A stretch of 33,682 nucleotides of DNA. It comes from a virus. The position numbers and the translations under genes are program-made. Shown here one piece after another: positions 1-33,682 of the stretch (within the stretch, counting starts at the first letter, position 1; each line of letters starts with the position of its first letter). Below the pieces are notes generated by a model. That model made no database searches and was not told where the DNA came from. It saw only the letters and a list, made by a program, of their open reading frames with translations. Location: IMG/VR virus record IMGVR_UViG_3300043446_004487, positions 1 to 33,682 of that record, one strand, 5' to 3'.

Positions 1-2
1 CC

Positions 3-269
3 GGCATTGGCGGATCCAAGTCAAAGCCACCGGAAGGCTCGGACCCCCAGGAAACCGAGTGCGGCTTTCTCGCGGGAGTGGCCGAAGGGGTCGATACCGA
101 GACGACGGAACTGTCGACGTATTTCTCGCTGTCCACGTGCGACGACGCGTCGTGGTCTGCCTGGCAGCCCGAGAGGCAATCCATCGGTCATGGATCAACT
201 TCAGCCGTGCCAGGAGATACGGGGACGTATCTCGCATTCGTCAGATACCTGGTGGACGGAGGCGAATGA
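3..269 (+). CDS. C-terminal end of a gene running in from the left edge, unknown (possibly structural)
   Basis: An open frame is already open at the first bases and ends at TGA 267-269, giving about 88 residues. It is rich in Gly, Ser, Thr and acidic residues and ends in LVDGGE. The composition (short polar turns, aromatic YF and WSAW patches) resembles the end of a beta-rich phage structural protein, but I recognise no family. A GTG at 78 lies in the same frame and is probably internal. The assignment as structural rests only on composition and on the fact that the right edge of the window also lies in tail genes. Confidence 0.55.
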   Translation, partial: GIGGSKSKPPEGSDPQETECGFLAGVAEGVDTETTELSTYFSLSTCDDASWSAWQPERQSIGHGSTSAVPGDTGTYLAFVRYLVDGGE

Positions 270-273
270 CGGG

Positions 274-375
274 ATGAAGCACAAGCGGCTGCGCGGGTTG
301 GGAGAACCTCTGGCGCGCAGCTGTGACCACCGCAACCAGAAGGGATTGTGGCGACAGCGGAACGGCCAGCCGTAA
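274..375 (+). CDS. Small hypothetical protein, 33 aa
   Basis: ATG 274 follows the previous stop by 4 bases and has GGAGG at 258-262, about 11 bases upstream. The 33-residue product is strongly basic (many Lys, Arg and His) and the third codon positions are mostly G or C, as in neighbouring genes. No family is recognised. It could equally be a non-coding stretch leading into the structured region that follows. Confidence 0.35.
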   Translation: MKHKRLRGLGEPLARSCDHRNQKGLWRQRNGQP

Positions 376-594
376 GCGACAGGGCCAAGCCACACGGGCA
401 GCAGGATGCTCGATAAGCAGGTCGCATGCTTCCGCCCCTGCGGCAGGAAGCCCACCCCTACAGCGTCCTAACGAGCAGTGGGCAGGTGGCGGCTAACCGC
501 AGCCTACGGGCTGGGGATTAGTCGCCGTCCACCCGGAGCGAGCCTTCAAGCAATAGGCAGATTTAGTTCAGAAGACCTTCTATCTGAGAGATGT
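376..594 (+). promoter_or_regulatory. Structured non-coding leader upstream of the rightward operon
   Basis: No convincing gene fills these 219 bases. A hairpin pairs 429-436 with 442-450 (one bulged A, loop CCTGC). A second, larger structure spans 485-533: an outer 5-bp stem GGTGG/CCACC and a 4-bp CGGC/GCCG stem enclose an inner CAGCC-TACG-GGCTG hairpin. Neither is followed by a T tract, so they are not ordinary terminators. The last 50 bases (541-594) are clearly more AT-rich and are a plausible place for a promoter, though no good -35/-10 pair is seen. A 21-codon frame at 403-468 is too weak to call. Confidence 0.45.
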
Positions 595-918
595 ATGTCT
601 GCTCCACAAGAGATCTCGATGCTCCGGATTACAGACGACGCCGGAGAGCAGCTGATCGCTGCATGCGTCAGCGGAGATGCGGCCGACCTTCTGTGCATCG
701 GCCAGCAGGACTCGTGGGCGGAGGACTGCCGCCCGATCACCAGCGTGATCATCAGCGTCAGCGGCGCCATTCAGATCACCGATCCTGCGGATGTCGCTGC
801 CGTGTCGGCGTGGCTGGGCGCTGCGGCGACCTGGCTGCGGATCACCATGCTCGAGTCTGAGCTGAGCCACGAGGAAGACGACGAGGGGCAGGACGAAAAA
901 GAGGAGGACGACGAATGA
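595..918 (+). CDS. Hypothetical protein with acidic tail, 107 aa
   Basis: The frame is open from a GTG at 478, but that would begin just before the hairpin at 485-533. ATG 595 (or 619) is the likelier start, with a weak GAGAG at 586-590. Residues 1-90 are mixed alpha/beta in character with an alternating hydrophobic patch (SVIISVSG). The last 16 residues are almost all Glu and Asp. The stop overlaps the next start (ATGA at 915-918), so it heads a translationally coupled operon. No family recognised. Confidence 0.7.
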   Translation: MSAPQEISMLRITDDAGEQLIAACVSGDAADLLCIGQQDSWAEDCRPITSVIISVSGAIQITDPADVAAVSAWLGAAATWLRITMLESELSHEEDDEGQDEKEEDDE

Positions 919-1166
919 GCGGATACATCGGCAAGGCGCTGAGCGCGTTCTTCCGGGAGCACGAGTACATCGTGACTGCCGCCAGAGCAGTGGGCGAGGC
1001 AGTTCGCTTCAAGCAGCACCTCCGGGAGAAGGTCACGAACCAGGCCACTGGCCTGTGCACGCACCGCTGGCAGGTGCAGTTCGGGACGGAGGCAGAGGCG
1101 GAGAAGTTCGACGAAGCCATCCGGGAGCTGGTCGAGGCGGTGTCCGTCGGCAGGGAGGAGTCGTGA
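915..1166 (+). CDS. Hypothetical protein, 83 aa
   Basis: The start overlaps the upstream stop as ATGA, and its own stop overlaps the downstream GTG as GTGA. It therefore sits inside the coupled operon between an acidic small protein and a nuclease. It looks mainly helical, with charged helices at the N terminus and a C-terminal helix rich in Glu and Ala (EAEAEKFDEAIREL). I recognise no domain. Confidence 0.75.
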   Translation: MSGYIGKALSAFFREHEYIVTAARAVGEAVRFKQHLREKVTNQATGLCTHRWQVQFGTEAEAEKFDEAIRELVEAVSVGREES

Positions 1167-1864
1167 GCAATGCTCGTCAGGAACTATCGCTGTTCGCCTC
1201 AGAGTTCCCGTACTGCGCGGTGTGCTGGAGCAGGGACGAAGCCCTGCATATCCATCACCTGCAGCAGGGCGCAGGAAGGGACCACGACAGGAGAAACCTC
1301 CTGCGTCTCTGTCGCTTCTGCCACGACGGATTGCACTTCGGGGGGAAGGACAACCTCACGAAAGCAATGTGCCTCACCGCAAAAAGAGAAACAGACGACC
1401 GCCACTACGATCCTGCGTTTCTGGCGTCGCTGCGTCTCAAGAAGCACTTAGGGTACGGCCCGGGCCGCTACCCGTTCAGGGTCTTCATGTGGAGAAGAAA
1501 GAACGGAATCCCACCGGAGCTCGCTCAGATGGCAATCAACTCTCGGCGCAAGGGCAAGGACGGGGAGCTGGAGGCTGCGGCAGAGTGGAACAAGGTCGTC
1601 CCGAAGGCGATGGCCAGGCGCTCGCAGCAGCACAGCGGGACAGAGAGCTCGAGCGACTTGATCGCCCCAGGCACGCCGCACCTGTGGCTCGAAGTCAAAC
1701 GCACGCAAGTGATCAACGTGCAGGCCGTCATGGAGAAGGCAGCCGAGCAGTGCGGAGAGCTCACGCCGGTCGTGCTGCACAGGAAAAACGACAGCGACTG
1801 GCTGGTCACGGTCCGACTCGACGACCTGCAGAAGGTCGTGTCCCAGGTGAAGGGAGCGTCGTGA
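1163..1864 (+). CDS. Predicted nuclease: HNH-like zinc finger plus PD-(D/E)XK domain, 233 aa
   Basis: The GTG start at 1163 is preceded by GGAGGAG and overlaps the previous stop. Residues 18-58 hold an HNH-type arrangement: C18xxC21, HH at 31-32, N45, C50xxCH (53-54) and H58. Residues 128-225 resemble phage and archaeal Holliday-junction-resolvase-like PD-(D/E)XK enzymes: E137 in a GKDGELEAA helix, D165 in SSDLI, then EVK at 177-179. The two parts together suggest a structure-specific or site-specific DNA endonuclease. Whether the HNH part cuts or only binds zinc cannot be told. The next gene starts at the overlapping TGATG. Confidence 0.8.
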   Translation: MSNARQELSLFASEFPYCAVCWSRDEALHIHHLQQGAGRDHDRRNLLRLCRFCHDGLHFGGKDNLTKAMCLTAKRETDDRHYDPAFLASLRLKKHLGYGPGRYPFRVFMWRRKNGIPPELAQMAINSRRKGKDGELEAAAEWNKVVPKAMARRSQQHSGTESSSDLIAPGTPHLWLEVKRTQVINVQAVMEKAAEQCGELTPVVLHRKNDSDWLVTVRLDDLQKVVSQVKGAS

Positions 1865-2169
1865 TGCCAGAGAACCATTCATTCCTGATCAACGGCGTTC
1901 GCTGGCTCTGGCGCTACACCAAGCTCAAGGGTCAGGCGCAGGGGTGGGCCTTCCTGAAAGACCCGAAGAACCCCAACGTCCGCGAGAAGATCCTGATCGA
2001 CGAGCGCCTCACCGGCCGCGCCAGACTCAACACAGAGATCCACGAATTCCTGCATGCGGCAAACCCGACGCACTCGGAGGAGCACGTCACGCAGCAGGGG
2101 GATGACCTCGCCAGGATTCTCTGGGCACTTGGGTACAGGAGGGATCGTTCCGATGAACGTCAACCTTGA
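1864..2169 (+). CDS. Small HExxH (zincin-like) protein, 101 aa
   Basis: ATG 1864 overlaps the preceding TGA. The N-terminal half contains beta-type segments (FLINGVRWLWRY). The middle has the zinc-binding signature HEFLH within EIHEFLHAANPTH, followed by SEEH, which could supply a third acidic ligand. This is the pattern of small phage metallopeptidase-like proteins, so hydrolase activity is possible but unproven. It lies between two nuclease-like genes. It ends 17 bases inside the next gene's start region. Confidence 0.7.
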   Translation: MPENHSFLINGVRWLWRYTKLKGQAQGWAFLKDPKNPNVREKILIDERLTGRARLNTEIHEFLHAANPTHSEEHVTQQGDDLARILWALGYRRDRSDERQP

Positions 2170-2620
2170 GTGGTACGAGGTGAGCCGCGCCGCGCTGGTG
2201 GGCGTCTCGCGCAACGTCGAGGCCCTGCGGCGTGGACTGCAGAACCGGATGCAGATCAACGACGAGTGGTCGATCCATATTCTCGGAGCTCTCGGGGAGT
2301 GTGCTTTCTGCAAGGCGACCAACCGCTACTGGTCGGCAGGAGTGAACACCTTCAAGGGCGGGGATGTTGGAGACAGCATCCAGGTCCGCACTCGCTCTCG
2401 TCACGACTACGACCTGATCGTCCGCGACGGCGACAAGGACGCGGACGTCTTCGTCCTCGTGACTGGCGGGCCGACAGAGTTCGCCGTTCACGGGTGGATG
2501 CTCGGCCGTGATGCCAAGCAGCCGAAGTACCTGGCGAACTACGGGAAACACGGAGACGCGTTCTTCGTTCCGAAGAGAGATCTCAACGACGCCGCTGCCC
2601 TTGTCTGTGGAGACAACTGA
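2153..2620 (+). CDS. Predicted PD-(D/E)XK-like nuclease or nuclease-derived protein, 155 aa
   Basis: ATG 2153 has AGGAGGG nine bases upstream, inside the end of the previous gene. The order E49 (LGALGEC), D71/D74 in GGDVGD, then Q77-V-R79 followed by a conserved-looking beta strand (DADVFVLV) resembles the core of a PD-(D/E)XK nuclease. The usual E-x-K is Q-x-R here. That may be an active variant or an inactivated one. The stop overlaps the next ATG. Confidence 0.6.
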   Translation: MNVNLEWYEVSRAALVGVSRNVEALRRGLQNRMQINDEWSIHILGALGECAFCKATNRYWSAGVNTFKGGDVGDSIQVRTRSRHDYDLIVRDGDKDADVFVLVTGGPTEFAVHGWMLGRDAKQPKYLANYGKHGDAFFVPKRDLNDAAALVCGDN

Positions 2621-3135
2621 TGAACAAGACCACGATGCAGACCTACACCGGAAAGCTTGTCGACCTCGCGAACTTCAAGCCGGAGGACGTTCGTCTGCCC
2701 GACATCTCCCACGCCCTGTCGATCATCAACCGATTCACGGGCCACTCGAAGTGCCCGTACTCGGTGGCCCAGCACTCCGTCGCCGTGAGCAAGCTGACGC
2801 CTCCGGCGCATGCCATGTGGGGCCTCATGCACGACGCGTCGGAAGCCTATCTCGGTGATGTTGCGACTCCGCTGAAGTACATGCTCCCTGACTACCTGGA
2901 GCTGGAAGAGCACGTCCAGAAGACCATCGCAAAAGCATTCGCGCTGAAGTGGCCCATGCCTCCGGAGGTGAAGCGCGCCGACACGGCTGCGCTCATGGCT
3001 GAGAAGCGCGACCTGATCGCGGTTGACCACGACTGGGGTATCTCCTGCGAGCCGATGGCCGGGCCGGTACTTCCATACTCATGGTTCCAGGCAAAGAAGT
3101 TGTTCGAAGATAGATACAAGGAGATTGCGGAATGA
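2620..3135 (+). CDS. HD-domain phosphohydrolase (YfbR/DatZ-like), 171 aa
   Basis: The HD metal site is complete: H52 (VAQHS), H71-D72 (LMHDASEAYLGD) and D121 (KRADTAAL). Length and motif spacing fit the YfbR-like 5'-deoxynucleotidase or dNTP-phosphohydrolase family that many phages carry. The dATP triphosphohydrolase DatZ of 2-aminoadenine (Z-DNA) phages also belongs here. The gene immediately downstream is a MazZ-like pyrophosphohydrolase, so the pair probably shapes the dNTP pool. Starts at a stop-start overlap at 2618-2622. Substrate is not determinable from the sequence. Confidence 0.88.
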   Translation: MNKTTMQTYTGKLVDLANFKPEDVRLPDISHALSIINRFTGHSKCPYSVAQHSVAVSKLTPPAHAMWGLMHDASEAYLGDVATPLKYMLPDYLELEEHVQKTIAKAFALKWPMPPEVKRADTAALMAEKRDLIAVDHDWGISCEPMAGPVLPYSWFQAKKLFEDRYKEIAE

Positions 3136-3488
3136 AGTCAACGGATGAGTCGCGTGTGCGGTACGAGACGGGTGCAGTTCGGTCCTCCGATGCGGAGGCT
3201 ACGAGGTACGACCTGATCAGTCCGATCGGACTGGCGGCGGTTGCTGCTGCGTGCGCAGAGGGCGCGGAGAGATATGGCGATTTCAACTGGGAGAAGGGGA
3301 TGCCAGCGTGCGACCTCATCAACCACGCACTGCGGCACGTGTACCTGTTCCTCTCGGGCGATCGCTCGGAGGACCATCTCGGGCACGCCGCCTGGAACAT
3401 GCTCGGAGCGATCCATTCCCTCGAGGTCTGGCCGGAGATCAACGAGGGAACCCTGAGGTCCGGCTTCTGCGAGCCACCAACCAAATGA
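3132..3488 (+). CDS. dATP/dGTP pyrophosphohydrolase-like protein (MazZ/DUF5664-like), 118 aa
   Basis: Residues 24-90 match the phage dATP/dGTP diphosphohydrolase pattern: ATRYDLISP, EGAERYGDFNWEKG, then HALRHVYLFLSGD and HLGHAAWNMLGAIH. These all-alpha NTP pyrophosphatases bind metal through Glu and Asp residues in the paired helices. In Z-genome phages, MazZ makes the dGMP used by PurZ and removes dATP. Related proteins also occur in phages with normal DNA. It overlaps the HD gene by 4 bases (ATGA), indicating coupled expression. No purZ is seen in this window. Confidence 0.78.
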   Translation: MKSTDESRVRYETGAVRSSDAEATRYDLISPIGLAAVAAACAEGAERYGDFNWEKGMPACDLINHALRHVYLFLSGDRSEDHLGHAAWNMLGAIHSLEVWPEINEGTLRSGFCEPPTK

Positions 3489-4006
3489 TTGAGCGGCTGG
3501 ACGCACAGTCCATGACGATCACGGAAGACGACCCCGACCGCCCATGGAGGGAGTTTATGGCGGGGATCATGGCCCACACTGTGGAGCTGTGCCTCTGGCT
3601 GTGCAGGAAGGCGGACGGCCGGCCGGTGCGGGCCTACCCTCGAAGCATCCACAGGCGGCTGATAAACGCAGCCATAGCCTGGCGGTGGGTTTTCGAGCCG
3701 CAGGAATGCGAGCTGCCGCTTTCGGAAGTGTGCCTGTTTTTAGGGCTCAGCGAGTGCAGGGTTCGCCGCCGGATCCTGGCCGCCTGTTCCCCCCGCAGGG
3801 ACATAAACCAGTTAGTGGTCCAGATTATCTCCGAATGCGGGGGCAGCGATGCCAAGCCTAAACGAAAAGCTCCGCGTCCTAGTCGAGTGGTCTCCGCTGA
3901 TTGGTCTCGCCTCCGAGATTTCCGCCGCGACCACCCCTTTGGAACGAGCATTGAAGATTTCCGCCGCCTTGAGGTGGGTCGCCGGGAAGACAAACACCAA
4001 GCTTGA
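3485..4006 (+). CDS. Hypothetical protein with possible helix-turn-helix, 173 aa
   Basis: ATG 3485 overlaps the mazZ-like stop (ATGA). Residues around 77-105 (LPLSEVCLFLGLSECRVRRRIL) could fold as a helix-turn-helix: a helix, a GLS turn and a basic recognition helix. The C-terminal 50 residues are very basic and are read through the same DNA as the first 158 bases of the next gene. Function unknown. DNA or RNA binding is a guess from the basic tail. Confidence 0.6.
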   Translation: MIERLDAQSMTITEDDPDRPWREFMAGIMAHTVELCLWLCRKADGRPVRAYPRSIHRRLINAAIAWRWVFEPQECELPLSEVCLFLGLSECRVRRRILAACSPRRDINQLVVQIISECGGSDAKPKRKAPRPSRVVSADWSRLRDFRRDHPFGTSIEDFRRLEVGRREDKHQA

Positions 4007-4121
4007 CGACGAGCTGGTGGATCTCCTCGAGGCTGTGCTCAAGAGTCCGGAGGGCGCGGCGCTGTTCAAGTACCTCGTCGAGCTGACGACTGTCATGGCG
4101 AAGGCTGAGGTGCCGCAGTGA
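3849..4121 (+). CDS. Hypothetical small helical protein, 90 aa
   Basis: ATG 3849 has only a weak purine stretch (GGGGGCAG) upstream and lies 158 bases inside the preceding frame. Codon use in this frame is good, and the product is a regular amphipathic helical protein (LRVLVEW, LDDELVDLLEAVLKS). The stop overlaps the next GTG as GTGA. No family recognised. The overlap leaves some doubt about which frame is used in 3849-4006. Confidence 0.6.
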   Translation: MPSLNEKLRVLVEWSPLIGLASEISAATTPLERALKISAALRWVAGKTNTKLDDELVDLLEAVLKSPEGAALFKYLVELTTVMAKAEVPQ

Positions 4122-4351
4122 CCCTGGCTGTGATTGGAGTCTCCGCGCTGGCGGTCGCCGCACTGGTGGCGTTCGCCCCCAAGCTGGAGCTGCGCCCCAG
4201 CGAGCCGATGACGCCAGCCACCCGGGCTGCTTGGGTTGCCAGGCTGATCGCCCTGGCCGAGCAGGCAGAGAAGTCCGGCGGCACCGACGTAGCGGACGCA
4301 GCCAGGGTTCTGGTGGCGGCGCTGATCGCCCCGAAGGTTCCCAAGCAGTAG
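4118..4351 (+). CDS. Small membrane-anchored protein, 77 aa
   Basis: GTG 4118 overlaps the previous stop. Residues 3-20 (LAVIGVSALAVAALVAF) form one hydrophobic segment, followed by a soluble Ala/Glu-rich helix to the end. A single-pass membrane protein next to secreted and protease genes could belong to a lysis or envelope module, but no family is recognised. Confidence 0.65.
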   Translation: MTLAVIGVSALAVAALVAFAPKLELRPSEPMTPATRAAWVARLIALAEQAEKSGGTDVADAARVLVAALIAPKVPKQ

Positions 4352-4367
4352 CAGTCTGGGGTGGCGC

Positions 4368-4796
4368 ATGAACATCATCCGGGCTTCGGTCGTGGCCGCA
4401 TGCCTCGCCATAGGCGCTGGCAGCCTCGCTGCGCACTTTCTGGCTGCCGGCGTGCCGGCACCAGTCCCAGCCCCAACTCCGGCTCCTGAGGGCATCCTGG
4501 CGCCCCTGGACAGGGCCGACCGGAAGAACCTCCTGGACTTCTATGCGGCGATGGCGGACATCATCGTCCGGGACGGACAGGCAGAGAACCCTGTCTGCAA
4601 GAGCACCTTCGCCCTGAGGGAGAAGCACCGCCAGGCGCTGGCCATGGCGTTCGCCCATACGGGGATCGTCGGGAAGTATCCGGGACTGGGTGAAAGGCTG
4701 GATGCCTACCTCCTGGCGGCGATCGGCGACACGGACGTACTGCTGACTCCCGAATCCAGGGATGCGGCGGCCAGGTCGTTCTTGAGCATCAAGTGA
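4368..4796 (+). CDS. Putative secreted or membrane-anchored protein, 142 aa
   Basis: The N terminus looks like a signal peptide or anchor: MNIIR followed by a hydrophobic stretch to about residue 27. A Pro-Ala linker (APVPAPTPAPEG) comes next, then a helical domain of about 100 residues with one Cys. It would face the outside of the cytoplasmic membrane. It sits just upstream of the papain-fold protease. Function unknown. Confidence 0.65.
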   Translation: MNIIRASVVAACLAIGAGSLAAHFLAAGVPAPVPAPTPAPEGILAPLDRADRKNLLDFYAAMADIIVRDGQAENPVCKSTFALREKHRQALAMAFAHTGIVGKYPGLGERLDAYLLAAIGDTDVLLTPESRDAAARSFLSIK

Positions 4797-4813
4797 CTCT
4801 GACGGGGTGACCT

Positions 4814-5749
4814 GTGGAAGGCCAGTTTCTCCCGGAAGAGATCGTTCGCGCCTACGACCAGGGTCTTGTCGGCGCGTACTGCGATCCTGAGGACACAGCC
4901 AGGCTTCTTTCCGCGCTGCCGATGCCGCTCTTTGGCGACACGCTGGCCGGGTCTGGCGCAGGGAAGCTGTCGCTCTCGTACCTGGCTGTGCTCGAGTTCG
5001 AGAAGCAAGCCGGGCGCAAGGCCTACGACGAGGCACAGACAACGGGCGACTGCGTGTCGCACGGCACGCGGGGAGCGGCTGATGTTGCCAGGGCCAACGA
5101 CCCCGACATCGCCACGAAAGAAGATTGGGTCGACAGGACTGCGACCGAGCCGCTCTATGGCGCTCGTGGACACAGCGGCCAGGGCGCCTCGTGCTCACGG
5201 CTCGTCGAGTGGGCGCACAAGATCGGCGGCCTGATGCTCCGTACGAAGTATCCAGAGCTCGGCATCGACCTCACGACATACGACGCCACGATCGGGGCCA
5301 GGTGGGGCGCCGGCGGAGTTCCTGACAAGGTGACCTCCGTCGCCGCCAAGCACCGCATCGGAACCATCTCGCTCGTGAGTACGTGGCAGCAGGCGAGGGA
5401 CGCCATCGCCAATGGCTACGGGCTGGTCTGCTGCTCCGATGTTGGGTTCACGCAGGTGCGTGACTCGAACGGCATGGCGCAGCCGCGAGGAACGTGGAAC
5501 CACGCGATGCACTGGCACGGCGCGGACGACACCCGCCAGGGAGACTGCCGGTTCTGCATCCAGAACTCTTGGGGATACACGTGGATCAGCGGGCCGAAGG
5601 TGCACGGGCAACCCGAAGGCTCCTTCTGGATCTCCCAGGCAACTGCACAGCGAATGATCTCTCAGGGTGGAACCTATGCAGTATCGAACGTGGATGGCTT
5701 TCCTAAGAGGAAGCTCAAAGACTGGGGCGCACGAGAGGTGCTCGGATGA
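4814..5749 (+). CDS. Papain-fold (C1A-like) cysteine protease, 311 aa
   Basis: The catalytic set of papain is visible in order: Q75 and C80 in QTTGDCVSHG, H230 in WNHAMHWHG, and N251 in IQNSWG, with the following W-G-Y typical of the family. A GTG start at 4814 is used. No signal peptide is apparent, so the 60-70 residues before Q75 may be a propeptide or a targeting region. It lies between a secreted protein and a Cys-rich small protein. Possible roles are lysis, processing of virion proteins or attack on a host protein; the sequence does not decide. The last codons overlap the next ATG. Confidence 0.85.
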   Translation: MEGQFLPEEIVRAYDQGLVGAYCDPEDTARLLSALPMPLFGDTLAGSGAGKLSLSYLAVLEFEKQAGRKAYDEAQTTGDCVSHGTRGAADVARANDPDIATKEDWVDRTATEPLYGARGHSGQGASCSRLVEWAHKIGGLMLRTKYPELGIDLTTYDATIGARWGAGGVPDKVTSVAAKHRIGTISLVSTWQQARDAIANGYGLVCCSDVGFTQVRDSNGMAQPRGTWNHAMHWHGADDTRQGDCRFCIQNSWGYTWISGPKVHGQPEGSFWISQATAQRMISQGGTYAVSNVDGFPKRKLKDWGAREVLG

Positions 5750-5991
5750 AAATTTCCGTCGCTACTGTCGCCGTGTGGCTCGCGTTCTGCCACGACGTGC
5801 AGCCGCCTGCGCCGCAGCCGCAGCCACAGAAGTGCTGCGCAGAGTGTGCCGGGACGGGGATGGTGTGGTCGGGGGACCGGCTCGTTAGGTCTCAGTGTCC
5901 GTGCCCAGCCTCCTGCAAGTGCGCAGAGAACAGGCCGAAGTCTGCGTCGTTGCCTTGCCAGGATGGAAAGTGCGGAGTGGCTGCCAAGTAG
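5746..5991 (+). CDS. Small Cys-rich protein with N-terminal hydrophobic segment, 81 aa
   Basis: ATG 5746 overlaps the protease stop region (ATGA). Residues 1-15 are hydrophobic and end in LAFC, somewhat like a lipobox although Phe before Cys is unusual. A Pro-Gln spacer follows, then CC-x2-C-GTG, which is the CxxCxGxG half-repeat of DnaJ-type zinc fingers, and then C51, C53, C57, C59, C71 and C76. It may be an exported disulfide- or metal-rich protein working with the protease. No family assigned. Confidence 0.6.
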   Translation: MKISVATVAVWLAFCHDVQPPAPQPQPQKCCAECAGTGMVWSGDRLVRSQCPCPASCKCAENRPKSASLPCQDGKCGVAAK

Positions 5992-6005
5992 GGGGGGCAA
6001 TCTGA

Positions 6006-6278
6006 ATGGACGAGCACGGCGACAGGATCCGCAAGCTGAAGGGCGCGTGGACAAGATCGGAAGGCAAGGACCCGACCGGAGGGCTGAACGCGCGAGGCCG
6101 CGAGTCGTACAACCGCGAGCACGGCGCAAACCTCCAGCCGCCGCAGCCTGAGGGCGGTGCTCGCCGAGACTCGTTCTGCGCCAGGATGCGCGGCATGAAG
6201 AAGAAGCTCACCTCTAAGGAGACTGCCGGCGACCCGGACAGCCGGATCAACAAGTCGCTGCGCAAGTGGAAGTGCTGA
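6006..6278 (+). CDS. DUF6321-like basic phage protein, 90 aa
   Basis: The whole length follows a pattern I associate with small basic phage proteins: SEGKDPTGGLNARGR, YNREHGANLQPPQPEGG, RRDSFCARMRGMKKK and DPDSRINKSLRKWKC at the C terminus. The family (DUF6321, from memory) is common in aquatic phages and has no known function. The density of Lys and Arg suggests nucleic-acid contact. SD is a G-run at about 5992-5997. Confidence 0.75.
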   Translation: MDEHGDRIRKLKGAWTRSEGKDPTGGLNARGRESYNREHGANLQPPQPEGGARRDSFCARMRGMKKKLTSKETAGDPDSRINKSLRKWKC

Positions 6279-6281
6279 AGC

Positions 6282-6641
6282 ATGGACGAGCTTTGCAATT
6301 ACGTCCGGGAGAGGCTGCCGCTTCGGGCCAGGCTCGTCGGCAAGGACCGGCTCGATGACATCGTGCGCATCGCCGTGACTGAGTGGCCGATCGTTCCTCT
6401 GATGGAGTGCGGCAGAGGCTCCGCAGAAGAAGAGCTGCTTCTCGACAGGCTGCGCGTCAGCGTGTCGCGCACGTACGAGCTCGTGCGCGGATCAGAGCCG
6501 CGCTACGGGTTCTTCTGGGCGTTCGTTCTATCAGCCGCTGTCTCGGCAGTCATCCAGGTCATCCTTCGTTGGTGGATCGAGAAGCGCGCCAACAGGTGTA
6601 AAATTGCAGCTTGGCAGTACAGCGTGAAAGGTGACGCGTGA
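6282..6641 (+). CDS. Hypothetical protein with one transmembrane segment, 119 aa
   Basis: The first 75 residues are soluble and mixed. Residues 78-98 (FFWAFVLSAAVSAVIQVIL) form a transmembrane helix, followed by a basic cytoplasm-type tail. Its stop overlaps the next GTG. With the next gene it forms a pair of small membrane proteins, as often seen for holin-type genes, though this is inference. Confidence 0.65.
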   Translation: MDELCNYVRERLPLRARLVGKDRLDDIVRIAVTEWPIVPLMECGRGSAEEELLLDRLRVSVSRTYELVRGSEPRYGFFWAFVLSAAVSAVIQVILRWWIEKRANRCKIAAWQYSVKGDA

Positions 6642-6919
6642 GTAGCGTGGACGTATACGAAGCCGCCCTGCGGATGGTCGAGCGATACGGGTTCGGAATC
6701 ATGCTGGCCGTATCAGTCCTGTGGTTCGTCCGCACGGACGTGGTGCTGCCGATGGTGGATGCACACAAGCAGTTCCTGGTGGAGATGGCGAGAACGCAGA
6801 GAGATATCTCCGCTGCCGTGACGGAGCAGACCCGCCTGATTCAGGCACTCCACCCCGCGAGAGACACGCGGGCGTACACGTCTGCCGTTGAGTCCCGGGA
6901 CGAAGAGAAAAAGAACTAG
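6638..6919 (+). CDS. Small membrane protein (holin-like?), 93 aa
   Basis: GTG 6638 overlaps the upstream stop (GTGA) with GAAAGG ahead. Residues 16-33 (YGFGIMLAVSVLWFV) are one membrane span. The remaining residues form a charged helix that may be a coiled coil. Size and architecture fit a single-span holin or a phage membrane accessory protein. No motif proves it. Confidence 0.6.
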   Translation: MSSVDVYEAALRMVERYGFGIMLAVSVLWFVRTDVVLPMVDAHKQFLVEMARTQRDISAAVTEQTRLIQALHPARDTRAYTSAVESRDEEKKN

Positions 6920-6958
6920 CCTCGCGCAGGACGCGCGTGCACGCGAGCAAGGACGCTC

Positions 6959-7495
6959 ATGCGACCGATGACGGACAAGGAGCGCGCGCTTGCGGAGGAG
7001 GCTATGGCCATAGTGCCGGTAGTCATCAATGCGATGCACCGGTCGTTTCCTGGAATCAAGAGGAAGCTGGCGAGGATAGATGCAAGGTCGGTTGCGTACG
7101 TGGCTGTCTGCCGGGCAACGCAGACGTACGATCCAGAGAAGAGTAAGGTCACCACCTATTTCTCTTCTGCCATTCGCAATGCCTTGCTGAAAGAACTGGC
7201 GAGAAGCCAGAGGTTGAGATACGACAGCCCCGAGCGGGTGCCGCTTGAGATGGCTGAGAGGTCGGCGTCACGCCAGGGCGGCCAGCAGCGTGCACTGCCA
7301 GCCGCCCTGAGCGTTTTGCCGACGGGCGACCGCGCCCTGATCGCGAGTCGATTCCACGAGGGGATGTCCATCCGAGAGATGAGCGTCCACTACAGGATCA
7401 ACGAGAAGACGATCAGGCTACGCCTTCGCCGAGCCGTTGCCCTACTTGCAGAGATTTTGGGAAGCCCGCTTCCGCCGCAAGAACCGCGCGCCTAG
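6959..7495 (+). CDS. Sigma-70-family RNA polymerase sigma factor-like protein, 178 aa
   Basis: Residues 45-80 fit sigma region 2 (YVAVCRATQTYDP, SKVTTYFSSAIRNAL, the aromatic-rich promoter-melting helix). Residues 110-165 fit region 4: a LPTGDRALIASRFHEG segment, then IREMSVHYRINEKTIRLRLRRAV as the -35-binding helix-turn-helix. SD AAGGA precedes ATG 6959. The gene is the last of the rightward operon, so it may turn the host polymerase toward phage promoters. Its last 83 bases overlap, antisense, the end of the recombinase gene. Confidence 0.82.
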   Translation: MRPMTDKERALAEEAMAIVPVVINAMHRSFPGIKRKLARIDARSVAYVAVCRATQTYDPEKSKVTTYFSSAIRNALLKELARSQRLRYDSPERVPLEMAERSASRQGGQQRALPAALSVLPTGDRALIASRFHEGMSIREMSVHYRINEKTIRLRLRRAVALLAEILGSPLPPQEPRA

Positions 7496-8162
7496 CTGTG
7501 TTGCGGTTCCATTCGCGCCCGTTGGGCCTCCTGGTGCCGCGCATCTGAGCGACGATTCTGTCGTAGCTCCAGCCCGCAGCACGCAGCCCGACCATTGTGA
7601 AGATTTGGTCGCGCTCCTTTTGATCCGGCCAAAACCGGCCGAGCTTTCCAGTGCCAATCTTCCGCCAGCCGAACGGGACTCCGGAGTTGTATGGCAACCC
7701 GGCTTCCCGCTTGGCCGTCAGGGCGTCGCGTGTCCGCTCCCCGATGCAGTCCTTCTCGAATTCGGCAAAGCCGATCTCGATGGTGGAGATGAGCTTGCTG
7801 ATGGCAGTGTCTCTGCCATGCTCCCTGCCCAGGCTGTGAACACGGACGCCCTTGCTGGCCAGCATGGAGAGCGTCTTGATACCGTCCGCAGTATTACGGA
7901 AGGCCCGATCGAGCTTGGCCCAGACGATATGATCGCCGGGCTGCACGAGCGCCCACAGGACTCTGCCCTGTCCGCGCTCGAACATATCGGACCCGCCACT
8001 GACTGCGGAGTCGTACATCCACCCGCCGTACCGGAACTTCGACAGCTCGGGGTGCGAGGATATGTAGTCCTCGACCTTCGTGCGCTGTGCCGTTTCGGTC
8101 AGGCCTTGCTTGGAGGTGGAGTGTCGGCCGTATCCGTAGACGGTGGGACCGGAACGTGACAT
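7413..8162 (-). CDS. Serine recombinase (resolvase/invertase family), 249 aa
   Basis: The N-terminal catalytic domain has the nucleophile S15 in YGRHSTSKQG and the segment VWAKLDRAFRN (78-90), where Arg residues and the LDR motif are typical. GFAEFEKDCIGERT (131-144) is the start of the long E helix. Residues 155-249 include a GVPFGWRK segment and a short DNA-binding recombinase domain. It is much shorter than the large phage integrases, nearer to resolvase/invertase size. Start ATG 8162 has AGGAGGT more than 20 bases upstream, so the start is uncertain. A role in integration, inversion or resolution of concatemers is open, and no attachment site is seen. Confidence 0.85.
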   Translation of the reverse strand: MSRSGPTVYGYGRHSTSKQGLTETAQRTKVEDYISSHPELSKFRYGGWMYDSAVSGGSDMFERGQGRVLWALVQPGDHIVWAKLDRAFRNTADGIKTLSMLASKGVRVHSLGREHGRDTAISKLISTIEIGFAEFEKDCIGERTRDALTAKREAGLPYNSGVPFGWRKIGTGKLGRFWPDQKERDQIFTMVGLRAAGWSYDRIVAQMRGTRRPNGREWNRNTARRAVLAAEAGFPKSLQVGQRLGEGVA

Positions 8163-8359
8163 ATCGAAATCGGCTCTGGGACCGACCTCCTGTAAAAGGA
8201 AATATCTCCAGCGTCCATCCGCCTCTGTAGCTCCGAGAACAGCATGCCATGGATGATATCCTGCGCACTGTCGCCCCAGACATCCTGGCCCTGCCTGGCC
8301 CCGAAGCTGTCGGGAAGTTCGGCCGTGAACCACACGCGAGCTTCGATCTGCATCTTCAC
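8099..8359 (-). CDS. Hypothetical protein, 86 aa
   Basis: The GTG at 8357-8359 overlaps the stop of the upstream gene (GTGA) and has GGAGG six bases before. The in-frame ATG 8353 is the alternative start. The protein begins with a beta-type segment (IEARVWFTAEL) and ends with a Pro/Thr-rich tail. It overlaps the recombinase start by 64 bases. No family recognised. Confidence 0.65.
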   Translation of the reverse strand: MKMQIEARVWFTAELPDSFGARQGQDVWGDSAQDIIHGMLFSELQRRMDAGDISFYRRSVPEPISICHVPVPPSTDTADTPPPSKA

Positions 8360-8583
8360 GGCTTCACCTCCTTCGTGATGTAGGCCACTCCGTCCCGCAC
8401 GCGCACGCAGCCACGACCGGACATCACCAGTCGTGGCTGCCGACTGCGCGGCCTGCTGCGGCAGGGGACGGAGCAGACAACCGATTTGACCTCGTGGCAG
8501 CAGCCGCCGGAATGAACAGTCATCATTGGCACACCGGCCGACGCCGTCGCCGGCTTGTTGTAGTGAAAGAAAAACGATGGCAT
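8356..8583 (-). CDS. Small Cys-rich hypothetical protein, 75 aa
   Basis: ATG 8583 has GAGGTG upstream. Several Cys (CCH, then VVCSVPC) and a following Arg-rich stretch suggest a small metal-binding, possibly nucleic-acid-binding protein. The last residues (DGVAYITKEVKP) look like a beta strand. No match known to me. Confidence 0.6.
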   Translation of the reverse strand: MPSFFFHYNKPATASAGVPMMTVHSGGCCHEVKSVVCSVPCRSRPRSRQPRLVMSGRGCVRVRDGVAYITKEVKP

Positions 8584-8592
8584 GCGTGCACC

Positions 8593-9621
8593 TCAGTCGT
8601 TCACGGGGATGCGAATGCGACCTGCAGCCCACAGTCGGGCCGCATCCAGAATCGCCTTCGGCTTGCTGGAAGCAACGAATCCAGGGAGCTCTTCGCCGCG
8701 CCCGCGCGACGTGCATACCTGGCGGTAGCCATTCGGCGTGAGCAGCTCCCACGCGTACACCACGTCGGGCCCGAACTGCACGGCCCGGAGTGGTCCAGTC
8801 ACGCAGATCGAGAAGTCCGGAATGATGTCCCAGCCCTCCCGCTTGGACGACACGCACGGCGACTTGAACCGCACGCGGATGCCGTAGCCGCACAGCAGCG
8901 AAGTCCAGTGCCCGCCGCCGGCGGGGTGAGACTGGATGAGCATCGTCCCTTCGTCCGGATTATCGAAGCCGTAGTGCTCGTAACGCAGGATCCCGTTGGC
9001 GAACGACGACAGCTCTTTCGTGGCGCGCTCCACGACCGAGCAGGCGGCGTCACGAAACTTCTGCGGCAGGGCGGTGGCGTTCACGATCGTCTCGATGAAC
9101 TCCGCCGCCGTCGCATTGCCGAACGACGGGCCGGCATCGGGATAGTACGGGCCCGGGCCTGGCTGGTATACGCCAGCCCTGCCGTGATACCACTGCGTGT
9201 GGCGGTAGCCGCTGCGCGTCTGCCGATCCAGCGCCCGAAGCGGCAGGTGCTTGTTGCAGAAGTGCCCGTTGACGGCCGCATCGATGGCGTACGAGGTGAT
9301 CCCGCCAGCCGCCGGATACACGTCGACCCAGTGATGCAGCTCCGTCTGGTAGACCGAGCTGCCGCGAGGCGTCTCGGCGTAGACGAGCTTGATCTTCTCG
9401 TGCCCCCACGTGGCGAGCACCCGCTCGGAAATGTGGGCAAACTTTTCACCGTAGGCGCGTCGTCCGAGATCGTACGTCTCGGTCGCGGCGGGAGTCTTGC
9501 ACTCGATCCGGAACCGGGACTCGCACATCCCGGCGAGCTCTGCCCAGTCCCAGATATGCTTCTGTGGCTGCCGGCGCTTGGCCTTCGGCTGCGAGGACTG
9601 TGTGTACAAAACCAGAGTCAT
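8593..9621 (-). CDS. Hypothetical protein, 342 aa
   Basis: The frame is open to 9699, but it would then run through the terminator hairpin at 9645-9684. ATG 9621, with GGAGC ahead, is the right start. The protein has a basic N terminus, a His/Tyr/Trp-rich central part (YRHTQWYHG, ELHHWVDVYPA) and a C-terminal helix ending AARLWAAGRIRI. I recognise no family. Rich aromatic and His content suggests a folded enzyme rather than a structural filler. It is the first gene after the terminator in this part of the leftward block. Confidence 0.7.
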   Translation of the reverse strand: MTLVLYTQSSQPKAKRRQPQKHIWDWAELAGMCESRFRIECKTPAATETYDLGRRAYGEKFAHISERVLATWGHEKIKLVYAETPRGSSVYQTELHHWVDVYPAAGGITSYAIDAAVNGHFCNKHLPLRALDRQTRSGYRHTQWYHGRAGVYQPGPGPYYPDAGPSFGNATAAEFIETIVNATALPQKFRDAACSVVERATKELSSFANGILRYEHYGFDNPDEGTMLIQSHPAGGGHWTSLLCGYGIRVRFKSPCVSSKREGWDIIPDFSICVTGPLRAVQFGPDVVYAWELLTPNGYRQVCTSRGRGEELPGFVASSKPKAILDAARLWAAGRIRIPVND

Positions 9622-9644
9622 GTCACTTGCTCCTGAATGAAAAC

Positions 9645-9684
9645 AGCCCGGCAGGTCAGTGAACCGCTCACTGCCTGCCGGGCT
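9645..9684 (-). terminator. Terminator-like hairpin upstream of the 342-aa gene
   Basis: On the minus strand an 11-bp stem (9645-9655 with 9674-9684), a one-base bulge and a 6-bp stem (9657-9662 with 9668-9673) close a 5-base loop. It is followed by TGTTTTCATTC. It lies between the HTH gene stop and the next SD. Confidence 0.75.
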
Positions 9685-9722
9685 GCACTGTGGAACCACT
9701 GAATCAGGTGGCCGTCAGCTGA

Positions 9723-10034
9723 CTACTTGGCCAGCTGCTTGCGCCTCCTGCGACCGACGCCGATCACCCGGCCGTTCGTCCGAGCCGGCCTCTGCTTGTA
9801 CTGCCCGACGATCGCGTTGAGGGCAGAGACATCGATCGGAGAACCCGATCGCCGAATGCCGGCAAGCTTCGGCAGCTTGACCCCGCGCTTGGTGTAGAGG
9901 TAGGCGCGGGCATAGACCACGCGGTACTGCCAGCCGAGCCGCTCGGCCAGCTGTTTCATCGTGTGGCCCTGAGCGTGCGACTCCATGTAGAGCTGAACGA
10001 ACAGGGCCGGAGTGACGTGCTTGTCGAGAGACAT
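9723..10034 (-). CDS. Small putative DNA-binding (helix-turn-helix) protein, 103 aa
   Basis: ATG 10034 has GAAAGG upstream. Residues 26-50 (KQLAERLGWQYRVVYARAYL) read as a helix-turn-helix: a helix, the LGW turn and a basic second helix. The C-terminal end is strongly basic (VGRRRRKQL). It follows the VWA gene by 12 bases and may be cotranscribed with the ATPase-VWA module. A regulatory role is likely but its target is unknown. Confidence 0.7.
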   Translation of the reverse strand: MSLDKHVTPALFVQLYMESHAQGHTMKQLAERLGWQYRVVYARAYLYTKRGVKLPKLAGIRRSGSPIDVSALNAIVGQYKQRPARTNGRVIGVGRRRRKQLAK

Positions 10035-10046
10035 GAATGAAACCTT

Positions 10047-11405
10047 TCAGAAAAGGGGGATGGTCTTGCACCAAGCCGGGATGCTGTCCCGGTAACTACT
10101 GTCACAGGTCAAGGCAACGATCACCTTTGCCCTGGTCTGCCGGTCAGGCCAGCCGGTCATCGCGTCAGTGATGAGCACGATGGAGTCCGGATGGTCGGAC
10201 TTGTCAACTTCCTCGAGCGCCCGTGCCATGTCGGTGCCGCCACCGCCTTCCCATTGGAAGTTCTTGATGTCCGCGAGCTTGATGCTGTTGCGGACATGGG
10301 TGTCGGCACACACAACCTTGACGCTCTTGAGCTTCTTCAGCCCGTCAGCGATCACCTGAAGGGCCTGCTCCTTCGTCTCGCGATCCCCCATAGATCCGGA
10401 GGTGTCGACGATGACAACCGCACTGGCCTGCGTCGTGAGCTGTCCGCGCAGGCGACACACGTCAGGAGGCTGCTTGCGAGACAGCCTCCTGTACGTAGCC
10501 ATCCTGCCGCCCAGCGGCGACGCGGTGGAACTTGCGACGGCACTCTTGAGGTGCTGCCATGGGTCCCGCTGCGGACGCAGGAAGTGGCCGATCGCCTCGC
10601 GGAGCTTGCCCGGCACGGAGCCGGGATGGCTTTCCTCGAACTTGGCAATCGACTCTTCCAGCTTCTTGGCAGTGAGGGATTCCTTGTAGCTGTCCCAGGA
10701 GTCGTCCGGCTTCTCGTACTCGCGCTTCCTGTTGTCGCACGCAGACCCTCCGCTGCCGGGAGCGCATGCCGCAGCCTTGCCGTTCGGCTTGGTCTGCGAG
10801 CCCTTCTTCCCGCTGGAGGACTGCGGTCGAGAATCGGAGACACGCGAAGAACTTCCGCCGCCGCCGTCACTATCCGCCTGATCGTCCCCGCCGCCGGCGT
10901 CGCCCTGCTTGCGATTCCCTCCCCCGCCGTTGCCGTCGGGGCGCGGAACCGCATTCATGATGAGCTTGTAGTACTCGATCATGTCGAGGTTCTCGGGGAA
11001 CGCCAGGAAGATACCGAGCTGCGGGGCGAACGCACCGAGATGCACCGCACTCGGCGGACGCAGATGGCGCATGAACGCCATCGTCTGCTCGATGACGAGG
11101 TCGCCTGCGACGTTCATCACGAACTGCTGGAACTGCGACGGGTTGTCGCCGTAGACCTCAGCCGACCGCGCGTGATGGCGGAAGATGAGGTGCAGTGCCT
11201 CGTGAAGGATGACGTATGCCAGGCTGTCCGCATCGAGCTCGTCCACGAACGCGGGATCCCAATGGATCACACCGTCTCTGCTCACTCCGCAGGTGGCCGA
11301 GCCCTTCGACTCGTTCTGCTTGAGTGAGTAGATGTAACTCGCCAGGTACGGGGCGTAGTCGAACGTGCGAATACGACCCGCAGCGAGCTTGTCACGTGGT
11401 GTCAT
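10047..11405 (-). CDS. Putative metallopeptidase (DUF2201-like) plus VWA-like domain protein, 452 aa
   Basis: The N-terminal domain has HEALH at 68-72 in VILHEALHLIFRH and a downstream NVAGDLVIEQ segment, the pattern of DUF2201 putative metallopeptidases. Residues 153-235 are a low-complexity Gly/Ser/Asp linker. The C-terminal VWA-like domain has an intact metal-ion site: DTSGS at 334-338, T391 in GGGTDM, and D414 in ITDAMTGW. VWA proteins of this type act as partners of MoxR-type AAA+ ATPases, and one is encoded two genes upstream (11776-12900). Together they resemble a MoxR-VWA remodelling machine of unknown substrate. Confidence 0.88.
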   Translation of the reverse strand: MTPRDKLAAGRIRTFDYAPYLASYIYSLKQNESKGSATCGVSRDGVIHWDPAFVDELDADSLAYVILHEALHLIFRHHARSAEVYGDNPSQFQQFVMNVAGDLVIEQTMAFMRHLRPPSAVHLGAFAPQLGIFLAFPENLDMIEYYKLIMNAVPRPDGNGGGGNRKQGDAGGGDDQADSDGGGGSSSRVSDSRPQSSSGKKGSQTKPNGKAAACAPGSGGSACDNRKREYEKPDDSWDSYKESLTAKKLEESIAKFEESHPGSVPGKLREAIGHFLRPQRDPWQHLKSAVASSTASPLGGRMATYRRLSRKQPPDVCRLRGQLTTQASAVVIVDTSGSMGDRETKEQALQVIADGLKKLKSVKVVCADTHVRNSIKLADIKNFQWEGGGGTDMARALEEVDKSDHPDSIVLITDAMTGWPDRQTRAKVIVALTCDSSYRDSIPAWCKTIPLF

Positions 11406-11415
11406 GCTGACCTTT

Positions 11416-11760
11416 CTAGTTGGAGGAAAACTCAGGGGCCGCCGTCCGGTCGTGGGAGAAACGCTCTGCCACGATCACCGCACAGGTGATGACGTCGCCG
11501 ATTGCTCGTGCGACCGCCTCCCTGTTGGGGCCTTCGAGGAGGTCGGGATCGCCCACCTCTTCGGCAGCCCACTTCAACGACAGCGCCGACACCTGAGCCA
11601 CGCCCGTGAACAGGAGGCGCAGTCTGTCGGTGAACGAGTCGGGCAGCTCGCCGCCGCCGGCGATCTCCTGGCAGCACTCGCGCAGCACGACCATCGCCTT
11701 CTCCAGGCAGCGCTTGCGGAACTCGGGGTTGTCGTGATTGTCACGGTCTTCGAACATCAT
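11416..11760 (-). CDS. Hypothetical protein within the ATPase-VWA cluster, 114 aa
   Basis: ATG 11760 has AAGGAGGT at ideal distance. The product appears all-helical with two Cys and an acidic first 15 residues. It lies between the AAA+ and VWA genes with gaps of only 10-15 bases, so it is very likely cotranslated with them. Its position suggests an accessory factor of the same complex. No family recognised. Confidence 0.7.
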   Translation of the reverse strand: MMFEDRDNHDNPEFRKRCLEKAMVVLRECCQEIAGGGELPDSFTDRLRLLFTGVAQVSALSLKWAAEEVGDPDLLEGPNREAVARAIGDVITCAVIVAERFSHDRTAAPEFSSN

Positions 11761-11775
11761 GGTGACCTCCTTGTG

Positions 11776-12900
11776 TCACTTGGTTTCCGAGATGCCAGCC
11801 GGGACCAGCTTCATGAGCCGGTTGAGCAGGGCAGTCGGGGGAGTCCAGCCGTCAGGGCGAACGCCGCCCTTCGACACCGGATTCCAGAGGGACTTGAACT
11901 GAGTCAGGAACGTCTCGATCTCGTGCTCGCCCACGTCGCAGAAGACGCTGGCTGCCTTGATCCAGCGCTCGCTCGTCGGGTTGCTGCGGAGCTCGCGAAC
12001 GAGACCCGTCAGCAGGCAGATGTTGCGGTCGGGACGGTTCTCGTACTTGTACTTGACCGCGCCCTCGAGCAGCTCCGCCGGGTTTATGAGGTCGAGCTGC
12101 GACATGTACTGCAGGAACTCGCTGCCCGCCGCGTCGCCGACGCAACCGGTGACGAGCTTGCGGAACACGACGCCGCCGTGCTGGTAGCCGACCGACTCCG
12201 CAGCGGAGAGAACCTTGACGACGTAGCTCCACGTTCTCGGGTTGGGGAACGAGAGCGTCTCGTCGCTTTCGGGCAGCTTCTCCATCACGTCCGGGTTGCT
12301 ACGCAGGAAGGCCTCGACCAGCCCGCCGTACTTGGGGTACAGCTGGCGGTGGTCTTCGGGAACGACGGGGAACGGAGGCGCCTCCCACTGGAGGCCGTTC
12401 CGGTACCCCTTGAACAGCTCGCTGCGGTCGACCTCCCACCGGTAGTGGAAGAACCGCGAGCGCATCGATGGCGGCAGCGCGTTGCCGCTCGGAGCGAGCT
12501 CCGGCGGGTTGGCAGCAGCCACGATGATGGTCGACTCGGGCAGCGTGTAGTCGCCCACTCGCCGCTCCGTGATGAGCGAGAGCTCTGCGGCCATCGTGGT
12601 CGGCGGCACGCAGGTGAACTCGTCCAGCAGCAGGAACCCCGAGCCGTCCTTGAACTTGTCGACCCACTGCGTGGGCATCATGCGGATGACGCCGAGCTCT
12701 CGGTCCGCATCCGGGTAGCCGGAGAAGTCCTCCGGCAAGTGGGTGCTACCGATGAGCAGATGGAAGTTGCGCTTGAGCGCACCCGCCAGCTGTCCGAGCA
12801 CGGTCGTCTTGCCGACGCCGGTCCCTCCCCAGACGATGGTGGGCACAACCTGCAGGGCAATGAAGCACGGCTCGTTCGCGGTCTTGATTGAATCGGACAT
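11776..12900 (-). CDS. MoxR-type AAA+ ATPase, 374 aa
   Basis: Walker A is GGTGVGKT at 25-32, Walker B FLLLDE at 89-94, sensor 1 N131 in VAAANPPE, and likely arginine fingers at R147/R149 (MRSRFFHYRW). The early THLPEDFSGYPDAD segment is typical of MoxR/CobS-like ATPases. The frame is open to 12960 but crosses a terminator. ATG 12900 with AGGAGAT is the start. It probably works with the VWA-metallopeptidase protein and the 279-aa protein encoded just upstream. Confidence 0.88.
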   Translation of the reverse strand: MSDSIKTANEPCFIALQVVPTIVWGGTGVGKTTVLGQLAGALKRNFHLLIGSTHLPEDFSGYPDADRELGVIRMMPTQWVDKFKDGSGFLLLDEFTCVPPTTMAAELSLITERRVGDYTLPESTIIVAAANPPELAPSGNALPPSMRSRFFHYRWEVDRSELFKGYRNGLQWEAPPFPVVPEDHRQLYPKYGGLVEAFLRSNPDVMEKLPESDETLSFPNPRTWSYVVKVLSAAESVGYQHGGVVFRKLVTGCVGDAAGSEFLQYMSQLDLINPAELLEGAVKYKYENRPDRNICLLTGLVRELRSNPTSERWIKAASVFCDVGEHEIETFLTQFKSLWNPVSKGGVRPDGWTPPTALLNRLMKLVPAGISETK

Positions 12901-12935
12901 TCGTTTCGATCTCCTGACAAAGGGTGAAAAGAAAA

Positions 12936-12953
12936 CGGGGGCCGAAGCCCCCG
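12936..12953 (-). terminator. Intrinsic terminator upstream of the AAA+ gene
   Basis: Read on the minus strand, a 7-bp all-G/C stem (12936-12942 with 12947-12953) with a UUCG tetraloop is followed by TTTTCTTTTC. This is a textbook intrinsic terminator placed about 35 bases before the next start codon. Confidence 0.82.
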
Positions 12954-12954
12954 C

Positions 12955-12990
12955 ACACAAGGAATCGCCAGCCCCTGAAAACAGGGGTCA
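12955..12990 (-). repeat. Stop-hairpin-GGCGATT element, copy G
   Basis: Read on the minus strand, the stop TGA (12988-12990) is followed directly by CCCCTG-TTTT-CAGGGG, then the GGCGATT box (12963-12969) and a T/G-rich end. Compared with copies D and F, one stem pair has changed on both sides (T-A to C-G), keeping the pairing. The terminator at 12936-12953 follows at once. Confidence 0.8.
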
Positions 12991-13827
12991 AACACTGGCA
13001 GACAACAGGGAGCTCACGGCCAGGGCGGACTGCGCGGCTTCGAGTGGCCCGCGCATCCAGTCGAGCTGCTGGCCGAGCGCAGCCTCGTAGGACTTGATCT
13101 TGTCGATCACCGCACGGCTCGCCTTCGCCAGCGCCTTCGCCGCTTTGGGCGTGAGGTCACCGGACTCGACGGCCGACTGCACTCGCTGCGACGTTTCGGA
13201 AACCTCAACGTTGAGCTGCGAGATGATATGTTCGACGGTCGCAGGATCCTGCGCCGCCTCGAGCGGGAAGTTGTGGTACCGCCACAGCTGCGCCGCGTCA
13301 CGCCACTGCTGCCACTTGTTCACGCTGGCGTGAGGAATGTAGTAGACATTCCTGCCGCCGAGCGCGACCCCTCCGAGCATCCGGACCACGCCCTGCACCG
13401 CCGTCTGCACCTGCCCGGCGGACAGGTTGTTGCGGTGCGTGTCGTACTGCAACTGGACGCTGGCGAGGGTAACCCCTGCGTCGAGGTCCGCGTGGCAGTC
13501 GAGCAGCGCCACCTTCTCTGCCCCGTCGAGCTGGGCGGAGAAGATATGCAGGGCCGTGTTGCGCTTCTGCCCACGCTGAATTCGCACGGCCTCGAAGGCG
13601 AGGTCCTGCGTCAGCGCTCTGACAGAGAGGCTACTGTCGTCATCCCGGAACAGCGGCTTGGCCACTTCCCGCACCGCCGCGTCGAGCGCGTGGCTCTTCG
13701 AGGGCGGTCGGTTGACCACCTTCGTCCAGCCGTTGGCGTCGCACGCGTTCTTGATGAGGTCGCGCGAGTGAGGGGCGTTCGTTCCGAAGACCAGAGCCGC
13801 AGTTCCCTGAATCTGAAGTGAGACCAT
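12988..13827 (-). CDS. Hypothetical protein of the ATPase-VWA cluster, 279 aa
   Basis: ATG 13827 has AAGGA upstream. The N-terminal part is beta/alpha (VSLQIQGTAALVFGT). The middle contains a basic PPSKSHALDAAVREVAKPLF segment, and the C-terminal 100 residues form long helices (EVSETSQRVQSAVESG, LTPKAAKALAKASRAV) that may be a coiled coil. It stands where phage MoxR-VWA clusters often have an extra helical companion (similar in placement to DUF3150/DUF6744 proteins). I cannot assign it to one of these with confidence. Confidence 0.75.
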   Translation of the reverse strand: MVSLQIQGTAALVFGTNAPHSRDLIKNACDANGWTKVVNRPPSKSHALDAAVREVAKPLFRDDDSSLSVRALTQDLAFEAVRIQRGQKRNTALHIFSAQLDGAEKVALLDCHADLDAGVTLASVQLQYDTHRNNLSAGQVQTAVQGVVRMLGGVALGGRNVYYIPHASVNKWQQWRDAAQLWRYHNFPLEAAQDPATVEHIISQLNVEVSETSQRVQSAVESGDLTPKAAKALAKASRAVIDKIKSYEAALGQQLDWMRGPLEAAQSALAVSSLLSASV

Positions 13828-13851
13828 CTTTGGGTCCTTTCTGTGTGAAAA

Positions 13852-13897
13852 GCAGGCGGGCCGCAGCCAGGGATAAACCCCAGTGCGGCCCGCCTGC
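13852..13897 (-). terminator. Long terminator-like hairpin upstream of the 279-aa gene
   Basis: A perfect 14-bp stem pairs 13852-13865 with 13884-13897, with a small inner GGG/CCC pairing in the loop. On the minus strand it is followed by TTTTCACAC. A second hairpin (7 bp, loop GTAGT) lies just upstream on the transcript, at about 13916-13934. Confidence 0.75.
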
Positions 13898-13943
13898 CGG
13901 GAGGTGTACTGTTGTACAGCACTACGCTGTACGAATCCAGCGA

Positions 13944-14180
13944 CTACGTGTCGATCATCAACTCCCAACGGTCGGCGATTTCCATGCAGCGGAACTGATG
14001 CTCCGCTGCCATTGCCGCGTCGGCGTCCGACTCGTACGACCCGCGTGGCTTCGGGTCACGGTCGTCGGACAGAAGAAAGAAGAACCGTCCGCTCACGCCG
14101 AAGACGTGGCCGATCGGACGGCCATCCATCAGGACCGGACTGACTGATGCGTCGGTGGTCGACGCGTTGTTGCTGGCCAT
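13944..14180 (-). CDS. Hypothetical protein, 78 aa
   Basis: ATG 14180 has GGAGGTGT upstream. The frame is open beyond it, but that would run through repeat copy F. The product has a Ser/Thr-rich first 15 residues, a beta segment (GHVFGVSGRFFFLLSD) and an acidic-aromatic end. Reads like a small beta/alpha protein. Function unknown. Confidence 0.7.
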   Translation of the reverse strand: MASNNASTTDASVSPVLMDGRPIGHVFGVSGRFFFLLSDDRDPKPRGSYESDADAAMAAEHQFRCMEIADRWELMIDT

Positions 14181-14236
14181 TTGACACCTCCCTAACTGGT
14201 GGCTTTCGCCTGCCGCACCGGACGTTCCGCTGCGAT

Positions 14237-14272
14237 CTACAGGTAATCGCCGGCCCTTGAAAACAAGGGCTA
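14237..14272 (-). repeat. Stop-hairpin-GGCGATT element, copy F
   Basis: The minus-strand stop TAG (14270-14272) runs into CCCTTG-TTTT-CAAGGG, followed by GGCGATT (14245-14251) and ACCTGTAG. The stretch 14237-14274 is identical over 38 bases to copy D at 15398-15435. No classical terminator follows here; only a weak hairpin-rich spacer leads to the next SD. Confidence 0.85.
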
Positions 14273-14443
14273 TTTGCGCCGGCCCCTCAGGCCGGCCAGG
14301 AACTTGCTGATCGCCAGGTACAGGCAGCACGCTGCCGTCACCTGCTCAGGGGAATGGCGGACGTACTCAGCCAGGTGCAGGCAGACGCTCCATACCTGGC
14401 CGACCGACTCCGCCATCCGCAGGAAGTCGAGGTCGTGTTTCAC
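14270..14443 (-). CDS. Small hypothetical protein, 57 aa
   Basis: GTG 14441-14443 overlaps the stop of the upstream gene (GTGA), and an AGGAGGGG purine stretch lies 5 bases before it inside that gene. The frame has strong G/C third positions and stops exactly at repeat copy F. The product is helical (HDLDFLRMAESVGQVW, AACCLYLAISKFLAGL) with a basic C terminus (RGRRK). Too short for most gene callers, but coupling and codon use support it. Function unknown. Confidence 0.72.
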   Translation of the reverse strand: MKHDLDFLRMAESVGQVWSVCLHLAEYVRHSPEQVTAACCLYLAISKFLAGLRGRRK

Positions 14444-14628
14444 GACTGCCCCTCCTGCTTCGAGTCGACGTTGGACTTCATGTTGTGCACGAAGTCAGCG
14501 AACGACCGCATCGCATGCGGATCGCTCGAGCGGTCTCTGATGAGCTCGGCCACCTCAGTGGACGGGGCGTCGAAGATCGAGGCCACTTCGGACATGCGAA
14601 CGAACTGCATCGGACGATCGGAACCCAT
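14440..14628 (-). CDS. Small hypothetical protein, 62 aa
   Basis: ATG 14628 has GGAGGTGT at good distance. The product is a short helical protein with a VASIFDAPSTEVAELIRD centre and a Lys/Gln-rich end. It is translationally coupled to the 57-aa gene downstream. No family recognised. Confidence 0.7.
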   Translation of the reverse strand: MGSDRPMQFVRMSEVASIFDAPSTEVAELIRDRSSDPHAMRSFADFVHNMKSNVDSKQEGQS

Positions 14629-14651
14629 GAGACACCTCCTGAAAAAAAGAA

Positions 14652-14676
14652 AGCCGGCGCCACGCTGGCACCGGCT
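14652..14676 (-). terminator. Intrinsic terminator upstream of the 62-aa gene
   Basis: An 11-bp stem with one mismatch (14652-14662 with 14666-14676) and a 3-base loop is followed on the minus strand by TTTCTTTTTTTC. It is closely similar in sequence to the hairpin at 16460-16483. Confidence 0.85.
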
Positions 14677-14677
14677 G

Positions 14678-14711
14678 CACTGGGAATCGCCGACCCTGGA
14701 AGTCAGGGTCA
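14678..14711 (-). repeat. Stop-hairpin-GGCGATT element, copy E
   Basis: The minus-strand stop TGA (14709-14711) forms part of the 7-bp stem GACCCTG/CAGGGTC with loop ACTTC. The GGCGATT box is at 14685-14691. The stem sequence differs from other copies at several positions, always on both sides. Confidence 0.8.
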
Positions 14712-15074
14712 GTCAGAACACGAATCGAGGAGAGGAGCCACGTGCTCCCACGCCTCCAGCTCGGCGAGCTTGTCCCGCACCTGATCGAAAGCCCGGGAGA
14801 GATCGAGGAGCTTCATCCTCTGCCGGGCCTCGCCGAGAGAGATCCGAGCTACCGCGATCTGCCTCCGAGCCGCGCCCTTTGGCGTGTCATCGGGGTCGGA
14901 GAATGCCATCGCAGCCTTCTCTACCGTTTCCGCGAACCCGCACGCCGGCTTCACGGCCATGTTGTAGAACGTGCCAGCAAGCAGGTTCAGCTCATCGTGC
15001 AGCTGATCCAGCCGGGCGTAGTACTCCTGCGCCCGCGCTGCCTGCTGCGTCGTCACCGGTTTCACCGACTCCAT
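14709..15074 (-). CDS. Hypothetical helical protein, 121 aa
   Basis: ATG 15074 lies 13 bases inside the end of the GIY-YIG-like gene, with AAAGGG before it. The protein looks all-helical with heptad-like stretches (EYYARLDQLHDELNLL, ARISLGEARQRMKLLDL, DQVRDKLAELEAW). Its end, PLLDSCSD, resembles the ends of two neighbours (PLLDASPE and RLLFASPEGE), which may mean common ancestry. Function unknown. Confidence 0.7.
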   Translation of the reverse strand: MESVKPVTTQQAARAQEYYARLDQLHDELNLLAGTFYNMAVKPACGFAETVEKAAMAFSDPDDTPKGAARRQIAVARISLGEARQRMKLLDLSRAFDQVRDKLAELEAWEHVAPLLDSCSD

Positions 15075-15379
15075 ACCAGGAACCCTTTCGTTCTGAGGGA
15101 CTCAGCCAGGTCGCGCTCGGCCTGCTCGGCCGACTCACGCGTCTGGTACTCGACTCCGTCGGACAAGTGCTGGGCGAGGCGGAGTCCGAACCGCTCGACC
15201 CAGCCGCGATTGCTGAACACGCCAGCCTTGTGCTGAGCGAACCGGTGTTCAGGGGTGTGGGCTGTGCTTCCGACGTACAAGCACCGCCCGCTTCGGGAAC
15301 GATTGGCCTTGCGGAAACGTCCGCTGTTCCGCACGGCGGGATCCAACTCGACCACGTACAAACGAAACGTGTGCCGCAA
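15062..15379 (-). CDS. GIY-YIG-like nuclease-domain protein, 105 aa
   Basis: The TTG start at 15379 is supported by AGGAGGTG eight bases upstream and by the absence of an ATG. LYVVEL near residue 7 and CLYVGST at 33-39 match the two strands of a GIY-YIG core. R46 in EHRFAQHKAG follows at the right spacing, and a later Glu (ESAEQAERDLAESL) could be the metal ligand. It is a single-domain protein of minimal size. It might be a free-standing endonuclease or a repair-type nuclease. Confidence 0.72.
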   Translation of the reverse strand: MRHTFRLYVVELDPAVRNSGRFRKANRSRSGRCLYVGSTAHTPEHRFAQHKAGVFSNRGWVERFGLRLAQHLSDGVEYQTRESAEQAERDLAESLRTKGFLVWSR

Positions 15380-15397
15380 GGGGCACCTCCTTTCTGG

Positions 15398-15433
15398 CTA
15401 CAGGTAATCGCCGGCCCTTGAAAACAAGGGCTA
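15398..15433 (-). repeat. Stop-hairpin-GGCGATT element, copy D
   Basis: The minus-strand stop TAG (15431-15433) is followed by CCCTTG-TTTT-CAAGGG and GGCGATT (15406-15412). Identical to copy F over 38 bases. The downstream SD (AGGAGGTG) lies only about 11 bases after the element, with no terminator between. Confidence 0.85.
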
Positions 15434-15745
15434 TTCGGGGGACGCGTCCAGCAGCGGCTCCACGTCAAGCTCGGCCAGCGCATTGCCCACGTACAGCTCG
15501 ACGTGCTTGAGCTCGTCGATCACACGGGCCCGGTAATCCAGCAGGTTGCACTGCAGGATCTCGAGGTCCGCCTTCGCCCTGCGCGCCGCAGTAGTCCCCG
15601 CAGGCGAAGTCAGTCGCGGCATCTTCTGAGTGAAGATGTACCGCTCGTCGATCGCGTTCGTCAGGCACGTGATCGCGCACTTGAGGTTTTCGGCGTGCTT
15701 GAAGGCTTTGTTCAGGACCTTCAGACGCTCGTCGATCCAGGACAT
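15431..15745 (-). CDS. Hypothetical helical protein, 104 aa
   Basis: ATG 15745 has AAGGAGAG upstream. Predicted long helices (DERLKVLNKAFKHAENL, ADLEILQCNLLDYRARVIDELKHVELYV) suggest an all-alpha fold. A short basic loop in the middle carries PRLTSPAGTTAARR. Ends PLLDASPE immediately at the repeat element. Function unknown. Confidence 0.7.
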   Translation of the reverse strand: MSWIDERLKVLNKAFKHAENLKCAITCLTNAIDERYIFTQKMPRLTSPAGTTAARRAKADLEILQCNLLDYRARVIDELKHVELYVGNALAELDVEPLLDASPE

Positions 15746-15746
15746 C

Positions 15747-15995
15747 TCACTCTCCTTCTGGTGAAGCAAACAAAAGCCGGTCGAGCTTGAGCGCCACGCC
15801 CAAGTCATCTAGTCGGCCGGCGATTTCGAAGAGCTCCTTGCGAAGCTCGCGGTAACTCCAGTCCGCGCCGCCCATGTCGCGGCCACCTACCTGGACCTGA
15901 AGATCGAGCAGCAAGTCCGTGAAGTGCGAACACTGCGCGAGCAATACTTCGGAAGGCAGGCGGGATTCCGTGCCGTCCATTAGGTGTCTGTTCAT
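15747..15995 (-). CDS. Hypothetical helical protein, 82 aa
   Basis: ATG 15995 overlaps the upstream stop (ATGA). ATG 15980 is an alternative start. The sequence is helical (HFTDLLLDLQVQV, SYRELRKELFEIAGRL) and ends LLFASPEGE one base before the next gene's start. Possibly related to the 104-aa neighbour through its C terminus. No family recognised. Confidence 0.65.
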   Translation of the reverse strand: MNRHLMDGTESRLPSEVLLAQCSHFTDLLLDLQVQVGGRDMGGADWSYRELRKELFEIAGRLDDLGVALKLDRLLFASPEGE

Positions 15996-16432
15996 GCGGG
16001 CCACACGTACGGCAGGGTGTCGGGCTCGGTCCAGTTGTGACGCAGGTAGTAGTCCGGGTCTTTGCGCAGCAGATTGCTGCGGTGGGACCTGTGCACGTAG
16101 TCGTCGCCGAGCCAGGGCGGCGGGCTGTGCGAGCGGCGGAGAAACGCGACTGCCGCAGCGATCTGGAACTGCCGGAGCAGCGTGTCGCGAAAGCCGCGAC
16201 GGCGCCATTCCAGGCAGCACGCAATGGCGTACAACAGGAGGCAGAACTCGTGGCCGCGCCACATGCGAACGGCGGGGTGATTGGCCCACGCTTTGGACTT
16301 GGCTGCACCGCCAACGTGCAGGCCGAGAGCTCGGGCGATCTGCTTGCACTCGACGCGTTGCTTACCGAGTCGCTTGTTGTCGAGCGCACGGGCCGACATG
16401 GCGAAGTCGGGATACGGCAGGAACGTTTGCAT
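15992..16432 (-). CDS. Pyrimidine-dimer DNA glycosylase family (Pyr_excise-like) protein, 146 aa
   Basis: ATG 16432 has GAGGT upstream. The start MQTFLPYPDFAMSARALD, then NKRLGKQRVECKQI and WANHPAVRMWRGHE, follows the MSMEG_6728-type branch of the pyrimidine-dimer DNA glycosylase family related to T4 DenV. T4 DenV uses its N-terminal Thr after Met removal; here residue 2 is Gln, so activity on UV dimers is uncertain. The frame is open to 16600 but crosses a terminator. Confidence 0.75.
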   Translation of the reverse strand: MQTFLPYPDFAMSARALDNKRLGKQRVECKQIARALGLHVGGAAKSKAWANHPAVRMWRGHEFCLLLYAIACCLEWRRRGFRDTLLRQFQIAAAVAFLRRSHSPPPWLGDDYVHRSHRSNLLRKDPDYYLRHNWTEPDTLPYVWPA

Positions 16433-16459
16433 GGATACCTCCACGAAAAGAGAAAGCCG

Positions 16460-16483
16460 GCCGGCGCCAACGTGGTCACCGGC
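16460..16483 (-). terminator. Terminator-like hairpin upstream of the glycosylase-like gene
   Basis: An imperfect stem pairs 16460-16469 with 16473-16483, and the minus strand continues with GGCTTTCTCTTTTC. Its GCCGGCGCCA arm is shared with the terminator at 14652-14676. The sequence between it and the TAG at 16498 (CCCTTTGTTTGCAGG) looks like a decayed copy of the stop-hairpin element, without an intact GGCGATT. Confidence 0.7.
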
Positions 16484-16497
16484 CTGCAAACAAAGGG

Positions 16498-16908
16498 CTA
16501 GATGAAGCGCTTGTGCCCTGTCGTCATCGCCTCTACCTCGCCAGGTACATCCACTTCGCTCCAGTTGCCGTCGCGAACGCGGAACATCCAGTCCTGCCAC
16601 TCGACGTAGCCGGGAGGAAGTGGAGCCCAGCCATCTTCGCGATCATCGGGGCACCAGTGCGTCACCTCTTCGGTGCTGCAGTTGCCGCCACCGCTGCTGA
16701 ACTGGTAGCAGGATCCAGAGAGGATCCACCACCGCGCGTCTCGTTCTGTAGGTGGCACGCGAACCTCGTTGCCCTCCTCGTCGCACGAAACCCAGTGCGT
16801 CAGCTCCTGGTAGTGGTACGTGCCGCGCCACAGTCCCAGGATGCCGAAGTACCACACCTTCTGCCCGCTCTCGGGCAGTCGGTCACTGCAAAGAATCCAT
16901 CCGCTCAT
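16498..16908 (-). CDS. DUF551-like protein, 136 aa
   Basis: ATG 16908 has GGAGGTG upstream. The first 18 residues (GWILCSDRLPESGQKVWYF) follow the W-x-x-x-x-x-RLP pattern of DUF551, and a later HWCPDDREDGWAPLP fits the family's W-x-PLP end. DUF551 proteins are common in phages and have no known function. The product is rich in Trp and Tyr and is probably a small beta protein. Confidence 0.65.
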   Translation of the reverse strand: MSGWILCSDRLPESGQKVWYFGILGLWRGTYHYQELTHWVSCDEEGNEVRVPPTERDARWWILSGSCYQFSSGGGNCSTEEVTHWCPDDREDGWAPLPPGYVEWQDWMFRVRDGNWSEVDVPGEVEAMTTGHKRFI

Positions 16909-16934
16909 GTGCGCACCTCCAGTTCCCTGCTGCA

Positions 16935-16999
16935 CCGGTTCCAACGGGGCATGGATGCCGGCCCAGCGTGCAGCCAGGCCGGCGACCGCAACCCGTCAG
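16935..16999 (-). repeat. Second intergenic element type, copy 1
   Basis: On the minus strand it begins with the stop codon in TGACGGGTTGCGGTCGC, then a stem GCCGGCC/GGCCGGC, then ATCCATGC and CCGTTGGAACCG. The same flanks with a different stem are found at 17361-17425. It separates the 112-aa gene from the DUF551-like gene. Confidence 0.78.
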
Positions 17000-17334
17000 T
17001 CGCGAGAGACCCACTGGTCCCCGTACATCGGAGCCATCTCCTCAGGCACCGAAGCAAAGATGCCAGGAGAGGTCTCGACCACTTCGTATCCGCGACACGA
17101 GAGGGTCATATGAATCACGCCAGCTCGGGGGTCCTCCTTGTCTCGCGACTCGACGGTGAGGCACTGGCCCGGCTCGAGCTTGGCGTAGCCATCGAGATAC
17201 GCGTCGGCATCCTTCAGGCTCGCGAACATCGCCACGATCTGCAGTGAGCCCCGCTCCTCAGGGCTGGGCCCGTTGTGCCGAAGCAGCACGGCGTACTCCG
17301 GCAGGGGCAGCAGGGTCATTTCGTCGTCGCACAT
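16996..17334 (-). CDS. Hypothetical protein, 112 aa
   Basis: ATG 17334 has AAGGAGGTG upstream. The sequence is beta-rich (EYAVLLRHNG, GVIHMTLSCRGYEVVE) with a helix ASLKDADAYLDGYAK, giving a compact alpha/beta look. The stop is part of the second element type. No family recognised. Confidence 0.7.
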   Translation of the reverse strand: MCDDEMTLLPLPEYAVLLRHNGPSPEERGSLQIVAMFASLKDADAYLDGYAKLEPGQCLTVESRDKEDPRAGVIHMTLSCRGYEVVETSPGIFASVPEEMAPMYGDQWVSRD

Positions 17335-17360
17335 AACACACCTCCTTCGTCACATCTGCG

Positions 17361-17425
17361 TCGGTTCCAACGGCGCATGGATGCTGGCAGTTAGTCACCT
17401 CCTGCCAGCGACCGCACCCCGTCAG
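17361..17425 (-). repeat. Second intergenic element type, copy 2
   Basis: On the minus strand: stop-containing TGACGGGGTGCGGTCGC, stem GCTGGCAG/CTGCCAGC, then ATCCATGC and CCGTTGGAACCG. Flanks match copy 1 nearly base for base, while the stem differs on both arms and still pairs. Confidence 0.78.
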
Positions 17426-17838
17426 CGCACTTCGGCGCTCGTCAGCACGCTGGGAACGTCGTTGCCCAGATCCTTCAGCCGCGTCAGCAGCTGGGCGTGG
17501 CGGTACCGCACGTCGTTGAGCTCGGCGCTCGAGACGGACAGCTTTTCGCCCATGTCGCGGATGATGTTCTCCGCACCGGAGAACAGGTCACGCTGGTGGG
17601 CGAGCTGGGCCTCGCTATCTGCGAGCTGCCTGCGGACGTCGGCCAGCTGCTGCTGCAGCGACTGCACCTCGACGAGGTGGTTCGCCGCAGAAGCCGCCTC
17701 GCGGGCCGGCGCGTCGACGTAGTAGAAGACGGCCGGGAGCGAGCGGCGTGCCGCGTCGCGGATCTCGTTGCGGTACACGCCGCACACGACACCGAACACG
17801 ACAGCCACGAGAATCAGCAGGTCACGGAACTTGAACAT
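17422..17838 (-). CDS. Membrane-anchored coiled-coil protein, 138 aa
   Basis: ATG 17838 has GGAGGTGT upstream. Residues 7-22 (LLILVAVVFGVVCGVY) are one transmembrane span, followed by about 30 basic/aromatic residues and then a long coiled coil with Gln/Leu heptads (LVEVQSLQQQLADVRRQL, LNDVRYRHAQLLTRL). The layout is like a spanin-type or Rz-like envelope protein, but no partner is recognised, so the role stays open. Confidence 0.7.
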   Translation of the reverse strand: MFKFRDLLILVAVVFGVVCGVYRNEIRDAARRSLPAVFYYVDAPAREAASAANHLVEVQSLQQQLADVRRQLADSEAQLAHQRDLFSGAENIIRDMGEKLSVSSAELNDVRYRHAQLLTRLKDLGNDVPSVLTSAEVR

Positions 17839-17858
17839 GGGACACCTCCACAGAAACT

Positions 17859-17902
17859 CCCGACCTCCCCGCCGGCTGAGTGCCGACTGAGAGGGAGGCG
17901 GG
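17859..17902 (-). terminator. Terminator-like hairpin upstream of the coiled-coil gene
   Basis: Pairs 17859-17862 with 17899-17902 and 17864-17869 with 17893-17898 around one bulged base. The minus strand continues AGTTTCTG, a weak T tract. It follows repeat copy C by about 30 bases. Confidence 0.6.
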
Positions 17903-17934
17903 AAATGCGGTGAGGTGGGGTGCCCTTTGACCTG

Positions 17935-17970
17935 CTACAAGTAATCGCCAACCCTAGAAAACAAGGGGTT
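17935..17970 (-). repeat. Stop-hairpin-GGCGATT element, copy C
   Basis: CCCTTG-TTTT-CTAGGG (one mismatched pair) followed by GGCGATT (17943-17949) and ACTTGTAG on the minus strand. Unlike other copies it does not touch a called stop codon: the nearest called stop lies about 80 bases upstream, at 18049-18051. Confidence 0.75.
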
Positions 17971-18048
17971 TTTGACGATCCAGGATTCCACCCAGCCCGC
18001 AGGCGACTGGGCGGTATCGCGGGCCGTCCCGACGTGGATGGCGTCGGG
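17971..18048 (-). other. Coding-like stretch after an amber stop; no separate gene
   Basis: In the frame of the upstream gene, codons continue past TAG 18049-18051 without another stop until TAG at the end of repeat copy C (37 codons). Third positions are mostly G or C, and no start codon is available. Directly after the TAG a perfect 7-bp hairpin CCCGACG/CGTCGGG occurs. This may be the remnant of a once longer gene or a read-through extension. Confidence 0.4.
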
Positions 18049-18300
18049 CTACGAGATGCGCTCACTGCACTGAGCGATCTCCAGGTCGTCCTTCTTGAGC
18101 TCGTCGAACATGCCGTCCGGATTGAACGGGCACCAGATCTCGGCGTGATCCCATGCCGTCCAGCCGCCGGGCGCGATTCGCGGCTTGAGCTCTTCGATAT
18201 GGGCATTGAGCCACGCACGAGCCGCGTCGTTGGTTTCGAAGGGCCCGAACACGGCGGAGTTGCACTGCTGCTCGTAGCTAGGAACGACAATCACCCACAT
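18049..18300 (-). CDS. Hypothetical protein, 83 aa
   Basis: ATG 18300 has AAGGAGGTG upstream. It begins with a beta strand (MWVIVVPSYE), followed by a helix of FETNDAARAWLNAHIEEL. The middle contains WTAWDHAEIWCPFNPDG. The order strand-helix-strand suggests a small alpha/beta domain. It ends with TAG and a following hairpin, and the frame remains open beyond the TAG (see 17971-18048). Confidence 0.68.
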   Translation of the reverse strand: MWVIVVPSYEQQCNSAVFGPFETNDAARAWLNAHIEELKPRIAPGGWTAWDHAEIWCPFNPDGMFDELKKDDLEIAQCSERIS

Positions 18301-18381
18301 AGCCCACCTCCTTCAGGAAAGGGAACCTGCCCTCATCAGTCACCGCCTCACGGTGAGACCGGCCGGAGCCGGTTTCGGGCT

Positions 18382-18489
18382 TCAGTCGAGGAGCGAGGCA
18401 AACGCCTCATAGATCGCACCGAACACGATGGCCATGACGGCGCACAGGATCAGGCTCATCGACACCATCCACAGCGTGAACACGAACAT
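18382..18489 (-). CDS. Tiny membrane protein, 35 aa
   Basis: ATG 18489 has GGAGGTGTCCC upstream, the same ribosome site as the coiled-coil gene at 17838. The 35 residues are nearly one hydrophobic helix (LWMVSMSLILCAVMAIVFG) with a short acidic end. It stands alone between a terminator (18519-18552) and a hairpin-rich spacer (18301-18381), as other genes of the array do. Too short for most gene callers. Function unknown. Confidence 0.68.
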   Translation of the reverse strand: MFVFTLWMVSMSLILCAVMAIVFGAIYEAFASLLD

Positions 18490-18518
18490 GGGACACCTCC
18501 CTTGTGCCGGGAAAAGAA

Positions 18519-18552
18519 AGAGGGCCAGCGGTCCGGCAGCCGCTGACCCTCT
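18519..18552 (-). terminator. Intrinsic terminator upstream of the 35-aa gene
   Basis: A 12-bp stem with opposed C and A (18519-18524 with 18547-18552, 18526-18531 with 18540-18545) is followed on the minus strand by TTTCTTTTC. It begins as soon as repeat copy B ends. Confidence 0.82.
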
Positions 18553-18583
18553 ACAAGAAATCGCCGGCCCTAGAAATCAGGCC
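18551..18583 (-). repeat. Stop-hairpin-GGCGATT element, copy B
   Basis: The minus-strand stop TGA (18577-18579) lies inside the hairpin region (GGCCTGATTTCTAGGGCC), with shorter, imperfect pairing than in other copies. GGCGATT at 18559-18565 and the TTCTTGTAG end are intact. Confidence 0.72.
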
Positions 18584-18903
18584 ACTTTCGCGACCTTTGC
18601 GTTGCCGTTCTTGGCGGCCGCCTTCCGCGCCTTGATCTCGCGCATCTTGGCCATATGGGCGAGCATCTGCTCGTGGCGACGCTGGACCTGGTCCATAGCG
18701 TTCACCGCCTCGCAGAGAGCCGACACCGTCTGCTGGGTGGCGGCCAGGTCAGACGCATCCGCGCCGGTGGCCTCAACCCATTCCACGCGATCCCAGAGCT
18801 TCTCCACGCGGAACCACAGCCGCATGAAGACCGCAGTCACTCCAATCCCGGCCGCAGCCTGAACCAAAGAGATCCAGTTGGCCGAGACGAAAGAGAGATC
18901 CAT
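18577..18903 (-). CDS. Membrane-anchored helical protein, 108 aa
   Basis: ATG 18903 has TTTGGAGGTG upstream. Residues 10-28 (ISLVQAAAGIGVTAVFM) form a membrane span. A coiled-coil-like segment follows (FRVEKLWDRVEWVEATG, VSALCEAVNAMDQVQRRHEQM). The last 25 residues are Lys/Ala-rich. Type I-like orientation is possible. It resembles small phage envelope proteins but cannot be named. Confidence 0.7.
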   Translation of the reverse strand: MDLSFVSANWISLVQAAAGIGVTAVFMRLWFRVEKLWDRVEWVEATGADASDLAATQQTVSALCEAVNAMDQVQRRHEQMLAHMAKMREIKARKAAAKNGNAKVAKVA

Positions 18904-19018
18904 GACAACACCTCCAAAGGAGAACGGGCCAACGAGAGATCTCTCGCTGCAAGAACCCGCCTGCAAAGACGCAGGAGCTCACCCAGAGACCGAAGTCACT
19001 GGGCGGCCTCGCGCGTCC
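18904..19018 (-). promoter_or_regulatory. Hairpin-rich spacer
   Basis: On the minus strand this spacer holds CCCAG-T-GAC-TTCG-GTC-T-CTGGG (UUCG loop), then CTGC-GTCTTT-GCAG, then a palindrome CGAGAGATCTCTCG shortly before the SD. There is no clear T tract and no GGCGATT box, so this junction differs from the others. Confidence 0.5.
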
Positions 19019-19234
19019 TCAGAGCAGCTCATCCAAGTCGATAGGCGGCAGCTCGACATGCCCACACTCCACGCAGACGTTGGCCGGAAGCACCAAGTCC
19101 TGAAGAGAGCGGTTGACGAACCAGAGCTTCAGCCCGTAGAGCTGAGGCTCGGACATGCCAGCCAGTCGATCGCAGGGAGCCAGAGAGAGCAGCGCGTAAG
19201 AACCGCGCTCATCGCGCGTCTCACGCAGGAGCAT
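19019..19234 (-). CDS. Hypothetical protein, 71 aa; first gene of the leftward block
   Basis: ATG 19234 has GGAGGTTT upstream. The protein contains one CxxC (CVECGH) near its end, preceded by beta-type residues (YGLKLWFVNRSLQDLVL), and an acidic last helix (PPIDLDELL). It lies closest to the divergent intergenic region and so is likely the first translated gene of the leftward transcript. No family recognised. Confidence 0.68.
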   Translation of the reverse strand: MLLRETRDERGSYALLSLAPCDRLAGMSEPQLYGLKLWFVNRSLQDLVLPANVCVECGHVELPPIDLDELL

Positions 19235-19533
19235 GGCGAAACCTCCACGCCAGTCAGTCCGCAGTCACTTGCTGCGGTTGCTGCTGACACAGAGAATCGC
19301 CAGGCCTTGAAAACATGGGGCGAAACGAGGGTGGGTCGACAACAGGTAGGGACCTTGCTCGACCCCTCCGCACGGGTAGGTTCCAACTCGTGTTACGCAA
19401 GTGCCGCAGTGGCGCGGGGTTGCGGCGCGGCCTTGACCCCACCCCTGAGGCCCCCAATCGCGCGCGAACCTATATCAGGTGCCCCCCCTGGATTTTTTCC
19501 TCAAAAACATCGACCCGTACCCACAAAACAGGC
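19235..19533. promoter_or_regulatory. Divergent intergenic region between the leftward and rightward blocks
   Basis: Promoters for both directions are expected here, yet I find no clean -35/-10 pair. Visible parts are: a hairpin CCGCAG/CTGCGG (19259-19277) in the leftward leader; repeat copy A; a long hairpin GGGTCGA/TCGACCC with an inner AGGT/ACCT stem (19333-19365); a GGTTCCAAC motif at about 19379-19387, also seen in the second repeat type; and a TATATC sequence at about 19471. A weak hairpin followed by six Ts lies at about 19475-19498 on the plus strand. Confidence 0.5.
19295..19320 (-). repeat. Stop-hairpin-GGCGATT element, copy A (leader copy)
   Basis: Minus strand CCATG-TTTT-CAAGG (one mismatch), GGCGATT (19295-19301), then CTCTGTGTC. 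It lies in the leader of the first leftward gene, not after a called gene, so the element can exist without an upstream stop codon. Confidence 0.72.
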
Positions 19534-20526
19534 ATGGGAGTCCTCGACCGCCTTATCGCAAACAGCGCCGGAGCGGCAGCTAAGTCGTCCCTGCCGATGA
19601 TCAGGGCGGAAGGCATCGCGCACGTCACGCCCAGCGGCAAGACGCTCTACCTGCCGACGCTTCCCATCGATTACTCGAAGGTAGCTCGGGACTCTGGGCC
19701 GAAAGTCGCCTACATCGACGTGTTGCGGCCGGCGTACTCTGCCGCTCCCGGAGGGGCAGAGCGAGCCATCGACCTGGCGATGCGCGCGCAGGATCGGGAT
19801 CTTGGGGAAGTCAAGCAGCAGCTGCGCGGCTGGGGCGTCGACCCCGACGAGGTTGCCGGCGGAGTGCCTGCGTACGGACGTTTCGACCCGCTGCATGCCT
19901 ACGTGCCGCGAGAAGTGCGGGCGCTGCGGGGCCACGTCGGCGCGGCCGGCCTTTTCAACTCGCGGCTCGTCGACCCGTCTGGGGCCGTGTACGTCAGGGA
20001 CGCCCATATGGCCCATCACCTCGCCGCGCGGGCACATCTCGACTCTGCCGTCTCGCACGAGCTCAGGCACTCAGTGATGCTGGACCGGCAGCCGGACAGA
20101 ATCGAGGATGCGTTCGGCTACGGGTCCTTAGAGCTCCCGGTCAACAGCAAGCAGTGGCTGAAGGACTCCGGCATGGGGGTTCTGGGGAGGCTGCTGGAGT
20201 CTGCGAAGGATGCCGCCGGCAGGCCGTCTGAGCATGGCTATGCTCGCTACCTGAGCGAGCTCGCAGAAATAGACGCCCGCGTGCCGGAGATTCGGCAGCT
20301 GTTCGCCTACAACACCGGGCGGCACGTCAAGAACATGGACGACGCTCGTGATGCGTGGAATTGGTACTCGCGCATGGGCGGCAGCAGTCCAGGGATATCC
20401 AGGCAGGAGTTCAGCCTCTACGACAAGGCCCCGCCGGAGACGAAGAACATGATCCTGCGGCGAATGGTTGCGATTCCAGCAGTCGCCGGCGCGATTGCGG
20501 CCGGTGCCGGCGACGAGCAGAAGTAG
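19534..20526 (+). CDS. Putative HExxH metallopeptidase-like, possibly virion-associated protein, 330 aa
   Basis: The frame is open further upstream, but ATG 19534 fits best, although no good SD is seen. HELRH is at 175-179 and a later EHGYARYLSELAEIDARV segment (233-250) offers Glu residues as third zinc ligand, a pattern seen in phage head-associated peptidase-like proteins. A motif MGVLxRLx occurs twice (residues 1-8 and 214-221), a short internal repeat. The C terminus has a hydrophobic Ala/Gly stretch (312-327). A role in DNA ejection or as an injected protein is inference. Confidence 0.7.
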   Translation: MGVLDRLIANSAGAAAKSSLPMIRAEGIAHVTPSGKTLYLPTLPIDYSKVARDSGPKVAYIDVLRPAYSAAPGGAERAIDLAMRAQDRDLGEVKQQLRGWGVDPDEVAGGVPAYGRFDPLHAYVPREVRALRGHVGAAGLFNSRLVDPSGAVYVRDAHMAHHLAARAHLDSAVSHELRHSVMLDRQPDRIEDAFGYGSLELPVNSKQWLKDSGMGVLGRLLESAKDAAGRPSEHGYARYLSELAEIDARVPEIRQLFAYNTGRHVKNMDDARDAWNWYSRMGGSSPGISRQEFSLYDKAPPETKNMILRRMVAIPAVAGAIAAGAGDEQK

Positions 20527-20546
20527 CCAGCAGCTGGGGTTCTCTG

Positions 20547-20568
20547 CGGGCTCGGTTTTTCGAGCCCG
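20547..20568 (+). terminator. Intrinsic terminator-like hairpin after the HExxH gene
   Basis: An 8-bp stem CGGGCTCG/CGAGCCCG (20547-20554 with 20561-20568) with a GTTTTT loop lies 21 bases past the stop. The following sequence has only short T runs, so efficiency may be low. Confidence 0.6.
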
Positions 20569-20586
20569 GCCTATTGCGCGCTCGCC

Positions 20587-20645
20587 CCTAGTGGTGTACA
20601 AGTGTTCCCTACCCGCAGTCACGCGGGGAACGTCCCACTAGGAGA
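20587..20645 (+). promoter_or_regulatory. ssb leader hairpin overlapping the ribosome site
   Basis: A perfect 8-bp stem pairs 20587-20594 (CCTAGTGG) with 20635-20642 (CCACTAGG). Inside, GTTC pairs with GAAC and CCCGC with GCGGG. The 3' arm takes in the first bases of the AGGAG ribosome site (20640-20644), so the structure could lower initiation at the ssb ATG 20651. Confidence 0.6.
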
Positions 20646-20650
20646 GTCCC

Positions 20651-21028
20651 ATGATCACAGCCACAATCACCGGCAATGTCGGCCGGCCGCCCGAGTCCCG
20701 TGTCACTGGCTCCGGCAAGACCATGGCCAGCTTCAGCGTGGCCAGCACCGTGAAGTCCAAGAGCGGCGAATCCCAGACGACGTGGGTCGACGTTGTCTGC
20801 TTCGACGAGCAGGCCGATGTCGTCGTCCAGCACGCCCGCAAGGGTGAGCGGGTCATCGTCACGGGCCGGATGGGCCTGGAGCAGTACACCCGCAAGGACG
20901 GCACCTCAGGCTCGTCGCTCCGGATGATCGCCGACGAGGTCGGCATCAGCCTGCGGTGGCCGAAGAAGGAGCATGTCCCGTCGAACGGCGAACTGTCGGC
21001 TGAGGAAGAGGCCGCGATCCAGTTCTGA
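20651..21028 (+). CDS. ssb: Single-stranded DNA-binding protein (SSB), 125 aa
   Basis: Residues 1-105 follow the bacterial SSB OB-fold: ITATITGNVGRPPESR, SFSVAST, TTWVDVVCF, ARKGERVIVTGRM and a KDGT turn before the last strand. The C-terminal tail is short and acidic-polar (ELSAEEEAAIQF) and ends in a Phe, like the DDIPF-type tip that recruits partner proteins in bacterial SSBs, though the DDIP part is absent. It binds single-stranded DNA during replication and recombination. SD AGGAG lies in the hairpin described above. Confidence 0.93.
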   Translation: MITATITGNVGRPPESRVTGSGKTMASFSVASTVKSKSGESQTTWVDVVCFDEQADVVVQHARKGERVIVTGRMGLEQYTRKDGTSGSSLRMIADEVGISLRWPKKEHVPSNGELSAEEEAAIQF

Positions 21029-21152
21029 CGCCCATGGCCGCTCGCAGTCCAGGGGGTGTTTTTGCCGTTTCCTGCCACGAACCCGCAGCCGAAGCAGAAC
21101 GGCGTCAGGTTGCGGGGGACTGCGGGCGGCTTGGGTGCCAAAGGAGTGGCGC

Positions 21153-21485
21153 ATGTCGCAGCACACGGATGGTTTCTGGGGGGGCTTGGAAGGGACGCCA
21201 AGCCCTCCTCCTCGTTCGGCCCCGTTCTGCGAGTACGTCGCCTGGCTGCGCCAGGTTGAGCAGGCATCAGTCAGGGATCGCATCAGGAACGAAGAGCGCA
21301 TGAGGAGGATGAGGCGCATGGAGGTGCTGATGCTCTCTCTGGCCTCTGCGTTCGCCATCGGCATGGCGTTCTGGCTGGCAGTGGACTTCTCCGAGCGATC
21401 TCCGGCGGCAGATGCCGTTACGGAACCGCTGCCCGTCGAGGGCGCCGGCATAGGTTCGGTAACACCCGGTCACGACAGGAGGTGA
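21153..21485 (+). CDS. Hypothetical membrane protein, 110 aa
   Basis: ATG 21153 has AAAGGAG upstream. A soluble charged first half (VEQASVRDRIRNEERMRRMRR) precedes a membrane helix at about 56-77 (VLMLSLASAFAIGMAFWLAV). A Pro/Gly-rich end follows. The 124 bases between ssb and this gene (21029-21152) hold no gene that I can support. Function unknown. Confidence 0.65.
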   Translation: MSQHTDGFWGGLEGTPSPPPRSAPFCEYVAWLRQVEQASVRDRIRNEERMRRMRRMEVLMLSLASAFAIGMAFWLAVDFSERSPAADAVTEPLPVEGAGIGSVTPGHDRR

Positions 21486-21488
21486 TGG

Positions 21489-21674
21489 ATGAGCGACGAC
21501 TTGGTGCAGCGGCTCCGCGAGGGCCTGGAGATCGGGGCCATCGACATGGCTGACATCATGGATGCGGCCGACGAGATCGCTCGCCTCCGAGAGGAAAACA
21601 AGCACCTCCGCTCGCTGGACAGCGTGCAGGAGAGCCGCATCACCGCCCTGGAACGTCACCTCGCACGCACGTAG
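21489..21674 (+). CDS. Small coiled-coil protein, 61 aa
   Basis: ATG 21489 follows AGGAGGTG. The pattern MSDDLVQRLREG, DAADEIARLREENKHLR, SRITALERHL is that of short phage coiled-coil proteins. The N terminus resembles that of the protein at 21884-22297 (MSDIVTRLRD, AADVIERMR), so the two may be paralogues. No biochemical role known. Confidence 0.7.
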   Translation: MSDDLVQRLREGLEIGAIDMADIMDAADEIARLREENKHLRSLDSVQESRITALERHLART

Positions 21675-21717
21675 GCCTGGCGTGGAACACAGCACAGACG
21701 GCAAGGAGTGCCCACTC

Positions 21718-21972
21718 ATGCGCATGCACCGCGACTACCGGGAGCAGTGCATCGCAGCCGGAACGTACCGGCCGTTCACGGACGAGGAGCTGCAGCGGGC
21801 CATCGCCAAGTGGAGGGCTGAATGCGAGCGGCTTCCCAACCCGCGTGGCCGCAAGCGGAAAACCCGAAAGGAACTGCCGACTGATGAGCGACATCGTGAC
21901 CAGACTCCGGGACCGGGCGTACTCCTTCAAGGCCATCGACCGGCTGCTGGAGGAGGCCGCCGACGTGATTGA
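21718..21972 (+). CDS. Hypothetical basic protein, 84 aa
   Basis: ATG 21718 has AAGGAG nine bases upstream. Residues 1-50 are well-formed (RDYREQCIAAGTYRPF, DEELQRAIAKWRAEC) followed by a basic NPRGRKRKTRKE stretch. The last 30 residues lie inside the next gene in another frame and look like a shadow, so the functional part probably ends near the basic region. No family recognised. Confidence 0.55.
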   Translation: MRMHRDYREQCIAAGTYRPFTDEELQRAIAKWRAECERLPNPRGRKRKTRKELPTDERHRDQTPGPGVLLQGHRPAAGGGRRRD

Positions 21973-22297
21973 GCGGATGCGGGGTAAGGCAGTTCGGGAT
22001 AATTGCGTGTCAGGCAATCAGCCGGAAATAGCGTGCCGCCCTCAGCCGACTGCGTGGGCAGTCATCTCCCAGACCGGTACCGCTGTTGTCTTTGCGTTTA
22101 GCAGGCAAGACGCGGAAGACCGGGCACAAGCAAGCGACCGCGTTGTGCCGCTTTACAGCCACCCGCAGCCCACGCTGACAGACGCGGAGCGTGAGGCGAT
22201 CCGGGAGGCGGCTGGAGCCTATTTCGACAACGACGACGACGATGAGTGTGCGAAGATCGCAGCCACGCTTCACGGCCTTCTGAAGAGGCTGAAATGA
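21884..22297 (+). CDS. Hypothetical protein with N-terminal coiled-coil motif, 137 aa
   Basis: ATG 21884 follows GAACTGCCGACTG, with GAAAGGA about 12 bases before it. The first 35 residues are the short phage MSDIVTRLRDRA... AADVIERM helix motif. A central beta part (TAWAVISQTGTAVVFAF) and an acidic part (YFDNDDDDE) follow before a final helix. The stop overlaps the next ATG (ATGA). No function known. Confidence 0.68.
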   Translation: MSDIVTRLRDRAYSFKAIDRLLEEAADVIERMRGKAVRDNCVSGNQPEIACRPQPTAWAVISQTGTAVVFAFSRQDAEDRAQASDRVVPLYSHPQPTLTDAEREAIREAAGAYFDNDDDDECAKIAATLHGLLKRLK

Positions 22298-22437
22298 GCG
22301 GCTGGCTCATCGCCCTCACGGGCTGCATCTACGCCTACGTCGCTCTGGAGCAGGCCCGCAGTGGGAACTCCGGCATGGCGATCACCTACGCCGGGTACGC
22401 CTTCTCGAACGTCGGCCTGTACCTCCTGGCGAAATAG
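22294..22437 (+). CDS. Small membrane protein, 47 aa
   Basis: ATG 22294 overlaps the upstream stop. Two hydrophobic stretches (WLIALTGCIYAYVAL and YAGYAFSNVGLYLLA) joined by a short charged loop suggest a two-span hairpin in the membrane. Coupled translation supports it as a real gene. No role known. Confidence 0.65.
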   Translation: MSGWLIALTGCIYAYVALEQARSGNSGMAITYAGYAFSNVGLYLLAK

Positions 22438-22438
22438 C

Positions 22439-22786
22439 ATGTTCGGCTGGCTGAAGCGCAGAGCTGAAGACCTGTTCGGCAGATCCGGGCAGTGGCCGCG
22501 CGTCCGCCGTGAGCACCTGGAGCAAGAGCCATCCTGCATCGCCTGCGGGCGATCCAGAGAGCTCGAGGTGCACCACGTCCAGCCGTACCACGAGCACCCG
22601 GAGCTCGAGCTGGACTCGCAAAATCTCGTGAGCTTGTGCGCCGATCCGTGCCACTTCGTGTTCGGCCACCTGCTGAACTGGCGCCGCAGCAACCCGCACG
22701 TAAGGGAGGACGCCGCCCGCTACCGGGAGCGAATGCGCGTCTACGGAAGCCCGGATTCTCCGGATGGTTCCTCTGCGGGGACATAA
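22439..22786 (+). CDS. HNH endonuclease, 115 aa
   Basis: The complete HNH pattern is seen: C33xxC36, HH at 45-46 followed by P49, N62, C67, C71-H72 and H77. It resembles the small HNH proteins that sit near terminase genes of many phages and can be needed for packaging. Here it lies about 5 kb before the terminase. ATG 22439 starts two bases after the stop of the previous gene. Confidence 0.85.
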   Translation: MFGWLKRRAEDLFGRSGQWPRVRREHLEQEPSCIACGRSRELEVHHVQPYHEHPELELDSQNLVSLCADPCHFVFGHLLNWRRSNPHVREDAARYRERMRVYGSPDSPDGSSAGT

Positions 22787-22807
22787 ATACGCTGAAGGAG
22801 ACCCTGC

Positions 22808-23176
22808 ATGGACGCTGACATTCGCCGGGCAATGGCCGCCAGCATGGCCAAGAGGCCCTTCGGCTCTGCCGACATGGACCGATCGACTGCCATGGAGCGC
22901 GTCCCGGTTGTCGATGTCGGCCGGCTGGAGATGCCGCTCGCCTCTGACTCCCGCCAGAGCCTCGAGCAGGAAATGGCCGGGCCTGCGGCGGCCACGAACT
23001 TCGGCAAGCGCTACGCCCTGAACAAGCAGACCGGCATGCTGCAGGAGGCAGGGCCTCCGGATCGAGATCTCGGGATCATCGGAGAGCCGCCGCCGGCCCA
23101 GCAGCGCGGCGTTCTGGCTGGCCTGTTCGACAGAGACGCCGGCGCTCGCCAACGTCCACGATCGCTGATGGAGTAG
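22808..23176 (+). CDS. Hypothetical protein, 122 aa, possible virion component
   Basis: ATG 22808 has AAGGAG upstream. The protein is Arg/Met/Pro-rich with little hydrophobic core (KRPFGSADMDRSTAMERV, FGKRYALNKQTG), suggesting an extended or partner-dependent protein. It stands just ahead of the large 480-aa gene and the scaffold/capsid pair, so a head-assembly role is plausible. Confidence 0.6.
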   Translation: MDADIRRAMAASMAKRPFGSADMDRSTAMERVPVVDVGRLEMPLASDSRQSLEQEMAGPAAATNFGKRYALNKQTGMLQEAGPPDRDLGIIGEPPPAQQRGVLAGLFDRDAGARQRPRSLME

Positions 23177-23179
23177 CGC

Positions 23180-24622
23180 ATGGCTGGCCCGAAGCCAGGC
23201 CGTGTGTACTCTCCACCGCCGGGCGCCCAAGACGATCCGACTGGATTCGGCGACTGGCGCGCTATCGCGGCGGGCGTCGACAAGGGCTACAGCGACGACC
23301 CAAGGAATCAGCACTCACCTCGTGATCTCGCCGATGCGAACACGATGGCGCGAGCTGCAGTACTCGGAGAATGGGCGCGTCTCGGCCTGAATGGGCCGGA
23401 TAGCGGAGTGGATACGCCAGAGCAGGCCCTCTATGGCTACGCTCCTGGATACGGGCCAGAAGTCGCCGCCAGGCAGATCGAAGCAAAGCTCGGAAAGCTC
23501 GACGCGCTGCCAGGGTGGCGCAACGCGAGGCAGTTCGCGGAGGCTGGCGCCCGGCGGGCTGGTGAAGTGGCAGAGCGCACGGGCAACATCGGGGACGCAG
23601 AGTCCGAGTTTCAGAAGAACCAGTGGCTGCTGCCGCCCGAGCGCCTTGAGTACATGCAGAGCGGTCCAGGGCGCGCAATCGATCTTCTGGACAACCTGCG
23701 CAGTGACCCCGTCAAGGCGGTTCGCTTCTGGGACAAAAGCCGAGACGCGGCGCGCGAGCGCGAGGACATCCACGACCCTAACTACCAGCGCTTCTCTGGC
23801 GCTGGCAACAACGCAGCTGCTTTTGTCCTGAGCCCGACCAGCCCTCTGGCCTGGTACCTGCGGACGCAGAAGACGATTCCTGACGCGATAGCGTTCAGCG
23901 TTGGCGAGCCAGATGGCGCAGCGTCGCAGGCGAACGCCACGTGGGGGCCTGGCGGCGATGCGCTCGCGAAGGCGGCCAACCTCAGGGACTTTCAGGATCA
24001 CGCGCGGATCTCTGGCGGAACTCCGATCCTCGACCTTCCCGACGACGCCAGCGCGCAGCAGTTTGCGCAAAGGCTCGCGCAGCTCGGCGGCATGTTCTCA
24101 GGCATGCAGCCGCCTCCAGACCAGAACGCCGTCAATTCCGCATGGGAGCCTGTGTTCGGAGCGAGCGCGCCGGCTGCGGTCGTCGACCTGTGGTCGCTCC
24201 TGCGCGGAACTGCCGACGCTACCCTGCCAGGTGGGCTTGGATTCGGGATCGCCAACAGGATCAGGTCTGCCCCTCAGGCGTGGGCGCAGGCTGCGCTGCA
24301 GAGGGCGCAGGCCGGGCTTCCGATTCGTCCATACCGCCCAGTCGGGCTCGTTGGGGCGTCTTTGCTTGAGGGCAAGGACCAGCTCGTTCCGGAGGTCGCC
24401 TTCGAAGCAGGCGCAAGGCACGCCTCAGGCATGAACAAAGAGCGATCGCTGCTCGACTGGCTAACCAAGCCGGTTCCTTCTGAGGAACTCGACGCGGAGA
24501 AGCGCGACGCTGCGCACAGATCCTTCGAAGCAATGCGCAATTCAGCGCCGCAAAGCATCTGGAACGAGCGCGACAAGGCGTTCAGGAAGCACGTCGTCGA
24601 CAAGTTCGACAACGGCTTCTGA
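23180..24622 (+). CDS. Hypothetical 480-aa protein, probable virion or injected protein
   Basis: ATG 23180 follows a GGAG site. The protein is long, rich in Ala, Gly, Pro and Arg, with helical parts (ARQFAEAGARRAGEVAERTG, ERDKAFRKHVVDKFDN) and disordered-looking first 60 residues. It has no Cys. No enzyme motif was found. Position directly before the scaffold and capsid genes, together with similarity in style to the 330-aa HExxH protein, suggests a head or ejection protein. Confidence 0.62.
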   Translation: MAGPKPGRVYSPPPGAQDDPTGFGDWRAIAAGVDKGYSDDPRNQHSPRDLADANTMARAAVLGEWARLGLNGPDSGVDTPEQALYGYAPGYGPEVAARQIEAKLGKLDALPGWRNARQFAEAGARRAGEVAERTGNIGDAESEFQKNQWLLPPERLEYMQSGPGRAIDLLDNLRSDPVKAVRFWDKSRDAAREREDIHDPNYQRFSGAGNNAAAFVLSPTSPLAWYLRTQKTIPDAIAFSVGEPDGAASQANATWGPGGDALAKAANLRDFQDHARISGGTPILDLPDDASAQQFAQRLAQLGGMFSGMQPPPDQNAVNSAWEPVFGASAPAAVVDLWSLLRGTADATLPGGLGFGIANRIRSAPQAWAQAALQRAQAGLPIRPYRPVGLVGASLLEGKDQLVPEVAFEAGARHASGMNKERSLLDWLTKPVPSEELDAEKRDAAHRSFEAMRNSAPQSIWNERDKAFRKHVVDKFDNGF

Positions 24623-24694
24623 GTCGAGTTTTGCCAGCGCGCGTCTTACCCTGGCTGTACGTCCAGAGCCCATAACTACTAGGGAGATTCCCAG
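24623..24694 (+). promoter_or_regulatory. Leader of the capsid gene block
   Basis: A 72-base gap whose end (ACTAGGGAGATTCCC) is very like the end of the ssb leader (ACTAGGAGAGTCCC). Short pairings CTGG/CCAG and CCCT/AGGG could cover the ribosome site. TGTAC occurs in both leaders. It may hold a promoter, but none is clear. Confidence 0.35.
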
Positions 24695-25783
24695 ATGAGC
24701 GACGAGGCAGTCCTCGAATCCACCAGCTCTCCGGAAACCAGCGGCGATGTCGGGTCGACGCAAGACAGCCAGCCGACGCAAGACACCGGATCGCAGGCCG
24801 CAAGCGCAGCGAGCCCAGACGTCTGGTCGTCCTTCCGCTCTCTCCCTGACTTCCAGGGGCAAGACGACCGTGCAATTGCTGGGCGGCTCTACGCATCTCT
24901 CGAGCGAGAGAAAGCAGCAACAAAAGCTCTCCAGCAATACCAGCAACTCATCCCGTACGCGCAAGAATACCTGACCTATCGGCCGCAGTTCGAGAAGTGG
25001 CGCGAGGAGCGCGAGCGCGGGCCGCAGCAGGTACAGCCGCAGCCTCAGGCTCAGCAGGAGCAGAAGCAGGCCGGCTGGTGGAACCCTCCGCAGGTCCGCG
25101 AATCCTACAAGCAGTACCTCGTCAAGGACGAGAACGGCCGCGAGATCATCAGTCCGGACGCGCCGCTGGATGCGCGGCACGCCCTCTACGAGTACCAGAA
25201 GTACAAGGCCGACTTCGCGCAGAAGTTTCTAGCCGATCCCCAGCAGGCGCTCGGCCCGATGGTCGAGCAAATCGCCGCCGAGCGTGCCCGAGACATCGTA
25301 GAGCAGCAGCTGCAGCAGGCATCCGACGCGGGGTTCGTGTCGAGCCTGGAGCAGAGCAACCGCGATTGGCTCTACCAGGCCGACGGGAAGACGCCGACGC
25401 GCGAAGGCCTGATGATCCAGAAGTACATCGACGTGGCGGCGCAGTCTGGCCTGCGAAGTCCGCAGGAACGCTGGCAGTTTGCGTGCGACATGGTCGAGCG
25501 CGATCTCCTGCGCGAGGTCATGGAAGCGAAGGCATCGCAGCAGGCGCGATCGCAATTCGAGGGCGCTCTCCCCAGCGCTCCCGCTGCGCCTGCCGTTCAG
25601 CAGCAAGCTGCGCAAGCTCCCGTACCGCAAAACCAGGCTCAGAGGGACATAGATTATCTACGAAGGGAAGCGAGCAGGAATCCGAGTAGGTCAGGACCTT
25701 CCTCAGATCCGCGAGCGCCCAAGGGACCAATGACCTTCGAACAACGTCTCCGGGCTCAAATGGCCAGAGACGGCATCGACTGA
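24695..25783 (+). CDS. Putative scaffolding protein, 362 aa
   Basis: Position immediately before the major capsid gene, high content of Gln, Glu, Ala and Ser, lack of Cys, a Ser/Thr/Gln-rich disordered N terminus, a Gln-rich stretch near 108-126 and a basic C-terminal segment (EQRLRAQMARDG) are all typical of phage scaffolds. The C-terminal basic helix would bind the coat protein and guide procapsid assembly. Confidence 0.72.
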   Translation: MSDEAVLESTSSPETSGDVGSTQDSQPTQDTGSQAASAASPDVWSSFRSLPDFQGQDDRAIAGRLYASLEREKAATKALQQYQQLIPYAQEYLTYRPQFEKWREERERGPQQVQPQPQAQQEQKQAGWWNPPQVRESYKQYLVKDENGREIISPDAPLDARHALYEYQKYKADFAQKFLADPQQALGPMVEQIAAERARDIVEQQLQQASDAGFVSSLEQSNRDWLYQADGKTPTREGLMIQKYIDVAAQSGLRSPQERWQFACDMVERDLLREVMEAKASQQARSQFEGALPSAPAAPAVQQQAAQAPVPQNQAQRDIDYLRREASRNPSRSGPSSDPRAPKGPMTFEQRLRAQMARDGID

Positions 25784-25793
25784 AAGGTAGCAA

Positions 25794-26933
25794 ATGGCCA
25801 GCTCGACCGACTGGGCACGTACAATCGGCACTACGCTCGTTACGCACCTCCGCGAAGAGGAGCTGACGACCTTCCGCAAGTTCAAGGTGTTCGCTGCCCT
25901 CGAAGCGAACGGCAAGGTGGCGATGAACCAGGGCGGTCGAGGCTTCGACTGGCAGGTCCGCTACAAGAATCAGCCCGTCACCTCGAACAACGGCGAGTCT
26001 CCTCGCATCTTCTCACGCCACAATCTGTGGCAGCGAGCGGTCCTCCCGTATCGCGGTTATACCGTCACCGATCAGGTGACCAAGCGGGAGATGCTCGAGA
26101 ATCGGGGCGCTCAGGCCCTGATCGACGTGGCCGGCAAGATGGCGAGCCGGCTCCAGGAGTCGATGCAGCAGCACCTGAGCAAGGAAATCTACATCGACGG
26201 CAACGCGACCGGTAACGAAAACCGGTGGCATGGCCTCGAGTCGATCTTCGGCATCGACGGCACGATCAACGTCAGCACCGGAGCCAAGCGCGGCTCGGGC
26301 TCTTCGCCCGGCTCGAGCTCGGCGCCCGATCCGTTCGGCTGGCCGTCGGACGACTACGCCGGCCTGAACACGGGTCTCGGCTACATCTCCGGCTCGCAGC
26401 TCGAATCCGGCTCGTGGCCGTACGTCAAGGCCGACCCCGACTACGACTACTACTCGCCGCTGGTCTGCAACTACACCAGCACCTACTTCGGCGGTGCGAC
26501 CGCGACGTGGAAGGATCAGTGCATCGAGGCGATCCGCGAGGCGATCAATCACGCCAAGCGGAACGACACGAAGGAAGATCAGGTCGACATGATCCTGCTC
26601 GACCGGAAGCTGTACATCCAGTTCCTCAACCGGCTGGACAGCCGCGAGCGGGCGATCGTGTCGAAGAGCAACGGCCTCCGGGCTTACGGCTTCGGGGATG
26701 TCGTGGAGCTCGACGGCATCGAGGTTTCGACGGAGTACGGCGTGCCCACCGGCGTCGGCTACGGCCTGTCGATCGGCAACATGGAGCTGAAGTGCATGGA
26801 AAGCCAGCTCATGGTCGCCGAAGGACCGTACTACAACGAGGAGCTGCAAAGCCATCGCTACGCGGTGTCGGTCCTCGCGAACATCAAGATGAAGTCTCCC
26901 CGCAACTTCGTGAAGTGGCAGGCGATTGCCTGA
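25794..26933 (+). CDS. Major capsid protein, 379 aa
   Basis: SD GAAAGG precedes ATG 25794. Length, position after the scaffold and before a head-surface protein, and features such as an N-terminal helix, RGFDWQVRYKNQP, YRGYTVTDQVTKREM, VDMILLDRKLYIQFLNRLDSR and a C-terminal LKCMESQLMVAEGPYYNEE beta region fit an HK97-fold coat protein. A Gly/Ser-rich loop (about 163-180) may be surface exposed. The family is not named more precisely. Confidence 0.78.
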   Translation: MASSTDWARTIGTTLVTHLREEELTTFRKFKVFAALEANGKVAMNQGGRGFDWQVRYKNQPVTSNNGESPRIFSRHNLWQRAVLPYRGYTVTDQVTKREMLENRGAQALIDVAGKMASRLQESMQQHLSKEIYIDGNATGNENRWHGLESIFGIDGTINVSTGAKRGSGSSPGSSSAPDPFGWPSDDYAGLNTGLGYISGSQLESGSWPYVKADPDYDYYSPLVCNYTSTYFGGATATWKDQCIEAIREAINHAKRNDTKEDQVDMILLDRKLYIQFLNRLDSRERAIVSKSNGLRAYGFGDVVELDGIEVSTEYGVPTGVGYGLSIGNMELKCMESQLMVAEGPYYNEELQSHRYAVSVLANIKMKSPRNFVKWQAIA

Positions 26934-26951
26934 TCTCAAGGAAAGGACCAA

Positions 26952-27488
26952 ATGAGCACGCTGACTGCTGATCCTGGATTTTCGCGCGGACAGGTTCTGG
27001 GCATTCTCTGGAAGGCCTACGACGCCGACAACGGCGACGGCTCGCACGTTCTGGGTGTGCGCAAGACGTTCCGGGACGAGAACCCGACGACTGGCGCCCT
27101 CAACAGCAACCGGACCGTCGACTGCATCTGCGTCAAGAACTCCAGCGGCGGCGCCCTCCTCCCGGGCACGGTGGTGAAGTTCAAGGACGCGGCTCTCCTC
27201 TCGGAGGTGGACGGCGCGGCTACGACCTCGACGGCCCTCATGGGCATCGTCGACGAGTACCTGCCGGCTGCTGGCGTCGCCAACGGCGAGGTGTTCTGGG
27301 TGGTGGTGGGCGGTCCGTCGACGGTCACGAAGACCTCGACGAGCGTCTCCGCTGGCGCAGCGTACGGCCTGTCCGCAACGGCTGGCTCGGCGGCGGCCCA
27401 GAGCACGAACCCGCTGCTGGGCTACGCCCTCGCGACGAGCGCGACGACGTCCGGCCGCATCCTCGTGCGGACTGTTTCTGGCTACTGA
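26952..27488 (+). CDS. Putative capsid decoration or head-fibre protein, 178 aa
   Basis: ATG 26952 follows AAGGAAAGGACC, 18 bases after the coat protein stop. The composition is rich in Gly, Thr, Ala, Ser and Val with repeated short beta strands (GEVFWVVVGGPSTVTK, STSVSAGAAYGLSATAG). This is common in capsid decoration proteins encoded right after the coat protein. A terminator-like hairpin follows. Confidence 0.7.
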   Translation: MSTLTADPGFSRGQVLGILWKAYDADNGDGSHVLGVRKTFRDENPTTGALNSNRTVDCICVKNSSGGALLPGTVVKFKDAALLSEVDGAATTSTALMGIVDEYLPAAGVANGEVFWVVVGGPSTVTKTSTSVSAGAAYGLSATAGSAAAQSTNPLLGYALATSATTSGRILVRTVSGY

Positions 27489-27516
27489 GTGAGTCAGGAC
27501 AACGCGCTGCAGCGCT

Positions 27517-27550
27517 GGCCGCAGGAGGGAAGGGACGCCCCCCTGCGGCC
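27517..27550 (+). terminator. Terminator-like hairpin after the capsid genes
   Basis: A 9-bp stem GGCCGCAGG/CCTGCGGCC (27517-27525 with 27542-27550) with further G/C pairing in the loop is followed by TTGCTGTT. It probably limits read-through from the highly expressed capsid genes into the packaging genes. Confidence 0.65.
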
Positions 27551-27573
27551 TTGCTGTTGAGTGGGGCCGACAG

Positions 27574-27723
27574 ATGCCTTTCAAGTCAGAGGCGCAGCGA
27601 CGATGGATGCACGCGAACCATCCGGAGATGGCCAAGCGCTGGGAGCGGGAGACGCCGGACAGAAAGCTCCCCGAAAAGGCCGGAGACCGGGTCCGAAAGC
27701 TAAAGCAGTCCCTGCACAAGTAG
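27574..27723 (+). CDS. Small conserved-type phage protein, 49 aa
   Basis: ATG 27574 gives a protein beginning MPFKSEAQRRWMHANHPEM, then AKRWERETPDRKLPEK and a basic helical end. I recognise this as a widespread small phage protein type usually found near head genes, of unknown function. Its last 121 bases are shared, in another frame, with the next gene. Confidence 0.78.
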   Translation: MPFKSEAQRRWMHANHPEMAKRWERETPDRKLPEKAGDRVRKLKQSLHK

Positions 27724-28400
27724 GCGAGGGCAAGACCTGCCCGGACTGTGGCGACACGTTCCCGGCCTCGAAGGACCACTTCAAGGTCCGCAAAGACGGG
27801 TCATGGGACACGCGCTGCCTGGCCTGCCGGGCCCGCGTCAATCGCGGCAAGCGCCTAAAGGGCCGGCAGCGAGACATGCGCGCCATCGAGACCGGCGCCG
27901 TAAACTCGTTCGTGAAGGCTGCGGCAGCCGGCGGGGAGACCATCCCGCACAGCTCCGAGCTCCTGGAGCGCCTGATGGAGTACTTCGGCGGGACCAGCGG
28001 CTTCTCTGCGCTCCTGGTCAAGCAGTACTTCGACAGCGTGCCAGGAGGGTCGACTCGCACCAAGATGCTTGAGTCGATAGTTCGGCTCGTTACGCGTAAT
28101 ACAGAGATGGGCGGCGCCAAGAAGCCTCTCGGCCAGTGGACCGATGACGAGCTGGAGACAGAGCTGGACAGCCGTCTCCGGGCACTAGCCGTCCAGTTTC
28201 AGGGGAGGATCGTAGATGGCACGGTCACGCAAGAAGCAGGCGGCGCCCCCACCCTTGCCGTCGGTCAAGAGGGCGAGCGGGTTTCAGGCGGCCCAGCTCA
28301 AAGAGCTGCAGGCAGAGCTCGCCGAAAGAAGGATCGAGGCGCTGCGCCTCTACCAGCCGACTCCGAAGCAAGCGGAGATGCATGCGTGCACGGCAAGTGA
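27603..28400 (+). CDS. Zinc-finger protein in the small-terminase position, 265 aa
   Basis: ATG 27603 has GAGG about 10 bases upstream. The first 40 residues are basic and Gly/Pro/Ala-rich (read over the 49-aa gene). Cys pairs at 46/49 (CPDCG) and 72/75 (CLACR) flank a DTFPASKDHF...KDGSWDT core, a treble-clef-like finger also found in HNH-type and terminase-associated proteins. Residues 90-200 are helical, as in DNA-recognition parts of small terminase subunits. The last 60 residues overlap the large terminase gene. Confidence 0.6.
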   Translation: MDAREPSGDGQALGAGDAGQKAPRKGRRPGPKAKAVPAQVGEGKTCPDCGDTFPASKDHFKVRKDGSWDTRCLACRARVNRGKRLKGRQRDMRAIETGAVNSFVKAAAAGGETIPHSSELLERLMEYFGGTSGFSALLVKQYFDSVPGGSTRTKMLESIVRLVTRNTEMGGAKKPLGQWTDDELETELDSRLRALAVQFQGRIVDGTVTQEAGGAPTLAVGQEGERVSGGPAQRAAGRARRKKDRGAAPLPADSEASGDACVHGK

Positions 28401-29907
28401 AATCATCGTGCTCGGCGGCAACCGTTCCGGAAAGAGCCTTTCCACCTTCGTTGAGGATGCTCGCGCCGTCACCGGCGCAGATCCCCACAAGAAGTATGCC
28501 GAGCGCGACGGCAACCTCGTGATCGTGGGGCGCGACTGGAAGCATATCGGCATGGTGGTCTACCCCATGCTGTTCCGCGCCGGCGCCTTCAAGATCCTGC
28601 GGGACGAGAAGACCGGGCAGTGGCGGGCCTACAACCCCGAGAAGGACAAGGAGCGTTCCGCAGAGGCCAAGCCTGCACCGCCGCTCATCCCGCCGCGAAT
28701 GGTCAAGAAGATCTCGTGGCTGCTCAAGAGCGCCAGGTACATCCAGAGCGCCGAGCTCACGACCGGCTGGACCATCTACTTCTTCAGCTCTGAGGGTGAG
28801 CCGCCGCAAGGCTTCCAGGCCGACCGCGTCCATATCGACGAGGACTTGTCGTCTGAGGCCTGGCTCCCGGAAATGCAGGCCCGACTTGCCGACCGGAAGG
28901 GGCGGCTGTGCTGGTCTGCCATGCCGCACAGCAAGAACGACTCGCTTGCAGGCCTTTCGGAGCGCGCAGACGCTGAGGCCCTGGCCGGGAAAGAGAACCC
29001 GGACATCGTGAAGTTCGTCCTGCGGTTCCTCGACAACCCGCATATCGACCCTGACGAGAAGCGCAAGAACCTCGAGCGGTGGGCGGCGCTCGGGGACGAC
29101 GTGTTGCGGATGCGCAGCGAGGGCGAGTTCGTCACGGACTCCATCCTGTGCTACCCGACCTTCACCATGACGGTGCACGGGTACGACCGCTCAGAGCTTC
29201 CGAAGAACGTCGTGCCGCCAGAGTGGACCAGATATGTCTCGATCGACCCGGGCCACGCCGTGACCTCGTGCTTGTTCGGGGCCGTGCCGCCGGACGAGTC
29301 ATTCCTGCTCATCTACGACCAGCTCTACATCCGGCAGTGCAACGCGATGATCTTCGGCGAGAAGTTCGCCGACAAGGTGAAGGGCCAGGAGTTCCACGCG
29401 TTCATCATCGACATGCACGGCGGACGCATCCGCGATATCGGCTCAGGGCGGCTGCCGGTGGAGATGTACACCGAGCAGCTCCGCAACAGGAACATCACCA
29501 GCCACGTCACCGGATCGAGTTTTCTGGCTGGATGCGACGACATCCAGGCCCGCATGGCGGCCACGCAGAACTACATGCATATCCGCCCGGAAGGCACGCC
29601 GCAGCTGCGAATCCTGCGCGGCGCAGTTCCCGATCTGGAGCGCGAGCTGAAGCGCTACAAGAAGAAGGTGAACTATCTGGCCGGGACGTACATCGTCACC
29701 GATCAGCCAAACACTCGCGGCGAAGTCCACGCCTGCCAGTGCCTCGAATACCTCTGCGCATATAGGCCGAAATACCACGCTCGCAAGGTCGAGTTACCGG
29801 AAGAGCCCTGGTACGTTGAGTGGGCGCGCCGCCGGAAAAAGCGCATGGGCGGCGATGAAAACTTCATCTATCTCGGCCCCGCCTCAGGGAGGAAAAATGA
29901 CCGCTGA
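28216..29907 (+). CDS. Terminase large subunit, 563 aa
   Basis: SD GGGAGG precedes ATG 28216. Walker A is GGNRSGKS at 67-74, preceded by the adenine-binding-like LYQPTPKQAEMH. Walker B is RVHIDED at 204-210. The nuclease domain has D344 in RYVSIDPGHAV and D399 in AFIIDMHGG as RNase H-fold metal ligands. It pumps DNA into the procapsid and cuts it. The length is usual for the family. The start lies 185 bases inside the preceding gene. Confidence 0.93.
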   Translation: MARSRKKQAAPPPLPSVKRASGFQAAQLKELQAELAERRIEALRLYQPTPKQAEMHACTASEIIVLGGNRSGKSLSTFVEDARAVTGADPHKKYAERDGNLVIVGRDWKHIGMVVYPMLFRAGAFKILRDEKTGQWRAYNPEKDKERSAEAKPAPPLIPPRMVKKISWLLKSARYIQSAELTTGWTIYFFSSEGEPPQGFQADRVHIDEDLSSEAWLPEMQARLADRKGRLCWSAMPHSKNDSLAGLSERADAEALAGKENPDIVKFVLRFLDNPHIDPDEKRKNLERWAALGDDVLRMRSEGEFVTDSILCYPTFTMTVHGYDRSELPKNVVPPEWTRYVSIDPGHAVTSCLFGAVPPDESFLLIYDQLYIRQCNAMIFGEKFADKVKGQEFHAFIIDMHGGRIRDIGSGRLPVEMYTEQLRNRNITSHVTGSSFLAGCDDIQARMAATQNYMHIRPEGTPQLRILRGAVPDLERELKRYKKKVNYLAGTYIVTDQPNTRGEVHACQCLEYLCAYRPKYHARKVELPEEPWYVEWARRRKKRMGGDENFIYLGPASGRKNDR

Positions 29908-30253
29908 AGCCCCCGTCTACGCGCCCCCGACCGTCCGTCTCGGCGACTCCGTCTACTGGTACAACGACCCGACGACGCTCTCCGACCCGCAGCTTGGCTG
30001 GGTCGCCGAGCGCCCGGGCTCCGTGACCGTCACCCTCCTCGTGTTCGCCCCTGGCGTTGGCTTTATCGAGAAGCCGAGCGTCCGGCACGTCAGCGATCCC
30101 GGCCTCCGAGAGAACCCTGCCTGGCGCACGTGGGGCTGCTGGGACTTCAGCCAGTCCCATAAGGACATGGCCCGGGCGCAGGAAATCGCCGTCGGAATGG
30201 CCATGAAACACGAGAGGGATGCGCGCAGGAACCAGCAAGATGGCAACAAATGA
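29897..30253 (+). CDS. Hypothetical head-region protein, 118 aa
   Basis: ATG 29897 has GGGAGG upstream and overlaps the terminase end by 11 bases. A beta-rich middle (SVTVTLLVFAPGVGF) and a final charged helix (DMARAQEIAVGMAMKHERDARR) are seen. The gene sits between terminase and portal, where small packaging or head-joining proteins are often encoded. No family recognised. Confidence 0.68.
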   Translation: MTAEAPVYAPPTVRLGDSVYWYNDPTTLSDPQLGWVAERPGSVTVTLLVFAPGVGFIEKPSVRHVSDPGLRENPAWRTWGCWDFSQSHKDMARAQEIAVGMAMKHERDARRNQQDGNK

Positions 30254-32315
30254 CACCGGCGAGGATGTTCTTCGGGCCATTGCCGGCAGCTGGCTGAAGA
30301 AGATCGAGCTCGGAATCAAGCACAAGCGCCCATTCACGGAGGACGCCCGTGAGGCCATGGACTTTTTCGATGGCCCTCACAACTGGTTCTGGCGGGACGA
30401 GTACTCCCGGAACGAGTTCGGCTACAACCGCTCGATCACGCCTCCGGGCTTCCGGATGCAGGTCAACCGGGTCTTCGAGGCAGTCAAGCTGTTCGCCAGC
30501 GTGATCTACCACCGGAACCCGGTGCGCACGGTCACTCCGAAGAAGTACCCCACGATCCCTCCGGAGTCACTCGGGCTCGACCCGAACAACCCGGAGATCG
30601 TTTCGCAGTTCCAGGCGGCCCTCGAGCAGACGGCGCTTGAGGAAGGCTCCAAGAAGGTCGTCTCGTCGCTCGTCGAGTCGTACCTGAACTACACACCAGG
30701 CGAGCTGGACCTGAAGACCCACAGCCGCCGGGTCGTAGATGAGGCGATCATCAAGGGCGCCGGAGTGTGGTGGACGGAGCTGGTGAACGACCAGAGCACT
30801 GGCGTTCGCATGGTCGGCAGCTTCGCCGACTCCGTCGACAACCTGGTGCTCGACCCGGACGCCACCGAGATCGAAGACATCACGTGGTGCGCCCGGCGCT
30901 GCATCCACCCCATCGACGTTGTCGCCCGGCAGTACGGGCTCGACGTCGATGACCTGCGCGGAAACCTCGAGGGCCGCACGCTGTCGCGACCTGAGGACAT
31001 GTACGCCGCTGGTCGTGGCCAGGAGGATCCGCGCTCGAACATGGCGCGCATCGGGAAGACCAACGACCTGATGACGTACTGGAAGGTCTGGAGCAAGACA
31101 GGCTTCGGCGACCGGCTGAAGGATGCACCAAAAGACCAGCGCGGTTTCTTCGATGCCATCGGTGACAACGCGTACATCGTTGTTGCTGACGGCGTGAAGT
31201 TCCCGCTCAACGTTCCTCCGAAGATGCTGCAGGAGGAAGTCGACGAGGGCACGGGGCTGCCGGCCTCGATGTTCACCGCAGTGCAGTGGCCTATCCCATT
31301 CTGGTCGGACTCCAACGGCTGGCCGTTCACGATGCTGGCGTTCCACCGGAAGCCCGGCTACGTGTGGCCCATCTCGCATATCAAGCCCGGCATCCCTGAG
31401 CTGCGGTTCTTGTGCTGGGCGTTTTCGTTCCTGGCACAGCGAGTGGCTGTCAGCTGCGAGACGCTCATCGGCGTTTCGAAGGCCGCCGACCAGGACATCA
31501 AGGACCAGATCCTCAGCCAGTCGCAAGGCGGCTTCAAGATCGTCGAGCTCAGCGAGATTCTCGGGCGCAGCGTGCAGGACGTGATCAGCGTCTTCCAGCT
31601 GCCCAACGCCACGAACGAGATCTGGTCGGTTATCAACGCCGTTACCGAGATGCTGGAGAAGCGGCTCGGCCTCACGGAGCTCGTGTACGGCCTGACGAAT
31701 AAGCAGATGCGCTCGGCCACTGAGGCGTCTGTCCGGTCGGAGCAGATCAACATCCGGCCGGACGACATGGCCGAGTGCGTCGAGAACTGCATGACGAACA
31801 TCGCTCGCAAGGAGGCGATCGCTGCCCGCTGGCTGCTCGAGCCGAACGACATCCTGAGGATCGTTGGGCCGATCGGCGCTGCGGCCTGGCAGCAGTTCGT
31901 CTCAGCGGCCGACCCGTCGAGCGTTGCTCGCGAGTACGACTATCGCATTGAGGCAGGCAGCGCCCGCAAGCCGAACAAGGCGACGAAGCAGGAGCAGATG
32001 CAGGCGGCCCTGCAGAATCTCGGCCCCGTGCTCAGCAACCTGATCGGAGCGGGGATCGTCGACCCGTTCAATGCTCTCATCAAGGACTGGGCAGACTCGC
32101 TCGACCTCGACGCGACCCCGTATCTCGTCCCGCCGCCGCCACCGCCACAGCCACCTCAGACTCCGCCAGGTGCTCCTCCTGGACCGCAGGGCGGACCGCC
32201 CCCTGAGCCCCAGCAGCCGCCAGAGCCAGAAGCGCCGCCGCCGCCTGGAGAGCCACAGCTCCCCGAGCAGCCAGCCATGAACGTGCCGCAGACGCCGCAG
32301 GAGCTGCAGCCATGA
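30240..32315 (+). CDS. Portal protein, 691 aa
   Basis: ATG 30240 with AGGA ahead. Features typical of portals: FDGPHNWFWRDEYSRNEFGYNR and the following FRMQVNRVFEAVKLFASVIYHRNP near the start (clip/wing), and the long stem helix region with DIKDQILSQS. The ELVYGLTNKQMRSATEASVR segment follows. The last 70 residues are extremely rich in Pro, Gln and Gly, an unusual disordered tail. The size is large, as in podovirus-like portals. Confidence 0.85.
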   Translation: MATNDTGEDVLRAIAGSWLKKIELGIKHKRPFTEDAREAMDFFDGPHNWFWRDEYSRNEFGYNRSITPPGFRMQVNRVFEAVKLFASVIYHRNPVRTVTPKKYPTIPPESLGLDPNNPEIVSQFQAALEQTALEEGSKKVVSSLVESYLNYTPGELDLKTHSRRVVDEAIIKGAGVWWTELVNDQSTGVRMVGSFADSVDNLVLDPDATEIEDITWCARRCIHPIDVVARQYGLDVDDLRGNLEGRTLSRPEDMYAAGRGQEDPRSNMARIGKTNDLMTYWKVWSKTGFGDRLKDAPKDQRGFFDAIGDNAYIVVADGVKFPLNVPPKMLQEEVDEGTGLPASMFTAVQWPIPFWSDSNGWPFTMLAFHRKPGYVWPISHIKPGIPELRFLCWAFSFLAQRVAVSCETLIGVSKAADQDIKDQILSQSQGGFKIVELSEILGRSVQDVISVFQLPNATNEIWSVINAVTEMLEKRLGLTELVYGLTNKQMRSATEASVRSEQINIRPDDMAECVENCMTNIARKEAIAARWLLEPNDILRIVGPIGAAAWQQFVSAADPSSVAREYDYRIEAGSARKPNKATKQEQMQAALQNLGPVLSNLIGAGIVDPFNALIKDWADSLDLDATPYLVPPPPPPQPPQTPPGAPPGPQGGPPPEPQQPPEPEAPPPPGEPQLPEQPAMNVPQTPQELQP

Positions 32316-32863
32316 CGAAGCGGAAGATGCCGCACGAGCTCGAGGGCGCCTGCCGAGAGGCGCAGGAGCACTACCTGCGCATGGTCGCCGACGGCCAGTC
32401 CGAGCGCTTCGCGATTATGTGCGCGCTCCAGCAGGCCCCTGGCACCAGGGGCACGGACAGGGCCCTGATGCAGGGTCGCCTGGCAGGCCAGTGGATGGAA
32501 GGCATGCACAAGCCGATGGCCGACCGGATCGCTCGGGAGGCTCGCGCTGCGGGCATAAATATCAGCGGGAAGTTCTATATGGGCGGACTGGCCGACCATA
32601 GAGCCCACCGGGATCCGGCAGCATGGATCGACAGCGTCGCAGACATCAAGAAGGTCGCTGCCCAAAGGGACCTTCATGTCACTGGGATCGTCGATTACAC
32701 GCCGCCAGAAAAGGCACCGCGCGAGAGCGTCGATATCGCGCCGGACATCTTGAAAGAGAACGTCCGGAAAGAACTACGCCGGAACCCGGGCATGAGGAAG
32801 GCGGACGCCGTTGAGCGCGTCAAAGAGCGCATCGTCCCGCACTGGAAACGGAAGAAGAAGTAA
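32312..32863 (+). CDS. Hypothetical head or connector protein, 183 aa
   Basis: ATG 32312 overlaps the portal stop (ATGA). The protein is basic and mainly helical, with RLAGQWMEGMHKPMADR and a C-terminal KADAVERVKERIVPHWKRKKK. Its place right after the portal suggests a role in head completion or DNA retention. No family recognised. Confidence 0.68.
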   Translation: MTKRKMPHELEGACREAQEHYLRMVADGQSERFAIMCALQQAPGTRGTDRALMQGRLAGQWMEGMHKPMADRIAREARAAGINISGKFYMGGLADHRAHRDPAAWIDSVADIKKVAAQRDLHVTGIVDYTPPEKAPRESVDIAPDILKENVRKELRRNPGMRKADAVERVKERIVPHWKRKKK

Positions 32864-33003
32864 TGGCAATGAACAACCGGCTCTTGAGGCCGAAGTTGCC
32901 TAAGGCGGCACCGACACCCACCAGCACGTATCGCATCCTCACCCAGAGCAGCAGCACGCTGACCACTGAGGCCGGCGACAGGCTCAGAACGGAGCAGAAC
33001 TGA
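32863..33003 (+). CDS. Small hypothetical protein, 46 aa
   Basis: ATG 32863 overlaps the previous TAA (TAATG), and its stop TGA overlaps the next ATG at 33003. The protein has a basic, Pro-rich first half (RLLRPKLPKAA) and a Ser/Thr-rich second half (TQSSSTLTTEAGDRLRTEQ), reminiscent of the short linker proteins in tail gene runs. Below many gene-finder cut-offs, but tight coupling supports it. Confidence 0.68.
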   Translation: MAMNNRLLRPKLPKAAPTPTSTYRILTQSSSTLTTEAGDRLRTEQN

Positions 33004-33305
33004 TGGCCGACGTAAAGATTAGCGCCCTCCCGTCGAAGACCGTTGCCAGCACCGACTTGGTGCCTGTGGTGGACTCTGGTGCCACCACGACAAGCCGCGT
33101 CACTGCGGGGGCGATTGCTGCGTTAGGCGGCGGGGCTCCGGCCGCACACAAGACGAGCCACGCCACTGGCGGCAGCGATGCCATCTCGCCGGGAGACATC
33201 GGTGCCGTCGCCAGCGCAACGATCACGAACATCGTCAGCCTGAGCCAGTCCGCGTACGACGCACTTGGAACCTACGACTCCGGCACGCTGTACGTCATCA
33301 CCTGA
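33003..33305 (+). CDS. Putative tail or fibre N-terminal-type protein, 100 aa
   Basis: The start MADVKISALPSKTVASTDLVPVVDSG is the common beginning of phage tail-fibre-associated proteins (MADxKISxLP, then DLVPVVxxG), with a Gly-rich HATGGSDAISPGDIGA segment also usual for fibres. It is short, so it may be a separate adaptor. Stop overlaps the next ATG. Confidence 0.72.
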   Translation: MADVKISALPSKTVASTDLVPVVDSGATTTSRVTAGAIAALGGGAPAAHKTSHATGGSDAISPGDIGAVASATITNIVSLSQSAYDALGTYDSGTLYVIT

Positions 33306-33682
33306 TGGCCCTAAACATAAATAACGCCGCGATCTCTTCACTAGCCGTTGGCTCAACGGCCGTGAGCAAGGTCTATCTTGGCGGCTCTGTGGTCTGGGAG
33401 CCTGCACCTCCGCCTCCGTCTGGCGTTTCGCTTCACTACATGGTGGTCGGCGGCGGCGGAGCCGGTGGCGTTCGCGGCGGTGGCGGCGGTGCTGGAGGAT
33501 ACCGAGAGGGCACTGGATATTTAGTTGACCTAAATACACCACTGACCGTGACCGTCGGGGCGGGCGGAGCATCTGTCGGGCCTCCCTACTACAACTTCGG
33601 AAACAACGGCAGCGACTCAATTTTCGACACCATTACGTCCGCTGGCGGGGGCGGCGGCGGCGGGCTTGATGGGGCTGGGTCG
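33305..33682 (+). CDS. Glycine-rich tail fibre-type protein, partial at right edge
   Basis: ATG 33305 overlaps the previous stop (TGATG). 126 codons are read before the window ends. After VYLGGSVVWEPAPPPPSG comes a Gly-rich domain: VVGGGGAGGVRGGGGG, GAGGYREGTG, LTVTVGAGGASVG and a final run of Gly. This pattern is the glycine-rich domain of phage tail fibre or receptor-binding proteins. The rest of the gene lies outside the window. Confidence 0.75.
   Translation, partial: MALNINNAAISSLAVGSTAVSKVYLGGSVVWEPAPPPPSGVSLHYMVVGGGGAGGVRGGGGGAGGYREGTGYLVDLNTPLTVTVGAGGASVGPPYYNFGNNGSDSIFDTITSAGGGGGGGLDGAGS

Follow-up and report, generated by a model that had tools for sequence, protein, structure and literature searches.

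A dispersed intergenic element in one operon of an uncultured phage as a candidate promoter for a phage-encoded ECF-type sigma factor

The early region of the cultured actinophage phiC31 holds several phage-specific promoters and terminators, and a repeated motif of this genome, CCCGGGTTGCCGACTCCCTTAC, is taken here to represent those known early promoters. Eight copies of the motif lie 50–72 bases before start codons, all on one strand, three copies touch the previous stop codon, and the motif is found also before gene 1. The HK022 put and lambda nut sites are limited to a few per genome, with a stem under structural selection. In phiEco32 and 7-11, conserved intergenic repeats have been proposed as promoters of phage-encoded sigma factors (PMC4331800), and in cluster A mycobacteriophages the stoperators, asymmetric sites dispersed genome-wide, are bound by the immunity repressor (PMC9283540).

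Here we describe a 32-base element that stands before most gene groups of one leftward operon, in seven full copies and a truncated eighth, in a virus record (the window, i.e., the whole stretch analysed) that comprises 33,682 bases, is part of a public collection and probably does not cover the complete genome. As at the HK022 put and lambda nut sites, hairpin sites occur in the leader and ahead of terminators, but the structural selection on the stem is not seen in our element. The layout of phiC31 is similar in that its repeats, too, occupy the coding strand of the early region, where they precede the first early gene and lie in gaps, near or touching a stop codon; by contrast, CCCGGGTTGCCGACTCCCTTAC is unlike the element. 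The phiC31 sigma factor, gp12, is known from the annotation of the record (NC_001978). The two phages are unrelated by ATPase or sigma searches. The phiEco32 and 7-11 case shares with our reading the assignment of conserved intergenic repeats to a phage-encoded sigma factor, but the phiEco32 motif is short (TAATGTATA), and six sites are listed, in other hosts, with no array before nearly every gene group (PMC4331800). Stoperators and the element are both asymmetric and dispersed, the former throughout the genome and the latter, in the pieces searched, in one operon only.

Copies of the element in the window

The pattern TYCHRGGNYYGGCGATTNYYWGTR has seven matches in the window vs. none in 100 shuffles, and the box GGCGATT is present in 7/7 full copies (Table 1). 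A preliminary description, made from the sequence alone, had assigned seven copies to the minus strand, which encodes the leftward operon, and all of them are present there; its claim that copies D and F are identical over 38 bases holds as well (AATAGCCCTTGTTTTCAAGGGCCGGCGATTACCTGTAG, read off the sequence). The eighth copy, described as decayed, is a truncated remnant lacking the box and is not matched by a model built from 30 distinct copies. Other traits proposed for the element turned out to be less general. The stop codon is fused to the hairpin in D, E, F and G, where it abuts the stem, and in B, where it lies in the loop, but placement at gene ends does not extend to copy A, which is in the operon leader before gene 1 and follows no gene. 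Pairing of the stem is perfect in D, E, F and G but mismatched or register-shifted in A, B and C, and the second box, NCYTGTRG, is exact in B, C, D and F but not in the other full copies. The invariance of GGCGATT is true within the window phage, but the boxes of its relatives differ.

Table 1. Features of the operon and the candidate sigma factor gene. Bit scores are those of a model built from the same copies and are not independent evidence.
Feature	Position	Strand	GGCGATT box	Predicted start	Bits	Context
Sigma factor gene	6959–7495	+				ECF-type, sigma-70 family, 178 aa; candidate reader of the element
ATPase gene	11776–12900	−				MoxR-like; next after copy G, the last; probe for relatives
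Hairpin after G	12935–12954	−				terminator-like; 8 pairs, T-rich tail
Copy G	12957–12991	−	12969–12963	~12956	44.0	then terminator-like hairpin; ahead of ATPase gene
Copy F	14239–14273	−	14251–14245	~14238	46.5	then weak hairpin
Hairpin after E	14652–14676	−				terminator-like; 11 pairs, T-rich tail
Copy E	14679–14713	−	14691–14685	~14678	30.9	then terminator-like hairpin
Copy D	15400–15434	−	15412–15406	~15399	46.5	ahead of GIY-YIG-like gene (TTG 15379)
Truncated copy	16484–16500	−				stop-fused CCCTTTGTTTGCAGG; box absent; GC hairpin directly behind
Copy C	17937–17971	−	17949–17943	~17936	42.3	next gene (ATG 17838) 111 bases on
Hairpin after B	18519–18552	−				terminator-like; 13 pairs, T-rich tail; begins at predicted start of B
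Copy B	18553–18587	−	18565–18559	~18552	34.9	TGA stop of upstream gene inside loop
Leader stem	19253–19288	−				GTCAGCAGCAACCGCAGCAAGTGACTGCGGACTGAC; directly behind copy A; kept in leaders of five relatives
Copy A	19289–19323	−	19301–19295	~19288	36.6	leader, ahead of gene 1 (ATG at 19234)

In Rfam, no family was found at the element in the window (E up to 1), and no description of the element was found in open-licence papers. Exact-pattern matches in four unrelated bacterial genomes, one copy each, were read as chance, and likewise the single match in L063.

Two forms of the motif and their distance to genes

A first search for relatives with the ATPase alone gave none, and an alignment then gave 34 loci. 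The element occupies the same kind of place in at least six related uncultured phages (G001, G002, G005, G007, G009, G011), and the boxes of this close group are GGCGATT, GGCGAGT and GGAGAAC; L032 gave a weak match in the model search (18.1 bits, E 0.039), with the box probably being GGCAATG. The model from 30 distinct copies detected no convincing copy outside the operon in the pieces searched. In relatives whose ATPase has diverged further (55–61% identity in most) a shifted gene-end motif, TTC-CCGCTGC-GGAGTCT, was found in 198 instances, 167–168 of them distinct. The nine records searched throughout show it on a single strand and in a single region, apart from scattered one-mismatch matches. 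The spacing TTC-N7-GGNG is common to the close and the distant group and, because TTC-N7-GG is the same in both, we infer that the two motifs form one family.

The distance between the box and the following gene is nearly constant. In the leader copies (window, L022, L026, L061) the box lies 66–68 bases from the start codon of gene 1, in non-leader copies usually 62–84 bases ahead of the start codon, and boxes of the distant group are mostly followed after 62–87 bases by a start codon that has a ribosome site, shorter distances of 9–15 being, in our reading, mostly false start codons. The previous stop codon of the distant group usually ends 7–26 bases ahead of the box start. The element appears to be linked to the downstream gene, since the distance is kept in the leader, where no gene stands upstream. 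Three distant copies (L058 2565, 6221 and 7255) overlap reading frames, lying within them or at their extreme end, and a start codon is found at +11/+12 in the close-group copy L033 6196 and in the distant-group gene at L058 2565.

These distances bear on whether the copies are dispersed DNA sites of a repressor, i.e., operators or stoperators as in mycobacteriophage L5, blocking initiation or elongation in lysogeny. The close group does have an inverted repeat, CCCYTG-N4-CARGGG, in a single orientation relative to transcription, and a serine-recombinase-like gene at 7413–8333 suggests a temperate phage. Against such sites stand the steady spacing between copy and following start codon, the restriction of the copies to one operon and the absence of the inverted repeat from the distant group, and we consider this explanation quite unlikely.

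Pairing of the stem and the following hairpins

The preliminary description had taken two-sided changes in the stem as a sign of selection on RNA structure. Among the 30 distinct copies no covariation above shuffles was found, an outcome that the description had itself set against its claim: 88.3% of the cells of the six-pair stem are paired vs. 87.2% in shuffles, with 2 two-sided changes vs. 2.7, in a comparison that has low power where the arms are invariant and in which the 30 related copies are not independent. Because both pairing and two-sided changes match the shuffles, the stem of the close group, which can form 6 bp in most copies, is conserved mostly as sequence. In the distant group a stem is not obvious, and the one repeat shared generally is a short CCG/CGG. 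Unless covariation has been counted against controls, a few matching changes in a short inverted repeat do not amount to evidence of RNA structure. That the hairpin nevertheless matters and the element is a regulator of a new kind, either an RNA whose repeats prime RNA polymerase anew against the terminators at gene junctions or a promoter read in the form of a DNA hairpin, seems quite improbable given the lack of covariation, though the arms hardly vary in the close group.

A signature of a different kind is found past the box. Counting from its first G, 90% of 168 distant-group copies have C or T at position 13 and 93% have A or G at position 14, with values of 94 and 97% in copies with a following hairpin and 79 and 85% in those without; in the close group, positions 12/13 or 13/14 carry the pyrimidine-purine step. 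Behind the box, at +11 to +22, a hairpin begins in 119/167 distant copies and in 22/35 close-group copies, the latter count being approximate owing to near-identical copies and one false positive (L023, GGAAAAT, from a loose pattern). Such hairpins carry a T-rich tail in 19/22 close-group but 38/119 distant cases. Since control windows were mixed (many hairpins at −25 to −14, few at +45 to +56), the enrichment of hairpins after the element is only suggestive.

One alternative is an RNA antiterminator or loading site of the nut or put type, in which the transcribed hairpin and box would allow read-through of the following terminators, either by recruiting a factor or by acting directly on RNA polymerase. 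Strand specificity, the presence of one copy in the leader and of others directly ahead of terminator-like hairpins, and the 6-bp stem agree with it. Yet covariation is absent, no terminator follows C or D, the hairpin behind copy F is weak and, like those behind the leader copies, lacks a T-run, only 38 of the 119 distant-group hairpins are T-tailed, and some distant copies lie within reading frames. Nut and put sites, moreover, are not known to recur afresh at almost every gene group, which also counts against a role in antitermination; we judge it unlikely.

Other gaps of this operon contain type II hammerhead-like sequences, both in the window and in L022, L026 and L033, and, with other RNA features of the operon, these sequences indicate that RNA-level control occurs nearby. 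They make transcript processing plausible, and the element itself could in principle be a processing or stability element of the untranslated region, the target of a nuclease or an RNA-binding protein. However, covariation is missing here too, and cleavage at the distant copies located in reading frames would cut coding sequence, so that we regard this function as very unlikely.

A phage sigma factor as candidate reader

The sequence comparisons support the earlier proposal of a dispersed, strand-specific, cis-acting control element, for which a promoter was already among the options named. We put at slightly above even the probability that the copies are promoters for the ECF-type sigma factor encoded by the phage. 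According to this model, each copy would be used by the sigma factor in combination with the core RNA polymerase of the host. The −10 side would be the right block, GGCGATT in the window phage and GGCGAGT, GGAGAAC or GGAGTCT in its relatives, and the −35 side the left block, in which CCCYTG precedes the T-tract TTTTC. The conserved purine 12–14 bases beyond the initial G of the box would be the transcription start, and each early-gene group would have its own start signal in the narrow interval after the stop codon of the preceding gene, with a new transcript that opens with a hairpin, in several gaps resembling the terminator of the upstream gene. If true, the element would represent a candidate promoter code for the sigma factor of a whole uncultured phage family and would explain how a compact operon could allow separate expression of its many small early genes.

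Several observations favour promoters. The distance to the downstream gene is near-constant, also in the leader where no gene lies upstream, the pyrimidine-purine step is fixed, largely also in copies without a detected hairpin, and the TTC-N7-GGNG spacing is kept in both groups. The copies lie on one strand of one operon and do not covary, and some distant ones sit within reading frames, as promoters may. In addition, the motif of phiC31, for which a sigma factor is annotated, follows the same layout, and 15/15 genomes tested encode a single sigma-factor ortholog, whose region-4 helix diverges between the close and the distant group alongside the element.

Other points weaken the promoter assignment. 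A T-tract accompanies the two blocks, but the would-be spacer is conserved (AGGGGYY here and CCGCTGC in the distant motif) and the blocks stand about 2 bases closer together than in ordinary ECF promoters. In several gaps a T-tailed hairpin stands at the predicted start, where it might cause immediate termination, the inverted repeat of the close group is unexplained by the promoter model, and the start codons at +11/+12 need leaderless transcripts or a start slightly upstream. Promoters were also chosen post hoc, with several rivals considered, and neither the signature at 13/14 nor the sigma comparison had been predicted beforehand.

Alternative sources of transcription were also considered. 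No sigma-70 consensus promoters were found in the operon, although host promoters may differ from the consensus. The large proteins tested gave no Pfam, PHROG or NCBIfam match to a phage RNA polymerase, and motif searches for a single-chain polymerase returned one stray match only. A sigma-54-like reading of the element (TGGC-N-TTG) was dropped, the spacing being a misfit and the distant group lacking it.

The sigma factor of the window has Pfam regions 2 and 4 and scores 51.5 bits with TIGR02937 (cut-off 42.9), which is above the cut-off also in 12/12 relatives. By blastp, each of 14 other genomes has one full-length ortholog with 44–70% identity, the 15 sigma-bearing genomes being the 12 relatives, the window, G001 and G005, and a profile of the 15 orthologs matches solved ECF sigma factors. 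Among cultured phages none was found with a close relative of the sigma factor or of DUF6744. The divergence of the protein appears to parallel that of the motif, in which the box has changed little and the left half much: region 2 is 66% identical between the close and the distant group, and the recognition helix of region 4 has an identity of 82% among members of the distant group and of 33% from one group to the other. This parallel, which could derive from shared descent alone, and the chance that the sigma factor might serve other promoters also temper the promoter assignment; the 15 orthologs and about 200 candidate sites make a natural data set for sigma/promoter co-divergence.

Elements in the gaps of the operon

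Type II hammerhead-like sequences occupy gaps in the leftward operon that bears the GGCGATT-box element and in its counterparts in related uncultured phages (loci L022, L026 and L033), and the majority of them abut a stop codon. The Rfam matches score 26–31 bits and do not reach the gathering score of 37; in the alignment, the sequence of the stems varies among phages while the pairing is kept. A second repeated gap element has the form TGACGG...hairpin...GCCGTTG, with a loop that is frequently GAGGTGACTAA, and a further conserved gap element (gap element 3 in the table) is possibly a structured RNA. The gap holding GTACAGCGTAGTGCTGTAC...GTACACCTCCCGG, a sequence partially conserved in L022 and L026, is without the GGCGATT-box element.

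Other features of the window

Within the divergent gap, a block kept across six phages is maybe a promoter or an origin. The CyVA-1 RNA match exceeds its gathering score of 41.4. The MoxR-like ATPase in the window shows distant similarity, at about 25%, to the ATPases found in N4-like phages.

Comparison with phiC31

In the cultured actinophage phiC31, the motif CCCGGGTTGCCGACTCCCTTAC has the same layout as the window element, with additional near-matches at NC_001978 18485 and 12974.

Coordinates of the features
Feature	Location	Strand	Remark
Type II hammerhead-like	window 18321-18380	-	Rfam match
Same	L026 18873-18932	-	Rfam match
Same	L026 19131-19190	-	Rfam match
Same	L022 3951-4010	+	Rfam match
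Same	L033 2322-2381	+	Rfam match
Same	L033 2697-2762	+	spotted by eye
Second repeated gap element	window 17345-17424, 16918-17000	-	
Same	L026 18396-18470, 17755-17834	-	
Gap element 3, GCGAGGCCGCCCAGTGACTTCGGT...CTGGG...CCTGCG...GCAGG	window about 18955-19020	-	
Same	L022 about 3189-3245	+	
Same	L033 about 3351-3415	+	
GTACAGCGTAGTGCTGTAC...GTACACCTCCCGG	window about 13902-13932	-	precedes terminator-like hairpin
Block GGGAAAAAAATCCAGGGGGG	window about 19440-19530	-	upstream of leader copy A of the element
CyVA-1 RNA (RF02965)	window 21044-21123	+	52.4 bits
MoxR-like ATPase and neighbouring DUF2201 VWA/metallopeptidase	window 10047-12900	-	
phiC31 motif	NC_001978 21756, 22663, 23028, 25050, 27580, 29903, 31186, 36219
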